Shown here piece by piece: positions 1 to 60,312 of a DNA stretch of 60,312 nucleotides. The notes below the pieces were generated by a model that was not told the DNA's origin, did not search any database, and saw nothing but the letters and a program-made list of their open reading frames with translations. The position numbers were made by a program, and so were the translations under genes. Source of the stretch: Desulfurococcaceae archaeon (lineage in GTDB: Archaea > Thermoproteota > Thermoprotei_A > Sulfolobales > Ignisphaeraceae); assembly GCA_020832925.1 (NCBI GenBank), contig JAJHRF010000006.1, positions 1 to 60,312 of the forward strand, read 5' to 3'. How positions within the stretch are numbered: position 1 is the stretch's first letter; every line of letters begins with the position of its first letter.

Positions 1-887
1 TACAAGAGATAGGTATAACAACGGTAGAAGCTTTAGCTGCAGCTAATGCTCAGGAATTAAGCCAGAACCTAGCTATACCATTACCGACTGTTCAAAGACT
101 TATTATGCAAGCTAGATCATCCCTTGGCTTAACATTCAAGACAGCATTAGATATTAAGAAAGAGCGTATGAGTTTACCGAAAATTACCACTGGAAGTCGT
201 AACTTAGATAACCTGCTTGGAGGAGGTATAGAGGTTAAGACTATTACTGAGTTCTTCGGGGAATTTGGTTCAGGAAAAACACAGATATGTCATCAACTCG
301 CTGTAAATGTTCAGCTACCTCGTGAAAGAGGAGGTTTAGCAAAGAAAGCGGTCTACATAGACACAGAAGGGACTTTTAGATGGGAAAGAATAGAAGCTAT
401 GGCTAAAGCGTTAGGCTTAGATCCTGACAAAGTTATGGAGGGCATCCTATACGTTAGAGCTGTGAATAGCGATCACCAGATGGCAGTGGTAGAAGAGTTA
501 AAGGAATTAATACCTAGAGAAAACATAGGATTAATAGTTGTAGATTCAGTCACAGGTCATTTTAGAGCTGAGTACCCAGGACGCGAAAACCTTGCTGTAA
601 GACAACAAAAACTTAACAAACATCTCCACCAACTTATGGCATTAGGAGAGTTATACGATGTAGCTATTGTAGTTACAAACCAAGTTATGGCAAGACCTGA
701 TATATTCTATGGAGATCCAACTGTAGCTATAGGAGGTCATGTCCTATATCATGCACCAGGTGTTCGTGTTCAACTTAAGAAAAGCCGAGGAAACAGAAGA
801 ATTGCGAGAATAGTTGACGCTCCACATCTACCTGAAAGTGAAGCTGTGTTCATGATAACAGAAGAGGGTATTAGAGACCCTGAGTAA
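1..887 (+). CDS. radA: DNA repair and recombination protein RadA (5' truncated)
   Basis: Archaeal RecA/Rad51-family recombinase that forms filaments on single-stranded DNA and carries out strand exchange. The gene enters from the left edge: the frame is open from base 3 and encodes the end of the N-terminal helix-hairpin-helix region ([18 protein letters not shown]) ahead of the first internal ATG at 105, so that ATG is not the real start. The ATPase core has the Walker A motif GEFGSGKT and the Walker B strand IGLIVVDSV, followed by VVTNQV and the C-terminal [27 protein letters not shown] typical of RadA (given here only as a pointer; positions about 720-810). About 295 residues are visible, so only roughly the first 25-30 are missing. 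The separate KaiC-like paralogue at 20801 is a different protein. Confidence 0.97.
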
Positions 888-948
888 ATCGCTAGCATAC
901 TCTTTGTAAACTGTATCTATTGATAATTGGAAGCTAAGGCTTAACCTA

Positions 949-1758
949 GTGTCAACGTTGGGTCTATCCGATACTTTAACTTACTTGATTATAGTTGTAT
1001 TGAAAATTGTTTCAATACTTATAACATTTGGATATGCAGCAATATCGGATTGGATCAAACGTGAAATTAAACCCATTATATGGATTCCATCTATTATAAT
1101 AGGCATTATAATCAACCTTTACCTCTACATCTTCTCAGATCTTTTAAAACAAGTTGAAAGCTTTGTCAAAATTCATATCTGTATTTCTTTAGTAGTTTCT
1201 GCAACGATGATAGTATTGATGATGATTCTATCCTTTGTTTTTAAATTTGTTGGCGGAGCAGATGTCATGGCTTTAATCTCTTTCTCCTCAATATATCCAT
1301 CAAATCTAGAATTATTGTATAAGGTTTTAGCAAATTCGTTTAGTAGAAACCTTGTTATATTATTGATGCTTCCTCCAATACTACTCGTATTCATGATATA
1401 TACAGCGACTACTATAATAACAATTGTTATTAACATCATCCTCAATATACCGAGGATAAATGAGGTTAAAAAATATAGGTTGTCGTTGATTAAGATGATG
1501 ATATACATAACACTTGGTAGGGTGATGAAGGTTAAAGAATTTCTATTAAAAAGGTTTTACTACCCATTATACATACCAGGTGTTATAGAGAGGCTCTTCT
1601 TTGATATCGATGAAGAGTACCAGATATGGATAGAAAGGTTAAGAACTCTTGATCCTGAAACCATTATTATTGTTACGTGGGGCATGCCTATGGTGACACT
1701 CATAGCCATAGCTATATACATCTACGTCATTGTATACTTATCGCTAATATTGTTGTAA
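949..1758 (+). CDS. Prepilin peptidase, A24 family (PibD/FlaK-like)
   Basis: Integral membrane aspartic peptidase expected to cleave class III signal peptides of archaellins and pilins at the cytoplasmic face. Several hydrophobic segments span the 269 residues. The two A24 aspartates are visible: D34 at the end of the first membrane segment (AAISDWIKREIKP, as in the D-x-x-x-R-E block of PibD/FlaK) and D105 in GGADVMAL. The start is a GTG; an ATG is not available upstream in frame after the radA stop. No pilin or archaellin genes are in the window. The family call rests on the two Asp motifs and topology; which pilins it processes cannot be seen. Confidence 0.85.
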   Translation: MSTLGLSDTLTYLIIVVLKIVSILITFGYAAISDWIKREIKPIIWIPSIIIGIIINLYLYIFSDLLKQVESFVKIHICISLVVSATMIVLMMILSFVFKFVGGADVMALISFSSIYPSNLELLYKVLANSFSRNLVILLMLPPILLVFMIYTATTIITIVINIILNIPRINEVKKYRLSLIKMMIYITLGRVMKVKEFLLKRFYYPLYIPGVIERLFFDIDEEYQIWIERLRTLDPETIIIVTWGMPMVTLIAIAIYIYVIVYLSLILL

Positions 1759-1829
1759 ACACAAAAGCTTTGAGATAGAGATATAGAGTAGATACATAGT
1801 ACACAGAAACTAGGTTAGAGGTAAAGATT

Positions 1830-2339
1830 ATGGAGATCTTGTGGGCACCGTGGAGGAAATATTACGTGGTTTCAGCCTCTGGATCCAAAAGTAATGAATG
1901 TATATTTTGTAGAGCTACTCAAGGTTCAGACGAAAGTAACTACGTTATCTACAGGGGTAGCTATTCCCTAGCTATGCTGAATAAATACCCTTACAATAAT
2001 GCACATGTAATGGTCTCGCCTTTAAAACATGTTCCAACACCTGAGCTGTTAAATGACGAAGAATTACTCGATTTAATTAGAACAGTAAACATTGTATTAT
2101 CCGCTATAAGGCTATGCTACAACCCTGACGGATTCAATATCGGTGCTAACATAGGTAGAGCAGCTGGAGCAGGGATAGAAGGTCATTTACATATCCATAT
2201 AGTTCCGCGATGGAATGGCGATACAAACTTCATGGCTGTTATAGCAAGTACGAAAGTTATACCTGAAGGATTGAATGAAACATTCGTAAGATTACGTGAA
2301 TGCATCAATAAAATCAAAATTCCAACCTCTAGTAAGTAA
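1830..2339 (+). CDS. HIT family nucleotide hydrolase/transferase
   Basis: Histidine-triad protein of 169 residues, probably a nucleoside (di)phosphate-acting hydrolase or transferase of the Fhit/Ap4A class. The triad HLHIHIVPRW is at about residues 112-121, with the preceding GANIGRAAGAGIEGH loop. An N-terminal C-IFC pair (ECIFCRA, about residues 24-30) and a downstream conserved His (ALxxAHxxV-like: NKYPYNNAHVMVSPLKH) fit the Zn-bearing prokaryotic HIT subgroup. A GAGGT ribosome site lies about 10 bases before the ATG. The gene converges on the archease gene, with a C/D sRNA starting directly after its stop. Substrate cannot be inferred. Confidence 0.9.
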   Translation: MEILWAPWRKYYVVSASGSKSNECIFCRATQGSDESNYVIYRGSYSLAMLNKYPYNNAHVMVSPLKHVPTPELLNDEELLDLIRTVNIVLSAIRLCYNPDGFNIGANIGRAAGAGIEGHLHIHIVPRWNGDTNFMAVIASTKVIPEGLNETFVRLRECINKIKIPTSSK

Positions 2340-2345
2340 TGTAAA

Positions 2346-2405
2346 CTGGTTCAGCTCAGAGCCCCTCATCATTCTTCAGATTTGCTACATTTCATCAACT
2401 GTCAA
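2346..2405 (-). ncRNA. C/D box sRNA (2'-O-methylation guide)
   Basis: On the minus strand all four boxes occur in order with guide spacing: C box TTGATGA (2398-2392), 12-nt guide aatgtagcaaat (2391-2380), D' box CTGA (2379-2376), 3-nt spacer, C' box ATGATGA (2372-2366), 11-nt guide ggggctctgag (2365-2355), D box CTGA (2354-2351). This is the compact archaeal C/D layout that binds L7Ae, Nop5 and fibrillarin, all encoded in this window. Predicted targets are the complements attTGCTACATT-type and CTCAGAGCCCC; I cannot assign them to an rRNA or tRNA. The ends are approximate. It sits antisense-wise 12 bases past the HIT stop. Confidence 0.85.
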
Positions 2406-2534
2406 CTCATTAACACATGTTACATATCTAAATTTTAAGCTAAAATTTAAATAAGAATTTCTAACTTTAATAAACTTCACTAAGTTTTGCAAAGACATCA
2501 GGACATCATTATTAGAATAATGGAGCTATATTAA

Positions 2535-2582
2535 TGACCTCCTCCCTGTCCCAAAGGGCGAAGGTTCCTGCCAGTGGGGAGG
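2535..2582 (-). mobile_element. Solo IS200/IS605-type right end (omega-RNA-like hairpin), no transposase
   Basis: A 48-bp GC-rich block in an AT-rich gap. Read on the minus strand it has the parts CCTCCCCACTGGCAGG, AACCTTCGCCCTTTGGGAC and AGGGAGGAGGTCA. The order (CACTGG, then a CGCCC-TTT-GGG stem-loop, then GGGAGGAGGTCA) is what I recall from the 3' ends of archaeal IS200/IS605 elements downstream of tnpB, where the omega-RNA scaffold lies. No tnpA or tnpB reading frame is present on either side: the archease gene begins 120 bp away. Either a decayed element end or a retained non-coding RNA. The resemblance is from memory, not an alignment. The remaining bases of the 2340-2702 gap are AT-rich without further recognisable signals. 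Confidence 0.5.
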
Positions 2583-2702
2583 TAAGCATCTTAATAAGGT
2601 TAAAACCTCAATAACTATATGATATTTAGTATTAGGATATTTAGGTAGGTACTTTTAAGCTCCTTCTTTAGTTTGTCTATGATTAATTTTATTGTGGTTC
2701 AA

Positions 2703-3152
2703 TTATATGTCAAAAACTACATCAATAAATATAATGTTATCCATTTTCCCTATGCGCATTTGATGATAGGTGACAGCTTTTACAACTGTTCTAGGTTCAT
2801 GTTTTTCGCGATGGAATTCTTCGCCGTATACCTTAGCGTAAAGGCATAAATATCTTTCACTGTTAATGAGCTCCTCCTTAATAGCCTTAACGTCAAACTT
2901 ACTTAATACATAGTTGTAAGCATCGTGATAGTATAGCAACTCTTCAAGCCATCTATAGATAAGGTTTTCAGTATCGTATCCGCAAACATGAATATCTAAT
3001 TCAATTCTTGGCTCTACTTTTGAAGTATCTGTCATTATCTCAAACATGCCTTTCGCGATATTACTAAGAGCTTCTTCTAATGTTTTTCCATAAGCTCTTA
3101 CAAGGATATCGGCCGTATGTTCGAGAAACTCAAAAGGTTTTTCTAAAACCAT
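2703..3152 (-). CDS. Archease (RtcB ligase activator)
   Basis: Small acidic protein of 149 residues that activates the RNA ligase RtcB in tRNA splicing and RNA repair. The family signature FEFLEHTADILVRAYG at the N terminus (the metal-binding Asp in HTAD), the GMFEIMTD segment, YDTENLIYRWLEELLYYHD and the C-terminal V-K-AVTYHQM and FIDVVFDI are all present, and length is normal. It is a single gene here, without rtcB. An RtcB-archease pair would be relevant to joining the exons of the cbf5 pre-mRNA described below. The start ATG is followed by VLEKPFEFLEHTAD, matching family N termini. Confidence 0.95.
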   Translation of the reverse strand: MVLEKPFEFLEHTADILVRAYGKTLEEALSNIAKGMFEIMTDTSKVEPRIELDIHVCGYDTENLIYRWLEELLYYHDAYNYVLSKFDVKAIKEELINSERYLCLYAKVYGEEFHREKHEPRTVVKAVTYHQMRIGKMDNIIFIDVVFDI

Positions 3153-3257
3153 CTTTATCGCCGTAGCAGAGCTGCATCAACTGTAATTGATTTTAATTAG
3201 CTGTAAATAGTTTCTTCAATCTCTACACTTATAAGCTTTGTAAGAAACTATCTTCTT

Positions 3258-3430
3258 ATTACCGATGAAGGAGTTTATCTGTCTTCTAATGGGTGAATCT
3301 CCTAGAAAGCGAAGTTAGTATTAGGAAGAGAGAAGTGTATACAGAGGTGCCTTGGTCGCCCTAAAGAGCTCCCCGATGAACAGCGAAATCCGAGGAATAG
3401 GAGAAGAAGAGGGGGTGAAGATATTCATAG
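3258..3430 (+). ncRNA. Candidate structured non-coding RNA with its own promoter
   Basis: The 399-bp gap between divergent archease and nicotinamidase genes contains a TATA-like CTTATAAGC at 3229-3237, and from about 25 bp downstream a stretch richer in G+C and purines than its surroundings with strong pairing potential. GGAGTTTATC (3271-) pairs with GGTGAATCTCC with one bulge; further on CCTTGG and TCGC pair with GCGA and CCGAGG to give a 6 bp + 4 bp stem with an AAU bulge around 3352-3396. An ATTTGC/GCAAAT hairpin follows near 3433-3446. No clean C/D boxes, no reading frame of note. Not recognisable as RNase P, SRP or 5S RNA. Ends are guesses. Confidence 0.35.
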
Positions 3431-3507
3431 CTATTTGCAGGCAAATACCTCTACAAAATTAATCTTTAGCTGATCCCTATATACAGTTTTCTAAAGGTCT
3501 TTAACAA

Positions 3508-3517
3508 GATATATAAG
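3508..3517 (+). promoter_or_regulatory. TATA box of the nicotinamidase gene
   Basis: AGATATATAA lies about 36-44 bp before the ATG at 3552, the distance expected for a short-leader archaeal transcript. A strong Shine-Dalgarno AGGGGG sits just before the start codon, so the message has a short leader. Confidence 0.5.
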
Positions 3518-3551
3518 ATTGCTTGTATAGTTTTATTGATAGGGGGTTAAA

Positions 3552-4136
3552 ATGGCTCGTGTTAAGATAATACCTAGTGATGCCTTAGTAATTGTGGATA
3601 TGCAGAACGATTTTATGCCCGGAGGTGCGCTGCCTGTACCAAATTCTTTAACAATCATACCTAAGATTAATAAGTATATCGAATTGTTTATAAAAGCTGG
3701 AGCTTTAATTGTCGCAACAAGGGATTGGCATCCTCCTAACCATATATCATTTTCTACTAGAGGTGGTCCGTGGCCTCCACATTGTGTGCAGGGAAGTAGG
3801 GGAGCAGAATTTCATCCAGATTTAAAGCTACCCTCAGGAACGGTAATAATATCTAAAGGCTATAAAGAAGACCAGGAAGCATATAGTGGTTTCGAAGGCA
3901 CGGAATTACACCAGATTTTAATATCGAAGAATGTGAAAAGAGTTTTCATATGTGGTGTTGCTACAGATTACTGTGTCAAAGCAACAGCTTTAGATGCTCT
4001 TGCGTTAGGATATACTGTTTTCGTACTTGAGGACGCGATTAAAGGTGTAGATATACCTAGAGGCTCTGTTGATATAGCTATTAATGAGATGTTGAATAGA
4101 GGAAGCATCTTTATAACTATCGATGATATTACGTGA
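3552..4136 (+). CDS. pncA: Nicotinamidase
   Basis: Isochorismatase-fold amidohydrolase converting nicotinamide to nicotinate for NAD salvage. The catalytic Asp is in LVIVDMQNDFMPGGAL (about residues 13-27), the metal-binding D-W-H in ATRDWHPPNHISF, the lysine in ISKGYKEDQEAYSGF, and the nucleophilic cysteine in VFICGVATDYCVKATALDAL (about residue 141). The 194-residue length is normal for the family. An AGGGGG ribosome site and upstream TATA box define a monocistronic unit; the next gene is convergent 18 bp away. All catalytic residues are present, so an active enzyme is expected. Confidence 0.95.
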   Translation: MARVKIIPSDALVIVDMQNDFMPGGALPVPNSLTIIPKINKYIELFIKAGALIVATRDWHPPNHISFSTRGGPWPPHCVQGSRGAEFHPDLKLPSGTVIISKGYKEDQEAYSGFEGTELHQILISKNVKRVFICGVATDYCVKATALDALALGYTVFVLEDAIKGVDIPRGSVDIAINEMLNRGSIFITIDDIT

Positions 4137-4154
4137 TGACCTAGAAATTTAAGT

Positions 4155-5051
4155 TTAAGAGCTCACAACTCTGAATACACGAAGTATTTTATACGCATTC
4201 TTTACATTATTAACTACCTCGTTCAATACATTCATTGGTAATAATGTTAAGATTTTAAGTAAAAGCTTCTGACTAGGTCTACTTAAAATCTTAAAATCTA
4301 CTTCATAATCGCGATACAGTATCCGAATAGTATTAGTTGCTAAACCTTTTATATAGCTAACTTCGGTAAGTTCATTATCATTAATGTTGTTAATCCATAA
4401 AACTAGCTCAACTAGATTTAGATGCCTAAATTCTCCGAGCTTTGTTTTTATGTTATATTGATAACTATTTTCCCTAAAAATATCGAGAGCTATCTCAACA
4501 TAAGTTTTGATGTTATTTGGAAGAATTCTCAATATATTTCTTTCATTAGGTACAGACAGCATTTTGTATGCTATAGCTACTGACGCTAAAATCAATAGTT
4601 TTTCATTTACAGTTAGATCTACAATAGGTACCTTGATAACATCTATAGATGAACTTAAACCTCCTACACCATATCTAAGCTTGAAAACTGCGTAAACTTT
4701 CTGGTCATGAATATAGATTGAAGCTATAGGTGTTAAATATACTTTCGGTATAGAGGATTCCGATTCTCTTATTATCATAGGTAAGAATACATTATGTATA
4801 GCGATATAGTATCTAGCATTAATGATTAGAGGGTCTACATAACTTTGCTTTACAATGTTAAACTCAAGTAGAGTCAAGATATCGTTAACTAAATTAATTG
4901 TATTTTCAAGGTCTAATAAGTTAATACTGTTACTCACTCTCATTTCGATAACGGTTAACGTTAGAAACATAATATTTTTATATGGCGAATACGTTCTATC
5001 TTCAGCTGTTATTATGGATAGCCTTATTAGTCCTCCTATTCGTATACTCAT
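4155..5051 (-). CDS. Hypothetical protein, 298 aa
   Basis: Not recognised. The sequence is rich in Ile, Leu, Asn and Val with an alternating strand/helix character, no cysteine motif, no nucleotide-binding loop and no clear membrane helix or signal peptide. Its N terminus (MSIRIGGLIRLSIITAEDRT) runs straight into a predicted beta strand, suggesting a cytoplasmic globular protein. The start codon lies only 14 bp from the divergent thioredoxin-like gene at 5066, so the two either share a very compact divergent promoter or one start is placed too far upstream. Codon use resembles its neighbours, so it looks like a resident gene. Function cannot be inferred. Confidence 0.75.
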   Translation of the reverse strand: MSIRIGGLIRLSIITAEDRTYSPYKNIMFLTLTVIEMRVSNSINLLDLENTINLVNDILTLLEFNIVKQSYVDPLIINARYYIAIHNVFLPMIIRESESSIPKVYLTPIASIYIHDQKVYAVFKLRYGVGGLSSSIDVIKVPIVDLTVNEKLLILASVAIAYKMLSVPNERNILRILPNNIKTYVEIALDIFRENSYQYNIKTKLGEFRHLNLVELVLWINNINDNELTEVSYIKGLATNTIRILYRDYEVDFKILSRPSQKLLLKILTLLPMNVLNEVVNNVKNAYKILRVFRVVSS

Positions 5052-5065
5052 CTTGATGATCTCAA

Positions 5066-5530
5066 ATGGTTATTCAGCAACCAAATGACGAAGAGCTAGA
5101 TCAGATATTAAGTAGAATGATGAAAAATATGGTTATGCAGTCAAGAAGTTCGGGGCAGAGTTGTTGTAGATATAGCGATAAAGTGAAGGGGATGGTATCC
5201 ATCAAATCATATGAAGAATTTATCAACGTTATTAGCTTATGCAGATTAGCATTCGTGTTAATAACATCTACGTACTGTCCCTACTGCTACATATTTAAAC
5301 CCGTTTTTGCTAAAGTTGCGAAAATATATGAAGGAAAAGCTGCTTTTGTTGAAGTGAATGCCGATATACTACCAGAGATAGCATGGCTTTATAATGTATA
5401 TTCAACACCTACAACTATCGTGCTCTACAATGAGAGACCTATCGATGTTATTGTGGGCCATCTTCCTTTTGATATCTTCAATAGGTATGTGTTAGAAGTT
5501 CTTAATAGAGCTGGCTGTATAAATACTTAA
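5066..5530 (+). CDS. Thioredoxin-like protein with CPYC active site
   Basis: Thioredoxin-fold redox protein of 154 residues. The redox motif is STYCPYCYIFKPVFAKV (about residues 69-85), followed by AAFVEVNADILPEIAWLYNVYSTPTTIVLY with the cis-proline loop (STPT). The CPYC dipeptide is glutaredoxin-like while the overall strand order and the STPT loop are thioredoxin-like. About 45 N-terminal residues precede the fold and contain an extra CC pair (SGQSCCRYSD); Met residues at 18, 19 or 22 are alternative starts and would leave more room for a promoter against the divergent gene at 5051. Cytoplasmic; electron donor unknown. The stop is 3 bp from the convergent nurA-like gene. Confidence 0.88.
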   Translation: MVIQQPNDEELDQILSRMMKNMVMQSRSSGQSCCRYSDKVKGMVSIKSYEEFINVISLCRLAFVLITSTYCPYCYIFKPVFAKVAKIYEGKAAFVEVNADILPEIAWLYNVYSTPTTIVLYNERPIDVIVGHLPFDIFNRYVLEVLNRAGCINT

Positions 5531-5533
5531 CCA

Positions 5534-6535
5534 TTATGGTAGATCTATAGGCTCTTTACCAGAAGCTATAGGGATACCTAGCATCATCATAGTATTCATA
5601 AGCTTTCTCTTAGGAAGTTTGCTGAACCTATGGACATACTCTAAAGGTGCTGGATACCCTGCAGGAGAATACTTCTTTAAACACATATATACATAGCTTA
5701 GATCTTCTTCGCCTACTCTATACGGAAACGATAATTGGTATACAGGGATCCCATGCTTTAGCCTGGTGTAGGTAACAGTAATATCATTTATTGTCTCACT
5801 CAATTCCTTAATATATTTCGACAACGAATTCTTAACATCGATAGTTAGAGGCTCCAAGAAGCCAGGTTTTGAGTAGGGCTCGATTTTATAGAGTCTTGCT
5901 AATTCCAGGATGTACATATCGGGAAATAATCCTTGTGTATAAAATCCAGCACTTGATGATTTAGCAAGAAATACTGTATACCTATGATTAGCCAGATTCT
6001 TAACATTATCTATTTTGAGATCTTCTATCTCTTCTAAGTTAAACCTACCTTTCACGCTTTCAACGTAAGCTTTAGAATTCTTCGTTTTTCTGCTCATAGC
6101 GAAAGAAATGAAGGAACCATCTAGTAACACTATATCTGGGCTATGTTTTTTCACAAGCTCAACGATACTGCTTAACTCCAAGGTATAAGCATACTCTGTC
6201 AACACCTTTTTATATATAGATTTCTTCACAATATAACTACCCTTAGACATCTGAATCTCTATGAACCCGGCATCAGAAAAAGGTTTAAAATCGATTTTTT
6301 TCAGTACATTGTTTTCGATATTGTATAGTATTGAAATTCCTTGGATTACGTATATGAAGCCAAGCCTACTTTCCACGACTAGAAAACTTGAATCTACAGC
6401 AGCGCAACTGCACTCCATGTCTTTATCTAGCGGTATCCATCGGTATTTCTGAAGCATCTTTATAACCAGGTCTTTCTCTTTATCAAACTTAGCTTTAGCT
6501 AAGTTCAATATCTTTAAAATATCTTTTTCTATCAT
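5534..6535 (-). CDS. nurA: NurA domain nuclease
   Basis: Probable Mn-dependent 5'-3' nuclease of the NurA family, which works with the HerA translocase, Mre11 and Rad50 in DNA end resection. The first acidic block CAAVDSSFLVVES (about residue 46 onward) and the second, IVLLDGSFISFAM (about 136), correspond to the conserved NurA Asp motifs; the C-terminal HGIPVYQLSFPYRVGEEDLSY and GYPAPLEYVHRFSKL are also family-like. The 333-residue length is normal. HerA, Mre11 and Rad50 genes are not adjacent, unlike the usual crenarchaeal operon, so this may be a stand-alone paralogue or the operon has been dispersed. Confidence reflects motif recognition only. Confidence 0.8.
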   Translation of the reverse strand: MIEKDILKILNLAKAKFDKEKDLVIKMLQKYRWIPLDKDMECSCAAVDSSFLVVESRLGFIYVIQGISILYNIENNVLKKIDFKPFSDAGFIEIQMSKGSYIVKKSIYKKVLTEYAYTLELSSIVELVKKHSPDIVLLDGSFISFAMSRKTKNSKAYVESVKGRFNLEEIEDLKIDNVKNLANHRYTVFLAKSSSAGFYTQGLFPDMYILELARLYKIEPYSKPGFLEPLTIDVKNSLSKYIKELSETINDITVTYTRLKHGIPVYQLSFPYRVGEEDLSYVYMCLKKYSPAGYPAPLEYVHRFSKLPKRKLMNTMMMLGIPIASGKEPIDLP

Positions 6536-6580
6536 AGATAATGTGAAAACCGTTTTATCTCACCATCAGACCAAGTTTCA

Positions 6581-7657
6581 TCATGGATAAACTACGTACG
6601 TTACACCAAAGTTTTCAAGTTTTAAAGCTGTTCCAGGCTCTTGGTCTACAGGTATAATTCTCATAGCCACAGTACGCTTCTTAACTCTATAAATCGTCAA
6701 CATGTCTATAGCTAATCTATAGATATCGAGATTTAAGGGAATAGCAACCATATCTAAACCTGCTACACATAGAATTGAATAATTAACCAAATCTCTAAGC
6801 TTTAGCGCCACCTCTTTGACACGTTCATTTAGAACAGCATCTTCTGCTACAGGTAACATAACCTCATTGAAACCAATACTCTTTACTTCAAGCTTCTTTA
6901 TTAAGCCAAATATCAGCTTATTTAGACTGTGTATAGCGTTGAGGGTTCCTGGGAAACCGATCTTGTTATTGATGAGATTTTCGATTATCATACATACGCT
7001 CTCTTCTCTCCATGGAGATAACGACATATCTATGCCTAAGAAAGGTATACCGCAACATTTAGAAACCTGCTCAGCTTTATTTTGAATTTCTTGAATATAT
7101 TTAAACAGCTCGTCTCGCGAATCTCTAAACAGAGCATTGTATACCAAATCTACGTATCGTAATGATATGCTGAACCCTAGAGTATTACTAACATTACATG
7201 TTGCGGGAAAATATGGAGTTTCAATCCACGAACCTATAACTATAGCGAACCTGGTATAAGTATTTGGATCAAGTTTATTATCTATGTATATAGTTGATAC
7301 CGTTTTTTGCAAAGCATCATCATTATCGCATCTTACAGCTGAGTAAAACTTTTTGTATTCTTGAATTAGTTCGGCAAGTTGATGAAGTTTAGATAAATCA
7401 CCATCATAGCTAATACTTACGAGCACATCTTCACTGAATACGCTGAACAGCTCTTTCAAGTATTTACCCATGCTATGTAAATCTGTTGCTGAGGGAAATA
7501 TTAGACGTAGAGTCCAAGGATTAAACTGATATTTTTTAGTGCATTCTCTTACTTTGTTTACTATTTCAACATTTTTATCTATGGAATCTAATGACCTATA
7601 ATCGTAAGGTATATGTATTGCTAAAGCTCTTATCAACGCCATGTCTGGATCACCCAA
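6581..7657 (-). CDS. DUF711 (UPF0210) family protein
   Basis: Protein of the DUF711 family, whose biochemical role is not established. Family blocks visible are TPYFPATCN (about residue 147), GIPFLGIDMSLSPWREESV with the invariant acidic and Ser residues (about 202-220), IGFPGTLNAIHSL and the C-terminal CVAGLDMVAIPL. At 358 residues it is somewhat shorter than bacterial members of about 450. The ORF starts MGDPDM; Met6 is an equally plausible start because the preceding gene boundary gives no strong ribosome site. It follows 6535 by 45 bp on the same strand, so co-transcription with nurA is possible. Confidence 0.85.
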   Translation of the reverse strand: MGDPDMALIRALAIHIPYDYRSLDSIDKNVEIVNKVRECTKKYQFNPWTLRLIFPSATDLHSMGKYLKELFSVFSEDVLVSISYDGDLSKLHQLAELIQEYKKFYSAVRCDNDDALQKTVSTIYIDNKLDPNTYTRFAIVIGSWIETPYFPATCNVSNTLGFSISLRYVDLVYNALFRDSRDELFKYIQEIQNKAEQVSKCCGIPFLGIDMSLSPWREESVCMIIENLINNKIGFPGTLNAIHSLNKLIFGLIKKLEVKSIGFNEVMLPVAEDAVLNERVKEVALKLRDLVNYSILCVAGLDMVAIPLNLDIYRLAIDMLTIYRVKKRTVAMRIIPVDQEPGTALKLENFGVTYVVYP

Positions 7658-7827
7658 TTTATCGATTATTATTTAGGGATTAGATGTAGGCAAGCTACGG
7701 ATACCTAATGCTTAATACCTAATATATCTTTGCACCGATAATAACTACATAAGCTGTAAAAGTCGTAATCAGTTACATTATGTTGTAGAGCATCTAAATT
7801 AATAAGCATCCTGTAGATACCTGGTGA

Positions 7828-7890
7828 GTGATAGATGATAGATCCAAGCCATGCTGACAATTAAATGATGAAGGGATCACTACATGATGC
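7828..7890 (+). ncRNA. Candidate C/D box sRNA
   Basis: In the 237-bp gap 7658-7894 a D' box CTGA (7854-7857) and a perfect C' box ATGATGA (7865-7871) are followed by 12 bases and an ATGA (7884-7887) that could serve as a variant D box. The C box would be the imperfect TAGATGA/ATGATAG around 7832-7841. Only two boxes are canonical and the D'-C' spacer is 7 nt, so this is a weak candidate. The rest of the gap is AT-rich with nothing else seen. Confidence 0.3.
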
Positions 7891-7894
7891 TAAT

Positions 7895-8356
7895 CTAATC
7901 ACTAGCTTTCGTATACCTGCCCACAGCGTAAAATATTTTTCCAGCTCCATGAAGTAGGATATTGGTTTTTGTGAAATTCCATCCCCAGGGTGTAATAACG
8001 TCGTCTTTTGTATAGAACTCTACTACTTCAAAAATGTAGAACCGTACTTCTCCTACATCAACATGGTTAACTAGTTTTACTTCTAGCCATCCTAAAGCAT
8101 TTTTTAATATCGGTACAGCTACAGTTCTGCTCTTTTCTAGCTCTAAACCAAACCTAGATACTTTATCAACATTAAACCCTGAAACAGTTCCAAGTTTATA
8201 TACGAGATCAGCTTGATCAATAGATGGAATGTTTATTGTAGCTTCTTTACAATATTCAAGACATTGATGTGTATACGATGACCGATCAACAGCTATACCT
8301 ATAGTTGGAGGTTCTTCAGATATAGGTGTGACCCATGAAGCCGGCATAACGTTCAC
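7895..8356 (-). CDS. Flavin reductase-like domain protein (N terminus unresolved)
   Basis: FMN-binding split-barrel protein of the flavin reductase-like family. The conserved [13 protein letters not shown], the middle [15 protein letters not shown] and the C-terminal strands FYIFEVVEF and [19 protein letters not shown] match the family. The first canonical in-frame start is the GTG at 8356, but the frame stays open upstream and encodes [20 protein letters not shown], exactly the family's usual N terminus (HPRP-V-LVTT). No ATG, GTG or TTG occurs in that extension before an in-frame TGA at 8449-8447; an ATG at 8445-8443 is in another frame. So either a non-AUG start, a frameshift, or a sequence error. 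It overlaps or abuts the upstream gene's stop, implying co-translation. Confidence 0.8.
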
Positions 8357-8441
8357 TCTATTGTTTGGACATAGCGTTACTAGTAGTACTGTTGGTCTGG
8401 GATGTAATAGGTAGTAGAATTTCCTAGGTTTTCCTACGATT

Positions 8442-9713
8442 TCATATCACCATATCTTTGTATTCTACAACATCTAAACCAAGTAGGTATAGAGCTTCTA
8501 TAAGTTCTTTCCTCCTGTCGCCGTACAGAACTACATGATGATTATTTGGAGCTATATTTGGTAGTAAATCAACTACATAATCAAGTTCCAACATCATTTG
8601 TGTTCTACATACTGCTAAACCTAGGTTACCGGAAGCAACAACTCTACCTGTAGCTATTGCTGCTGTAGTAAAGTCTCTATCTATCGAAACTAGTGTCACA
8701 GTATCACCGATGTATTCACCTACTAAGGCGTACGGTTTCCCTGTTTCAAAATGCTGTACCACATTCAAATTCTTTACGATATCTAACGCTATTGTACAGT
8801 GGGCTAGGTACAACTTATCAGAAATCGCGTCAACAATGTTAGCTATCCAACCACTCCTACCTGTAATGATTCTCGCTAATACAAGTCCAAGTAAACTAGG
8901 TAGATCAGCTTCACACCCTGCTGCAATTCCCTCCTCATTAAATAGAGCTAGGGATATACATGGCGTGATACCGGACTTCATTATGAACGGGAAGCAATCT
9001 ATCGTAACAGCATGGAGTTTCTCATTATCTATAAACCTTCTTAATGCTAGGTAAAGTTTAGCAATTTTATCCAGGTACAGTGTAGAGGATTCTATCTTTA
9101 GAGATTTAGCTATCTTCTCTACAACTTTATCTACCTCATCCTTACTTACCATCTCTATATCACCTAGAAATTCATCGATAGTCTTAACTACTATAGATGC
9201 TCTAAACTTGGATTCAAAAGTCTCTTCAACATCTTCTTTTACAGCTTTATCAGCTATAACACCAACCTTTAGACCTATGATATAAGCAACAGCTCGAGCA
9301 ACTCTGATCATTCTATCGATTACATTAATACATATAGATGAAGTAATATCCGAACAATGGTAGATAAGGCTGATAACACCTTTTCTCTCAGCTTTATTTC
9401 TCGAAGATATAGCGGAGGCTAAGCTATTGTGTTCTGAGTGAGCGAAAATTATTAAACGTTCGTAGCCTCCACCGTCGACAAAACTATCAATAAGTTTACT
9501 TGTTCCACCTGTTAAAGCTATAGCTACAGGTAGGAACTGGGAGTACTTCTTACCGATCTTCTCAGCATCATCAACATCTGTTACTATCGAGCTATGCAAC
9601 TCTATACGATACTTCGATAAATATCGACTAATGATATCGAGGATAGCTACATAATATTCTTTTCCATGAATTTCCGATGCAAACGGCACTACAACAATAG
9701 GTTGCAATTTCAA
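8442..9713 (-). CDS. L-fucose/L-arabinose isomerase-like protein
   Basis: Cytoplasmic protein of 423 residues resembling the fucose/arabinose isomerase superfamily. The N-terminal part shows a Rossmann-like alternation ([42 protein letters not shown]), and the central/C-terminal region holds [26 protein letters not shown] followed by [22 protein letters not shown], which corresponds to the D-C-F---K---PC-aLa--n--G--a-CE-Dl block of that family. The Glu and Asp of CEAD are the usual metal ligands. Substrate cannot be assigned; no sugar pathway genes are adjacent. The stop overlaps the start region of the flavin reductase-like gene, so the two are probably one transcript. Confidence 0.75.
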
Positions 9714-9974
9714 TCACAAAACTACCTAATCATTAGAAATATATATGCTTATTATACAGTTTATCCAACAACTTGATACAATCCATAATACTTACTAAGA
9801 TACTTTATCGAATATTCCTATAGAGCGCAACTGAGTACTAACCGAATAAATTTAAGGTTCTTACATGATTCTAGCTATTTTATAGTTAAATAGGTTGAAA
9901 GAGAAGGTCGAAATAATATTTTTGGTGAAGAAATAGGAAATGAGGAAGAATTCTCGGTATAGGTAGGAAGAGGG

Positions 9975-10688
9975 TTAGAATATGCTACTTAGCTCTGATG
10001 GTTTACATACTCCCTCTATCTTGCCATCTCTTATTTTAAATATCTTTGTACATTCTCTTGCCACTAATATATCGTGTGTCGCTATGATAAATGTTTGTTT
10101 AAGTTCTCTGTTCAACTTTTTTACGAGCGTCATAAGCTTTCTAGTATTTTCTGTGTCTAGAGCTCCCGTGGGTTCATCCATTAGTACTACGGCTGGATTG
10201 TTTGCTAGTGCTCTTGCTATAGCAATTCTTTGTTGCTCGCCCCCACTTAGCATATCTGGTGTCTTTTCTGCATACTTCTCTAGCCCCACCATCTCTAAGA
10301 GTTCTAGAGCCCTCTTCCTCCTTACCTCCTTAGGTACGCCGGCTAAGTACATGGGCATTTCAACGTTTTCTAAAGCTGTGAGTGATGGTATGAGGTTGTA
10401 TAGCTGAAACACATAGCCAATCTTAAAGAGTCTAAACTTTGTTAATTCAGCTTCACTAAGCTTAGTAACATCAACACTATCAACAATTACTGTGCCTATA
10501 TCCGGTTTATCTAACCCACCAATGATGTTCAGAAGCGTTGTTTTGCCAGAGCCTGAAGGACCAGCAATACACACTATCTCACCTCTATCAATAGACATTA
10601 TCACACCTCTCAATGCTTCGTAAAACACTTTGCCATATCTATAAATCTTGATAACGTTTTTTACGGTAACTATGTCTTCTCTAAACAT
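9975..10688 (-). CDS. ABC transporter ATP-binding protein (MacB/LolD type)
   Basis: ATPase subunit of an ABC exporter of the MacB/LolD/FtsE class. Walker A GPSGSGKTTLL (about residues 42-52), Q-loop VFQLYNLIPSLTALENVEMPM, signature LSGGEQQRIAIARAL (about 144-158), Walker B PAVVLMDEPTGALD and the switch His in IIATHD are all present; the conserved NVEMP wording after the Q-loop is diagnostic of the lipoprotein-release/macrolide subfamily. 237 residues is normal. Its start lies 8 bp inside the end of the permease gene, so the pair is translationally coupled. Both genes look higher in G+C than surrounding genes. The 261-bp gap before it (9714-9974) shows no clear feature. Confidence 0.95.
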   Translation of the reverse strand: MFREDIVTVKNVIKIYRYGKVFYEALRGVIMSIDRGEIVCIAGPSGSGKTTLLNIIGGLDKPDIGTVIVDSVDVTKLSEAELTKFRLFKIGYVFQLYNLIPSLTALENVEMPMYLAGVPKEVRRKRALELLEMVGLEKYAEKTPDMLSGGEQQRIAIARALANNPAVVLMDEPTGALDTENTRKLMTLVKKLNRELKQTFIIATHDILVARECTKIFKIRDGKIEGVCKPSELSSIF

Positions 10689-11925
10689 ATCTCAGCGCCT
10701 CTACAGGTTTCATTCTTGCTGCCCTGTATGCAGGGTATATCCCTGCAATTACACCAACAACTATACCTAGCGCTATTGCTATGGCAATATTTTCAAGTGT
10801 TATAACTGGTTGAAGTATTGTTGTAGTTGTTGATCTTCCAAATCTACCGGCAAAGCCTATGCTGTTTACAACTCTTGTTTGTAAGAGCATCGGCGCTATT
10901 ACATATGTCAATGCTATTCCTAATATCAAGCCTGCTATGCTACCCATAGCTCCTATGATTATGGATTCTAGCAAGAATAGCTTTAGTATGAACCAGTTTG
11001 AAGCCCCAATGGCTTTCATAATCCCTATCTCCCTAGTCCTTTCAGCTACAGCCATAGTCATCGTGTTCATAACTCCGAAGAGTCCTGCAACTAGTGCTAC
11101 TCCACCAATAGATGCAAAGAATGTGGTTACGGTGTTTACCGCTTCTTGCATTCTTTGTACCATGGTTGATGGCGTAAAGGTTGTGAGCCCTGGGAAGAGG
11201 GATTGAATAGCTTGTGCAACATCTTGAACCGAACTAGGATCACTACACTTAACGAGTATTTGTGAAACCTTGTCAACAACCCCTATTAAGTTTTGTGCTA
11301 TCTGTAGAGGTATGTAAACTGCGTACTCTTGAAACCTTTCTCCAGTCTGAAACATGCCTACAACGGTAAAGATTTGAGTGGTGTTTCCGTAGCTAAGCTC
11401 TATATGACTTCCAACAGAAACCCCAAGTTCCTCTGCAAGGCTCTTTCCAACTACAGCTTGCTGAGTACTGATATTGCTGAGGAAGCTACCTTCAACAACT
11501 TCAATGCTTGAAACTGCGGTGTATGTAGATGGCTCAACACCGTAGACAACTACTGTAGTTGTTGAGTTTAACAAAGCCCTAAAGGAAATAATTGGTGAAA
11601 CAACTGAAACTCCTGGTATAGAGGTTATAGCACTATACACACTTAAATCAACAAGAGTTCCAAAACCGCTGAAGCCAGGAAATTGTGAAGACCTCTGTAT
11701 AGGCACCCCTATCCCCCTACCGAAGAAGACTCTACTAGAATTATAAACAATGATATCAGCCCCTGCAAGCCTCCTAATAACTTCAGTGGCACTCCTACTA
11801 CCAGTAACAGATATTGTAAGCAGTGATAACAAAAGTCCAACACCAATAGCAATACCAGCAACAGTAAGTACAGTCCTCAACTTCCTCTTACACAAATTCC
11901 TCCACACAATAACCAACACATTCAC
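10681..11925 (-). CDS. ABC transporter permease (MacB/FtsX type)
   Basis: Membrane subunit partner of the preceding ATPase. It has the MacB/FtsX plan: an N-terminal membrane helix (RTVLTVAGIAIGVGLLLSLLTISV), a large extracytoplasmic domain of about 240 residues, and three C-terminal helices beginning with FFASIGGVALVAGLFGVMNTMTM; the hallmark cytoplasmic motif AVAERTREIGIMKAIGASNW lies between helices, and the terminal PAYRAARMKPVEALRYV matches the family end. 414 residues is normal. Such pairs move hydrophobic molecules or act as mechanotransmitters; no dedicated third component is next to it. A line-by-line hand count gives about 45-47 percent G+C in this gene against about 30-40 percent in lines from flanking genes. 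Confidence 0.95.
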   Translation of the reverse strand: MNVLVIVWRNLCKRKLRTVLTVAGIAIGVGLLLSLLTISVTGSRSATEVIRRLAGADIIVYNSSRVFFGRGIGVPIQRSSQFPGFSGFGTLVDLSVYSAITSIPGVSVVSPIISFRALLNSTTTVVVYGVEPSTYTAVSSIEVVEGSFLSNISTQQAVVGKSLAEELGVSVGSHIELSYGNTTQIFTVVGMFQTGERFQEYAVYIPLQIAQNLIGVVDKVSQILVKCSDPSSVQDVAQAIQSLFPGLTTFTPSTMVQRMQEAVNTVTTFFASIGGVALVAGLFGVMNTMTMAVAERTREIGIMKAIGASNWFILKLFLLESIIIGAMGSIAGLILGIALTYVIAPMLLQTRVVNSIGFAGRFGRSTTTTILQPVITLENIAIAIALGIVVGVIAGIYPAYRAARMKPVEALRYV

Positions 11926-12361
11926 TATTCAACACCATCGCTACACTAGATACCTACCTCATCCTCTTATCCTACTGGAGAGCATCGAAAACGGCACTGA
12001 CAACAAATTTAGCATCGTCATACTATCACTTAACACATAGGCTAAGATAGTTGCTGAAATTAGTGCTAATGCTAAAAGCTCTTTATTCACATTATTCACC
12101 AGAAGGAAAAACATTGTTCATATCCTTTTAAGTCAGACTCACAAAAAGTGTACTACCATAATACATCATAAAGTAAACCTCTAAACTACTTGAAATATCT
12201 TACTAACTCTTCAGTTCTACACATACTACTCAACATATATTCAATTCATTGAAAGCTTACAAATTTTAGCTCTACACAAATATTTAAACATTAAAGAGCT
12301 TAAGTTCTGCCATATCCATCTCATTCATTATTCCAAGAAAATGCACATGTAATGAATGCTA
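11926..12361. other. Intergenic region, no gene seen
   Basis: 436 bp upstream of the ABC operon. It is AT-rich towards 12361, with stops in all frames at short intervals. The half next to the permease keeps the higher G+C of that gene. A T/A-rich AATATTTAAACATTAAAG at about 12278-12295 could be a promoter for the small ORF that follows. No repeat of the tRNA-Glu 3' end was found here. Confidence 0.5.
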
Positions 12362-12469
12362 ATGAAAAACAAAAGAACTTATGATCCAAGGATTGCTGGT
12401 AGGCGTGATGTAATCGAGGAAGTTGTTGAAGAACTTGAGGAACTTAAGCAAGGGATGGATAGGCATTAG
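12362..12469 (+). CDS. Possible small ORF, 35 aa
   Basis: An open frame encoding MKNKRTYDPRIAGRRD followed by an acidic, probably alpha-helical tail (VIEEVVEELEELKQG). It ends one base before the antisense 3' end of tRNA-Glu. The codons look like those of nearby genes and the helix has coiled-coil-like heptads, but there is no ribosome-binding site and no recognised family. It could be a small regulator, the remnant of a longer gene cut at the tRNA, or chance. Confidence 0.25.
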   Translation: MKNKRTYDPRIAGRRDVIEEVVEELEELKQGMDRH

Positions 12470-12544
12470 TGCCGCGGCCGGGATTTGAACCCGGGTCACG
12501 GGCTCGAAAGGCCCGCATACTTGACCGGGCTATACTACCGCGGC
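12470..12544 (-). tRNA. tRNA-Glu (anticodon TTC)
   Basis: Cloverleaf on the minus strand: acceptor GCCGCGG pairing with CCGCGGC, T arm CCGGG-TTCAAAT-CCCGG, and anticodon stem-loop CGGGC-CTTTCGA-GCCCG with anticodon TTC (reads GAA/GAG). Discriminator base A; no CCA is encoded and there is no intron. A T-rich element about 33-42 bp before the 5' end (CTTTTTAATC, minus strand) can serve as TATA box. The product is charged by GluRS (gltX, 25123) and the GatDE system (gatE here) handles mischarged tRNA-Gln. Confidence 0.97.
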
Positions 12545-12626
12545 GCTCTACCTATCTATGTACTGTGGTAACTATGTCTTGATTAAAAAGCTTTTTTATT
12601 TTTAGACTATTCACGAAGTTAGATGA

Positions 12627-12635
12627 GTTTATATA
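12627..12635 (+). promoter_or_regulatory. TATA box of alba paralogue
   Basis: GTTTATATA, 57-65 bp before the alba start at 12692, in otherwise non-coding DNA between tRNA-Glu and alba. Predicted transcript would carry a leader of about 30 nt that includes a GAGAGGTTCAG purine stretch. Confidence 0.4.
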
Positions 12636-12691
12636 GCTCTTTACCTAATTTCGCATAGCGTAGAGAGGTTCAGTTGTTAGAGGGTATGTAG

Positions 12692-12970
12692 ATGAGCACG
12701 CCATCTAAAAGTAATGTGAAAACTATACTACTTGGTAATAAACCTCTTAAAGAATATCTTATAGAAGCTGTAGTAAGTCTTAATAGGGATGCCGATGTCA
12801 TCGAGATTATTGGGCGTGGAAGAAATATTTATCGAGCTGTAAACTTATACAATGCTTTGCTAGCTAGGGTTGGTGATAAAGTTAATTTGAAGGATATCGA
12901 GATTGGTAGTATCCTTGTTAGAAATCGTAGAGTTTCGTATATAAGAATAGCTTTACAGAGAATTGGTTAA
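12692..12970 (+). CDS. Alba family DNA/RNA-binding protein (second paralogue)
   Basis: Small basic chromatin protein of 92 residues, Alba fold, binding double-stranded DNA and RNA as a dimer. The core LLGNKPLKEYLIEAVVSL corresponds to the [10 protein letters not shown] block of classical Alba but the first lysine of the KK pair is Asn here; the later ARVGDKVNLKDIEIGSILV and the final RIALQR strand fit. It is divergent in sequence from the Alba at 16802, so it is probably the Alba2-type partner that forms heterodimers. It converges with the reverse gyrase gene, whose stop is 13 bp away. Confidence 0.92.
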   Translation: MSTPSKSNVKTILLGNKPLKEYLIEAVVSLNRDADVIEIIGRGRNIYRAVNLYNALLARVGDKVNLKDIEIGSILVRNRRVSYIRIALQRIG

Positions 12971-12983
12971 AAATATCACGCTA

Positions 12984-15900
12984 TCATGCTGTTATACTGG
13001 CAACGTTAGAGTTCATATTGTTAAATATATGTTGAGGAAGTACTTCGCCGCTCTCCATGTACCGCATATACGAGTCTATACTTTCGTAAACATTTTGAAG
13101 CACTAGATCAGCTCTAGCTCTACCCTCCTCTATTCTGTCTGTTAATAGTTCAAGCTCTTTAGTAGTATCTTCTCCTACAAGTTTTAAGAATTTAGTTTTT
13201 ATAATTTCAGCAACATCTAGACCTAGTTTAGTAGGTATCAACACATTCTTTCTCTTACTCAACAATATATATCCATGTCTAATATTATTATCAATAGCTT
13301 TTGCATACGTGCTTGGCCTTCCAATACCTTTCTCCTTCATCATCTTTATTATATCTGCAACGCGGTAGAGATTTATTGAGGAAGACTTAATTACATTCAC
13401 ATTCTCGACCTTGATCCTCATCGCATTGCTATCAATGTTCTTGACAACGTTGTTGTAGAGTTTTATAGGATAGACAAGTGTAAACCCTGGCTCTAAAATC
13501 TCTACAGGTAATTCGAAACGCATCTTCATATCCTTTACCCTAACCTCGCCCACTATATACTTAATCCTAGCGTTGGGCATCTGACTAGCGATAAAACGTC
13601 TAAATATTAAATCGTATAGCTTAACATGATCTTCGCTGATCCTAGTTAACATACCTACATCTCCTCGAATAACCATCTCTACAAGGTCTTCAGCTGTAAC
13701 AGGGTTCGTAGGTCTTATAGCTTCATGCGCACCTTCTTTTCCATCTCCACCCCATGTTCTAGGGGTATACATAGCATCTAAACCTAGCTTCTTCATAGCT
13801 TCGTGTGCTATATTCAAAGCTAGTGTAGAAAGTCTTGTAGTATCAGTTCTATGGTATGTAATTAACCCTAGTTCAAATAAAGTTTGGGCTAAGGACATAG
13901 TTTTAGATGCTGTGAATCCGAATAACGTATTTGCTTCTTGAAGCAGAGTATCAGTTGTAAATGGTGGTAGCGGTGGTAGGTTCCTCTCCACAAATTCTAG
14001 ATGTAAAAGCTCTAAACCATTCTCTTTTACTAGATTTGCTAATTTAAAGGCTTTTTCTTTTGCCTCACCATCTCTACCAACATATAACCTTAACCGGTAA
14101 CCACCTATATCAACAACAACTACATAGCCAAACAATTCTCTATACTCTTTATATCGTGAAGCTACCCATAATAGAACAGGGCTTTGAACTCTTCCAGCTC
14201 CTAGCCACGGTTTATCGAACCTCTTTTGAAGCCATAAACTTAGCTCAAAACCTATCCATCTATCAATAATTCTTCGAACAATCTGGGCTTTAACCATCTT
14301 CAAATCTACAACCCTAGGATTCTTTAACGCATTTAGAATAGCGTTTTTCGTTACCTCTCTGAACTCTATCCTGTAGATCCTTCTATTGTATAGTTGTAAC
14401 AAGTTATAGATATCAAAGGCTATTTTCTCACCCTCTGTATCAGGGTCTGTCGCTATGTATATTTCATCAACTTGCAATGCCAAAACCTTCATAACGTTGA
14501 ATATAGATGAACTAGACATTACATCAGTAGATCCACAATATGGACAAGTATCGTATACTCCAACATGTTGAGCTCCACAGTTTCGGCATCGGGATATGAA
14601 ATCGTATGTAGGTTTAAAATGGTGTTTATTTACTTTAACACCATATACTCCTTCATCTGTAACTAGGTCTGTTATATGTCCAAGAGATGACATCACCGAC
14701 GCTACGATCACTCTCTCCGTAGAGATGGGTATCAAGGTCTCATACACAACTGCGTTTCCAAGTATTCGTTTAGCCGGTTTACCGAACATACTGGCTATAG
14801 TTCTAGCTTTTGTCGGAGATTCAACTATTATCAATGCTGTAGATATAGATATGTTATTACCTAGCGCAGATGCGGATCTACTTGCTTCAACTTCTTTAGC
14901 TAATTCACTAAGTTTACTTAGATCAAAGTCTATCACTGTAAAAGTGTTGATATATCTCCTTAAAAATGTTTCTAGTAGTTTTACAAGCTGTGGATACTCA
15001 TCGAAAATTATTGCTACACCAAAAGTCTTCCTACCCTTGAGTAACCTAGAACATCTCCCACTAGCCTGTATATAAGTGAAAGGATCAGGTCTAATTACGA
15101 GGTATTTGTTATGACGTTTAACGATTATGCAGTTCTTATCGATTTCGATAATCGATAGTTTCTCAAGAACATCCTTACACATTTTATAAACCTTGGCTGC
15201 AACATCTATAAGCAATTCAACTTTATATCTTACATCGTCATTTATAGGTACAGAGCTATCTTTAGGTAATTGCTTCATTAGTTTTGAATACATATAGAGC
15301 ATGGAGGGGGTCGAGGAAGTTATCACCTTAATCACGTTGCTTAGTAGATCGTCTACCTGAAGTCCTAGTTGCTTAAGTTTATGTAAGACTAGGAATAGAA
15401 ATCTTGGATTATTTAGAGAATCTCTAAGGTCTTTAACGATACTTGGGACACCTATAAACACTGTGTACCTCGTCCTAATAGGCTCATCTAGACCTCTCAC
15501 AAGGATACCATAATATGAAGCAGAACCTACTAAAACATCTACTTCCCCGCGTCTAAATTTATCAACAGCTTTACTACCGCTTTTAACAACTTCAACTTTG
15601 ATACCTTCTTCTCTAAGTCTAGCTGCTACCTGTTGAACTAGGTCTCTATATAGAGAGGATACGAAGATAAGCCCGCTTCCAAGTTTTTTGACAATATGTA
15701 CCAGTGTATCTAAGAGAGTTCCATTGATTGGATGATACAGGTCGACTATGTTACGCCAGTATTCAAAAACAGCTCCAGCATCAAATCCTAAGAGCAATTT
15801 TAATACTTGGGACTTCAACCCTTTAGCTCTACCTGTAGCTGAGGCTACAACAAGTTGGACATTCTTTTTCGCTATGTTATTCCTAAGTACAGCTTCAAGT

Positions 15901-16658
15901 TCCGTTAACTCTCTCCTAACTTTCTCATAAGCTTCGTAACTCTTTGAAGCTTTAGTAAGCAATGCATATTGCCGCAACTTAACGATTTTCGTAGCTAACT
16001 CTATATCATTGTTATCGAAGCTTAGTAAAGCTAATATTCTATCAACATTTTTAGAGTTCTTCATTATAGAGTCTAGATCGTCAGCTATAACTACATCTAT
16101 TCTTTTACCTACCAAAACATCCTTATGCCTTGATAGAAAGGCTGCCGAAGTTATAAGTATGTCGAAGTCTCCATTCCTTATATTTTCCTTTACCTGGTCA
16201 ACATTCTTACTAGAAGAATCGTAAAGCAAGATCTTAACATTGCCAAGATTTACTCTAGATATGTACTCCGATATCCTTGAAAACATTTGCTTAGCCAACT
16301 CCCTGGTAGGCGTAATTATGTAGATCTTCGATCTATAGAAGTAAGCTCTATATAGTGCATAAACAGCTAAAAGCGTTGATTTACCAACACCTGTAGGAGC
16401 TATCATAGCAAAAGATTCTCCGGATATCAACCTCTTTATCCAGTACCTTTGAAGAGACCATGGAGTAAACCCTGTTACAGATGTAAAGAATTCTATGAAA
16501 TTTTCTACTTCTTTATTAATTATCTGAAGAGCTTTAAGTTCTAAATTATTTTCATCAGTTATAGAGTTCTCTTTACAGTAATCGCTAACGTAAAGCTCTT
16601 CATCTTCATAGGAAACATCTAAATGGCATCCACCTCTATATACAACTGTTATCGGCAA
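12984..16658 (-). CDS. rgy: Reverse gyrase
   Basis: ATP-dependent type IA topoisomerase that introduces positive supercoils; a marker of hyperthermophiles. The N-terminal SF2 helicase half has GFTPWSLQRYWIKRL, Walker A APTGVGKST (about residue 89), ADDLDSI and a C-terminal helicase block with SGRCSRL. The topoisomerase half starts at ALIIVESPTKARTIASMFG (about 612), has a zinc finger CRNCG...CPYCG (about 690-710), the acidic triad YIATDPDTEGEKIA, and the catalytic tyrosine in GLITYHRTDTTRLS. 1224 residues is full length. The N-terminal zinc finger that normally opens the protein is degenerate: only single Cys residues at GGCHL and DYCKE remain. It is divergent from alba at 16802 over 143 bp. 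Confidence 0.97.
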   Translation of the reverse strand: MPITVVYRGGCHLDVSYEDEELYVSDYCKENSITDENNLELKALQIINKEVENFIEFFTSVTGFTPWSLQRYWIKRLISGESFAMIAPTGVGKSTLLAVYALYRAYFYRSKIYIITPTRELAKQMFSRISEYISRVNLGNVKILLYDSSSKNVDQVKENIRNGDFDILITSAAFLSRHKDVLVGKRIDVVIADDLDSIMKNSKNVDRILALLSFDNNDIELATKIVKLRQYALLTKASKSYEAYEKVRRELTELEAVLRNNIAKKNVQLVVASATGRAKGLKSQVLKLLLGFDAGAVFEYWRNIVDLYHPINGTLLDTLVHIVKKLGSGLIFVSSLYRDLVQQVAARLREEGIKVEVVKSGSKAVDKFRRGEVDVLVGSASYYGILVRGLDEPIRTRYTVFIGVPSIVKDLRDSLNNPRFLFLVLHKLKQLGLQVDDLLSNVIKVITSSTPSMLYMYSKLMKQLPKDSSVPINDDVRYKVELLIDVAAKVYKMCKDVLEKLSIIEIDKNCIIVKRHNKYLVIRPDPFTYIQASGRCSRLLKGRKTFGVAIIFDEYPQLVKLLETFLRRYINTFTVIDFDLSKLSELAKEVEASRSASALGNNISISTALIIVESPTKARTIASMFGKPAKRILGNAVVYETLIPISTERVIVASVMSSLGHITDLVTDEGVYGVKVNKHHFKPTYDFISRCRNCGAQHVGVYDTCPYCGSTDVMSSSSIFNVMKVLALQVDEIYIATDPDTEGEKIAFDIYNLLQLYNRRIYRIEFREVTKNAILNALKNPRVVDLKMVKAQIVRRIIDRWIGFELSLWLQKRFDKPWLGAGRVQSPVLLWVASRYKEYRELFGYVVVVDIGGYRLRLYVGRDGEAKEKAFKLANLVKENGLELLHLEFVERNLPPLPPFTTDTLLQEANTLFGFTASKTMSLAQTLFELGLITYHRTDTTRLSTLALNIAHEAMKKLGLDAMYTPRTWGGDGKEGAHEAIRPTNPVTAEDLVEMVIRGDVGMLTRISEDHVKLYDLIFRRFIASQMPNARIKYIVGEVRVKDMKMRFELPVEILEPGFTLVYPIKLYNNVVKNIDSNAMRIKVENVNVIKSSSINLYRVADIIKMMKEKGIGRPSTYAKAIDNNIRHGYILLSKRKNVLIPTKLGLDVAEIIKTKFLKLVGEDTTKELELLTDRIEEGRARADLVLQNVYESIDSYMRYMESGEVLPQHIFNNMNSNVASITA

Positions 16659-16736
16659 CTCTTTATACCCAATCCATATAACTAAAACTTCCTAGATTAC
16701 TCAAAAAGTTGTACCCCTCAACGTATATTTCCAACA

Positions 16737-16747
16737 AACTTTTTATT
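16737..16747 (+). promoter_or_regulatory. TATA box of alba
   Basis: AACTTTTTATT about 55-65 bp before the alba start at 16802, within the 143-bp divergent region shared with reverse gyrase. A GAGGTAGTAGA ribosome site lies directly before the ATG. Confidence 0.4.
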
Positions 16748-16801
16748 CCAGTCTCTTGCTATATACACCAAGGAACATAAAAATCTACAGAGGTAGTAGA
16801 A

Positions 16802-17095
16802 ATGGCTCAGACACCTTCAGCAGCCAATACCGTACTTGTAGGAAAGAAACCTGTAATGAATTATGTATTAGCAATACTAACCCTAATAAACCAAGGAGTT
16901 GGAGAAATAGTGGTTAAAGCCAGAGGTAGAGCCATAAGCAAAGCTGTAGACGCAATAGAGATTGTGAGAAACAGATTCTTACCAGGTAAAATAGAGGTAA
17001 AGAATATAAACATTGGTAGCCAAACAATAACAAGCTCTGATGGTAGACAATCAAGGGTATCTACAATAGAGATAGTGATCTCTAAAAAAGATTGA
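16802..17095 (+). CDS. albA: Chromatin protein Alba
   Basis: Major chromatin protein of 97 residues. The signature [20 protein letters not shown] contains the paired lysines (about residues 16-17) that contact DNA and are acetylation sites in Sulfolobus. [25 protein letters not shown] and the C-terminal [11 protein letters not shown] complete the fold. A strong ribosome-binding site precedes the ATG. Divergent from reverse gyrase and separated by it from the second Alba, so the two duplex-shaping protein types are linked. Abundant nucleoid protein expected. Confidence 0.97.
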
Positions 17096-17152
17096 AGTAG
17101 GAAAGTTAAGCATTAAGATAAAGAGAACAGAATTACAGAAAAGAACTCCACA

Positions 17153-17159
17153 TTTTTTT
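17153..17159 (+). terminator. T-run terminator after alba
   Basis: Seven consecutive T residues about 58 bp after the alba stop, where this gene converges on the next one. Oligo-T tracts are the usual archaeal termination signal. Confidence 0.4.
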
Positions 17160-17586
17160 AATCTACACACTTCACATCAACAAATTTGTTTAATATATTA
17201 ATCATAGATCTGAGCGCATCATTACATCCATGTACAGCGATGTATTCCTTATCATCCTCTAAACCGAGACTAACATCAAATCCGAGAGATTTTAATCGTT
17301 TATATATACGCTGAGCTAGGTATGCTCTTAAATTCAGAAGTAGCGATGATTCGAGATCCTTAACCTTGTATTGATAAACATCAACTCTCTCTAGAAGACC
17401 TCTAGATACAAGTATTTTAATAATTTTCCGGGTTGTACGCTTTGATCCAAACAACGTTAAAATATCTAAAGCTTCACCTAAATTAAATATGCGATTTTGA
17501 AATACTTGTTTAAGTATTAGATAGTAAGCTATTTCGCGCTTAGTAATCCAAACCATTTTATCAGTATCCCCATATACATCATGCAT
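17158..17586 (-). CDS. Hypothetical winged-helix-like protein
   Basis: 142 residues, family not recognised. Residues about 13-75 read as a helix-turn-helix/winged helix (ITKREIAYYLILKQVF, ...SKRTTRKIIKILVSRGLLERVDVYQYKVKD), with a C-terminal alpha/beta part ending in Cys-rich HGCNDALRS and VDVKCVD. Met11 (17556) is an alternative start that would begin just before MVWITKREIAYY. Downstream of and on the same strand as the Rpo7 gene, 69 bp away, so probably transcribed with the aIF2-gamma/PIN/Rpo7 unit. A nucleic-acid-binding role is an inference from the fold alone. Confidence 0.7.
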   Translation of the reverse strand: MHDVYGDTDKMVWITKREIAYYLILKQVFQNRIFNLGEALDILTLFGSKRTTRKIIKILVSRGLLERVDVYQYKVKDLESSLLLNLRAYLAQRIYKRLKSLGFDVSLGLEDDKEYIAVHGCNDALRSMINILNKFVDVKCVD

Positions 17587-17654
17587 TCAGACCTTACGAG
17601 GCTCATCACGAAATCCGATCTAGATTGTAAAAAGACTTCCAGGGAGATTTATTA

Positions 17655-18209
17655 CTACCTAGCTTCTTTCTCTATCTTCTCCTTAATCCATTCTAATTTC
17701 CCTAGATAAGGCTGTCTCATGGTCATACTAATCCTAGGCATTTTTGTTTGTGCACCAAACGATACCGAGGTTATTCTAGCTCTAACAATGTCTCCCTGCA
17801 TTATCATTCTTTTACTCTGGGTTAAAACAATGGCGTTGCGAAGAGGATCGTATTTAACCTCTTCATCAGCTATTTGAGATATATGTATGAATCCCTCTAA
17901 AGGACCTATCTTCAACGTTATACCCATTCTTCCAACAGTACTAACGGGACCTTCAACGATTTCATTGATTATGGGGACGTAAGATAGAACCTCAAGTTCG
18001 ACTTTATGGTACGGAGCCCCATCACCAAGAGGTATATACCCTTCTGGATCGATACGTACATTTATGACTGCTAAAACTATGCCCAGGTTCTTATCCTTCA
18101 ATCCTTCGTATTTCTTTCTAAGTTCTTCTAACGTTACTTCTTCTAAAGGTTTGCCTATTTTTGATGGATCAATTCGTACAACGTCTACTAGCCTATGTAT
18201 CCTGAACAT
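17655..18209 (-). CDS. rpo7: DNA-directed RNA polymerase subunit Rpo7 (E')
   Basis: RNA polymerase stalk subunit that pairs with Rpo4 and binds the emerging transcript. The N-terminal RNP-like domain begins MFRIHRLVDVVRIDP and the S1 domain spans residues about 80-165 (GPVSTVGRMGITLKIGPLEGFIHISQI; VRARITSVSFG). I chose the second Met (18209) because AGGAGGT lies 6-8 bases before it and it matches family N termini; an in-frame ATG six codons upstream would put the ribosome site inside the gene. Follows the PIN gene and aIF2-gamma on the same strand, a common archaeal arrangement. The usual partner gene spt4 is not directly downstream. Confidence 0.95.
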   Translation of the reverse strand: MFRIHRLVDVVRIDPSKIGKPLEEVTLEELRKKYEGLKDKNLGIVLAVINVRIDPEGYIPLGDGAPYHKVELEVLSYVPIINEIVEGPVSTVGRMGITLKIGPLEGFIHISQIADEEVKYDPLRNAIVLTQSKRMIMQGDIVRARITSVSFGAQTKMPRISMTMRQPYLGKLEWIKEKIEKEAR

Positions 18210-18259
18210 ATGAAAATACCTCCTCATCAGTGTATATTTGTGTTCTAATCTTATTCTTA

Positions 18260-18718
18260 CTAAACGAGAATAGATGGTTCTAGTCTATTTTTAGCTTTTC
18301 TATACCAAACTACTTCAATTCCGTTTTCTATCAGCCTCTTCTTTAGCTCAATATCTGCAGTAAGGACGACGACCCTAATTATCCTACCAAGCTTTTTAGA
18401 GATCTCAATTATAGCACAATCTGCTTCATCTGTTCTACAGCCCGCGATATCTTCAGAAATTATGTTCAGGTTATTTACAATATTATTTAGTATCCAATAT
18501 GCAAGTCTCCCTTTCTCTGTAGATTTCGATGATAATTTATTTAATTCGTTTAACACATGTATAGGTATTGAAAGGATACAGCCGTTAACAGTAGCAAGGA
18601 TAGTATCTAATTTTACCAGATTTTGTGCTATCAAGAAAAGGATGCTTGTATCCAGTATTGCAATACACTTGATGTTTTCTTTTACATCTTTATACGTCCC
18701 CATCCTATTAAACGCCAC
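18260..18718 (-). CDS. PIN domain protein (Fcf1/Utp24-like)
   Basis: PIN-fold nuclease-like protein of 152 residues. Acidic residues of the active site are visible: the first Asp in CIAILDTSILFLIA, the Glu in HVLNELNKLS, and the Asp residues in TDEADCAIIEIS and VVLTADIELKKRL. The C-terminal GIEVVWYRKAKNRLEP resembles the Fcf1/Utp24 end. In archaea this gene is typically fused in order to aIF2-gamma and Rpo7, as here: its 5' end overlaps the aIF2-gamma stop by 37 bp if the GTG at 18718 is used; an ATG at 18703 is an alternative. A role in rRNA processing is likely by family, not shown. Confidence 0.88.
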   Translation of the reverse strand: MAFNRMGTYKDVKENIKCIAILDTSILFLIAQNLVKLDTILATVNGCILSIPIHVLNELNKLSSKSTEKGRLAYWILNNIVNNLNIISEDIAGCRTDEADCAIIEISKKLGRIIRVVVLTADIELKKRLIENGIEVVWYRKAKNRLEPSILV

Positions 18719-19920
18719 CTTCCTTTTATTCTCCTTGATAGAGCAGCGCTAATCTTCGGTATAATAACCACAGGTTCACGTAATACAACCTCAAGTTCAT
18801 CTTTCATTACCTTAGTAGCAATACCTACTCTGACAGTTGTTCCAACAGTGATTAGTAACTCCTCTCTCGGTTTAATAGGTTCAACAATTTCTTGAGATAC
18901 GCTTCCAACAGCTCGTTCAAATAGTTTATACTCTATACGAAGATAGTTAACAGGGTCTGGAACGTTGTGACCAGCAACACATCCAGCAAGGGAGTCAGCT
19001 TTTGTAATTGCAGGATCTAGGGAAGTACCTAAAGCTACAAGCCCGCCTGGAATAGCTTTATCACTTTCACGCATTCCGTATCTAATACTCGTAACCTTGG
19101 TTACTAAAGGTATAAACTTCGTAGATCCTTTCTCGATAACACGTGCACCGGGTTTGATTTCTATTTCATCTCCTACCCTTATCTCCCCTTTAATTAAACC
19201 TCCGCCAATAACTCCGCCAACAAGTTTATTTGGAGGTGTTCCAGGTAAATTTATATCGAAACTTCTAGCAATTAACATGTAAGCTGGTTTACTCAGATCT
19301 CTCTCAGGTGTTTTGAACATCTTCAGCATCGACATAACCAGCAAGTCTATGTTTAACTTATGGAGAGCGCTAATAGGTATTACAGGAGCTTTTGAGAATC
19401 TTGTTGTTGATAAGAAATCAATGATTTGTGCATAGTTTTTCTTAGCCTGTTCTTTATCAACTACATCAACTTTATTTTGCACTACCACGAGTTGTTCTAT
19501 CTTCATGATATCTAAAGCCATTAAATGCTCTCGTGTTTGTGGTTGAGGACATGGTTCATTAGCTGCTATAACCAGTATAGCCGCATCCATCAACGAAGCT
19601 CCTGATAACATAGTTGCCATCAGTATTTCATGCCCTGGGGCATCTACGTAGGAAACAGCTTTAACTATCTCAGGCTTAGACCCCTCAGGACATTGAAGAT
19701 CTGTTCTATACGCTTGCGGAGATTCAAGGTTTTCACATTTAACTAAATAACCATCAGCATAACCAAGCTTTATAGTCATAGACCTTTTCAACTCTTCTGA
19801 GTGACGAGCTGTCCACTGACCTGTTAGAGCTTGTACAAGAGTTGTTTTTCCATGATCTACGTGACCTACAACACCTATACTCAGTTCTGGAATAAGGTTC
19901 ATATCGATATACCCACTCAC
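18682..19920 (-). CDS. eif2g: Translation initiation factor aIF2 subunit gamma
   Basis: GTPase subunit of the heterotrimeric factor that delivers Met-tRNAi to the small ribosomal subunit. G1 GVVGHVDHGKTTLVQALTG (about residues 16-34), switch 1 with SMTIKLGYAD, a knuckle CENLESPQAYRTDLQCPEG (only two Cys remain of the usual four), G3 VDAPGHE, G4 VVQNKVDVV and G5 PISALHK are present, then beta-barrel domains II and III. 412 residues is normal. It is the first gene of a unit with PIN protein and Rpo7; eS6 lies 43 bp upstream on the same strand. Confidence 0.97.
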   Translation of the reverse strand: MSGYIDMNLIPELSIGVVGHVDHGKTTLVQALTGQWTARHSEELKRSMTIKLGYADGYLVKCENLESPQAYRTDLQCPEGSKPEIVKAVSYVDAPGHEILMATMLSGASLMDAAILVIAANEPCPQPQTREHLMALDIMKIEQLVVVQNKVDVVDKEQAKKNYAQIIDFLSTTRFSKAPVIPISALHKLNIDLLVMSMLKMFKTPERDLSKPAYMLIARSFDINLPGTPPNKLVGGVIGGGLIKGEIRVGDEIEIKPGARVIEKGSTKFIPLVTKVTSIRYGMRESDKAIPGGLVALGTSLDPAITKADSLAGCVAGHNVPDPVNYLRIEYKLFERAVGSVSQEIVEPIKPREELLITVGTTVRVGIATKVMKDELEVVLREPVVIIPKISAALSRRIKGRWRLIGWGRIKM

Positions 19921-19963
19921 TAGAAGTAAATTAGCTCAACTTAAAGGTGTACTACATTATATG

Positions 19964-20614
19964 CTATGTCGATACTATGACAGTATTTATCTGGACTATA
20001 TCTGGGGAAATAGTATCTCCTCTAACTAGCTTTCTCCTCCTTTCACCTTTCTCTTTAGGTTTAAAACCAGGACCAGAGGATAATAAGAGGTACTTCTTCA
20101 CAGGCCCTTCAACATCAGGTCTCATTGGGAACCCTGCTAAATCAGATCCCCCTCTAATCTCTAGAGTTACATTAGGTAAACCTATCAATCTCCCATCAAT
20201 TCTATCACCTATCTTCATCCCTATAAGTTTTGATGCAACATCTTCAGAAATTCTTACCTGGAATGCTGAAGCAGCGAATACCTCGCCTATAACTTGGCTT
20301 GAACCGATTTTTTCTGTGAGAAAAGTTAGCGGTACACCAACAGTTAAAACATCTAATGAATTATCTACAACAGCTTTTCCAACAAGCTTTACTTTCTCGT
20401 TGTTTGCTCTATTCTTCCATATCCTTACAACTACTATGCCTAGAGGAGGATTAATTATCTTTAGTACCTCAGGGTTGATATGGATGTTAGGTAGAATTCT
20501 TTGCTCTTTATGCTTTTCGTTGTATTCTAAGTTTTCTAAACCCACCACTTTAACAGGTATTACACGTGGATTCTTTATACGGGGATCTGATACAACTATT
20601 ATGCACTCAGGCAT
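19964..20614 (-). CDS. rps6e: Ribosomal protein eS6
   Basis: Small-subunit protein eS6. The diagnostic block [17 protein letters not shown] followed by [20 protein letters not shown] and the C-terminal [15 protein letters not shown] is intact at residues about 145-205. At 216 residues it is longer than the roughly 125-residue euryarchaeal form, because about 85 extra residues (starting [20 protein letters not shown]) precede the core; an extension of this kind is known from crenarchaeal eS6. Located directly upstream of aIF2-gamma, which is the common archaeal order, so likely co-transcribed. Confidence 0.95.
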
Positions 20615-20800
20615 TCTTATTCAGCACCCTTATCGTTACAAGCTAACAAATCTAACCCTTAAAAACTATTTTGATTCGAAACATATTCTTCAAGTATAGC
20701 CGTAATTCAAGTATTACATTGTTTTCACTATTTTTATCAAGAGCTTTTAATTTCCTTAGCGAAGAGGGTATAGTGAGTCATACAGAGAAGGTGATGATAG

Positions 20801-21556
20801 ATGTCCGTAATAGAGAGAGTTAAAAGCGGTATCCACGGATTTGACGAGCTTGTTAACGGTGGGATTCCAAAGAGAAACATCGTCTTATTGAGTGGAGGAC
20901 CTGGTACAGGGAAAACGATATTTGGTTGGCAATTCCTTTACTACGGTTTAACTTTAGGTGAACCTGGAATACTAGTAACTTTGGAAGAGCATCCAGTACA
21001 AGTGAGGAGGGAGATGAACGCCTTTGGGTGGGATATAAGGAAATATGAAGAAGAAGGTAAATTTGCTATTGTAGACGCGTTCACGGGAGGGATAGGTGAG
21101 GCAGCTAAGAGGGAGAGATATGTTGTGAAGTCTGTAGACGATATGGGTGAGTTCATAGACGTTGTAAGAACGGCTTTGAAGGACGTCAAAGCTGAGAGAG
21201 CTGTTATAGATTCAGTTTCAACGTTGTATTTGACTAAACCTTCTATTGCAAGAAATGTTGTTATGCAGCTGAAGAGAGTTTTATCAGGTTTAGGAGTTAC
21301 AGCGATCCTAGTATCACAAGTAAGTGTAACTGAAAGAGGTTTTGGAGGTCCAGGTGTTGAACATGCTGCTGACGGTATAGTGAGGCTAGATCTTGACGAA
21401 GTTAATGGCGAGCTTGTGAGATCTATAATTATCTGGAAGATGAGGGGGACGAAACATGATATGAAAAGACATCCGTTTGAGATAACTGATAAAGGTATAA
21501 TAATATATCCGAACAAAGTTGTTAAATTCTCTAGAGCAGGTGTAGCATATGAGTGA
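20801..21556 (+). CDS. KaiC/RadA-like ATPase (aRadC type)
   Basis: Single-domain RecA-fold ATPase of 251 residues in the KaiC-like family. Begins IKSG-type [23 protein letters not shown], Walker [16 protein letters not shown] (about 31-45), [19 protein letters not shown], Walker [14 protein letters not shown] (about 124-136) and [26 protein letters not shown]. These are RadA-paralogue/KaiC features. The start has GAAGGTGATG just upstream. The next gene (HTH protein) starts 8 bp before its stop, giving a coupled two-gene operon. The family is linked to DNA repair or signalling in archaea; the exact role is not known. Confidence 0.9.
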
Positions 21557-22028
21557 AGTACCTCTTAAACCTTTAGGAAAAGAAGAGATTCGAAAACTAG
21601 AACTAGCCTTAATCTTAACAACGTTAACCAGACCTGACGTCATAGAGAAAATCAGAAGTGCTGAAGATAAACTCACTTGGTTAGACAGCTTAGTTATAGC
21701 TGCTGCAGCTCTTGCTAGAGATAAAGCTGGGTACCCTGTAAGCGTTATAGCTGAAGAACTTGGTAGAAGTGAGATAACGATAAGAAATCATCTAGCAGGT
21801 AAAACAGAAGCTGGAAAACTAGTTTTAGAATCATATGAAATCCTTAGGTCCGCAGGAGGTACCCTCTCCATACCTATAGCAACATCATCAGAGATAGAGT
21901 TTCTCAGAAAGAGAATCGCAGAATTAGAGAGCATTATCAAGGAGAAAGATAAAACTATAAAGATTCTAAATGAGAAACTAGCCAAAGTTAAGCACTATCT
22001 TAGTGAAACATTGAAAGAATTAAGCTGA
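21549..22028 (+). CDS. HTH and coiled-coil protein coupled to the KaiC-like ATPase
   Basis: 159 residues with two visible parts: an N-terminal helical region followed by a helix-turn-helix ([21 protein letters not shown], about residues 62-81) and a C-terminal coiled coil ([22 protein letters not shown], then [22 protein letters not shown]). The HTH wording suggests DNA binding as an oligomer through the coiled coil. It overlaps the KaiC-like gene by 8 bp, so the products probably act together. A dedicated regulator or DNA-targeting partner of the ATPase is an inference. Confidence 0.8.
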
Positions 22029-22108
22029 ATAACGTTTAACAGTTTTTCACTTTTTATTTCGTTCCACATATTAACTAAGCCGTAGTAGTTCTTGTACTGG
22101 TGAGCTAG

Positions 22109-23935
22109 GTGAGCATTGCTATACAACAGAAGAATAAGAGAAGACTCAGACAGCCAATAGTTGTAGTCTTGGGGCACGTTGACCACGGTAAGACAACACT
22201 CTTAGATAAGATAAGAGGAACAGCTGTTGTTAAGAAAGAACCTGGTGAAATGACGCAACATGTTGGTGCAAGTCTTGTCCCAGTATCTGTTATTGAGAAG
22301 ATAGCAGCTCCGCTGAAGAAGGTGATAAGGTTTAAACTCGATATACCGGGGCTTTTATTCATCGATACTCCAGGCCATGAACTGTTTTCTAATTTGAGAA
22401 GAAGAGGTGGTAGTGTAGCTGATCTAGCTATACTTGTTATAGATATTAACGAAGGGGTTATGCCTCAAACAATAGAGAGTATAGAGATACTTAAAGCTAG
22501 AAAAACACCGTTTATTGTAGCAGCGAACAAAATCGATAAGATACCTGGATGGAGATCTTACCCAGATGAGCCTATAATAGAAAGTCTTAAAAAACAGAGC
22601 TCTAACGTTGTTAAAAAACTCGAGGCACTGATATACCAGTTAGTAGGTCAGCTAGCTGAAAAAGGGGTTAATGCTGAGTATTTTGAGAGAGTCAGAGATT
22701 TTATGACAACAGTACCTATAGTTCCGGTATCAGCGAAAACAGGGGAAGGGATCCCAGAGCTTCTTGCGATAATGGCTGGTATGGCTCAAAGATATATGAC
22801 TGAAAGACTTAGATATGCTGAAGGACCTGCTAAAGGTGTTGTTCTAGAAGTTAAAGAACAACCTGGATACGGTACAGCACTCGATGTTGTATTATACGAT
22901 GGGGTTCTACATGAGAAAGATCTTTTCGTGATTGCAGGAATGAATGGGCCTATAGTATCTAGGGTAAGAGCTATCTTAATGCCGAAGCCTTTAATTGATA
23001 TAAGGGTAGCAAAAACTGATCTAGCACCTGTAGAAGAGGTGTCAGCAGCTGCTGGTATACGTATTATTGCTCCTGGTATAGATGAAGCTATAGCGGGATC
23101 CCCATTCTATGTTATACCAAATGAAACCGAGATTGAGAATTATAAGAGGATGGTGTTGGAGGAGGTATCAGCTATTAGGATTAAAAAGGATATTAATGGA
23201 GTCATAGTTAAAGCTGATACATTGGGTACTCTAGAGGCTTTAATAGAAGCCTTGTCACGTAAGTCTATCCCTATTAGAATAGCAGACGTTGGACCTCTTA
23301 CAAGAAGAGAAGTTATTGAAGCATCTATAGTAGCTAAAACAGATAAATATCTAGGCGCTATTCTTCTTTTCAATGTAAAAATGATGCCAGATGCCGAAGA
23401 ACTTGCGAAGAAAGAGAATATAAAGATTTTCAGCGGCAACATAATATACAAGCTTGTTGAAGACTATGTAACCTGGATTGAAGAGGAAAAGAAGAAAGAA
23501 CTTCAAAGAGAACTTGAGCTTGTAGTCCTACCTGCTAAGATAAAGATATTGCCAGGTTTCGTGTTTCGACGTAGCGATCCAGCTATAGTAGGGGTAGAAG
23601 TTCTAGGAGGAGTTGTGAGGTCTGGTACACCACTTATGAGGATTGACGGTAAAAACGTAGGTGAAATACTTCAGATACAGCATATGGGGGTACCATTAAA
23701 AGAAGCGAGAAAAGGACAAGAAGTTGCGATATCTATAAAAGGCCATGTTATGGTTGGTCGCCATATAAAGGAGGGAGACATACTGTACTCAGATATACCA
23801 TTATCTCACGCAAAACTAATTATATCCAAACTCAAGTCTATGTTGGATGAAGACTCTATACAGATCCTGAAAGAGATAATAAGGATCAAAGCTTCTCTTG
23901 ATCCTGCATTTGCAGCCTTACTTATGCAGTTATAG
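22109..23935 (+). CDS. infB: Translation initiation factor aIF5B (IF2-like)
   Basis: GTPase that promotes ribosomal subunit joining. G1 VVLGHVDHGKTTLLDKIRGT (about residues 20-39), then EMTQHVGASLVP as switch region, G3 IDTPGHELFSNLRRRGGSVAD, G4 VAANKIDKIPGW and G5 PVSAKTGEGIPELL, followed by the EF-P-like barrel, linker helices and a C-terminal barrel (residues about 490-600). 608 residues is typical of the archaeal form, without an intein, which this gene carries in some archaea. Start is a GTG with GGTGAGCTAG just ahead. Converges on eL24. Confidence 0.97.
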   Translation: MSIAIQQKNKRRLRQPIVVVLGHVDHGKTTLLDKIRGTAVVKKEPGEMTQHVGASLVPVSVIEKIAAPLKKVIRFKLDIPGLLFIDTPGHELFSNLRRRGGSVADLAILVIDINEGVMPQTIESIEILKARKTPFIVAANKIDKIPGWRSYPDEPIIESLKKQSSNVVKKLEALIYQLVGQLAEKGVNAEYFERVRDFMTTVPIVPVSAKTGEGIPELLAIMAGMAQRYMTERLRYAEGPAKGVVLEVKEQPGYGTALDVVLYDGVLHEKDLFVIAGMNGPIVSRVRAILMPKPLIDIRVAKTDLAPVEEVSAAAGIRIIAPGIDEAIAGSPFYVIPNETEIENYKRMVLEEVSAIRIKKDINGVIVKADTLGTLEALIEALSRKSIPIRIADVGPLTRREVIEASIVAKTDKYLGAILLFNVKMMPDAEELAKKENIKIFSGNIIYKLVEDYVTWIEEEKKKELQRELELVVLPAKIKILPGFVFRRSDPAIVGVEVLGGVVRSGTPLMRIDGKNVGEILQIQHMGVPLKEARKGQEVAISIKGHVMVGRHIKEGDILYSDIPLSHAKLIISKLKSMLDEDSIQILKEIIRIKASLDPAFAALLMQL

Positions 23936-23939
23936 CTTT

Positions 23940-24128
23940 TTAACGACCTCCGTGAGGTATATAGTACTTGGTCCACGCCAATTTCTTTGGATCCCTACCT
24001 AGCTTATAATTTTTGAAACACTTACTTGAGCAAAACCATAAGATAGTGCCATCGTTTTTTACAAACATTAACCCTGTTCCAGGTTCAATTTCGTTTCCGC
24101 AAAAACTACACACTTTTTTTGTAACCAT
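23940..24128 (-). CDS. rpl24e: Ribosomal protein eL24
   Basis: Zinc-binding large-subunit protein of 62 residues. The zinc ribbon reads CSFCG...CSSKC with the family words [23 protein letters not shown] and [12 protein letters not shown]; it ends KLAWTKYY. Its stop is 4 bp from the aIF5B stop on the other strand. In many archaea eS28, eL24 and IF2 are in one orientation; here eL24 is flipped relative to eS28 and aIF5B. Confidence 0.95.
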
Positions 24129-24231
24129 GTTACCACCTACACCATTTTCTGCACGTTTACCTCTGGAACACTACAATGTTAAAGCTTATAAGCTCTAAAG
24201 ATATATTTGGAGTATCGATAGGCGGTTCAAT

Positions 24232-24495
24232 ATGCCAAAAGTAGTTGTAGAAGATAGATCTAAAGACTTTGAGGTAAACGTTATCGAGAAAATAGGGTTT
24301 CCAGCAGAAGTTGTACAGATAATCGGGAGAACAGGTATAACAGGTGAAGTTACGCAAGTTAGGGTAAGAATTCTTGAAGGTAGAGATAAAGGTAGGATTC
24401 TCACCAGAAATGTTAGAGGTCCTGTAAGGATAGGTGATATAGTGATTCTAAGAGAGACAGAAAGAGAAGCTAGGAAACTAACAGTTAGGAGATAG
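24232..24495 (+). CDS. rps28e: Ribosomal protein eS28
   Basis: Small-subunit OB-fold protein of 87 residues. The end-to-end family pattern is clear: [64 protein letters not shown]-like GCTTATAAGC lies about 35-45 bp upstream (around 24184-24193), divergent from eL24. It normally forms an operon with L7Ae, but here L7Ae is on the opposite strand and convergent, 150 bp away. The gap between them contains no obvious gene. Confidence 0.95.
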
Positions 24496-24647
24496 TGTCA
24501 AATACCTAGTATTCGATTTGATGTTTAATCCAGCTTGCGAAACATAACTACCTATATCCAGAGACTTCTGAAAAAGACTTCAAATGCTGTACAAGACGTT
24601 ATCAATTAAGAAAAATATATAAAAACTTTATATTGCATTCAATTTAG

Positions 24648-25040
24648 TTACTTACTTACTTTCGTTCTAAGTTCTTGATACTTAGCTATAAGTTCTTCTA
24701 GTTCTGCCTTAGCTTCACCAGGTTCAACAATGCATGCTGATGCGGCAGCAACTTCTATTCCTGCAGCTTCACCTAAACGTTTCTTACTTGGTACGTAGAG
24801 GTAGGGCACTTTCTTCTCTTCACAAAGCAGAGGTAGATGTGCGACTATTTCTGGTGGATCGACATCCTCGGCTATTAGTACTAGTTTACACAAACCTCTT
24901 TCAACACCTTTCGTAACTTCGTTAGTTCCTTTCCTAATCTTACCTCCAGTTTCCTTACTTTTTTTCAGAGCTTGGTACGCTTTTTCTGCTACTTCTGGAG
25001 GTACTTCAAATCTTACGTAAAACGGTTTAGACTTAGACAT
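24648..25040 (-). CDS. rpl7ae: Ribosomal protein L7Ae
   Basis: Kink-turn-binding protein of 130 residues that is a ribosomal protein and also the core of C/D and H/ACA sRNPs and RNase P. The family blocks [14 protein letters not shown] (RNA-binding), [23 protein letters not shown] and [13 protein letters not shown] are present, followed by [11 protein letters not shown]. With Nop5 and fibrillarin at 47-49 kb and the C/D sRNAs described here, all C/D components except further guides are in the window. Located upstream of gltX on the same strand with an 82-bp spacer. Confidence 0.97.
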
Positions 25041-25122
25041 ATTTTATTCGACCTCTTAATGCTATGTTAACCGCTAGTAATGTAAAGAACTATACCTCGG
25101 TATTTAAGATATTCTGAAAATA

Positions 25123-26880
25123 CTAATCATGTGTGTAGATAATTGTAACGATATTCCTGCTTATATCATCAATACGACCAAAACCTATTCTAACCATCTG
25201 TACAACTTCTCCTATGCTCAAATGCTTAATCGATTCTTCACCTACACTACGAAGCTTAAGTAATCGGAGCTTCTCTGCTTTAATGATTCTAACCTTCGTT
25301 ATATTGTCAGCGGGTACCCATTGAACAATCGGGGCACCTAATTTCTTTGCATATTCAACATCTCCCCCTATATTTTCTGCGACTATCTCGCTATCTCTAT
25401 GTCCGATTAACTTAATGTTCGTAAACTCCATCAGCCTAATAAATCCCACATTCTTGAATACTTCAGCATCGCTTGAGCTGATGAATACCTCAGGTCTGTT
25501 CAATTTAATCTCTCTATAACCTAGGTTAGCAGTAGGATGATAGGGTATTTTAATTGTTATAGGGGTTTGTAGATTACTTATTCTAACTTTAATAGGGTTC
25601 AAAACAATGAATACACGTTTTGATATAGGATCCAGTATTTTCCTATTGATAGAAGCGATATTTTCCCAGCTAATTAGAGCATCTACACCTTTAACACCGA
25701 GTTCTAAAATTATCTGTCTTATAGCTTCAGCTGAGATACCTCTTCTTCTTAGAGCTGCTATAGTTCCGAACCTGATATCATCTATACCCATGAATTTACC
25801 AGGGTTAGTCTTTAGTTGCGACTTAATCCAAGATTTGCTCAATATAGTTTTTTCTAACCCTACTCTTCCAAGATTTACTACCTCTGGATAACGCCACCCA
25901 AAATAGTGGTATATATACATCTGTTTAACAGTATTTACAGCATGCTCTCTCCCCCTAAAGATGTGTGTAACGCCCATTAAATGATCATCAAGTGCTGCCG
26001 CGAAATTGTAGGTAGGCCATAGAATATACTTATCCATTGTAATTGGGTGCGGATTTTTAGCGCTATCTATAATTCTGAACATGACCCAATCTCTTACAGA
26101 AGGATCTGGATGATTGAGATCTGTTTTAATTCTAACAACTGCTTCACCTTCTCTATACTCTCCAGAAAATATTCTATCTAGTCTCTCAAGATGGATTGAG
26201 GGATCTTCGTTTCTATGTGGGCATGCTTTTCCTTGATTCCTTAGCTCTCTAAATACTTCAGGTCTACATAGATCTACGTACGCATACCCGTTCTTGATAA
26301 GCTTTTTAAGATAGTCGTAGTATATCTCCATTCTCAAGCTCTGGATATACTCTTCGTCCCATGATATGCCAAGCCATTTCAGATCTTCCCTAATAATATC
26401 GTAAGCTTCAGGCATAGGTTTCTTTATTCTAGGATCGGTATCTTCAAACCTTAGTATAAACTTCCCTTTGTACATAACGGCATAGATATGGCTAATAATT
26501 GCAGCTCTAGCATTACCTAGATGTATTGGGAAATCAGGGTTAGGAGCAAACCGTGTTACTACTGTACCCCATTTATCGACATTTGGTAGTGGTGGGAGGC
26601 TTTTTACCTGGGGCTTTACCTCTCCTTCTATTGAAACACCTAGCTCTTCTGCGAGCTTCTTAACATCATCCATACTGAGGCTATTCACGTAATGAACAAC
26701 ATCTTTCACTATAGATACAACTTCTTTTGCGAAGTGGCGTAGATCCTTGAGCTCACCAAAGATTTTATTTACAACAGGTTCAACCCTAGCTTGGCCATAC
26801 TTCAACCTATTCATAACAGCCTGTGCTAAAGCTTTCTTACGTATCTGCTCTTTAAGAGGCTCTGGTAAGCTCAATGACAT
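25123..26880 (-). CDS. gltX: Glutamyl-tRNA synthetase
   Basis: Class I synthetase of the archaeal/eukaryotic GlnRS-like type, charging tRNA-Glu and, because a GatE gene is present, probably also tRNA-Gln for transamidation. The HIGH-like motif is RFAPNPDFPIHLGNARAAI (about residues 109-127) and the KMSKS-like motif is KTILSKSWIKS (about 345); the C-terminal anticodon-binding part is beta-rich. 585 residues is normal. Its 5' end overlaps the preceding unknown gene by 29 bp, placing it at the end of an isoprenoid/unknown operon. Confidence 0.97.
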   Translation of the reverse strand: MSLSLPEPLKEQIRKKALAQAVMNRLKYGQARVEPVVNKIFGELKDLRHFAKEVVSIVKDVVHYVNSLSMDDVKKLAEELGVSIEGEVKPQVKSLPPLPNVDKWGTVVTRFAPNPDFPIHLGNARAAIISHIYAVMYKGKFILRFEDTDPRIKKPMPEAYDIIREDLKWLGISWDEEYIQSLRMEIYYDYLKKLIKNGYAYVDLCRPEVFRELRNQGKACPHRNEDPSIHLERLDRIFSGEYREGEAVVRIKTDLNHPDPSVRDWVMFRIIDSAKNPHPITMDKYILWPTYNFAAALDDHLMGVTHIFRGREHAVNTVKQMYIYHYFGWRYPEVVNLGRVGLEKTILSKSWIKSQLKTNPGKFMGIDDIRFGTIAALRRRGISAEAIRQIILELGVKGVDALISWENIASINRKILDPISKRVFIVLNPIKVRISNLQTPITIKIPYHPTANLGYREIKLNRPEVFISSSDAEVFKNVGFIRLMEFTNIKLIGHRDSEIVAENIGGDVEYAKKLGAPIVQWVPADNITKVRIIKAEKLRLLKLRSVGEESIKHLSIGEVVQMVRIGFGRIDDISRNIVTIIYTHD

Positions 26881-27382
26881 TCTCCTCGCCTACGATGACT
26901 ATGAAAAGGATCTTCTCATTCCTTGAAAAAACCTCGCCTATATAAAAAATAATACCTTTGCAAGGACTCTTTATAACTCTAACTTCAAATTTTTTCGTTA
27001 CAACATAACATAATTTCGAATCTTCGTTAACTATGTGCCCTATACCAACTAGTGGGAACATCTTCCTCCCTCTTACCTCAATAATCTCTACAGTAACATT
27101 GTTGTTCACCATCAGAGCTTTATTAGTGTTAGGTATTGTTACGACAGATCTGCAAAGAATTTTCTTGTTCTCTAGATCGAATATCAACGGTACAGCGCTT
27201 TCGTAAACAATTTCAACAAATTTCTTAAGACCCTCTACAGGGTTTGTGTAGAAGATCTCTCGATCAACATCTACATAGATAACGTTCTTAGTATTCACAT
27301 ACTGCTGTAGATCCAGTACTGGAGTGAATCTTTTCAAGGATGGCGATGTACTTGGAGAGTTCTGAATATTGTTTAAACACAT
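26852..27382 (-). CDS. Hypothetical protein, about 176 aa
   Basis: Not recognised. It lies between GGPP synthase and gltX and overlaps the gltX start by 29 bp. The sequence is beta-rich (KNVIYVDVDREIFY, KCYVVTKKFEVRVIK, ILFIVIVGEENVIEL) with few charged patches and no known catalytic motif. The frame is open for about 22 codons upstream of the annotated ATG and reads ITKLVEELQRIEFPIIYIDE, which looks like coding sequence, yet has no ATG, GTG or TTG start; an ATT is the only near-cognate codon at its beginning, 6 bp past the ggps stop. The start is therefore uncertain. Confidence 0.7.
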   Translation of the reverse strand: MCLNNIQNSPSTSPSLKRFTPVLDLQQYVNTKNVIYVDVDREIFYTNPVEGLKKFVEIVYESAVPLIFDLENKKILCRSVVTIPNTNKALMVNNNVTVEIIEVRGRKMFPLVGIGHIVNEDSKLCYVVTKKFEVRVIKSPCKGIIFYIGEVFSRNEKILFIVIVGEENVIELTRAS

Positions 27383-27434
27383 TTCATCGATGTATATAAT
27401 CGGGAACTCTATACGCTGTAGCTCTTCAACTAGC

Positions 27435-28430
27435 TTAGTAATTCCTTTTCACCATAAAATCTACTACTTCTTTTAGCATCTCTAGAGCTTCTTCATCCCG
27501 AGATTCGAGGGTTTCTAACATCGCCAACGCTTTTTCGGCGTATTTATCAGCTAAACTATTAGCATACTCTACAGCTCCCGACTTCTTAATTATGTTAGCT
27601 ACATCTCTAAGCTCATCTATAGTAGCAGCTCTATTACCTATAACAAGCTTCATCTTCTTTTTCTCATCGTCGCTAACTTTATTATATGCGTAGATGACGA
27701 GAATAGTCATCTTTCCTTCTCGTAGATCGCTATAAATAGGTTTCCCCAGCACCTTTTCGTCCCCTAACAAACCCAGTATATCGTCACGTATCTGGAAAGA
27801 TATCCCTGCGTAGGTCATGATCTCCTGCAACTTCTTCACGATTTCTTCATTACCTCTAGCTAGGGTGGCTCCTATAGCTGCTGAAGCAGCAAATAATGTT
27901 GCTGTTTTCTTGCGCACCATCTCTATATAATCGTCTTGGCTAACATTTTGACGTAATGGGAGAAGCATATCGAGAGCCTGACCCTCGGCTATCGTTATAG
28001 TAGCATCAGTCAAGTACTCCATAGATTTCAACACTCTCTCAGCTGGTACTCCTAGCTTTAGAGCTCCAAGAATACACCTATATGCGTAAGCATAGAGAGT
28101 ATCACCTGCAATTATAGCCATATCTGTTCCCCAAATCCTGTGAACAGTAGGTACACCACGCCTAAAATCATCTTTATCTATTATATCGTCGTGGACTAAT
28201 GTAAACGTGTGCAAAACTTCGACTGCAGCAGCGCCTGGTATAGCTATATCTTCTTCTCCTCCAGCTATTCTACAAGCTAAGACCGTTATTAGAGGTCTCA
28301 ATCTCTTACCGCCGGCTTTTATATAATGGAGAGAAGCTTCATAAAGCTCTGCTGGGGTACCTTTTATTGTATTGAATATATAGTTATCAACTTTATTCGA
28401 GATAATAGTTGCATAATCAAAAAGTTTCAT
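27435..28430 (-). CDS. Geranylgeranyl diphosphate synthase
   Basis: Trans-isoprenyl diphosphate synthase making the C20 (or longer) precursor of archaeal ether lipids. First Asp-rich motif TLVHDDIIDKDDFRRG (about residue 78), second QIRDDILGLLGD (about 215); GGKRLRPLI near residue 40. I start at the ATG at 28430 (MKLFDYATII), 5 bp after the stop of the IPP isomerase gene, rather than at 28511, which would add 27 residues overlapping that gene. 331 residues is usual for the family. Next gene downstream is the unknown at 27382. Confidence 0.95.
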   Translation of the reverse strand: MKLFDYATIISNKVDNYIFNTIKGTPAELYEASLHYIKAGGKRLRPLITVLACRIAGGEEDIAIPGAAAVEVLHTFTLVHDDIIDKDDFRRGVPTVHRIWGTDMAIIAGDTLYAYAYRCILGALKLGVPAERVLKSMEYLTDATITIAEGQALDMLLPLRQNVSQDDYIEMVRKKTATLFAASAAIGATLARGNEEIVKKLQEIMTYAGISFQIRDDILGLLGDEKVLGKPIYSDLREGKMTILVIYAYNKVSDDEKKKMKLVIGNRAATIDELRDVANIIKKSGAVEYANSLADKYAEKALAMLETLESRDEEALEMLKEVVDFMVKRNY

Positions 28431-28435
28431 AGAGT

Positions 28436-29530
28436 TCACACAGTATAATGATCGCAGCAAGATATATAAGCGTTTGGATTTCTTAACTTCAACCTTCTTG
28501 CACAAATCCATGAAGCTAGCTTACCCAGTATAACTATAGGTGCTCTCCGCAAACTCTCTATGTTTTTCGATTGTGTCAACATCATTACAACTCTTAACTG
28601 TGTTAAGATTGTCTCGATAAAATTATCGACAGTCTTCTCTAAAACATGTTTAACAAATGGTTGAGCCATGCCGACGATATCAGCGCCTAATGCGATAGCT
28701 TTCGCAATATCAAGTCCATTTCTTATACCACCGCTCCCTATGACTACTATGTTGTCTATAGAAGCAACCTCAGCTATCGATATAGCTGTAGGTAATCCCC
28801 AAGTTTTGAAAATACCGAACACTTTTTCGCTTTGATTGGACCGGCTTCTCGCGAGTTCTATTGAAACCCAGTTAGTCCCTCCAGCACCAGCTACATCTAT
28901 TATCTTAACACCTATGCTATAGAGAGCTTCTGCACATTCTCTAGAAAAACCGTTTCCAACTTCTTTAACTATGATTGGTACCTTAATCCTATCTACGATT
29001 CTCTGTATAGCTTCGAAAGAACCTCTAAAATCTCTATCACCTTCTAGTTGAACGAGTTCTTGAAGAATATTTAGATGAATAGCTAGCGCATCTGCCTCTA
29101 TAGCTTCTACAAGCCATTCAACTGTTTTTATATCAAGTTTAGCTAGTTGTGCTATACCTATGTTAGCAATAACAGGTGCACTTCTAATAATCTTGCGCAC
29201 AATCTTGTAGCTGTACAGAGTGTCTGGGTTAAGAATCATAGGACGTTGACTTCCAACACCCATTCCTATTCTGTATTTCTCAGCTACTTCAGCTAAAGCT
29301 TTATTTATTTCATAAGCTCTTCTAGTACCTCCGGTTATAGCCGTTATTATTATGGGTGCACCTAGTTTATATCCAAGGAATTCAGAGCTTGTATCAATAT
29401 CGTTAAACGCCATATTGACCAACGGTTGATGCACAAAGTGGATATTCTCTAAAAGTGTTGTTAAAGGTCCTTGGTTTTCGGGTTTTAGCGCTAAGTCTAT
29501 ATGGTCTTCCTTTCTCTGCTCAATACTCAA
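28436..29530 (-). CDS. fni: Isopentenyl-diphosphate delta-isomerase, type 2
   Basis: FMN- and NADPH-dependent isomerase interconverting IPP and DMAPP. N terminus SIEQRKEDHIDLAL, then APIIITAITGGT, GMGVGSQRPMI, VIANIGIAQL, HLNILQELVQLEGDRDF, IVKEVGNGFSRE, IDVAGAGGTNW and SGGIRNGLDIAKAIALGADIVG mark the barrel and flavin site. I place the start at TTG 29530, whose TTGA overlaps the TGA stop of the kinase gene; an ATG at 29551 in the same frame is the alternative. Middle gene of the isoprenoid operon. Confidence 0.95.
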   Translation of the reverse strand: MSIEQRKEDHIDLALKPENQGPLTTLLENIHFVHQPLVNMAFNDIDTSSEFLGYKLGAPIIITAITGGTRRAYEINKALAEVAEKYRIGMGVGSQRPMILNPDTLYSYKIVRKIIRSAPVIANIGIAQLAKLDIKTVEWLVEAIEADALAIHLNILQELVQLEGDRDFRGSFEAIQRIVDRIKVPIIVKEVGNGFSRECAEALYSIGVKIIDVAGAGGTNWVSIELARSRSNQSEKVFGIFKTWGLPTAISIAEVASIDNIVVIGSGGIRNGLDIAKAIALGADIVGMAQPFVKHVLEKTVDNFIETILTQLRVVMMLTQSKNIESLRRAPIVILGKLASWICARRLKLRNPNAYISCCDHYTV

Positions 29531-30306
29531 TATCGTAGCACCCTGGAACACCTAGTAATGGTTCCACATATAGCTTCATAGGTTCTACCCTCAATAAGAC
29601 CGTTAAATATTACAACCTCTTTGATATTCTCAGAATAGTATTTATAAGCAAGTTCAAGCTTCAACCTCATACCTCCTGTCACATCGTACCCTTGTGTACT
29701 GCTAAACAGAATATCCTTGAAATCGCTTAGCCTTACTACATCGAGTAACTTAGCATCGGGCTCTGAAGGATCCTTATCATAAACCCCATCAACTGTTGTT
29801 GCAAACAGTAATCGTGAAGATGTTAGTTTGCTTCCTATGCACCAAACGATTTCATCGCCTGAAACAATTCTTGTTTTCTCACCAAACACTATATCTCCGT
29901 AGAGAATAGGGATTAAGCCTAGGTCTAGAGACTTCAAGATAGGTTCGATGAACAGATAAAGATCATTGTTACGTATTACAGCAAGTGCATGTGTATCAAA
30001 AACAACTGTAGGTAGTCCATAAGATGTGAATATATCCGATATAATCATGCTGAGCTCTCTCATGAACATAATGGTCTGGGTAACAGCACTAGCGGTATCT
30101 ATACCTCCATGCTCTTTTACTACATAATGACCAAAACTTCCTCCACCGTGGACGATAATAATTCTGGAACAACACTCTTTATAAGCTTTAACTAGCTCTT
30201 GTGCAAGTCTTTTAAGAACACTAAATCTGATTGAAAAAGGTTTTGTCTTCTCCGTTACAAGACTACCCCCAAGTTTTAGAACAACAGTTGTCGTCATACA
30301 GATCAC
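29527..30306 (-). CDS. Isopentenyl phosphate kinase
   Basis: Amino acid kinase-fold enzyme that phosphorylates isopentenyl phosphate to IPP, a step of the archaeal mevalonate pathways. The signature is VVLKLGGSLVTEKTKPF, the glycine-rich IIIVHGGGSFGHYVVKEHG with the substrate His after GSFGH, ILYGDIVFGE, VSGDEIVW, TTVDGVYDKDP and DVTGGMRLKLE. GTG 30306 or the in-frame ATG 30297 may be the start. Followed by the type 2 IPP isomerase with a 4-bp overlap, so IPP and DMAPP formation are coupled; preceded by an unknown gene with 5 bp spacing. Confidence 0.95.
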   Translation of the reverse strand: MICMTTTVVLKLGGSLVTEKTKPFSIRFSVLKRLAQELVKAYKECCSRIIIVHGGGSFGHYVVKEHGGIDTASAVTQTIMFMRELSMIISDIFTSYGLPTVVFDTHALAVIRNNDLYLFIEPILKSLDLGLIPILYGDIVFGEKTRIVSGDEIVWCIGSKLTSSRLLFATTVDGVYDKDPSEPDAKLLDVVRLSDFKDILFSSTQGYDVTGGMRLKLELAYKYYSENIKEVVIFNGLIEGRTYEAICGTITRCSRVLRY

Positions 30307-30311
30307 AAGTA

Positions 30312-31160
30312 CTACCCATCTACAGAACTAATTCTTAGTTTGTAAAACTTTACTGAAGCTATATCAGCGATAGGTTTAATAAATGATCCTCTAGCACCAA
30401 GTATTTCATCTTTATCAATACTTAGGATCTCGAACACAGTCCCAGTCTCAATATCGTATAGTAATCTTAAGTACTTAAGAGTTTCTTTTGTTATAAAGCC
30501 TTTACTAGTAATATCCTGCGCTATCTTAGATACGACATGGGATGTGAATTTAAGTAATAGAGATGTAGATAGGCTGTCATAAGGTGATGATAGTTCGAGA
30601 CATAGTTTGGTGCACCTAATATCTTTAACGAAATCTAGGTCGATATCTATAGCATTCAATTTTATACTTTCATAAACATCTCTTACTATACAAAGCCCTT
30701 GATAAACGTAAGCACATCTGAGGGACAAGGTATACGTAGGATTGATTGACCAGAACTTATTATCTAGAATTGCAAGGGTTTTTAAATAGTCTTCGTATTC
30801 AACCTTCTTGACGTTGAATGCACCAAAAACAGTCTCTGTAGTAATGATGATGAATCTAATTATGTCTGGTAAAAAACATTCACATTTAATATCTGATGAG
30901 CTATCAATACAGAGATCAAAAAGTTCTAAGAAGATATTGTTGAGGTATTGGTTAACGTATAAGCTCAAGTATTGGGTGTCAAGTCTTCTTAGCTCTTCCT
31001 GAGGCTTTGAGTTTCTGCATCGAGTAAGTCTGTAATCTATTCTTAAAATACATCTACAGGGAGCTCTAGTTGCAACGAAAATACCTCCATAGTCTTTCAA
31101 AGGCAATCCTATTAATGGAATCGCAGGTTTGACTGTTTGTGATTTAATTACCCTGTTCAT
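30312..31160 (-). CDS. Hypothetical protein, 282 aa, upstream of isopentenyl phosphate kinase
   Basis: Not recognised. It begins with VKPAIPLIGLPLKDYGGIFVATRAPCRCILRIDY and is Cys-rich (about ten Cys, including CRC, CEC and RCTKLC), helical in the middle and strand-rich at the end. No catalytic motif, no nucleotide loop and no membrane helix. It is the first gene of the isoprenoid operon: 5 bp before the kinase and 57 bp after rps2. In related crenarchaea I recall a mevalonate pathway kinase in this slot, and RAPCRCIL superficially resembles the N terminus of GHMP kinases, but the glycine-rich GHMP loop is absent. Confidence 0.75.
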   Translation of the reverse strand: MNRVIKSQTVKPAIPLIGLPLKDYGGIFVATRAPCRCILRIDYRLTRCRNSKPQEELRRLDTQYLSLYVNQYLNNIFLELFDLCIDSSSDIKCECFLPDIIRFIIITTETVFGAFNVKKVEYEDYLKTLAILDNKFWSINPTYTLSLRCAYVYQGLCIVRDVYESIKLNAIDIDLDFVKDIRCTKLCLELSSPYDSLSTSLLLKFTSHVVSKIAQDITSKGFITKETLKYLRLLYDIETGTVFEILSIDKDEILGARGSFIKPIADIASVKFYKLRISSVDG

Positions 31161-31217
31161 AGATAAGACTGTGTTATACTGCTAGTGGCAGAGGTGTTAT
31201 TGAGTATGAACTATAGC

Positions 31218-31853
31218 TTACGTTGTTGTAGTTTCGAATTGTTCAACAGGTATAGGTAGGTTATCTGTTAGACCTAATTCACCGCGTTCTCTAAGTATTT
31301 GCCTTGCTAATATCCAGTAGAGTAAAGCTATAGATTTTCTTCCCTTATTATTACCAGGTATGGCTAGGTCTATTCCTATGAGTTTATTATCTGTACTTAC
31401 GAAAGCTACCACAGGTATACCCATTTTCAATGCTTCAATAAGTGGTTGTTCATCTACCCGTGGATCTGTTAGTATTATGATCTCTGGTTCTCGGTACAGT
31501 TCAAGTCTAGGGTTGGTCAACATACCTGGGGGGAATCTGCCAACAACAGGTATAGCTCCAACAATTTCAGCAAATTTTAGCACTGGTTGTCTACCGTATT
31601 GTTTTGTAGATACAACTAAGATCTTATTACGTTCGAATCTACTTAGAAATCTTCCCGCTATCCGTAATCTTTCATCGGTTTTCCTTATATCTAGTATGTA
31701 AAGTCCGTCAGGTCTAACTCTGAAAACAAATTTCTCCATATGTTTAGTGCATGTATGTGTTCCTATGTGAACACCTGCTTGTAGATATTGTTCCAGAGGT
31801 ACTAGAAGCTCTTGTTGACTAAAGGTTTTCTGCTCCTCGCTCACAACCTTCAC
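31218..31853 (-). CDS. rps2: Ribosomal protein uS2
   Basis: Small-subunit protein uS2, 211 residues. Recognised by [38 protein letters not shown], the strand [15 protein letters not shown], and [20 protein letters not shown] and the C-terminal [25 protein letters not shown]. Last gene of the S13-S2 ribosomal/RNA polymerase operon before the isoprenoid genes. The RpoK and enolase genes that often sit between Rpo10 and uS2 in Sulfolobales are absent from this spot; Rpo10 stops 2 bp before its start region. Confidence 0.97.
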
Positions 31854-31854
31854 C

Positions 31855-32055
31855 CTACTTTACATTCCTATACCTAATCACTTCGTGGAATAGATCGACA
31901 TGGGATAAAAACATTCTTCTACAACAATACCTCTTTATCCCTAGCTCGTCTAGAACTTTTTTAGGATCCTCACCTCTCTCTACACGTCTCTTGTATTCTT
32001 CCCATTTAGTAGCGATAGGATATCCACAGGTAAAACATCTAATAGGTATGATCAT
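31855..32055 (-). CDS. rpo10: DNA-directed RNA polymerase subunit Rpo10 (N)
   Basis: Zinc-binding assembly subunit of archaeal RNA polymerase. [14 protein letters not shown] and the [19 protein letters not shown] block contain the atypical zinc site (CxxC ... CC). I start at ATG 32055, the usual family start, with AGGTGA placed 5-6 bases ahead; a GTG at 32064 overlapping the uS9 stop is the alternative. 66 residues. Confidence 0.96.
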
Positions 32056-32060
32056 GAACT

Positions 32061-32543
32061 TCACCTATACGACTTCTGCCTAAACCTTCTCGCACTATAT
32101 CTCATCCATTTCTCAGGTTCGGTTCTTCTAGGATCGCCAGTAAGCATAGTCCTATCGTACTCTTTGAAGAAATCTTTAAGAATTTGAAGATCAAAGTATG
32201 CGATAATGCCTCTAGCTACAGCTGTTCTAACAGCATAAGCTTGAGACATATACCCACCACCTTGCACATTTACCTCGATATCTATGCTGTTCCTAAGCTC
32301 TGGAGCTAGAAGTAGGTAAGGCTCCATCATTTTCAATCTTGCTAATTCTATAGGCCATATCTCGACAGGTACACCATTAACTCTAAATCTACCTATACCA
32401 GGTTTTATAACAGCTCTTGCAATAGCTGTCTTCCTCTTCCCAACACTTACGGTAATCTTCCTACCTTTAACTATATAAGGGTAAGCACCTGGTACTGATA
32501 CCCCGGATGTGGGTTGGGAAACCTCAGCTTCACCCGAGCTCAT
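32061..32543 (-). CDS. rps9: Ribosomal protein uS9
   Basis: Small-subunit protein uS9. The family stretch [54 protein letters not shown] and the C-terminal [22 protein letters not shown] are intact. I begin at ATG 32543, which overlaps the uL13 stop as ATGA; the longer frame from 32564 would start inside uL13. The first 20-odd residues ([16 protein letters not shown]) are a low-complexity extension not usual in the family. Confidence 0.96.
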
Positions 32544-33076
32544 GGCTTTACTACACCTTTCCATCCAAGCTCTTTAGCTATCACAGAGACTGGAACGATC
32601 TTCCGTCTCTTAAGGTATGAAGCATCGCAGTCTAAAATCTTTATTATAGTCTTATCTTTAAATTCTTGCGGTACACCGATATACGCTTTAACGTTCTTCA
32701 GGATCTTGAATCGTGATCTACAATGTTTAGGTAACATTAATTTCACAGATTTTTTGAATATATTTATCGGGTGTCTTGGTCTATGAATAGCATGTCTATA
32801 GGGATTTTTATGTGTTTTAACCTCTAGTAAAAGCTTATAGCTATCAACAACTGTTTTCTTGTCACCACTTACAACAGCTTTCTCTACGTTTATAACGTGG
32901 ACTTTAAATCCAAGCATGGCGAGTTTAGCAACATGTGTAGCAAGTCTACCGAGAACACTATTTTCAGCATCAATTAGTATTTCTCGTGTTTTGAGGATAT
33001 GCTCTACTACCTTAGGCTCTAGCTGTAACAACTCTAACTCTTTCGAATGCACAATAATAGGATTCTGCGAATTCAT
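32540..33076 (-). CDS. rpl13: Ribosomal protein uL13
   Basis: Large-subunit protein uL13, 178 residues. Core LIDAENSVLGRLATHVAKLAMLG, VINVEKAVVSGDKKTVVDSY, then HRPRHPINIFKKSVKLMLPK and KNVKAYIGVPQEF match the archaeal form. An N-terminal extension of about 30 residues (MNSQNPIIVHSKELELLQLE) precedes the core. It overlaps eL18 and uS9 by 4 bp each (ATGA junctions), so this run of genes is translated in a coupled way. Confidence 0.97.
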   Translation of the reverse strand: MNSQNPIIVHSKELELLQLEPKVVEHILKTREILIDAENSVLGRLATHVAKLAMLGFKVHVINVEKAVVSGDKKTVVDSYKLLLEVKTHKNPYRHAIHRPRHPINIFKKSVKLMLPKHCRSRFKILKNVKAYIGVPQEFKDKTIIKILDCDASYLKRRKIVPVSVIAKELGWKGVVKP

Positions 33077-33435
33077 ATTATCACCTTTATGTTGCCTCCC
33101 TTCGGATTAATTTGAAGTAGTTCTAGAATATGCATAACGTTTCCTCCAGCAGCCTTTATTTTCTGTATTGCTTGCTGAGAAAAAGCTATAGCAGCTACTG
33201 TAACTTTATGATCTAGATTACCTGCACCCAGCACTTTACCAGGTACAACGATAATATCACCATCATCTGTATATCTATTTATCTTCGAAATATTTACAAC
33301 AATTCTTTTTCTAGCGGGTTTCTCTAAAAGTTCCGCTAAGTATCTCCATATAGCGGCGTTGTATCTATTTGCATAACTCCTTAAAACTCTGATAGTCTTC
33401 CTTAACACATAATTCGTAGGGCCTGTTCTTCTCAC
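33073..33435 (-). CDS. rpl18e: Ribosomal protein eL18
   Basis: Large-subunit protein eL18, 120 residues. TGPTNYVLRKTIRVLRSYANR, AIWRYLAELLEKPARKRIVVNISKI and VVPGKVLGAGNLDHKVTVAAI are the family blocks. Overlaps the Rpo3 stop and the uL13 start by 4 bp each. Confidence 0.96.
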   Translation of the reverse strand: MRRTGPTNYVLRKTIRVLRSYANRYNAAIWRYLAELLEKPARKRIVVNISKINRYTDDGDIIVVPGKVLGAGNLDHKVTVAAIAFSQQAIQKIKAAGGNVMHILELLQINPKGGNIKVII

Positions 33436-34286
33436 GTAGTAACACCTTTAGCAATTTTTTCTACGAACTTTTCAAGTTCATTAAGTTCGTTTAAAAGTAT
33501 ATATACAGCTTCCCGTATAATCGTTTTAGCTTTCAATGAACCTGCGCTCTCAATCCTTAGTATATAGTGGTCCTTTACTTCACTCACATCAATTGCATTA
33601 TTAGGACAAGCTTTTACACATTGTTTACATAGGATACAGCTATATATATCTAGAACCTTAAGCTCTGCATTCTCTATCTTGAGCGTACCTCTGGGACATA
33701 CCTCTACACATTTCCCACATAAATTACATAACTTTCTATCGATTCTTATATCGGCCACATACCTTGTTACAGCAACAGTTGCAGGACTCCACTTAGCGTG
33801 CTCTAACCCTCTTCCAACCCTAGCCTTCATTTCTAATGCTATTCTTTGACCAGGTGCTAAGATAACTATAGGGATATTGTTGTAAACAGGAACAACATTA
33901 GGATCATCACTTTTGATATCGCCTGAGTACACCGTTATTTCTCCTGATGTAGCTTCAGCCTCCAACACCATATGTACAAAACATTCATTACAGATACTTG
34001 TATCTAGACCCTCCGTTGTTGATGAGCATTTCTCGCAGATCTCAGGATCAAGAGATTTTATCTTCTCGATAACATCCTCTGTTCTCAAAGGTATTAAGGC
34101 TAGTCTATGAGCTAAAATCTCGTCAAACATGGAAGAAGTATTCACAACAATCATAACCTCGTCTATAGCGTATGTCGGTACTTTTGCTAATGCATATCTT
34201 CTTATAACGTTTAGGAATGCTAGAGGAACCCCTTTAACCTCAAGCTCTATAACCTCTTCTGCATGCTCCTTTATTGATATCTCCAT
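33432..34286 (-). CDS. rpo3: DNA-directed RNA polymerase subunit Rpo3 (D) with ferredoxin domain
   Basis: Alpha-like assembly subunit that dimerises with Rpo11. N-terminal GVPLAFLNVIRRYALAKVPTYAIDEV is the dimerisation core; EILAHRLALIPLRTED follows. A zinc-like CEKC/CNEC pair lies around residues 79-99. Inserted in domain 3 is a dicluster ferredoxin: CNLCGKCVEVCP and CILCKQCVKACP (about residues 187-232) supply all eight cysteines for two [4Fe-4S] clusters. The retention of both complete motifs suggests functional clusters. 284 residues. Cytoplasmic, in the ribosomal protein operon between uS11 and eL18. Confidence 0.97.
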   Translation of the reverse strand: MEISIKEHAEEVIELEVKGVPLAFLNVIRRYALAKVPTYAIDEVMIVVNTSSMFDEILAHRLALIPLRTEDVIEKIKSLDPEICEKCSSTTEGLDTSICNECFVHMVLEAEATSGEITVYSGDIKSDDPNVVPVYNNIPIVILAPGQRIALEMKARVGRGLEHAKWSPATVAVTRYVADIRIDRKLCNLCGKCVEVCPRGTLKIENAELKVLDIYSCILCKQCVKACPNNAIDVSEVKDHYILRIESAGSLKAKTIIREAVYILLNELNELEKFVEKIAKGVTT

Positions 34287-34292
34287 TAATTG

Positions 34293-34694
34293 CTACACCC
34301 TTCTTCCACGTCTACCTCCGGGTCTACGCGTAGTATCGTGAGGTATAGGTGTTACATCCTCTATCCTTCCAACGATAAAACCTGCCCTTGCAAGTGCTCT
34401 GATAGCGGCTTGAGCTCCAGGTCCAGGGATCTTAGGACCATGCCCACCTGGTGCACGCACCTTTATATGGATAGCAGTTACACCCTTCTCCATAGCTTCT
34501 TGAGCAACACGGTACGCAATCATCATAGCAGCATAAGGACTAGGTTTTTCTCTATCAGCTCTAACAACCATACCACCAGAACCCCTGGCTACAGTTTCAG
34601 CTCCACTGATATCTGTTATGTGAACTATGGTATTATTGAATGATGCGTATACATGGGCTACACCCCATTTCAACTCTCTTTCAGCTATGGACAT
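34293..34694 (-). CDS. rps11: Ribosomal protein uS11
   Basis: Small-subunit protein uS11, 133 residues. [52 protein letters not shown] and the C-terminal [25 protein letters not shown] are nearly invariant family segments. Lies 6 bp upstream of rpo3 in the operon. Confidence 0.98.
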
Positions 34695-34716
34695 TTACCT
34701 CACCCTATAGCCATTT

Positions 34717-35235
34717 TCATGATTGAGGAGAAGAGGTTCGCATGTTCTTTACGAATGGAGAACTGAGATGAAAATCTATGTAAGGTTCTTCATCTCTCGA
34801 TACGAGGTAACTAGGTGAAGCAACTCTTTTCCCTTTTATAGCTATATGTCCGTGAACTATTAGTTGCCTAGCTTGGTGAATAGTTTTTGCTAATCCTTTT
34901 CTCCAAACTATTGTTTGTAATCTTCGTTCTAGAATAGCTTCTACAGTAAGCGATAGTATATCGTTTATATCAATGTTTTCTTTATCTACAAGCCCCATTC
35001 TATAGAGTTTCTTACCCAGTATCTCCAACTCCTTTATTCTCTGCTCTGGCGGAAGTGCTAGCAACGATCTCGCCCTATACCTTATCTTCCTAAGCATAGT
35101 TTCTGCAATCCAGAGCTCTCTCTTATTCCTTAGCCCGTAGGTATAGACAAGCTCTAGCTCCCTTTCAAGCCTAGTCTTTATCCATGGGTGACCAGGTGTT
35201 TCGTATTTTTTCCTAGGTTTCTTCGGATCACCCAT
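34717..35235 (-). CDS. rps4: Ribosomal protein uS4
   Basis: Primary 16S-binding protein, 172 residues. [17 protein letters not shown] is the archaeal N terminus and the S4 RNA-binding domain is [22 protein letters not shown] (residues about 120-141). Second gene of the operon, between uS13 and uS11 with 11-22 bp spacers. Confidence 0.97.
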
Positions 35236-35246
35236 ATATTACCACC

Positions 35247-35723
35247 TTACTTTTGTTGTTGTTGCTGTTTCTTACGTACTACACCTACAGTAGGACCAAT
35301 TCTCCCAGTTGTATGAGTTCTCTGACCTCTTACCTTGTATCCTAATGCATGCCTTATACCTCTCCAGCTACGAATCCTAATCTCTCTATCAATATCTTGT
35401 CTAGCATAAAACATCAACTCTGAAGCCACTAAATGCATATCTAGATTTGTTTCATAATCTCTCCTTCTATTAAGGGTCCACGAAGGAAACCCATACTTTA
35501 ACGGATTCTTTACAGCATCCTCTATTTTTTTAACATCTTCGTCTGATAGAAATCCTACCAGCATGTAAGGATCGTAACCTAGGATTCTACACAAAGCTAG
35601 CGCCATATTATATCCTACACCTTTTATCCTCGCTAACCCCCACGCCAGTTGGAGCTCTCCAGGGATATCAGTTTCAGCGATTCTAACTATATGTCTGTAT
35701 GATGTTGTTGACAAGCGGAACAC
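35247..35723 (-). CDS. rps13: Ribosomal protein uS13
   Basis: Small-subunit head protein, 158 residues. HIVRIAETDIPGELQLAWGLARIKGVGYNMA is the conserved start of the fold; RDIDREIRI and the C-terminal RGIRHALGYKVRGQRTHTTGRIG are typical. It ends in a polyglutamine-like KKQQQQQK tail, unusual for the family. First gene of the ribosomal operon. The frame starts with GTG 35723 very close to a GAGGTAG ribosome site; a TTG three codons in (MSTTSYRH) is an equally good start. Confidence 0.95.
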   Translation of the reverse strand: MFRLSTTSYRHIVRIAETDIPGELQLAWGLARIKGVGYNMALALCRILGYDPYMLVGFLSDEDVKKIEDAVKNPLKYGFPSWTLNRRRDYETNLDMHLVASELMFYARQDIDREIRIRSWRGIRHALGYKVRGQRTHTTGRIGPTVGVVRKKQQQQQK

Positions 35724-35964
35724 CTACCTCTACAACTCCACGTAATGTTAAGTTTCACCCTTTCATACTAGCTTTAACCTTCGTACTAGGGTTAAAAGCT
35801 CTTTACATAATCATACTATGTGTATAATTTTTGTGATACTAAATAAAACGATGTTACAGAGATGGTATTGCTAACTATATGGGGGGTATGGAAACTTGCA
35901 GAGGTGATGTGAAGAGCTGAGTAGAGCGTGTAGATATTATAATGATGAATAAAGTAGTTATAGA

Positions 35965-36025
35965 ATAGATCAGCTGAGACAGGTTTAATCACCCTTCATA
36001 CACAAGGGGATCGGTCATCATCAAA
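35965..36025 (-). ncRNA. C/D box sRNA, predicted 23S rRNA guide
   Basis: Minus strand: C box ATGATGA (36021-36015), C' box GTGATTA (35992-35986, one mismatch), 12-nt guide aacctgtctcag (35985-35974), D box CTGA (35973-35970). A weaker D' (ATGA, around 35998-35995) precedes C'. The guide's complement, CTGAGACAGGTT, matches the universally conserved 23S rRNA segment GUGAGACAGGUCGG over about ten bases. It lies 36 bp from a second C/D sRNA on the other strand, whose D' guide matches the immediately preceding rRNA bases. Confidence 0.75.
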
Positions 36026-36061
36026 TAAAAGTAGTGTACTAAATACACTAAAAAGCTGTAG

Positions 36062-36120
36062 ATAAGATGATGATACGACGGTCTTCTGAAATATGATGTA
36101 ACTTCTCTTCGCTGAGAACA
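36062..36120 (+). ncRNA. C/D box sRNA, predicted 23S rRNA guide
   Basis: Complete box set on the plus strand: C ATGATGA (36067-36073), 12-nt guide tacgacggtctt (36074-36085), D' CTGA (36086-36089), C' ATGATGT (36093-36099), 12-nt guide aacttctcttcg (36100-36111), D CTGA (36112-36115). The complement of the first guide, AAGACCGTCGTA, matches conserved 23S rRNA AAGACCGUCGUG in 11 of 12 positions (recalled sequence); by the D+5 rule the methylated residue would be the C of AAGAC. Target of the second guide (CGAAGAGAAGTT) is not recognised. Ends approximate. Confidence 0.88.
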
Positions 36121-36122
36121 TC

Positions 36123-36185
36123 AATCACGTTAAAGAAGTTCAGCATCGGTAGGTCGATCGCAATCCTAAACGTGATTTTACTACA
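36123..36185 (+). ncRNA. Possible H/ACA-like hairpin RNA
   Basis: A perfect 9-bp inverted repeat, AATCACGTT (36123-36131) and AACGTGATT (36169-36177), encloses 37 bases that contain a smaller GCATCG/CGATCGC stem with unpaired sequence on both sides, like the pocket of an H/ACA guide. An ACA (36183-36185) lies 14 bases after the start of the 3' stem strand, the spacing used by archaeal H/ACA RNAs. The upper stem is short and no kink-turn is evident, so a plain hairpin or an operator-like dyad is possible. Confidence 0.3.
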
Positions 36186-36294
36186 TCGAATTTTCAAGAA
36201 TAGTATCTCTATTTGTTGAGAACCTGAGCTCTTTCGGTTTTCATAATTATTTATAGTGTTGGTATTTATAATTGTTAAGACCTCTTCTACAAGA

Positions 36295-36304
36295 TTTTAT
36301 AAAT
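36295..36304 (+). promoter_or_regulatory. TATA box for the non-coding RNA candidate at 36327
   Basis: TTTATAAATT in the run ATTTTATAAATTTTTAAAAC, about 25-30 bp before a sudden change to a G+C-richer sequence that begins GGCGACCCGG. Confidence 0.4.
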
Positions 36305-36326
36305 TTTTAAAACATCTATGTTTATT

Positions 36327-36475
36327 GGCGACCCGGCTAGGCGATAGGAGCTATGCTCTAAACTTAGGTGAATTGAAGATAGATAGGAGTAACGTTCTGT
36401 TGAGCTCGACAGTTACCCATGATTCCACAGCAACATTAAGCTCTATGGGTGAGGTAGAAGTTCATAGATAAGACT
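36327..36475 (+). ncRNA. Candidate structured non-coding RNA
   Basis: After a good TATA box the sequence turns G+C-richer and shows three consecutive stem-loops: GAGC-TAT-GCTC (36350 area), GTAA(C)...CTGT/ACAG...TTAC (36390-36416) and ACCCAT/ATGGGT (36415-36450). An overlapping 71-codon frame (36256-36471) has no ribosome site, starts upstream of the TATA box and has no recognisable family, so I treat the stretch as RNA, not protein. It is neither C/D (no paired boxes) nor recognisable RNase P or SRP RNA. Converges on tRNA-Ser. Confidence 0.35.
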
Positions 36476-36550
36476 CTGAAAAACCTTGAGATAAAGAGGG
36501 TAACTATCTAGAGACAAATGGACCATTTTATAGTCGAAGATTTAGTTTGT

Positions 36551-36637
36551 TGGCGCCGGGGGCGGGATTTGAACCCGCGCGGGGGTTTCCCCACCGGCTC
36601 TCAAGGCCGGCCCCTTAGACCGCTCGGGCACCCCGGC
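36551..36637 (-). tRNA. tRNA-Ser (anticodon TGA)
   Basis: Minus-strand class II tRNA: acceptor GCCGGGG/CCCCGGC, anticodon stem-loop CCGGC-CTTGAGA-GCCGG with anticodon TGA, a long variable arm (GGGGAAACCCCC region) and T arm GCGGG-TTCAAAT-CCCGC. Discriminator G73 is the serine identity base in archaea, and CCA is encoded (36553-36551), unlike in tRNA-Glu. No intron. Confidence 0.97.
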
Positions 36638-36701
36638 ACTAATAAATTATCCTCTATGAGTAACATACTTTTTAGAAGCTATAAAACTTTTTGTCTTTAT
36701 C

Positions 36702-37304
36702 TTAGCTTTGTTTTCTTGATAATAAAACTTTGTAACCTTTCTTAGAGACTAAGATGTTCACATTTCCGAAGACTGACAACATTAGTTTGCGTACTTTTTC
36801 CGCTCCTTTTCTTGCGACAATCTGTAGTGTACCACGGTGTTTAAGATATCGAGGAGCTTCTTGCACAATCTTCTCGACAATGTCCATGCCTGCGGAGAAC
36901 GGGGGATTTGAATATATAGCGTTGAATTTCAAATCTTTCACAGGTTCGTAAAGGTTTCCGTGAAGAACTTTCACTTTTTCAGGGTTTAATCTGTTCCTCA
37001 AGATATTCCTTTTAGTAATTTCTACAGCATCTTTATTTATATCAGTCATGTATACCTCGAGTTTTGGGTTCAGCTTCGCTATAACAATGCCTATCACACC
37101 GTATCCGCAACCTATATCTAGGATAGTGCCTTCCTCTGGAATCTCAGCGTACTCTAATAATAATTTCGTACCTTCGTCTACATGTTTATACGAGAAAAGT
37201 CCAGGTACTACCTCGAATTCTACACTAATACCTCTAATGAAATCAGATATCAGTATGTATACTCCTTTACGTGTCTTAACTTTGTAGTAATGGTTTGAAA
37301 CCAT
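36702..37304 (-). CDS. RsmC-like class I methyltransferase
   Basis: SAM-dependent methyltransferase of 200 residues, small stand-alone RsmC type. Motif I EGTILDIGCGYGVIGIVIAKL (about residues 57-77), acidic MTDINKDAVEITKRN, and the catalytic NPPF in NAIYSNPPFSAGMDIVEKI, the tetrad used by N2-guanine and N6-adenine methyltransferases. The C-terminal HRGTLQIVARKGAEKV is RsmC-like. Substrate probably rRNA; which guanine is not inferable. Lies 20 bp before the cbf5 stop on the same strand, so the two RNA-modification genes may be co-transcribed. Confidence 0.9.
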   Translation of the reverse strand: MVSNHYYKVKTRKGVYILISDFIRGISVEFEVVPGLFSYKHVDEGTKLLLEYAEIPEEGTILDIGCGYGVIGIVIAKLNPKLEVYMTDINKDAVEITKRNILRNRLNPEKVKVLHGNLYEPVKDLKFNAIYSNPPFSAGMDIVEKIVQEAPRYLKHRGTLQIVARKGAEKVRKLMLSVFGNVNILVSKKGYKVLLSRKQS

Positions 37305-37323
37305 TCTAAGTCCCTGACCGTTG

Positions 37324-38412
37324 CTAATTCATTGCTTGCTGTATCTGGGGTTTATCCTTAGAGCTCTTCCATGCTTTAGGATAGACACCAGGATCCATTA
37401 TAACTCTATTGATCTCTACGGCAATACCTTTCTCAGCTTTTAAGATCTCTTCACTAGACATAAGAGCTCTACCTACAGCAACGAGCTCTCCTTTCAAAGT
37501 CATTACAGCTACTGTATCATCCTTATTAATGTTCTTCGACAATATCGCGATGCCTGGTACAGCTAGTTGAGCTCCGTGAGCTATAGCGTCTACAGCTGTA
37601 TCCCTTACTAATACCTTTGGTAGATGAGCTGCTATGTACTCCATGGGCACGATATATTTCCTTAAGAGTGTATCATCTTTATACCTATTCCATATGTAGA
37701 GAGCCTCCGATAGGTTCTGCATTGTAACGAGGTTTAGATCTTCTGTTAAATGGGCTACAGCTGTTCTCCTTAACTCTCTCATATGAGCTCCAACACCTAG
37801 TAGTAGACCTATATCGTGACACAGTTTCCTAATATATGTGCCAGATTCGCATCTTACTTTGAAAAGCACATGTCTACCCTCAATCTCCAGTACATCTAAC
37901 GAATATATTTCTCTAACTCTTAAAGTTCTTTTGACTGAAGATCTTAGAGGAGGTCTTTGATAGATCTTGCCGATGAAGAGCTTCATAGTTTCTATAACTT
38001 TGTTTGAATCAACATTGTCATGCAATTCCATGAGAGCTACGTACTCTTTATAAGAATGCATAAGTATTCCTATAACCCTAGTTGCCTTATCTAAGGCTAT
38101 AGGGAGCACCCCCGTAACTTTGGGGTTTCCCCGCCTAGCCCTTTACATAGGGCTAGGCTCTAGGGTCCCCCCATGCCCTGCTTTCTCTAATCCAAACATC
38201 TTCTTTACCCACGCAACTACTTCATGACTAGTTGGTCCTGGGGGTTTATCTAAGACTATGAGACCACTTCGTATGTATAGCTCTGTTGGTCGTTCATATG
38301 GTAGGTATCCATACTTTTCGTTGGTATCTTCATCGATTTTCACGACATATTCCTGATTTAAACCTGCAATTCTATCTAAAGTCCTGATAAACTCTAAGCC
38401 CTTCTCCTTCAT
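37324..38412 (-). CDS. cbf5: rRNA/tRNA pseudouridine synthase Cbf5, gene split by an archaeal intron
   Basis: Catalytic subunit of H/ACA RNPs and tRNA Psi55 synthase. Coding is join of 38412..38160 and 38126..37324 (minus strand), 351 residues. Exon 1 has PPGPTSHEVVAWVKKMFGLEKAGHGGTL-type N-terminal sequence (PGPTSHEVVAWV, GHGGTL); exon 2 continues PKVTGVLPIALDKATRV, KTYG-like SYKEYVALMELH, and a C-terminal PUA domain ending MDPGVYPKAW. Joining at the proposed sites restores GHGGTLDPKVTGVLP, with the catalytic Asp (about residue 85) encoded across the splice junction (G|AC). Unspliced, translation would stop at TAA in the intron, giving a 92-codon fragment. The start ATG 38412 has GGTG six bases ahead; GTG 38421 is possible. 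Confidence 0.93.
38127..38159 (-). other. Archaeal pre-mRNA intron in cbf5 (bulge-helix-bulge)
   Basis: 33-nt intron on the minus strand. It folds as a perfect 10-bp hairpin GCCTAGCCCT-ATGTAA-AGGGCTAGGC. Exon 1 CCCT pairs with intron GGGG to form the 4-bp central helix, flanked by 3-nt bulges AGA (cut AG|A) and AAA (cut AA|A), with exon GGGG/CCCC outside. Cutting at these positions and ligating gives exactly the conserved protein sequence. Only irregularity: one unpaired A beside the outer helix. The substrate would be the tRNA splicing endonuclease and RtcB. Cbf5 is the known intron-bearing protein gene of crenarchaea. Confidence 0.9.
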
Positions 38413-38506
38413 ACTGTACACCGTATGCTAGAGTAGAACTTTGTTACAACAGTTAAAAACTCTTAGCTATTAGGATAATGATTATATAGAACGTTGCATC
38501 ATGTTT

Positions 38507-38809
38507 TTACTTCTTTAGAAGCATAGGTGTCAACTTCATCTTTACACGTTCTTTCATGAAGTCTATAAGCCCTGCTTTTTCAAGAAATTTAGCGACTTCT
38601 TCATCCGAAGCTCCTTTAGGTATATCTATCTTTAAATCTAGGACCTCTAAATGATTTATATTACATCTCCTTCTCTTAACTCCGCTGATATTCTTAGGCC
38701 CTGTCACTAATACAAAGTTATCGTCTATTATATCAACTATTACGCATTTACGACCTGCTTCGCGTCCAGCTATCTTTATACAAATTCTGCCAACCTCTAT
38801 TGCAGGCAT
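38507..38809 (-). CDS. rpl14e: Ribosomal protein eL14
   Basis: Large-subunit SH3-like protein of 100 residues. [35 protein letters not shown] and the [20 protein letters not shown] region are the family core. Upstream of cbf5 on the same strand with an 85-bp gap; cbf5 and eL14 are neighbours in many archaea. Divergent from PCNA. Confidence 0.94.
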
Positions 38810-38919
38810 AGTCTAGACCTCATACCTAGCCTTAAATTTTTAAACACACTACGGTCTAGCTTATAGGTTTTAATCATATTGCAGCAAATAACGTATAGTG
38901 TTACGTAATTAGGCAACGT

Positions 38920-38930
38920 TATTTATAAAT
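38920..38930 (+). promoter_or_regulatory. TATA box of the PCNA gene
   Basis: TATTTATAAAT about 38-48 bp upstream of the pcn ATG (38968), with a GTAGGTGAG ribosome-binding site between. Confidence 0.5.
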
Positions 38931-38967
38931 TTCTCAAAGATGCAGATAAAAACGTAGGTGAGACACT

Positions 38968-39735
38968 ATGAGTACAGCAGTTCAGCTCACGATAGAGCCT
39001 AAGGTATTATTCGCTTACCCAAGTGCTCGAGATTTTACGAAAATACTTAAAACGTTGTCGGAGATTGTGGATGAAGCGGCTTTCCAGGTAAATGGATCTG
39101 GAGTTCATGTGAAAGCGTTAGATCCGAGTAGAATTGCTATGATGATTGTAGACCTTCCTCCGGAGGCTTTCCAGGAATTCAATGTAAAAGACGAGCTCTC
39201 CATAGGTTTAGCTGTATCAAACTTGACCAAGATCCTTAAGAACTTGAAGAAGGGTGATAGAGTTGTTATAGCTGCGAATGAAGAGTATGTAGAGATAGTT
39301 GTTGAGGGTGCCTCAGGTGCTAGACGCTATAAGTTTAGGAATCTTAGCGTTTTATCGGAAGAGATACCAGAGCTCAATCCACAGTACGATGTTGAAGCTT
39401 TAGTCCTAGCCTCACCTCTAAGAACATCCCTAAAAGAGCTTACAGACATAACAGCAACTGTAGGAATATCCGCAGCACAAGATGTTCTAACATTCTTTGA
39501 CTATGATGCAAAGAGAAGTTCTTTCAGATTATCTACTGCTTCAGGCAATATACTAAGTCTAACAATAAAGAAAGAGGTCACAGCAGCATTTGATAGCGAA
39601 TACTTATCAAAATTCCTTGAGATACTGAGCCTTAGTAACCAGGCAGAAATTAAGTATGGATCAGAAGCACCTCTAAACATAGTTATCGAGTTCTCTGGAG
39701 GTAAAGCTGTATACTATCTAGCTGCAAAGATTTAA
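38968..39735 (+). CDS. pcn: DNA polymerase sliding clamp PCNA
   Basis: Sliding clamp subunit of 255 residues with the two-domain PCNA fold. VDEAAFQVNGSGVHVKALDPSRIAMMIVDLP and LSIGLAVSNLTKILKNLKKGDRVVI in domain 1, the LSVLSEEIPELNPQYDVEALV interdomain connector and ITATVGISAAQDVLTFF in domain 2, ending FSGGKAVYYLAAKI. In crenarchaea three different PCNAs form a heterotrimer; only one is in the window. The 258-bp gap to the convergent priL (39736-39993) has no gene. Confidence 0.97.
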   Translation: MSTAVQLTIEPKVLFAYPSARDFTKILKTLSEIVDEAAFQVNGSGVHVKALDPSRIAMMIVDLPPEAFQEFNVKDELSIGLAVSNLTKILKNLKKGDRVVIAANEEYVEIVVEGASGARRYKFRNLSVLSEEIPELNPQYDVEALVLASPLRTSLKELTDITATVGISAAQDVLTFFDYDAKRSSFRLSTASGNILSLTIKKEVTAAFDSEYLSKFLEILSLSNQAEIKYGSEAPLNIVIEFSGGKAVYYLAAKI

Positions 39736-39993
39736 ATTCTGCATATCCAAGGGATAGCAGTGCGAACCTTGTCTTTCAATTCTTTCAAGATCTTATTAAG
39801 TATTTGGGTCCCTTTTAATATTGATATAGGGCTAAGATCTATAAATAATTCCCTTCTTTAGAAATAGGTTAGAACCTTACTAAGTAAAATCCTGAGAATT
39901 TTCATGATTACAACTCGAGGATTCGTTTAGTATCAGATATTCTTTCAATTCGATTAAAGAACGAAAGTAAACAGATTTGATGGTATATCTTCT

Positions 39994-41238
39994 TCAGTTA
40001 CTCGATGTTGTTGAATCGCGATATTCTGCTTCTTGCTGTCTCTTTGAAGAGACTAGAACTTTTCTTAGATAGAGAAGTGGGTTCTTTACTCTGCACTCAG
40101 CTTTACACATACCTAAAGTCTTCATGGTATTGCAACTATATATGAGATACTTCTTTCTTGAACCTCTTAACCCTGCTAGGTGTTCCACTTGATACCTAGC
40201 AATTTTTTCGTTGAAATCCGGACTATGGCTAAAGAGCTTAACTACAATCTCTAAGTCTACACCGAGATTTATCAAGAATGTTGCTATAGCGAATCTCTGA
40301 TGATGCGATAGGTTTTCTCCTCGTAGTATAGCCTCAATTAAATCGCGTATGCATGGAGGAAATATTTTTTGAGATATCGCTACGAGTTGTTCGATGCTTG
40401 AAATCTTTGAGATTTCTTCTAATAGAATTTTTGTACCAAGATTCTCAGATAGATTAGCGGATTGTTTTACGGAAGCAATTTCGAGATTTAGCAAGTTCTG
40501 GGTAAATCTCTTAATGGCTTCGGCAAGTTCTTGATCATAGTCTCTCAAAATATTGAAAAGCATCTCTTCAAGTTTATCTCTACTTTCGCAAAGATTTCTT
40601 ATGTTCCTTAACTTTGTGCTAAGTACATTGTATATCTGTTCAGAAAGTAACCTTAGTACTTTATCCCTGGTTTCTAGATATACATAGCCTCTACCTAGAA
40701 TTACAGAAGATAACTTCCATGGCTGTTCTGTAAACATTTTCTTAGCTGCACGTAGGTAATCAACTATGGGAATTCTGTATCTATAGCATATGGTTAGAAT
40801 AGAATCATTTTTAGTAATGCTACTCTGAATCTCTTTAAAACATTTAGAACCGCTATACTCTAGTCTCACCTCTATTCTGCGACTAAAACGAGCAATACTA
40901 TCGTCATCTAGATTATTCAAGAATTTAGCTCTGAACATCCTGGAGAACCTTAGCGCGAATCTATGTATATACATATCGCCTATAGCTATAGAGAGTAATG
41001 CTAAAGCTAGGTAAACATGATTAGGTAGTTCAAATAAATCACCGCTATCTGAATCTATATCACGAGGGTATTCTAGGAACATGTTATTGAGTATTGTATC
41101 GAAATCTCTATATAGCTTTAGTAACGAACTTAGTTCTACCTCCTGTAAAAACCTCTTTAAGTACCTGAACAGATCTTCGCAAGACTTAGCCTCGAGAATA
41201 CTTAGCAACACCTTATCCATACTCTCACTGCTATCCAT
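39994..41238 (-). CDS. priL: DNA primase large subunit PriL
   Basis: Regulatory subunit of the archaeal primase, with a C-terminal Fe-S domain. LGRGYVYLETRDKVLRLLSEQIYNVL in the N-terminal domain and FPPCIRDLIEAILRGENLSHHQRFAIATFL in the C-terminal one are diagnostic. The four Fe-S cysteines are CIRDL, then C in YSCNTMKTLGMCKAEC (three). 414 residues, slightly longer than in Sulfolobus. The gene upstream (41231) overlaps its start by 8 bp, so the pair is translationally coupled. The small subunit PriS is not in the window. Confidence 0.95.
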   Translation of the reverse strand: MDSSESMDKVLLSILEAKSCEDLFRYLKRFLQEVELSSLLKLYRDFDTILNNMFLEYPRDIDSDSGDLFELPNHVYLALALLSIAIGDMYIHRFALRFSRMFRAKFLNNLDDDSIARFSRRIEVRLEYSGSKCFKEIQSSITKNDSILTICYRYRIPIVDYLRAAKKMFTEQPWKLSSVILGRGYVYLETRDKVLRLLSEQIYNVLSTKLRNIRNLCESRDKLEEMLFNILRDYDQELAEAIKRFTQNLLNLEIASVKQSANLSENLGTKILLEEISKISSIEQLVAISQKIFPPCIRDLIEAILRGENLSHHQRFAIATFLINLGVDLEIVVKLFSHSPDFNEKIARYQVEHLAGLRGSRKKYLIYSCNTMKTLGMCKAECRVKNPLLYLRKVLVSSKRQQEAEYRDSTTSSN

Positions 41239-41701
41239 ACTTAGTACAGCCTAACTTAGTTACAGCTTCTTCAATATATTTCAACACCTCTTCAGATCTA
41301 CAATGTTTCTCTATGTATACACAGACTTTATCTCTTTCTTTCTCTGGCAAGATTTTTATAACTAGTAAAGGATTTATCGGAGGATCAGGGATATCGTGTG
41401 AAGGTTTTTCTCTACCCATATATATCCATCTCAGCTTCCCATCGCTGTAAACAAGTCTATACCAGTACTTACCATAGTAGTGATACACCTTAGTTCCGTA
41501 AGCCGTCTTCTTTACAATGATATGCACAGGTTTAAGATATACACCATATTTTTTTAGTAACGTGTTATATCTGTATAGCGAGGTCTTGTATACATCAATT
41601 AGTTTATCGATTAACAGTTCTGCACATCTAGAGTCTAAACAGAAAAGCAGTTGTACATCATCGCCATTATTAGGCACTTTAAACCCTATACATTTCTTCA
41701 C
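41231..41701 (-). CDS. Hypothetical protein coupled to PriL
   Basis: 156 residues, not recognised. It has an N-terminal beta strand and helix (ELLIDKLIDVYKTSLYRYNTLLKKYG) and an aromatic stretch YYGKYWYRLVYSDGKLRWIYMGREKP that looks like a beta sheet with a nucleic-acid-like surface, followed by PDPPINPLLVIKILPEKERDK. Cys residues are scattered. Overlap of 8 bp with priL and nothing upstream in the operon suggest a primase-associated role, but it is not similar to PriX as far as I can judge and no function can be assigned. Confidence 0.72.
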   Translation of the reverse strand: MKKCIGFKVPNNGDDVQLLFCLDSRCAELLIDKLIDVYKTSLYRYNTLLKKYGVYLKPVHIIVKKTAYGTKVYHYYGKYWYRLVYSDGKLRWIYMGREKPSHDIPDPPINPLLVIKILPEKERDKVCVYIEKHCRSEEVLKYIEEAVTKLGCTKYG

Positions 41702-41783
41702 GGAGACCGATATATATCTGGGTAATCTAGTTAGTTAATACAATGAATCAAACCTTTATAGCGAAACTTAACATAGGTAATCA

Positions 41784-42899
41784 CTATTTTAAACTCTCGA
41801 TAATGGATTGAGCTTTTTTAACATGTTTATCGCCAACATTAAGAGTTAAACCTTGATCTAATGTTAATTCTCCTGCTACCAACACTGTTTCAACAATGTA
41901 GTTGAGCATCGATATCTCATTGGCGATATCTATCTCCGTCATTGGGATAGGCCCTACCGGAGGTTTTGAATAGTCTAGCAGTATTACGTCAGCTACGCCT
42001 CCTTCCTCTATTGTTTTAGCACCTATATCTAGGTTTAGAGGATTGTAGTGGCATAGGATATCTAAGATTGTTCTGGGATCTTCAAATGATTTACCTATAG
42101 TATGTATTAAGTTACGTGGATTTAGGTTTAGATAATCACGTGAGATAAGTCCTAAACCTTTTCTCCATAGCGTAGAACTAGTTGCTGCAACTCTTTTGAA
42201 TTGCGGAGGTATAGAGACCTTCTCTTGACCTATGACCACAACGTCTTCTAGATTCTGAAGCACGAGTTCATTATTGATGAGGTTGTCTTCGATATATAGT
42301 TTGATGTTCATTGATTTTGCAAGATCTAGGAGATCTTTGGTAATCTGCTTCTTGACATAGAAGCCGAATGTTATAACTCCCTTCGTTATTGCATCAGGAT
42401 CTTTAACGTTTTTCATGGTATTCCTAATCATGTCTTCAACTAACCTAGGGTCTAAACCGTCGACAGGAAGAAGCACTCTAACGCGTATCCAACACTCATT
42501 GGCTGCCATAGCTATACCTGTGAGTAGTTTAGGATTAGGTGGTTCTACGTATGTTACAATAGATGTTGCACCTGCAAGTATAAGAGATGCTAATGAAACT
42601 AATGATAACGTCTCTATATCGCTTAAACTCAATGTTGTTAAGATATTCTCTTTTCTACTAGACATGGTTTTGAATCGAAACATGTAGTCAAAGAAGTTAC
42701 CTATACCTACGACGAACCCAGGTAATGCTACAGAGTACATGCCATCGATGATATAGTCAGCAAATTCTAGCTCTGGTGGAGGAGCTCCTTCGCCTACAGC
42801 TAAGATAAGCCCCTTATCTATGTACAGATAACCTTTATCTATGAATCTTCTATTCAATGATAGTGAATATATTGTCGCATTCTCGATCAGTATCTTCAT
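41784..42899 (-). CDS. Degenerate amidohydrolase-family protein
   Basis: 371 residues with the amidohydrolase superfamily frame: N-terminal beta part MKILIENATIYSLSLNRRFIDKG and LILAVGEGAPPPELEFADYIIDG, then the strand SVALPGFVVGIGN and the C-terminal DIGAKTIEEGGVADVILLDYSKPPVG. The metal-binding HxH that should follow LPGF (normally ..NAHTH) reads VGIGN, and I see none of the later metal histidines in LYIEDN or SSTLWRKGLG. It is therefore unlikely to be a metal-dependent hydrolase and may be a structural or regulatory paralogue. Single gene, 167 bp upstream of the PhoH-KH gene and opposite none. Confidence 0.75.
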   Translation of the reverse strand: MKILIENATIYSLSLNRRFIDKGYLYIDKGLILAVGEGAPPPELEFADYIIDGMYSVALPGFVVGIGNFFDYMFRFKTMSSRKENILTTLSLSDIETLSLVSLASLILAGATSIVTYVEPPNPKLLTGIAMAANECWIRVRVLLPVDGLDPRLVEDMIRNTMKNVKDPDAITKGVITFGFYVKKQITKDLLDLAKSMNIKLYIEDNLINNELVLQNLEDVVVIGQEKVSIPPQFKRVAATSSTLWRKGLGLISRDYLNLNPRNLIHTIGKSFEDPRTILDILCHYNPLNLDIGAKTIEEGGVADVILLDYSKPPVGPIPMTEIDIANEISMLNYIVETVLVAGELTLDQGLTLNVGDKHVKKAQSIIESLK

Positions 42900-43067
42900 A
42901 GCTCTTAAACCTTGTATACCTATCTCTATCCATCTATATTCCTGTGTATTAAGTTATGTGATTCCAAGGTACATTTAGGTAACAGGATTTACATGTCTAA
43001 AAATAGTTAGAAATAAAACTTTTGATTACCCATGCAAGATTGTATCTAGATGCTTATCTTCGTTATG

Positions 43068-44207
43068 CTATTTCTTTTTCTCTTTCTCTCTTTCAACTGC
43101 TACAACTCTTACCCCAACACCGAATAGCTTTCTGAATATCATGTCCAAGAATTTAACGTAGGCTCCTCTCTGACCTACAGCAGCTCCTACAACATCTTCG
43201 TAAACCTTTATTTGTAGACTAGGACCTGCGAAATCTACCTCCGGAATATGTTTCCATATCCATGATGTTGGATGGACAGTTCTAACCATTTCCTTAAAGT
43301 CTAAGTTTAGCTCTGCACCTCTAAGTCTTTTTCCAAGCTCTTTTTCAGCACTATTTATTCTCTCACCACCTCTACCTATAAGCCTACCCATATGACCTTG
43401 CTTCACTATTACAAGTGCGTCGGGTACGTATTCCTGAGTTATCTCGTAGTTTTTCTTAGGCTCGGTAAGGTCGACAACAGTTATGATATCAGCATCTGGT
43501 GCTTTAGATTTAACTACATCGTATACTTTCTTCTCTTCCTCGGTTAGAGCTCTAGATCTCAGTTTGTACTCCAGTAAGAACCTCAAACCTCTTCTAGCTC
43601 CCTCTCTAACTATATCCTTTATCCCTAAATCGACAACATAAGATTTTTCCTCACTTAATAGAACTTCTCTTATTATTGCAGCTGGATCGTGTCCTACTTC
43701 TCTAAGTGCTTGAAATATCGGATCCCCTGCAACTATTAATCTACTATTTCTACCAACCCTTACAACAGCTTCTATGATGCTCTCAGGCTTCATGAGCTGT
43801 ATATCGTCTAAGAATATGATAGAGTTATCGAAAGATCTACCTCTAAGGTATTTAGGATCCGCTAAGACTATTCTTCCTTCATTTATGAACAATTCAATTT
43901 TGCTCCACTCTATGTAATCACCTACGATATCTCTTATGTAGCTCTTCATGGCGTTAATAAAAGCTTCAGGTCCTCTAGATATATCTAGTTCTTGACCTGT
44001 TACAATATCTATTATGGGTCTTATTATGATAAACCTTGAAAACTCATTGTTTAAAATACTATCGATACCGTATGCTAAGCTGAACAGTGATTTACCTGTA
44101 CCCGTAGGTCCGAAGAATCCTAAGATTTCGTAGGTCTTGTCTTTTAATGCTCTATACATCTCCTCTTGTCCTGGTGTTAAAGGTTTAAGGTTGTCTAGTA
44201 TACCCAT
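43068..44207 (-). CDS. PhoH-like ATPase with KH RNA-binding domain
   Basis: RNA-associated ATPase of 379 residues. The PhoH module starts LTPGQEEMYRALKD; Walker A is GPTGTGKSLFSLAY (about residues 34-47) and Walker B is DNSIIFLDDIQLM (about 126-138) with IVAGDP and FQAL. The C-terminal third carries a KH domain with the loop LIGRGGERINSAEKELGKRLRG (about residue 280) and a second KH-like strand set ending AAVGQRGAYVKFLDM, so it probably binds RNA. A basic EREKEKKK tail follows. Role unknown in archaea; PhoH proteins link ATP hydrolysis to RNA handling. Downstream of the taw3/gatE genes with a 46-bp spacer. Confidence 0.88.
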   Translation of the reverse strand: MGILDNLKPLTPGQEEMYRALKDKTYEILGFFGPTGTGKSLFSLAYGIDSILNNEFSRFIIIRPIIDIVTGQELDISRGPEAFINAMKSYIRDIVGDYIEWSKIELFINEGRIVLADPKYLRGRSFDNSIIFLDDIQLMKPESIIEAVVRVGRNSRLIVAGDPIFQALREVGHDPAAIIREVLLSEEKSYVVDLGIKDIVREGARRGLRFLLEYKLRSRALTEEEKKVYDVVKSKAPDADIITVVDLTEPKKNYEITQEYVPDALVIVKQGHMGRLIGRGGERINSAEKELGKRLRGAELNLDFKEMVRTVHPTSWIWKHIPEVDFAGPSLQIKVYEDVVGAAVGQRGAYVKFLDMIFRKLFGVGVRVVAVEREKEKKK

Positions 44208-44253
44208 GTGATACCACCTTAAGTTAGATACCTTTGTTTACTCAGTCGTCAGT

Positions 44254-44859
44254 CTATATATCAACTTCTTTAAACATCTTAAATAGTTTTTCTAGTCTCT
44301 TCTTACCTTCGATGAGGATTTCATTAGCTATAGCTACAACTTTGTTTAAATCGTTTACAAGTACATATTCACCATCTTTTAGTAAGAAAGATGTCCAAGT
44401 ACCGCTTACAACTTCAATAACGACTCCTTCCTCGCTTACCGATATAATACCACTATGCTTAAAACCCGCTTCTCGAGCTATGGATAGGACTTTGCAAGCC
44501 ACTTCAATACCTGGTGCAATGAAATGGATAATAGGTCCGCTGGAGATTAACCAAAACCTATGCAGTGGTTTAGAACTGACTATACTAACAACTTCCTCTA
44601 CTGTTACAGGTTCGTGTTTCTTGAAAACTATGTATGATTCATCCCTTAACCAGGGATATAAAGCATCGACAATAGTTATTCTACCGCTACACGAACTAGT
44701 TGTAAAAACATTCCTCTTAGTGAATACGAGTTTAATGAAATCAATTATATCTCTATCAGCGTAGCCTATCTCTATATCCTCTAAAAATCTCTTTAACGCT
44801 TCTTCTCTACGCTTAGTCCATAGAGCTCTATCTACTTGTACATAACAAGACTTTATCAT
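44254..44859 (-). CDS. taw3: tRNA(Phe) wybutosine methyltransferase Taw3
   Basis: N4-methyltransferase acting on the wyosine base at position 37 of tRNA-Phe. Motifs SSCSGRITIVDA (about residues 54-65), FWLISSGPIIHFIAPG, AREAGFKHSGIISV and VVSGTWTSFLLKDG match the Tyw3/Taw3 family, and 201 residues fits. Lies 5 bp after the gatE stop on the same strand, so the two tRNA genes form an operon with the PhoH-KH gene. Confidence 0.93.
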   Translation of the reverse strand: MIKSCYVQVDRALWTKRREEALKRFLEDIEIGYADRDIIDFIKLVFTKRNVFTTSSCSGRITIVDALYPWLRDESYIVFKKHEPVTVEEVVSIVSSKPLHRFWLISSGPIIHFIAPGIEVACKVLSIAREAGFKHSGIISVSEEGVVIEVVSGTWTSFLLKDGEYVLVNDLNKVVAIANEILIEGKKRLEKLFKMFKEVDI

Positions 44860-44864
44860 AGCCT

Positions 44865-46814
44865 CTATACCGACGACTTGAAAATCTTAGCCAGCTCTTC
44901 TTTAACAATAGAAGCGACTGTTTTACCATCGATGCGCCCTCTTAACTCAGCCATAACCTTCCCCATAATGAACTGAAACGCTTTTTCTCCTCTAGCTTTC
45001 ACTACCTCTAAATTCTCCCCTATTTTGATCCTTACTATACGTCTAACTTCATCTTCAGAAATTCTCGTTTCAGCGACAACATTCTTCAATTCTTCATAAC
45101 TTATACCTGGGTTCTTAATAATTAAGCTGATAATGTTCTTCAAAACCTCTTTATCTTTAATACCATAGGATTCGATAAGTTTTGCAATCATGTGTAGATG
45201 TCTATCCTCTAGAACTGATAAATCTAGACCTTCGCTTCTAAGTTCGCCAAGTATGGATGTAAGTAAAGTTGCTATAACCTTAGGTTCGACTTTGTATAAT
45301 TTAATCAATTCCTCAAATATATTAAGGTACTCGCTGTACAGTAACTGTTTAGCTAGCTCTATGCTAAGATCATAAACTTTAGTTAGCTCCTCCATCTTAA
45401 TCTCGATAGGTGGTGGAACTAGTTTCTCAGCTTCTCTTAGAATAGTCTCGTCTATTTTTATTGGAGGAACATCTGTTTCTGGATACATTCTAGCAGCACC
45501 TGGTTGAGGTCTAAGATATCTCGTTGTTCCATCTTCGTTAGCTCCTCGGGTTTCTTTAGGTATACCGTAGAGAGCTTGGCAAGCTCTTTCTTTAACAACT
45601 TGAAGAGCTTTCAAAGCTTTCTCCTTCTCATCTACCACTATCACAAACGCATCTCTTTCTCCCATATTCAGTATCTTCTTAATCAAAGCAATAGTCTGTT
45701 CATCTATTCCGTAGTTAGGTAATTCATCACTGTGAATTATCCCTTTAACTCCAGCCCATTGTTTAGCGTAATCAGCAAGTTCTGTACCAAATCTCCTATT
45801 AGTTTGCAGTTCCACACCTAGTAGTCCATCGAAATACGGTAATTTGATAGCGTAAACCCTATGCCCCTTCCTTAAACCACTTTGAATAATGTTACTTTTA
45901 CAATCCTTAACATATTCAGTAATATCGATAGGGGTCTGAGCCATTATCTCTTCAGCTTTAGCACCTCTTTTCTCAAGCTCATTCTTAATCATTAGAAGCC
46001 CTACAAGTCTTCTAGCCTCTTCCTGTATAACCTTCGGTATAAGCTCGAGTTTCTGAATACCTTTGATCTCTATCTTCGGGCTTCCCTGGATCGACAAGTT
46101 CAGATCCTGTCTAATAGTACCTATACCTCTTTTAACCTTGCCTGTCATCCTGAGTAGAAGCCCAATTTTCTCTGCAACACGTTTAGCTTGTTCAGGAGAT
46201 CTTATATCAGGTGCTGTAGAGATCTCTATCAAAGGTATGCCGAGTCTATCTAAAGCGTAGGTTACAGACGAAGTTTCTTCAGCTATCTTCCTAGCTGCAT
46301 CCTCTTCAAGAGCAATTGTTTGAATATTAATAACACCTTCTTCATCTACTATATACCCACCCAAAGCTATTATAGCTGTTCTTTGAAATCCTGTAGTATT
46401 CGAGCCATCTACAACTATTTTCCTCATAACATGTACTTCGTCCACAGGTCTAGCATTCAATGCTTTAGCTATCGCTAAAGCTATTGTAAGAGCTTCACGA
46501 TTAAGTTCATGCGGAGGTTCTTCATCTAATTCGACAAGACATGAACAATCTTGTGGCATTACATAGATATACCTCCTCCCTCTCTGGGTTTCGAATGCTG
46601 CCGCAGCATCTATCTCTCCTAACTCACTGCGGGTGGCCCTAAGAAATCTTACGAACTGAACTGAATTAGCAAGGTCTAATTCTTTGACAAGCCTCGTTTC
46701 GCAATTACAGAAGAGTTTATGCTTTGTGTTTAATTGTTGGTGTATCTCAAGCCCAGCTACAAGTCCTAATCTGTTGTAGTCTAAGTTTTTAGGTATTTCA
46801 AATGCTGCTTTCAA
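44865..46814 (-). CDS. gatE: Glutamyl-tRNA(Gln) amidotransferase subunit E
   Basis: Kinase/tRNA-binding subunit of the archaeal GatDE transamidase that converts Glu-tRNA-Gln to Gln-tRNA-Gln. GLVAGLEIHQQLNTKHKLFCNC, MRKIVVDGSNTTGFQRTAII, LEEDAARKI, RQDLNLSI and the inserted AspRS-like domain, then the C-terminal YqeY-like tail (FIMGKVMAELRGRIDGKTV) show subunit E, not B. 649 residues, typical. The amidase partner gatD is not in the window. Consistent with a GluRS of the non-discriminating type. Confidence 0.96.
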   Translation of the reverse strand: MKAAFEIPKNLDYNRLGLVAGLEIHQQLNTKHKLFCNCETRLVKELDLANSVQFVRFLRATRSELGEIDAAAAFETQRGRRYIYVMPQDCSCLVELDEEPPHELNREALTIALAIAKALNARPVDEVHVMRKIVVDGSNTTGFQRTAIIALGGYIVDEEGVINIQTIALEEDAARKIAEETSSVTYALDRLGIPLIEISTAPDIRSPEQAKRVAEKIGLLLRMTGKVKRGIGTIRQDLNLSIQGSPKIEIKGIQKLELIPKVIQEEARRLVGLLMIKNELEKRGAKAEEIMAQTPIDITEYVKDCKSNIIQSGLRKGHRVYAIKLPYFDGLLGVELQTNRRFGTELADYAKQWAGVKGIIHSDELPNYGIDEQTIALIKKILNMGERDAFVIVVDEKEKALKALQVVKERACQALYGIPKETRGANEDGTTRYLRPQPGAARMYPETDVPPIKIDETILREAEKLVPPPIEIKMEELTKVYDLSIELAKQLLYSEYLNIFEELIKLYKVEPKVIATLLTSILGELRSEGLDLSVLEDRHLHMIAKLIESYGIKDKEVLKNIISLIIKNPGISYEELKNVVAETRISEDEVRRIVRIKIGENLEVVKARGEKAFQFIMGKVMAELRGRIDGKTVASIVKEELAKIFKSSV

Positions 46815-46982
46815 TTCCTATCGCCGTTCTTCGGCAACCTCCTATTGTTATAATTATTTACAAGCAATAAATACTTTACCAGGAGATAGGGATCTAAATC
46901 CTTAAAATGAGAATAATGTACAACATGCTATTAATACGAAGCTCGATATCGAGAAATAACGAAGATGAAAATGGGGTATTAT

Positions 46983-47204
46983 TTAACTAGCTGAAGCCGT
47001 AGCAGTTGTAGAGGCTTTCTTTCTTGGTACTGATGAAGGGGGTACTACAGTTGGTGTAGGAAGTCCTTGAGCTTTTCTTTGTCTAATCCAGTACTCACGT
47101 CTATTTCTTATCCTTGGGACAAGATTTCTCTTAGGTTTCGGGGGTATCTTTGGTGTTTGATTCCTAACTTTACCTGCTTTCGTAAGCGAACCGTGTGAAG
47201 GCAT
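46983..47204 (-). CDS. rps30e: Ribosomal protein eS30
   Basis: Short basic small-subunit protein of 73 residues. The start [20 protein letters not shown] and [19 protein letters not shown] are the family core. About 20 C-terminal residues ([24 protein letters not shown]) form an Ala/Ser/Thr/Pro-rich tail not present in most eS30. Single gene. The gap to gatE (46815-46982) shows no gene. Confidence 0.9.
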
Positions 47205-47433
47205 GAAGCCTCACTAAATCAGAGCTTCTACGCTAACAACCTTAAAAATTTAACTAGTTTTCAGATCATAAAGTTTTACAATATTGATAGAAACCTTAAC
47301 ATATCAACAATTCTACTACTTATCGATAATATGATTCAGTATTGGTAGCGTAGATCATCTGATGATGTGTTATCGTACAGCATAATATATTTATTAACCC
47401 TAATGCTAGAAGTTGAATTGTAGGTGTTACGTG

Positions 47434-48654
47434 ATGAGTAAGAGGATATACATAGCTGACACAGTCATAGGAACTTTCGCTGTAGATGAGAATGGCAATA
47501 TAGTGGACAAGGTTTTGTACCCCAAAGACTTGGGAGCCGTTGTGGAGGAGCTACTAGCGGTATCTGAAGGTAGGTTAAACAACGCATTAATTCGGTCAGT
47601 AGAGAGCTTGAGATCAAAACTTGGGTCTGAGGACTATGTACTAGTTGTTGAAGATCCCGATGTAGCGGGTCTACTCTCTCAGAGAGGAATAAAATGTGAT
47701 GTTGCTGTTGCTCCAGAAGCTGTAGAGAAAATTCGTAGTAGTTTACCTAAGATAGCAGTAGACCTAGGACTTTTCAGCGATGAGAAAAGCTTTAGAGAAT
47801 TTGTTCATACGCTATCTCTAGAGTTAACGAGGAGGAAACTTAGGAGGTTTGCTCAGAAAAGAGATCTATTAGCTGTTCAAGCAATTAGAGCTATCGACGA
47901 TATAGATAAAACTCTTAACCTATTCGCTGTAAGGCTTAGAGAATGGTACAGCATACATTTCCCAGAGCTAGACGATTTATCGAAAGAACATGAAGAATAT
48001 GTAAAGATCGTAGCTGAAACAGGCTATAGAGATCAAATGGATGCTAAAACTTTAACAAAACTTGGAATCGCTGAGGGAAGGGCTAAGAGAATAGCTGAAG
48101 CAGCTCGTAAAAGCATAGGTGCAGATATCTCGGAGATGGACTTGAACATGATTAGGCAGTTCGCAAGTATATGGTTAGAACTACGCGAGTTAAGAGAGAA
48201 GCTTACTGAGTATATAGACCAGGTCATGAAGGAAGTTGCGCCAAATGTAACAGCTCTAGTAGGACCTTTACTTGGTGCAAGATTGCTAAGCTTAGCTGGA
48301 AGTCTTGAAGAATTAGCAAAACTACCTGCAAGTACTGTTCAAGTTCTTGGCGCGGAGAAAGCTTTGTTTAGAGCTCTTAGAACAGGTGGTAAACCACCAA
48401 AACATGGTGTTATATTCCAGTTTGCAGAGATTAGAAGAGCTCCTAAATGGCAAAGAGGTAAAATTGCTAGAGCCTTGGCAACAAAGTTAGCTATAGCAGC
48501 TAAAGTTGATTTCTTCACCGGAAGATACGTAGGCGACGAGCTTAAGAAGAGATTATATGAGAGGATAGAGGAGATAAAGAAGTTGTATCCAAAGCCGCCT
48601 AAGAGAGAGGAGAAGAAACCATCTAAAGTAGAGAGGAGAAGAGGTAGACAATAA
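47434..48654 (+). CDS. nop5: C/D sRNP protein Nop5
   Basis: Scaffold of C/D box sRNPs that binds L7Ae-bound guide RNA, dimerises by a coiled coil and carries fibrillarin. I start at ATG 47434 (MSKRIYIADTVIGTFAV) with AGGTG about 12 bases ahead, not at the ORF's first codon 47413. The N-terminal domain, the coiled coil (about residues 120-240) and the Nop signature GPLLGARLLSLAGSLEELAKLPASTVQVLGAEKALFRAL are intact, with GGKPPKHGVIFQFAEIRRAPKWQRGKIARALATKLAIAAKVDFFTG. It ends in a lysine-rich tail. Operon with fibrillarin, 47 bp downstream. Confidence 0.96.
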   Translation: MSKRIYIADTVIGTFAVDENGNIVDKVLYPKDLGAVVEELLAVSEGRLNNALIRSVESLRSKLGSEDYVLVVEDPDVAGLLSQRGIKCDVAVAPEAVEKIRSSLPKIAVDLGLFSDEKSFREFVHTLSLELTRRKLRRFAQKRDLLAVQAIRAIDDIDKTLNLFAVRLREWYSIHFPELDDLSKEHEEYVKIVAETGYRDQMDAKTLTKLGIAEGRAKRIAEAARKSIGADISEMDLNMIRQFASIWLELRELREKLTEYIDQVMKEVAPNVTALVGPLLGARLLSLAGSLEELAKLPASTVQVLGAEKALFRALRTGGKPPKHGVIFQFAEIRRAPKWQRGKIARALATKLAIAAKVDFFTGRYVGDELKKRLYERIEEIKKLYPKPPKREEKKPSKVERRRGRQ

Positions 48655-48701
48655 ACTAAACTTATTAATTCCCTAATATGTAAATTTCGTGGGGTAACAA
48701 G

Positions 48702-49409
48702 ATGTCTGAAGTAGTCAATCTATACGAACATGAAAAATATAAATGTGTATACGTAGTGGAGCTAGACGATGGTTCAACAAAATTAGCTACGAAGAACCTT
48801 GTACCAGGTAAAAGAGTTTATGGCGAGCATCTATATAAATGGAAAGATGGAGAATATAGAGAATGGAATGCATATAGAAGTAAGCTAGCTGCAGCACTAG
48901 TTAAAGGCCTTAAAGAGCTTCCTGTTAAACCCGGGCAGAAGATACTGTACTTAGGTGCTGGATCAGGTACAACAGTAAGCCATATCTCAGATATAGTTGG
49001 TCTTGAAGGCATGATATACGCAGTAGAATTCGCTCCAAGGGTTATGAGAGAACTTATAGTGGTTGCAGATGATAGACTAAACGTTGTCCCTATTCTTGAA
49101 GATGCTAGAATGCCTAGACGTTATAGATTTATTGTGGAGGAGGTTGAGGGACTCTACGCAGATATAGCCCAGCCAGAGCAAGCATCTATAGTTGCAGATA
49201 ATGCTGATATGTTTCTAAAAGATGGTGGATGGCTTCTTCTAGCAATTAAAGCGCGAAGTATTGATGTAACAGCGGAACCTAGTGAAGTTTACAAGAGGGA
49301 GATAGATACACTTAAGAATAGAGGGTTTGAAATAGTAGATGTAGTACACTTAGAACCTTTCGACAAAGATCACGCAATGGTTTACGCGGTTTTCCATAGG
49401 AAGAGATAG
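48702..49409 (+). CDS. flpA: Fibrillarin (C/D sRNP 2'-O-methyltransferase)
   Basis: SAM-dependent methyltransferase of the C/D s[23 protein letters not shown] precedes motif [22 protein letters not shown] (about residues 79-99); [42 protein letters not shown] and [19 protein letters not shown] are the later motifs. 235 residues, normal. Directly follows nop5, the standard archaeal order, and serves the sRNAs in this window. Confidence 0.97.
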
Positions 49410-49545
49410 CAAAGTGCTCACCAAACATAATCCATGAATAGATCTACGTATTTTATTCCCCAATTAATCAAATGCTTCAGAACGAATATAGTTGAAGAAA
49501 GTAGACTTTTTAAAAAGAAATAAGCAAGTGAATGTGTAGAAGTAT

Positions 49546-50505
49546 GTGCTGAAGATGAACACAGTAGATAACAAGGTTATGAATGAATTAAGAACTTTAG
49601 GTGTTGAAATAACTCACAAGGTAGAGTATCCTAGATCAGATAAGAAACTGTTAGATTACATAGTTAAGAAAGAGCCTCACACAATCTTCATAAAGATTGT
49701 GCATAACCTGAATACCAATAGTAGTATCTTTAAAGAGCTTAAAAGATTTACAAACTTTCTAAATATGAATGCTTTGGTAATAGCTAATAAGATAAACGAT
49801 GATAATATAATTGACGGGGTTCTGTATATAAAAGATAAAATAGGTATTGTTCAAGCTGAAACAATACATGGTATAGCTAAAGGTGAAAAAGTTTATATAT
49901 ATGAATACAAAGGTTCGTTCTATGTTAAGATTGATGGTGAAAAATTGAAGAAGTTAAGAGAGAGGAAAGGCTTAGGGTTAAGCGAGCTAGCTAAACGCAT
50001 TGGCATATCTATAAAAGCGTTGCGGATGTATGAAGAAGGTTTAATAGATATGACTGTGGAGAGAGCGTATAGATTTATAGAGATATTCGATAGAGAGTTT
50101 GAGGAAGTTCTTAAAGAAGTTGACATATTTGCAGACAGAATTCAAGAATCACTACATCATACTAAACATACGTACATGGTGGAGAACGATGTTAAACAGA
50201 AACTAATCAAAATATTCGGTGATCAAGGTGCTCATGTAGAAGCCTTTAGTTACCTTCCATCAGATCTCATTGTCAGTAAAAAAAGCTCCAAAATATTCAT
50301 CTCTTTGATAAACAGCAAAGTAGACATGGAATCAGCTATTCTCAAAGTTAAAGAGAATAAAATGCTGTCAAAATCATTAAATGGTATACCTGTAAACATC
50401 GTCAATGACGATGCTTCTAGAGAAATGATTAAAGAGATTGAAAGCTACGGTACAACCCTTAAACTTAGTCAAATAGCTAAATACGGTATCGATCTGGATT
50501 TATAG
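49546..50505 (+). CDS. Putative HTH-type transcriptional regulator
   Basis: 319 residues: an N-terminal alpha/beta domain (about 1-125) that resembles a restriction-endonuclease-like or metabolite-sensing fold, an XRE-type helix-turn-helix (GEKLKKLRERKGLGLSELAKRIGISIKALRMYEEG, about residues 128-162; quoted in two parts: GEKLKKLRERKGLGL and SELAKRIGISIKALR), and a C-terminal domain repeating the alpha/beta plan. This matches the archaeal family of large putative HTH regulators. Start GTG 49546 or ATG 49555. Its stop is 1 bp from the THEP1 gene, so a coupled operon with nucleotide and tRNA enzymes is likely. Targets unknown. Confidence 0.85.
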   Translation: MLKMNTVDNKVMNELRTLGVEITHKVEYPRSDKKLLDYIVKKEPHTIFIKIVHNLNTNSSIFKELKRFTNFLNMNALVIANKINDDNIIDGVLYIKDKIGIVQAETIHGIAKGEKVYIYEYKGSFYVKIDGEKLKKLRERKGLGLSELAKRIGISIKALRMYEEGLIDMTVERAYRFIEIFDREFEEVLKEVDIFADRIQESLHHTKHTYMVENDVKQKLIKIFGDQGAHVEAFSYLPSDLIVSKKSSKIFISLINSKVDMESAILKVKENKMLSKSLNGIPVNIVNDDASREMIKEIESYGTTLKLSQIAKYGIDLDL

Positions 50506-50506
50506 G

Positions 50507-51073
50507 GTGGGCTATCTGATAATAGCTATAACAGGTAGACCTGGTATTGGGAAGAGCACCATTTTCAATAAAGTTGTTGATACTTTAAAACGTCAGGGAT
50601 TTACTTTCTACGGATTTTATTGTCCAGAGGTTAGGGAGGGTGGTGTAAGAGTTGGGTTCAGAATAGTTAACATAGTGAATGGTGATTCAGGGTGGTTAGC
50701 ATTATCTATTGATAAAGCGCTTCAGCTTGGTTACAGTTTAAAAGGTAGGAGGATAGGGAGATACGTTGTTATAGAAGATGAAGCAGTAAGAGTAGGTGTC
50801 AATGCTTTGAAAATGTTTGTAAACGATAGGAGCTCTATCCTTGGGATAGACGAGATAGGGCCTATGGAGCTTTCAATACCTGTTTTACGAACTGAGATAC
50901 TACGAAGCTTAGCTATAGCTAATAATGCTCTACTTGTTATTCATAGAAATCTCAATGATAATGAAGTTCTCTCAATATTTCGCAGAAAGAACGCAAAGAT
51001 ATACACCGTTACAGAAGTTAATAGAGCTAGTTTACCAGAGATACTCGTGAACGAGATGATGAAGAATCTGTAA
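50507..51073 (+). CDS. Nucleoside-triphosphatase, THEP1 family
   Basis: P-loop NTPase of 188 residues. Walker A AITGRPGIGKSTIFNKV (about residues 7-23), the family words GFYCPEVREGGVRVGFRIV and the Walker B-like LGIDEIGPMELSIP (about 112-125) mark THEP1, a kinase-like enzyme that hydrolyses NTPs slowly. Starts with GTG after 1 bp from the previous stop. Followed 4 bp later by trm1. Confidence 0.92.
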   Translation: MGYLIIAITGRPGIGKSTIFNKVVDTLKRQGFTFYGFYCPEVREGGVRVGFRIVNIVNGDSGWLALSIDKALQLGYSLKGRRIGRYVVIEDEAVRVGVNALKMFVNDRSSILGIDEIGPMELSIPVLRTEILRSLAIANNALLVIHRNLNDNEVLSIFRRKNAKIYTVTEVNRASLPEILVNEMMKNL

Positions 51074-51077
51074 ATCC

Positions 51078-52289
51078 TTGGTTAAAGTCATGAGTCTATG
51101 TCCTAAGGGATATGTTGAAGTAATAGAAGGTTTAGCAAGGATATGTATACCCGATCCGAAGCTTTATACACGTCCTAACGGTGTTTTTGAACCTGCTATA
51201 GCACCTGTGTTCTATAACCCTGATATGGTTGAGAATAGAGACATAGCTGTTACTGTTGTCGATTACATAGCGAAAAAGAAGTCTAAGACTAAGGAACTTG
51301 TAGTGGTAGAGCCTTTTGCAGCTACAGGAGTTAGAGGTATTAGGATTGCTCAAGAAGTCAGCAAACCAGAACACTTTAAGGTTGTAATGGGCGATATCTC
51401 CGATGAAGCTATCAAAATTATAAATTTAAATATAAACTTAAACAATCTTTTTGACAAAGTCATGGTTGAGAAAAGCGATGCAAATGAGCTACTCTATAGA
51501 TTGAGAAGAATAGGTATCAAGATAGATTACGTAGACGTAGATCCTTTCGGTAGTCCTGCACCATTTACACACTCAGCTATTGCAAATATAAGGCATGGGG
51601 GTATAGTGGCATTTACAGCAACAGACCTTGCTGTTTTAGAAGGTAAGTACCCAGATAAATTGTTCAGGAGATATGGGGTTGAAGGGTCTATAACACCTAT
51701 ATCTAAAGACATCGCTGTCAGGGTATTGCTATCCTATATAGCGAGAACAGCCTACATCTTTGATAGATATATAGAGCCTATGTTATCCTATGTTTATAAA
51801 CATCATGCCAGAGTATACGTTAGAGTATTTGAAGGAGCTACTAAAGCGAATAACCAGGCAAGGACCTGTCTTAGAAAAATAGTTGTATGTTCGTACTGTA
51901 GCTATAACAAAGTTCTAGACCTTTACGAACATGTAAACACATGCCCTTTATGCGGATCGCAAGCTATTGAAATTAAGCCTATATGGGTTTGCAAAACTGT
52001 TGATAGAGAAGTTATCGAGATTCTTGTAAAAGATCTTGAGTTGAAACCCTGGATACTTAAATCATCAAAACAGTTATTGAAAACTCTCTACGAATATTCA
52101 TTTATAGACTCATTAACGTTGAGACTTTCACTATTAGCTAGAGCTCTAAAAATCAATACCCCTCCAAAAGCTAAAATTATAGAGTGTTTGAGAGATTTAG
52201 GCTACAAAACAGTGAAAAGTTATGTATATCACGATGGGATTATATCAACAGCTACAGTAGACGATGTTGTAAGATGTATGAAGAGCTAG
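51078..52289 (+). CDS. trm1: tRNA (guanine26-N2)-dimethyltransferase Trm1
   Basis: Methylates G26 at the hinge of tRNA. FEPAIAPVFYNPDMVENRDI, ELVVVEPFAATGVRGIRIAQE (SAM motif I), and the catalytic DVDPFGSPAPFTHSAI are unmistakable; VAFTATDLAVLEGKYPDK follows. A zinc ribbon CSYCSYNK...CPLCG (about residues 272-297) and a C-terminal winged-like domain complete the protein. 403 residues from the TTG at 51078; ATG 51090 (MSLCPKGYVEVIEG) is the more likely start. Last gene of the regulator-THEP1-trm1 set. Confidence 0.96.
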   Translation: MVKVMSLCPKGYVEVIEGLARICIPDPKLYTRPNGVFEPAIAPVFYNPDMVENRDIAVTVVDYIAKKKSKTKELVVVEPFAATGVRGIRIAQEVSKPEHFKVVMGDISDEAIKIINLNINLNNLFDKVMVEKSDANELLYRLRRIGIKIDYVDVDPFGSPAPFTHSAIANIRHGGIVAFTATDLAVLEGKYPDKLFRRYGVEGSITPISKDIAVRVLLSYIARTAYIFDRYIEPMLSYVYKHHARVYVRVFEGATKANNQARTCLRKIVVCSYCSYNKVLDLYEHVNTCPLCGSQAIEIKPIWVCKTVDREVIEILVKDLELKPWILKSSKQLLKTLYEYSFIDSLTLRLSLLARALKINTPPKAKIIECLRDLGYKTVKSYVYHDGIISTATVDDVVRCMKS

Positions 52290-52406
52290 AATACATAAGC
52301 TTTAGAGAATTCGCAAGAGAACTCTACACCTTGTATTCCTAGCTAAGAAACGTTATATAACAGAGACTTAATCAGCTCTTCTTACGTAAAACCACTCACA
52401 TTAACA

Positions 52407-52919
52407 TTAAGATTTGGGAATGATACCAGAGCCTTCGAGGATAAATTGTGTGATCAAGGGACAGTGTAAAGGATCGTAAGTACGTCCTATACCACACCCA
52501 AATACATGTTTACATCGCATGCACGGTATATCTAGTATTTCTATGTCTAAACTTGGTGAGGTAAACGTTACAGGAGTAGTCGTCACTATTTCAGTTGATG
52601 AACTAGTATTGCTAGGCTCTGTTGCAATACTCTGTTGCATTTCTTCCTCTCCTTCTGCAACTAACAGGTAGCATCGTTCACCTCCTTCGTTAATAAGTTT
52701 ACGTTTCACAAGGTTTAACTTCTTTAACTTCTTTACAATCTCCGTAATTTTTCTAGGGTCTATGTCTCGCAATTCTGGGTGTTTCTTTATCTGTGATTGT
52801 TTGATACCTCCAGAGGATTTTGTTTCACGCTTAATTACTTCGTAAACACGGGTCTCCTCAGGTGTAAGTTGTGATGAGCCCTCCATATGGTATTCCCATG
52901 GATCTGGAGCAGTACACAA
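52407..52919 (-). CDS. RPC34/RPC39-like protein with Fe-S motif
   Basis: 170 residues with a winged-helix domain (SQLTPEETRVYEVIKRETKS, IKQSQIKKHPELRDIDPRKITEIVKKLKKLNLVK) like the RNA polymerase III subunit RPC34/TFIIE-beta family, a Ser/Thr-rich linker (about 95-120) and a C-terminal cysteine cluster IPCMRCKHVFGCG and YDPLHCPLI, the cubane Fe-S motif found in the human RPC39 and crenarchaeal orthologues. Likely a basal transcription factor. Met12 (52886) is a probable start because the first 11 residues are atypical. Single gene with 118 bp to trm1. Confidence 0.85.
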   Translation of the reverse strand: MCTAPDPWEYHMEGSSQLTPEETRVYEVIKRETKSSGGIKQSQIKKHPELRDIDPRKITEIVKKLKKLNLVKRKLINEGGERCYLLVAEGEEEMQQSIATEPSNTSSSTEIVTTTPVTFTSPSLDIEILDIPCMRCKHVFGCGIGRTYDPLHCPLITQFILEGSGIIPKS

Positions 52920-53023
52920 AGAGTATTCGTATTCTAAAGTTAATAAAGTAATGAGTTATCGTAGCAATATTTAGTTAGCATAATAGAATATATTTGAAAT
53001 TCCTATCGATGGATGTATATAGA

Positions 53024-53872
53024 CTATGCGCCGAATCTTCTTTCTCTACGTTGATAAGATCTTATAGCTCTATAAAGATCTATCCTTCTGAAATCAGGCC
53101 AATAGACATCGCAAAAGTAAAGTTCGCTATAAGCTATCTGCCACAGCAAAAAGTTGCTAATTCTAAGCTCTCCAGAGGTTCTAATAACTAGATCTGGTTC
53201 TGGAAACGGTAAATGAGATGTCGATAGATATTGTGTCAACGTTTCTTCTGATATCCTGTAAATACTGATCTTATTTTCTACAGTATCTCTAATTAATGCT
53301 TTAACTGCTTCTAATATCTCTTGTCTTCCTCCATAGCATATAGCTATGTTCAGAAATCTTTCATTCAACTCCTTCGTTTTTTCTTCAAGAATTTTTGCAT
53401 ATTCAACAATATCTTTATCAACAAGATTAAGGTTTCCAAAGACTTTAAACTTAACTCGATACTTCTCAAGAATACCTTCTTCGTATAGCTCTACAAAACC
53501 TCTCTTTATTAACTCAAAAAGATGTTTACGTTCTTCTTCAGATCTCTTTAAGCAGTTTTCGTAAGACATGGCATAGATTGTAACTATCTGTATCCCTAAA
53601 TCGTATAACCATTGAAGAACTTCTTTCATCTTTCTATACCCATATTCGTGTCCTTCTACCGGATTCAATCCATGTTCTCTAGCCCAACGCCTATTTCCAT
53701 CAGGAATTATAGCGACATGCCTAGGTAGAGGTCCTGTGCTTATCTGTTTCAGCAATGCTTTCTCGTATAATGAGTATACAACGTCTATGAGTGGTCTTAA
53801 TATTTTTGCTGTTTTAGGGTGGAGTACGAAGTCTAATAGTTTATCTATTAACTTATCCTTAATCTTATTCAA
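53024..53872 (-). CDS. uppS: cis-prenyltransferase (UppS family)
   Basis: Z-type isoprenyl diphosphate synthase that builds the long-chain lipid carrier for protein glycosylation. The conserved HVAIIPDGNRRWAREHGL (about residues 51-68) with the catalytic Asp, GYRKMKEVLQWLYDLGIQIVTIYAMS, NCLKRSEEE, ICYGGRQEI and the C-terminal LVIRTSGELRISNFLLWQIAYSELYF are intact. 282 residues with a hydrophilic N-terminal extension of about 45 residues. Single gene; the lipid precursor GGPP comes from the operon at 27-30 kb. Confidence 0.95.
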   Translation of the reverse strand: MNKIKDKLIDKLLDFVLHPKTAKILRPLIDVVYSLYEKALLKQISTGPLPRHVAIIPDGNRRWAREHGLNPVEGHEYGYRKMKEVLQWLYDLGIQIVTIYAMSYENCLKRSEEERKHLFELIKRGFVELYEEGILEKYRVKFKVFGNLNLVDKDIVEYAKILEEKTKELNERFLNIAICYGGRQEILEAVKALIRDTVENKISIYRISEETLTQYLSTSHLPFPEPDLVIRTSGELRISNFLLWQIAYSELYFCDVYWPDFRRIDLYRAIRSYQRRERRFGA

Positions 53873-53964
53873 ACATCCTCAGCCGCAACCATCGTGTTTT
53901 ATGTAAGATTTTGTCAAAGATGTTTAAAAATCTTAAGTCGAGGATCAAATATAACCTAAACGTA

Positions 53965-56532
53965 TCAGTATTCACATTGCTGGCATTCAGTCTTGGACAG
54001 TTTCTCTATAGCTTCCGATATACTTCTATACCTAGGAATGTTCTCAGCAGTTGTTTTACCTGGTTCTTCTTTTTCACTTTGTTGCATCTTTACTCCAACA
54101 TATATGACTTGCTGTTTTCTAGACTTATCTCTGTACACCGTTATACCTTTACATCCAAGCATCCAAGCTAGTAAGAATACTTCTCGAACCTCATCTATCG
54201 AAGTCTCGAACCTCATGTTGACAGTCTTTGAAACCCCTCCGCATACCCATTGTTGCCACATAGCTTGGTGTAAAACATGGTATTTAGGGTCTATATCGTA
54301 TGCTGTTTTAAATAGAACTCTCAACGTTTTCGGAATAAAGTAGAGATCATGTATAGTACCTTTCTCTGCTATGATCTTTATGAGCTTCGGGTCGTCGAGT
54401 TCGTATCTCTTCAAGTAATCGAGGAAGAGCTTATTTATCTCAATAAATGAGCCTATCGAAACATGTCTCTCAAAAGCTACTGCGAATATAGGCTCTATGC
54501 TGGGAGATGTATCAGCTATTATACTAATAGTACCTGTAGGTGCAATACTTGTTAACGCAGCATTTCTAATTCCATACTCTTTCCTCAACTCCTCGACGTA
54601 TTTCCAGTCAACAGAAGGTCTTTTACTCACAATCTTGGTAACTCTATCGCTAGGTCTATCTTTAATCCCTGCTATATTCATAAGCTCATCAAAAGATTTT
54701 GCAGTGATCCATGTAGGTCTATACTTATCGTCTCTGTACCCGGGGAAGGGACCTCTTTCCTTAGCTAGCTCTATACTTGCAAGAGCTAGGTTATATTCAA
54801 TCCACTCTGCTAAATGATATGCAAGGTAAAGCGCGTCAACGCTATCATACGGAATACCTAGCTTTATAAGCATGTGATGCCACCCCATAACCCCTACACC
54901 TATCTTCCTCGTTCTCATAACCGCTACCTCGAGTTGTTTTAAAGGCCACGAAGAAGCATCGATGACATCGTCCATAAATCTAGCAATAACTTTAAGGTCT
55001 TCAGCCATCTTAGCCCAGTCTATCTGTGGTTCATTGTTAGGATCTACATATACATACTTCTCAAGGTTTATACTTCCAAGGTTGCAGCTCTCCCAGGGAA
55101 GAAGTGGTTGTTCTCCACAAGGATTCGTAGCATTTATTTTACCTAGATACCAAACACTATGTCGTTTATTTATAGTATCTATGAATACTAGACCTGGGTC
55201 CCCAGAATCCCATGCGTTTCTACATATCTGCTCAAAGAGCTTCTTCGCATCAACGTATCGTACTACAGCACCCTTATCAACGGCTATAGCCATAGCTTCG
55301 TCAATCGTTATTATAGCTGATTCATCTAGCCATACACTACCATTTCTTGTATAAATCTCTTCAAATATTTCATTCTGAATCCATTCATCTGATATATAGC
55401 CCCAAGCTCTTACGATAGCGTAATAACGTGAATCGTTTCCTCGATCTGGTCTCAAATTTGTCTTCCTCGGGTTGACTAGCGGTATCATCCCCCCGTTTAT
55501 AGCTGCATACATGAAATAGTCGTAAACTCCGACACTTATGTTGAAATTCTGAAGATTTATCTCTTTCAATCTACCAGATTTAGCTTCGATAAACTTTTCA
55601 ATATCTGGATGCCATACGTGGAGTATCCCCATGTTAGCTCCTCTTCTTCTTCCACCCTGCTTTATAACCTCAGTATTCACATCAAACATCCTCATAAAGG
55701 ATAGAGGTCCGCTGGAGACTCCGCAGGTAGTTGATATAGTGTCCCCTTCTGGTCTTAGCTCAGAGAAATCGAACCCTGTTCCACCACCTTGCTGAAAAAT
55801 TATTGCCTGAGCTCTTAAAGAGTCGTAAATGCCCTCACCATCGGGAGTTACTATAGAGTCTCTAACAGGGATAACAAAGCATGCTGATAGTATACCTAGT
55901 TTTGTACCAGCGTTCATTAACGTTGGAGAATTCGGCAGAAATCTTAAATCGCTAAGGAGTTCGTAGAACTTCTCCTCCCAATACTTAGCAACATCTTTGC
56001 ATTTCTCACTCTCCCTATTTTTTTCTACGCAATACCTGTACTCGACTTGTGCTATAGCTTTCGCAACTCTTCTAAATAACATCTGCGGTGTTTCAGTAAA
56101 ACGTTTAGACTCCGGGTCTCTTAGGAGGTAACGGCTTTTCAGCACTTTGATTGCGGCGAAGCTTAGCTTAAGATCTTTAGGATCGAAGTTGAATTCTTTA
56201 GATCTATAGACATCTTCATAAACAGCTCCTAGCTCGTATCTCTTAGCTACTTCAAACCACTTCGTATCAACTAAACCTTTCGTAATGAGTATCCTAGCAA
56301 TTCTTTCGCTAATTTCCTCCGTCGATATAGATGTTATAGACTCCTTATACAGTTCTTCAACAAAGTTCTTAACCACATCCTCTATCTCCACCAGTGTACA
56401 TAGATCTTGACAGGCATTTTTAATGCTATCAACAAGCTTATCTATATTAAAACTCTCTCTTCTCCCATCTCTTTTAACTACTACCAACTTTTTCAATAGA
56501 TTCTCTATTTTCTGCGTCTCTTCCATAGCCAT
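53965..56532 (-). CDS. nrdJ: Ribonucleoside-diphosphate reductase, adenosylcobalamin-dependent (class II)
   Basis: Makes deoxynucleotides. An ATP-cone ([20 protein letters not shown], about residues 17-36) precedes the catalytic barrel. Catalytic residues are recognisable: Cys in [12 protein letters not shown] and C-x-E in [21 protein letters not shown], the Cys at CNLGS, and the loop [22 protein letters not shown]-terminal redox CxxC (ECQQCEY) acts in active-site regeneration. 855 residues without an intein, which is common in archaeal NrdJ. A TATA-like AATAAATATA (about 56578-56588) lies near its start at 56532. Confidence 0.96.
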
Positions 56533-57039
56533 AGATTAACCCTGTACCTATACCATACCAAGTATTATGCTTTAGGAAATAATAAATATATGTCACAGTT
56601 TTCAGCATTCTAAATATGGAGGGTTAGGGTCTAGTGGATGATTTTAATCGTCTGTAGATAACTCTGATTATTTTCTTCTCTTTCTCTCTTAGACTCCACT
56701 CTTCACTGGGGGTTCTCGGGGTGATCTAGGTGTTTCTGTATATGATTCTCTTTGTTCTTTTTCTAATGTTAATCTCGCTTTCTCAGAGATCCACATATTG
56801 AGGTTGATGATTTTCCATCGATATCGAGAAAACAGTTTCTCTACAAAACTTAATAAGTAAATAGAGAAGAGATTAGTGAAACTATTTACAGCCAATAAGA
56901 ACTAACTACATCTAATACAAGTTCCACAAAGACTTTGTAATAGGTTGACAATTTCTACCGTATATAAACTGTGTATAGGTTTATAGAACATTTAGTAGTG
57001 TAGAGTTACAACATTGTTAAGGTGTTAAGGGGTACTCAG
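56533..57039. other. Divergent intergenic region
   Basis: About 507 bp between nrdJ and the gene at 57040. It contains TATA-like elements near both ends (AATATATG near 56585 reading towards nrdJ, and GTATATAAAC at 56960-56968 towards 57040), a long pyrimidine tract TTTTCTTCTCTTTCTCTCTT at about 56671-56690, and a possible 35-codon ORF. No repeat or RNA gene that I can support. Confidence 0.5.
56689..56796 (-). CDS. Possible small ORF, 35 aa
   Basis: An open frame encoding MWISEKARLTLEKEQRES followed by YTETPRSPREPPVKSGV: a charged helix then a basic Pro-rich tail, with codons like the neighbouring genes. No ribosome-binding site precedes the ATG and no family is recognised; a longer frame from 56895 exists but its extra part is low in charge and probably not coding. 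Possible small protein or chance. Confidence 0.25.
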   Translation of the reverse strand: MWISEKARLTLEKEQRESYTETPRSPREPPVKSGV

Positions 57040-57924
57040 ATGTCAAGAAGATCGCAAAGCAAAAGAAAATCAACTACATCTGCTAATACTGCTCAGAATA
57101 AGCTTCCCATAGTTCAGCAACAAACAGCATCTACACCTACAACAACACCTTCGTCAGAATCTTCGCAAAAATTTACGGCGCAATCTTCGAAAAGATCTTC
57201 TCAGAGAAAGAGGTATACGGATACAGAAGCCTGGGTTGATAGGAATCTAAGTGAACTTATCGATATATTCAACTTATCTTCATTGGATCTGAACGAGGAA
57301 GAAGCTAAGACTATAGTTACAAAAATTGTCGATATGCTTAGAGGTGAAGCAGCAACTATAGATAAGGATACCATAAGAAGGAGATTCTTAAGAAATATTC
57401 AGCAAGTAAACCAAGTTATAGCTCAGAGCATTGTTGAACTAAGAGATGAATTAACCCTAAATCAGCTCGAGTTCGTAGTGAACAACATAGGTGAAGCTGT
57501 TCTAGGGTACGCTCCTAAGCTGTATAGAGAGGTTGTTAAGCATAGTAGGCAGGATCTCTTAGAAACTCTTAGAACTTTATGGAGAGCTTACTGGGTTCAG
57601 AGAAAATATCAAGTTCTTCCTGTAGAGTGCCCTCGCTGCGGATTCAATTCCCTGATGCCTGATCTAAGCTGTTTAATATGTGGAGCATCGGTTACGGAGG
57701 AAGAGCTCAAAAAGTATGTAGGTTTCGAGAAATTGTTGCAAGAGCTTGTTAACCAGTATTCCGTGGAAGATGTGAAGAAGGCTATAATGTATGGATATGT
57801 CTATCTAAGTAGCCTTGGATTAAAACCTCCAACACATGAAAGAGACAAACTCGATGTAGAGATCTTGTTAAACAGTAGAGAGAAGGAGTACCTTAAATCG
57901 TTACTAGCATCCAAAGGTGTATAG
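57040..57924 (+). CDS. Hypothetical protein with Ser/Thr/Gln-rich N terminus and zinc ribbon
   Basis: 294 residues, family not recognised. Residues about 1-60 are a basic, low-complexity Ser/Thr/Gln tract (RRSQSKRKSTTSANTAQNK, ..TTTPSSESSQ), then a helical domain (about 70-190, DTEAWVDRNLSELIDIFNLSS...), and a zinc ribbon CPRCGFNSLMPDLSCLICG (about residues 197-215) with a helical tail. I start at ATG 57040 because the ribosome site AGGGGT lies 7 bases before it; a GTG at 57022 would include it. First of a three-gene operon with 2-6 bp spacing. Function not inferable; RNA or DNA binding is plausible. Confidence 0.75.
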   Translation: MSRRSQSKRKSTTSANTAQNKLPIVQQQTASTPTTTPSSESSQKFTAQSSKRSSQRKRYTDTEAWVDRNLSELIDIFNLSSLDLNEEEAKTIVTKIVDMLRGEAATIDKDTIRRRFLRNIQQVNQVIAQSIVELRDELTLNQLEFVVNNIGEAVLGYAPKLYREVVKHSRQDLLETLRTLWRAYWVQRKYQVLPVECPRCGFNSLMPDLSCLICGASVTEEELKKYVGFEKLLQELVNQYSVEDVKKAIMYGYVYLSSLGLKPPTHERDKLDVEILLNSREKEYLKSLLASKGV

Positions 57925-57926
57925 AT

Positions 57927-58307
57927 TTGGTTCACGAGTTAGATAAAGCTATTGAAGTAGCTGAACATATCCGTAGAAATAAGTTGGCGGGTATTGTGAT
58001 TACCAATAAGCGGAGGGAAGAGTTGTGGAGCTACGTAGTAGAATTACTTAATAGATTAGAGAGTTCATCGCAGCCTAGGATAAGCTTCGCTTTAGTACAT
58101 TATGAAACATTGCAGGATTCTTTAAAATCTTTTGAAATAGAGATTGCTAGAAAATCTGCGTTGATTAAGCTATATCTAGATGGGAACTGCGTATTTGAAC
58201 AAGAAGGATTACTAGGCTCGAAATTGAATGATGAGATAGCGTTGAAGAGAGGTATACGTGAAAGTCTTAAGCTGTACTCGATAAATATGAAGTTTAAAGC
58301 TGAGTGA
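57927..58307 (+). CDS. Hypothetical protein, 126 aa
   Basis: Not recognised. A helical N-terminal part (ELDKAIEVAEHIRRNKLAGIVITNKRREELWSYVVELLNRLE; two pieces quoted: ELDKAIEVAEHIRRNKLAG, IVITNKRREELWSYVV) and a beta-rich C-terminal part with YLDGNCVFEQEGLLG. Start TTG 57927 is 2 bp after the preceding stop, and its stop is 6 bp before the next start, so it is in the same tight operon as the zinc-ribbon and TtuA-like genes. Confidence 0.72.
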   Translation: MVHELDKAIEVAEHIRRNKLAGIVITNKRREELWSYVVELLNRLESSSQPRISFALVHYETLQDSLKSFEIEIARKSALIKLYLDGNCVFEQEGLLGSKLNDEIALKRGIRESLKLYSINMKFKAE

Positions 58308-58313
58308 TGGGTA

Positions 58314-59171
58314 TTGTTTATATCTGGTGAGGAAGGTAAGAGGTTGTGTACAGCGTGTAGGAAAAGAGACGCTGTTTATAGACGTATAAGTTCTGGTGAA
58401 GTTCTTTGCAAGCTTTGTCTTTTTAGAAGTTTGGTTAAACAAGTTCGTAAAGCTATTCATTACTACAAAATGGTCTCTAGATCGAGTTCAGTGTTATACG
58501 TAATAAGACCTGAAGCTGTTGCAGAATCTGTTATAGGTTTTATCATATATAAAAAAGCTACTAAAGACTTCAACCTGGTGTATAATGTTCTATGTATTGA
58601 TAAGCTAACAAACTGTGATGAGGTTAAACATTACATTGGGCAAAATAACGTTGGATTCATAACTATAGAAAGCAGCTTTAAACCACAGAAATTTGTTGAA
58701 TTAGTGAAATACCTGGATGCGGTAGCGGTAAAGATCTCTAAGAAACTTAAGATAAACTCTGTAGCCGTACCCTTATTCAGAGATGAACTATCATTACTAT
58801 CATTATTAGGTATCTTAACTATTTCAAGAACTATTTTTAGTGAAGGTCTACCTATTAAAAACGTTGACAGCGTCAAGATCGTTAGACCGTTCTTTTACGT
58901 TATATCTACAGATGTAGCTATGTTGAAAGTTCTAGAAGGTGTAGATATAGATTCCCAATTTCTGATGGAATGTGATAGCTTTACGCAGAAAGCGAAGAAG
59001 ATACTTTTTAATTCAGTAGAACTAATGTATTCGAACGTAAAAACTGTTGAGCTAATGCAGTCTTATATCTTCGGTATATCAACTCGATGTAAATACTGCG
59101 GAGCTTTTAGTTTAAATGAGGTTTGTGAAATATGTTCTAGGCTAAGTCAATACATTGACGAGGTAAACTAA
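58314..59171 (+). CDS. TtuA/Ncs6-like protein lacking the PP-loop (Ctu2-like)
   Basis: 285 residues with the layout of the tRNA-thiolation enzymes TtuA/Ncs6/Ctu1 but without the ATP-binding motif. The N-terminal zinc finger CTACRKRDAVYRRISSGEV plus LCKLC (about residues 12-36), followed by VRKAIHYYKMV, matches the TtuA start; the next strand, which in TtuA reads VAVSGGKDS, is here VLYVIRPEAVAES. The C-terminal zinc finger RCKYCGAFSLNEVCEIC (about 264-280) is also TtuA-like. This resembles eukaryotic Ncs2/Ctu2, the PP-loop-less partner of Ncs6/Ctu1. Hence probably a non-catalytic tRNA-thiolation subunit. Start is TTG 58314. Last gene of a three-gene operon; upstream of the thermosome gene. Confidence 0.75.
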   Translation: MFISGEEGKRLCTACRKRDAVYRRISSGEVLCKLCLFRSLVKQVRKAIHYYKMVSRSSSVLYVIRPEAVAESVIGFIIYKKATKDFNLVYNVLCIDKLTNCDEVKHYIGQNNVGFITIESSFKPQKFVELVKYLDAVAVKISKKLKINSVAVPLFRDELSLLSLLGILTISRTIFSEGLPIKNVDSVKIVRPFFYVISTDVAMLKVLEGVDIDSQFLMECDSFTQKAKKILFNSVELMYSNVKTVELMQSYIFGISTRCKYCGAFSLNEVCEICSRLSQYIDEVN

Positions 59172-59187
59172 GGTAAGCAATGTTCAT

Positions 59188-59200
59188 AAAAATTTATATA
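59188..59200 (+). promoter_or_regulatory. TATA box of the thermosome gene
   Basis: AAAAATTTATATA, 37-49 bp before the ATG at 59237, the normal distance for an archaeal promoter with a short leader. The gene is strongly expressed and heat-induced in relatives. Confidence 0.5.
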
Positions 59201-59236
59201 GAACCTCACTAAATCAAGCATATTGGTGTAAAGTAT

Positions 59237-60312
59237 ATGGCGATGTATGGAATACCTGTACTGATACTAAAGGAAGGGACTAGCAGAACTCATGGAAAAG
59301 AAGCGCTGAAAGCTAACATAATGGCTGCTAGAATTTTAGCTGAAATACTTAGAACAAGCCTTGGACCACGTGGACTAGATAAAATGCTTGTTGATAGTTT
59401 CGGCGATATAACTGTTACTAATGATGGTGCAACCATAGTTAAAGAGATGGAGATACAGCATCCATCAGCTAAACTGCTAGTTGAAGCTGCTAAAGCTGTT
59501 GACGCAGAGGTTGGTGATGGAACAACATCAGCTGTGGTGATAGCAGGGGCGTTGCTTGAAAAAGCCGAAAGACTTCTTGATCAAGGTATACACTCAACTA
59601 TAATCATAGAAGGATATAAGAAAGCTTTAAACAAAGCTCTTGAAATACTTGATGAGATTGCTATAAAGATCCCGATAGGCGATATAGAGAAACCTGAGGA
59701 AAGGGAGAAAGCTAAAGAAAAGTTAAAGAAGGTTCTCTATGCAGCGCTTGCGAGCAAGTATGTAGCTACCTCAGACGTCTTAGATAGGATCATGGATATG
59801 GTGATAGAGGCTGCTTTTACAGCAGCTGAGAAGAGACCTGATGGAACATACGATGTTAAGCTGGATATGATAAAGATTGAGAAGAAGAGAGGTGGAAGCT
59901 TAGCTGATAGCATGATTGTTCACGGTGTGGTACTCGATAAAGAGGTTGTACACCCGGCAATGCCTAGAAGAGTTGAGAATGCTAAGATAGCTTTAATCGA
60001 TGCACCTCTAGAAATCGAGAAACCAGATATAACTGCAAAGATAAACATTACATCGCCTGAGCAGATAAGAGCTTTCTTAGAGGAAGAGGCTAGGATCTTA
60101 AGAGATTATGTTGAGAAGATTGCTAGTGTAGGTGTTAATGTTGTTATATGTCAGAAAGGTATTGATGATGTTGCTCAGCACTACCTAGCTAAGAAAGGTA
60201 TAATGGCTGTTAGAAGAGTTAAGAGAAGCGATATGGAGAAACTTGAGAAAGCTACTGGAGGTAGGATTGTGACAAGTATCAGAGACCTATCGGAGAAAGA
60301 CTTAGGAGAATG
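59237..60312 (+). CDS. Thermosome subunit (3' truncated)
   Basis: Group II chaperonin subunit forming a double ring in the cytoplasm. Starts [46 protein letters not shown] and [20 protein letters not shown], the ATP-binding GDGTT motif (about residues 94-98). The apical domain begins [20 protein letters not shown]. About 358 residues are visible; the frame is still open at the window end and about 190 residues are missing. Which paralogue (alpha, beta, gamma) it is cannot be decided. Confidence 0.96.

Follow-up and report, generated by a model that had tools for sequence, protein, structure and literature searches.

Introns that split the catalytic Asp codon of archaeal cbf5 genes follow a rule of reading frame: in all 38 distinct junctions at which the intron length is a multiple of three (3n), a stop codon within the intron closes the frame of exon 1. 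This stop rule and the range of the intron, which extends into the Asgard phylum and into 35 families outside the order of the window (the whole 60,312-nucleotide stretch of DNA analyzed), both go beyond what we found in print. The intron of the window is one more member of the known cbf5 family, and neither its size nor its position is notable; it adds one genome, and the pattern across the family weighs more.

In the window, cbf5 is found on the minus strand as two reading pieces around a 33-nt insert with an in-frame TAA (Table 1). Exon 2 contains the remainder of the Pfam domain TruB_N, followed by TruB_C_2 and PUA; joining the exons restores GTLDPKVTG and gives a Cbf5 of 351 residues containing GHGGTLDPKVTG, whereas reading the unspliced gene gives a peptide of 89 residues. 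The preliminary description, made from the letters alone, had placed the intron and its splice points correctly to the base, and the perfect 10-bp hairpin, the in-frame TAA and the division of the Asp codon into a G in exon 1 and AC in exon 2 that it reported are all present in the sequence. Upstream of cbf5 is a gene for a KOW-motif protein with a weak match to L14e, downstream is a methyltransferase and further on PCNA. The nearest named relative among the matches listed is a metagenome-assembled genome labelled Ignisphaera aggregans SZUA-1435 (72% identity over exon 2), and the nearest row in a 153-row tree belongs to the same genus as the window (75% identical).

Table 1. Features of the cbf5 gene and its intron in the window (↓, predicted cut).
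Feature	Position	Strand	Remark
cbf5 exon 1	38160..38412	-	ATG 38412-38410; ends with GHGGTL + G (first base of Asp codon)
cbf5 exon 2	37324..38126	-	AC of Asp codon to stop codon 37326-37324
cbf5 intron, 33 nt	38127..38159	-	nucleotide position identical to published cbf5 introns
TAA in frame of exon 1	38143..38145	-	within hairpin loop
Central helix, exon-1 side CCCT	38162..38165	-	then bulge A38161 G38160 ↓ A38159
Central helix, intron side GGGG	38129..38132	-	then bulge A38128 A38127 ↓ A38126
Inner hairpin	38133..38158	-	10-bp stem + 6-nt loop

The genome is a draft of 1.88 Mb in 101 contigs, 99% complete. Given such a draft and an in-frame stop, the insert might be read as the mark of a pseudogene, a frameshift or an assembly error, an explanation that we find hardly credible: a profile search for TruB_N gave a single match genome-wide, at this locus and with one TAA inside, so that the gene is the sole cbf5 of a nearly complete genome; both of its exons are conserved; the intron was found in 11 of 11 genomes examined from the genus of the window (31-39 nt, with differing sequences), those other than the window's own having it at the identical nucleotide in 10 cases of 10; and the helix between exon and intron covaries. 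Profile searches also identified one match each in this genome for the splicing endonuclease EndA (PF01974) and the ligase RtcB; a second EndA subunit was not found with the PF01974 profile.

The intron reads A-GCCTAGCCCT-ATGTAA-AGGGCTAGGC-GGGG-AA, in which GCCTAGCCCT and AGGGCTAGGC form an inner stem of 10 perfect base pairs and the loop ATGTAA includes the TAA. To this are added a central helix between exon and intron (CCCU/GGGG) and the bulges AG↓A and AA↓A, each with its cut border between the second and third residues, while the outer helix between the exons is imperfect, having an A opposite a C and then three G-C pairs; judged from its letters, the motif is a relaxed bulge-helix-bulge (BHB). 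An 86-nt region around it folds better than shuffled versions (z -3.4; none of 200 equalled it). With 10, 12, 15 or 20 nt from each exon, the BHB comes out as the best fold; with 8, 24 or 30 nt per exon the minimum-energy fold retains the inner stem and loses the central helix, and in the 24- and 30-nt folds exon 1 pairs with downstream exon 2. Since the BHB is best at 10-20 nt of exon and another fold at 24 nt or more, early cutting may be favoured. The loop (38143-38148, minus strand) consists of a start codon and, immediately after it, the stop, both in the frame of exon 1, probably by chance.

Introns in cbf5 have been described at the catalytic codon in Desulfurococcales and Sulfolobales, with sizes of 16-44 bp (Yokobori et al., 2009; PMC2738675), following earlier work cited there (Watanabe et al., 2002); that of Stetteria has 33 bp, that of Ignisphaera aggregans 39 bp and that of Sulfolobus acidocaldarius 22 bp, and both splicing and cleavage by EndA are published for related species (PMC2738675). 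The same paper assigns the intron to the ancestor of the two orders, with losses in Pyrodictiaceae and Ignicoccus. A paper from 2020 describes the cbf5 intron, placed in crenarchaeota, as the sole further BHB intron reported for archaea and its function as unknown (PMC7714728). The intron of the window agrees with the published ones in gene, catalytic codon, nucleotide position, bulge cut position and size range, differing from them in sequence only, and four of the published introns likewise keep the frame (PMC2738675). The preliminary description was correct that cbf5 introns are known in crenarchaea, and its prediction of an archaeal BHB intron here is supported by the window sequence and its relatives; its view that the tiny size is notable fails, as one published intron has the same length and those found here have 13-76 nt. 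The BHB introns of archaeal tRNA and rRNA share the motif, and presumably the enzymes EndA and RtcB, with the cbf5 intron; unlike it, they sit in non-coding RNA, where a stop codon is meaningless.

In a word search, “stop codon,” “nonsense,” and “in-frame” have 0 occurrences in PMC2738675. Phrases for the cbf5 intron occur in open PMC text only in that 2009 paper, no paper there combines Asgard, cbf5 and intron, and the accessible text of PMC12397907 makes no mention of cbf5, Thorarchaeota or Lokiarchaeota by word search. No earlier report of the Asgard range or the stop rule was found among the papers listed for open PMC text, the subscription literature lying mostly outside this search.

Pairing between exon and intron is conserved across relatives. 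The central helix of 4 bp is complete in 178 of 185 distinct junctions; it is mostly CCCU/GGGG, and where the exon side varies the intron side varies together with it, giving CACU with AGUG or GGUG in Jordarchaeia and in Sigyn- and Freyarchaeota, CUUU/GAAG in Njordarchaeum and LC30, and CUCU/AGAG in three other Asgard genomes. For 51 aligned junctions, the covariation score was 0.418 against 0.187 in shuffled alignments (0 of 500 shuffles as high) and fell to 0.07-0.16 when the pairing was slid; the 12 named pairs were formed in 90.5% of cells (78.4% shuffled), and 69 cells were doubly changed (17.2 shuffled). The number of pairs changed on both sides, 6, was not above that in shuffles (264 of 500 as high). 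The Leu codon preceding the Asp is YTA in 176 of the 185 intron-bearing junctions, compared to 38 of 126 intronless genes. In many junctions, the window's included, the outer helix is imperfect, making these relaxed BHBs. The weakest motifs belong to two loci from family f9 of the window's order (L133 and L324), in which the intron side is GGTT and 2 of 4 pairs are formed.

The preliminary description had remarked that the intron length is a multiple of three and the stop the sole bar to read-through; sequence and relatives agree, and this proved to be its interesting part. The 185 distinct junctions represent 179 distinct introns, and we counted stops in the upstream frame, that of exon 1 (frame 0). 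Lengths fall into the classes 0, 1 and 2 modulo three with 38, 77 and 70 junctions, the 3n class being rarer than even (p 0.0009, kinship ignored), and this shortage is near to what the removal of stopless 3n introns predicts (44 predicted, 38 seen). Every 3n intron has a stop in frame 0, where nulls preserving stem pairs and loop composition expect 10.6 or 13.9 of 38; in the other frames, 8 and 7 of the 38 have one. Among the non-3n introns, 87 of 147 have a stop in frame 0 (88 when the two final Asp codon bases are counted too), where a null of the same kind expects 30.6; for the other two frames the figures are 34 and 25. The difference between the 3n and non-3n classes gives p 8e-8 in Fisher's test, kinship ignored. 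Relatedness is handled in the p values only through counting one junction per family or lineage: with 19 of these, which we assigned ourselves (treating two Asgard loci and two others whose family is not known as units of their own), the excess of stops has p 1.6e-12 to 3e-10, and p 6e-5 when the null is the 60% rate of the non-3n introns. First stops in 3n introns are TAG (15), TGA (12) and TAA (11). With duplicates counted, 50 of 50 3n loci have the stop. Asgard introns alone, a small sample, have it in 2 of 2 3n introns and in 8 of 14 introns of any length. Part of the loci had been fetched partly because their TruB_N match looked interrupted; among the 72 junctions obtained without choice on that basis, 17 of 17 3n introns have the stop. 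A loop-position artefact was also considered for the stops and is unsupported, the excess being present at each stem length modulo three.

That we are dealing with nothing beyond the known cbf5 intron, its stops arising by chance or from hairpin loops that favour UAA, UAG and UGA, gains some credit from the loop holding the first stop in 28 of the 38 3n introns and from the common ancestry of related introns; we judge it improbable nonetheless, as the excess is confined to one frame in both length classes, recurs whatever the stem length modulo three, and survives one-per-family counting, also with the 60% rate of the non-3n introns as the null. A similar pattern is known from the short introns of ciliates, in which 3n lengths are underrepresented and rich in in-frame stops, a feature explained by nonsense-mediated decay (PMC5014332). 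The cbf5 introns resemble these in both respects, 3n lengths being rare and the 3n class having in-frame stops. Ciliate introns are spliceosomal, whereas those of cbf5 are BHB introns with covariation between exon and intron; they behave like ciliate-type introns and are not such introns. We know of no nonsense-mediated decay in archaea. If the intron goes back to a common ancestor of the window's phylum and Asgard and its stops have policed unspliced messages throughout, cbf5 would offer a spliceosome-free equivalent, in prokaryotes and with Asgard included, of the eukaryotic intron nonsense rule; the rule in cbf5 separates the nonsense rule from spliceosome and nucleus.

For the window, we consider it probable that this is an archaeal cbf5 BHB intron spliced by EndA and RtcB, its stop retained by selection as a fail-safe. 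The transcript would fold into the relaxed BHB, EndA would cut each bulge between its second and third base, and RtcB would ligate the exons, restoring the Asp codon GAC and an active Cbf5 and leaving the 33-nt intron as waste. In archaea, ribosomes can have access to messages ahead of splicing, and an unspliced 3n intron lacking a stop would then yield a full-length enzyme in which the catalytic Asp is lost and, in the present case, 11 extra residues are placed in the active site; such a faulty Cbf5 might still bind its partners, with presumable harm to the cell. Selection may therefore maintain an upstream-frame stop within the intron, such that unspliced copies give only a short dead peptide (here the 89 residues noted above) and ribosomes arriving before splicing would halt in the hairpin loop. 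The frame-specific stop rule is then a testable statement of what selection demands: translation that precedes splicing should go no further than the intron. Avoidance of a full-length faulty enzyme cannot be the whole reason, because non-3n introns, which shift the frame anyway, are also rich in stops in the upstream frame; early termination is favoured generally, and the narrow fail-safe idea does not explain the non-3n excess. That excess would also be accounted for if the intron were a regulator, the efficiency of splicing setting the amount of Cbf5 and the stop making the unspliced state a clean off switch. A role as negative regulator has already been proposed for the cbf5 intron by Watanabe and Yokobori (PMC2738675), and it is compatible with the fail-safe; we nevertheless regard regulation as rather unlikely, given that many close relatives lack the intron, families f6 and f7 of the window's order among them.

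The distribution of the intron was followed at first in a set of junctions from 60 genomes (the window's own included), 80 genome-contig loci and pieces fetched by place. Within the window's order, intronless cbf5 genes are found in the two families just named and in two cases in f4. An insertion point identical to the window's, directly behind the Asp codon's G, is used in loci labelled Jordarchaeum, Jordarchaeia, Sigynarchaeota, Freyarchaeota, Njordarchaeum and Asgard LC30, and also in loci labelled Bathyarchaeota, Culexarchaeum, Nezhaarchaeota and Thermofilaceae. Four loci gave no usable cbf5 junction (L037, L119, L129, L147), all except L119 being cut at a contig end and having contigs of equal length; two others (L139, L140) are EndA and RtcB and not cbf5, a 500-base piece (L247) was left out, and one intronless locus (L102), grouped with euryarchaeota in our analysis, is from a genome that belongs to the Asgard set. 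A covariance model (R1), blind to frame, was built from 51 chosen junctions; its matches span 51 nt in intronless genes and are longer by the intron length in intron-bearing ones. In large sets, R1 was run with stricter filters, under which weak matches can be lost: in the window's phylum it matches 284 of 398 sampled genomes at E 1e-3. The intron is present in at least 150 of the 398, the 150 listed matches, all inspected in sequence, being full-length with spans of 65-127 nt (introns of 14-76 nt). Among these 150, 87 are outside the window's order, in the 35 families mentioned (family codes as read).

In the Asgard phylum, R1 has matches at E 1e-5 in 63 of 227 genomes. Spans are 68-92 nt in 16 of these, with scores of at least 60 bits; the other 47 have the 51-nt span and score no more than 46.5 bits. 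Two of the 16 (L190 in genome G120 and L192 in G150) are second, intron-bearing cbf5 copies in Asgard bins, on contigs of 4.0 and 5.6 kb, and fall among genes of the window's phylum in the 153-row tree (support 83 and 99); we suspect contamination or transfer and did not count them as Asgard, keeping them among the 185 junctions. This leaves 14 of 227 Asgard genomes with the intron, all 14 with a match to EndA and 12 of them with two. Misbinning is unlikely for four of the loci because their contigs are long: 1.11 Mb (L183), 443 kb (L186), 125 kb (L094) and 101 kb (L189). In the phylum of a genome titled Methanocellales (euryarchaeal), R1 matches 16 of 196 genomes at E 1e-5; every match has the 51-nt span and no intron was seen, and in 8 further genomes, one of them Asgard, the 7 matches all span 51. 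Five Asgard cbf5 genes (L154, L155, L193, L198 and L199, in G116, G088, G169, G115 and G119) occupy open frames of 836-867 codons and look like fusions with another domain.

The state of the intron changes 18 times on the 153-row tree (quick method) and 12 times on a tree of 74 rows, for which sixteen locus ids were barred beforehand (chiefly branches that were long or odd, together with the two suspect Asgard copies), rows were limited per group and four Asgard rows were added by hand. On this quick tree, holding the 40 intron-bearing rows as one clade, a group defined after the 153-row tree was seen, is rejected (p-AU 0.00027), and with it a single transfer of an intron-bearing gene lineage as source of the range. 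Genes of Sigyn- and Freyarchaeota group with two intronless Asgard genes (SH-aLRT 94) and those of L184, L186 and L189 with one (SH-aLRT 95), while the pairs from Jordarchaeia and Njordarchaeum are unplaced in the 74-row tree; since Asgard intron genes group with intronless Asgard genes and one clade is rejected, one transfer does not explain the range. Presence in several Asgard lineages would make the archaeal mRNA intron older or else reveal a strong insertion site. It is close to an even matter, in our view, that the intron came from the common ancestor of the window's phylum and Asgard and has been kept or lost since, with translation policing unspliced messages through the intron stop, mostly in the loop. 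Repeated insertion at one favourable site, in place of a single event in an old ancestor, is a serious possibility that falls somewhat short of this; it is likewise conceivable, if less than probable, that what favours the site is the conserved GG...CC of the motif, which can form the outer helix. The 12-18 changes on the trees, the rejected clade and the dissimilarity of the inner intron sequences would fit such repeated gain; yet the nucleotide and the bulge layout are identical everywhere, losses are known (PMC2738675), and a history of one gain followed by many losses would lead just as readily to the rejection of one clade.

Some introns fall outside the published sizes. Two have 13 nt (L048 and L049, the latter equal to L122 of genome G057, family f4) and one 14 nt (L393), below the published minimum of 16; those of 13 nt have hardly any inner stem, their motif being one helix closed by a short loop. 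Three others, of 76, 67 and 57 nt (L245, L368 and L327), exceed the published maximum of 44, and their central helices are complete.

Follow-up and report, generated by a model that had tools for sequence, protein, structure and literature searches.

The window analyzed here is a stretch of 60,312 nucleotides. Its gene Q (58314..59171, + strand) encodes a protein of 285 aa from a TTG start, identified as a catalytically dead NcsA-like protein from its open reading frame, from a comparison of an ortholog profile with NcsA in the PDB, and from an AlphaFold2 model searched with Foldseek. Two genes lie upstream on the same strand. Gene A (57022..57924, +) encodes an order-wide zinc-ribbon protein of 300 aa, or 294 aa when read from 57040, and ends 2 bp upstream of gene B (57927..58307, +), whose 126-aa product has a thioredoxin fold without CxxC and which is separated from Q by 6 bp. 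Downstream of Q, its conserved neighbour is a thermosome subunit gene (59237..60310, +), recognized by open reading frame and synteny and cut by the window end.

The sequence of Q alone gave only sub-threshold matches in HMM scans, all to the N-terminal finger (TtuA_LIM_N, E=0.088; NcsA, E=0.017). Such single-sequence scans are too weak for classifying Q, so orthologs were drawn from related genomes into alignments A1 and A3 and a profile was used. The 20-ortholog profile (A3) matched NcsA of Methanococcus maripaludis (6scy) with E=3.7e-14 over positions 8-278 of 282 and TtuA PH0300 at 3e-12, both in full-length matches, and also matched Thermus TtuA. The AlphaFold model of Q had a pLDDT of 89.2 and a pTM of 0.88; its best solved structure in Foldseek was NcsA (E=2.7e-12, TM 0.70), with TtuA also among the closest. 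Since both the ortholog profile and the model led to NcsA and TtuA, Q is, on the evidence of sequence and predicted structure, a member of the TtuA/NcsA (TtcA-TtuA) PP-loop superfamily by descent and fold, which bears out the family placement proposed in a first-pass annotation of this DNA. Local hhalign comparisons were not counted as evidence: Q against NcsA gave E=4e-35 over 275 columns, but TtuA scored about as well against Q, and unrelated controls, over 25-33 columns, still reached about 1e-21. Matches of the C-terminal finger to RecR and Nop10 were set aside as zinc-ribbon matches of about 20 residues.

Residues were counted after 49 Q, 34 NcsA, 30 TtuA and 8 third-clade proteins had been aligned together. 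As the first-pass annotation had read from the sequence, both zinc fingers of the family are in place. The N-terminal Cys4 finger (58347..58418, +; C12, C15, C32, C35) is kept in 98-100% of the 49 Q proteins and the C-terminal one (59088..59135, +; C259, C262, C271, C274) in 84-90%, so that each of the eight zinc cysteines, invariant across 20 orthologs, is kept in 84-100% of the 49; several members from family f2 are without the C-terminal finger. The same annotation had noticed RPEAVAES in place of the SGGKDS ATP motif, and the alignments indeed put R65-PEAVAE-S72 (58506..58529, +) at the PP-loop position. Intact SGGKDS was found in 0/49 Q and in every sampled canonical NcsA. The pseudo-enzyme idea of that annotation is correct; two further losses had been missed there, those of the Fe-S CxxC and of the catalytic histidine. 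The NcsA residues G63, D65, C150, C153 and H177 are each present in 0/49 Q; C150 and C153 are the first two [4Fe-4S] cysteines of NcsA, and at the position of the NcsA GHNLDDE motif Q has R156-D157-E158 (58779..58787, +), with the histidine lost. A cysteine at the position of the third Fe-S ligand, C243, occurs in 47% of the 49 Q and is absent from the window protein; where it survives, in about half of Q, it is a probable relic.

The fourth ligand of the N-terminal finger, a point absent from the first-pass annotation, is Cys in 49/49 Q and in all canonical NcsA, whereas every TtuA and third-clade protein sampled has His there, which points to an NcsA-type ancestor of Q. Q thus resembles NcsA (6scy)/Ncs6/Ctu1 in fold, element order, both Cys4 zinc fingers and N-finger type, but lacks the PP-loop, the [4Fe-4S] cysteine pair and the histidine of the catalytic region, and is shorter and faster-evolving. 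TtuA, the U54 thiolase (3vrh/5mko, PH0300; 5b4e, Thermus), shares the fold and the two zinc sites, but in the TtuA sampled here the fourth N-finger ligand is His, and Q also occurs in TtuA-less genomes. As judged by alignment and model, NcsA, the archaeal wobble-uridine thiolase, has in Q a non-catalytic paralog.

Q also has conserved residues of its own. R156 is invariant in 20 orthologs, and E236, within the Q-specific PELMYS-type motif (S234-VELMY-S240 in the window protein; 59013..59033, +), is invariant in 49/49 Q at the position of NcsA G269. These residues suggest that Q also has a function of its own. Conserved, charged and Q-specific residues at the positions of the NcsA GHNLDDE and PG motifs could even mean that Q carries out new chemistry, its old active site rebuilt around R156, R191, D200 and E236. 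However, the nucleotide-binding loop and the Fe-S ligand pair are gone, and conservation of D157 and E158 does not extend across the order; we consider such an enzyme very improbable.

In a tree, Q formed one group with support 100 and long branches, and its evolution is much faster than that of NcsA. The dN/dS over nine pairs ranged from 0.02 to 0.40 and was <=0.20 in seven of them; these mostly low values (0.02-0.2) indicate a working protein under purifying selection and rule out a decaying pseudogene. The Q of one genome is broken into two open frames (G060:C1:589153-589904), a possible frameshift or recent decay.

Complete members of the family, which the first-pass annotation had wanted sought in the rest of the genome, were found there: the window genome has one canonical, intact NcsA (G000:C85:50110-51075) on contig C85 and one intact TtuA-type enzyme on contig C22, besides a third, weaker PP-loop match. 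ThiS/Urm1-like genes are also present, one at a distance of 9 kb from ncsA; ncsA is not adjacent to Q. In another genome, tandem partial ncsA copies lie beside the intact copy (G050:C8:191347-194150).

The distribution of Q was compared over 121 genomes of the order, of which 87 in eight families are Q-positive and 34 in three families Q-negative. Q was found in all 87 genomes of families f1, f2, f3, f4, f5, f8, f10 and f11, including 28/28 of f11, the Sulfolobus family, where divergent short forms were located through synteny; in G043 the assignment is a weaker match within a longer frame. Q was absent from all 34 genomes of f6, f7 and f9. We take f11 to be Sulfolobaceae, f7 Pyrodictiaceae, f9 Desulfurococcaceae and f6 Ignicoccus. 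The canonical-NcsA profile was bimodal over the same genomes: it scored 433-543 bits in 86 of the 87 Q-positive genomes, the exception being G073, a 90% complete draft, and in all 34 Q-negative genomes canonical NcsA was missing, with a best match of <=292 bits. The Q-negative families do carry TtuA-like enzymes despite having no canonical NcsA; in the tree, f6 has a diverged NcsA, and f7 and f9 have another clade of TtuA-like enzyme. In nine Q-positive genomes (G007, G008, G020, G024, G028, G030, G034, G040 and G056), a search at E<=1e-30 found no TtuA/NcsA-type enzyme besides NcsA. Because Q tracks canonical NcsA and persists without TtuA, its partner is likely NcsA (U34) rather than TtuA (U54); TtuA was rejected as partner since Q is retained where it is missing.

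The association of Q with canonical NcsA gave a family-level Fisher p=0.006, a value that ignores phylogeny. Trees of gene A and the thermosome did not settle whether the three Q-less families, f6, f7 and f9, form one clade, so that no more than one to three independent events may lie behind the co-occurrence. As far as sampled, Q is confined to one order: in 299 genomes sampled from the phylum, no Q-type match was among the matches listed from outside the order, and the matches that were listed there look NcsA-type, being 300-350 aa long, matched in the N-finger part, and with SGGKDS in 7/7 of those fetched. A single-protein scan of named genomes for Q gave no matches, and a search with a tight alignment recovered Ignisphaera-type relatives only. 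In f7 and f9, probably Pyrodictiaceae and Desulfurococcaceae (loci L034-L039, L047 and L053), the intact TtuA-like clade perhaps serves as a replacement in U34 thiolation.

The neighbouring genes were followed through the same genomes. Gene A, with a basic N-terminus and often beside the thermosome, occurs in 117/121 genomes of the order, with or without Q, and is not covered by any family model. The model of gene B (AF2 pLDDT 94.5) had S. solfataricus TrxA2 as its best Foldseek match (E=1.7e-5), and the Pfam Thioredoxin family matches a homologue of it (E=9e-7). The order A-B-Q-thermosome holds in the family of the window. In f11, f5, f10, f3 and f2, gene A and Q are on opposite strands, gene B is missing in f11, and one f7 and one f9 genome have A and B in place beside the thermosome with Q missing. 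As A and B are kept without Q and Q sits on the other strand in f11, Q and its neighbours do not make up a single system, and the operon with two unknown genes, from which the first-pass annotation had argued for a two-component tRNA thiolation system, was dropped both as a functional unit and as evidence.

Most Q-positive families conserve the position of Q between gene A and the thermosome. Such a place, together with the invariant R156 and E236 and the loss of the C-terminal finger in some members, would suit a dead NcsA paralog with no part in thiolation, working by itself or alongside other proteins, for instance as an RNA-binding zinc-finger protein or one associated with the ribosome. 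But a free-standing role gives no reason for Q to go with canonical NcsA, whatever the state of A, B and TtuA, as it does in the 121 genomes, and we regard such a role as unlikely.

The reading we prefer, with a probability of roughly 60%, is that Q would be the non-catalytic subunit of an NcsA heterodimer, the two together thiolating U34 as a two-component enzyme in the manner of the eukaryotic pair Ncs6/Ncs2 (Ctu1/Ctu2). Q probably arose through duplication of an NcsA-type gene with a Cys4 N-finger around the origin of the order; ATP binding and the [4Fe-4S] cluster would then have been lost, while the fold and both zinc fingers stayed. In the NcsA homodimer Q would most likely take the place of one protomer; NcsA would adenylate U34 and transfer sulfur, and Q would supply structural and tRNA-positioning surfaces. 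Loss of Q is predicted to affect s2U34 and not position 54. Sulfolobus acidocaldarius tRNA contains s2Um34 and is thiolated at position 54 too (PMC7668247), which makes this prediction specific.

The same phyletic and structural evidence would be expected if Q paired with NcsA as an inhibitor or regulator of thiolation instead of a required subunit, and a dead protomer could poison the homodimer. However, Q is present in every sampled genome of the Q-positive families and is under purifying selection, and this near-universal retention better fits a required subunit, making an inhibitor improbable. What counts against the heterodimer itself is that Methanococcus NcsA is active alone as a homodimer, according to passages of PMC10067955, so that a partner is not obligatory for the chemistry. 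Also to be weighed against it are the position of Q away from ncsA, its much faster evolution, the C-terminal fingers lost in f2, the small number of events that may underlie the co-occurrence, the exceptional genome G073 and the weaker match in G043, and the invariant residues that Q has for itself.

The comparison with eukaryotes relies on passages of the same source, in which Ctu2 has no cluster cysteines and retains its zinc sites, the NcsA homodimer can be superposed with a model of Ctu1/Ctu2, and Ctu2, as the second protomer, is proposed to orient the tRNA (PMC10067955). Like Ncs2/Ctu2 so described, Q is a dead thiolase paralog beside an intact one. Because Q shares the loss pattern of Ctu2 and follows NcsA, a Ctu2-like arrangement is the best guess. 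The Ctu2-like two-component idea of the first-pass annotation therefore survives in part, favoured by co-occurrence with canonical NcsA and not with TtuA, while a common identity with Ctu2 found no backing: the CTU2 model (PF10288) did not match Q at E<=1 in its own genome or in relatives, and CTU2 was not among the 25 families listed for 20 Q members. That Q is the archaeal ortholog of Ncs2/Ctu2, with a heterodimer older than eukaryotes, would account for the matching loss of PP-loop and Fe-S cysteines and the kept zinc sites (Ctu2 as given in passages of PMC10067955). Against it stand the unmatched CTU2 model, although this covers only 110 positions, and the restriction of Q-type matches to one archaeal order, seen among the matches listed from the 299-genome sample of this one phylum; we find such orthology extremely improbable. 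With its distribution restricted to the order, Q probably originated independently of Ctu2. That NcsA and Q form an obligate heterodimeric U34-tRNA thiolase throughout the order including Sulfolobus, evolved independently of Ncs6/Ncs2, so that the single-homodimer rule would fail for a major lineage, is put forward tentatively, at somewhat less than even odds.

Two unrelated proteins offer precedents only. Pcc2 of archaeal KEOPS is a subunit paralog within a complex and an archaeal case from tRNA modification (PMC9889334), and a dead paralog of trypanosomatid deoxyhypusine synthase forms complexes with its enzyme (PMC3663545). In the passages available from PMC10067955 and PMC12645042, U34 thiolation is carried out by a two-protein complex in eukaryotes versus a stand-alone homodimeric NcsA in archaea. 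No description of Q was found in the portions of the literature on archaeal thiolation that were searched, a scope outside which arCOG annotations and subscription papers fell, and a keyword search of a comparative-genomic survey of archaeal Ubl/PP-loop genes, confined to the text it reached, returned no mention of it (PMC2948915).

If the preferred reading is true, most of a large heat-loving archaeal order would have a two-protein tRNA thiolation machine and not the single enzyme described for archaea, and a homodimeric tRNA thiolase would have become a catalytic/non-catalytic pair for a second time, probably independently of the first. Production of recombinant eukaryotic Ctu1/Ctu2 was not achieved, as stated in passages of PMC10067955; a thermostable archaeal NcsA-Q pair would be a tractable model for the role of the dead subunit. 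With Q in all sampled Sulfolobus-family genomes, including genetically tractable hosts, the question is directly testable. At the loci of this family (e.g. L198:1974-2714), Q and gene A overlap at their 3' ends in antisense, by about 53-74 bases in most genomes read.
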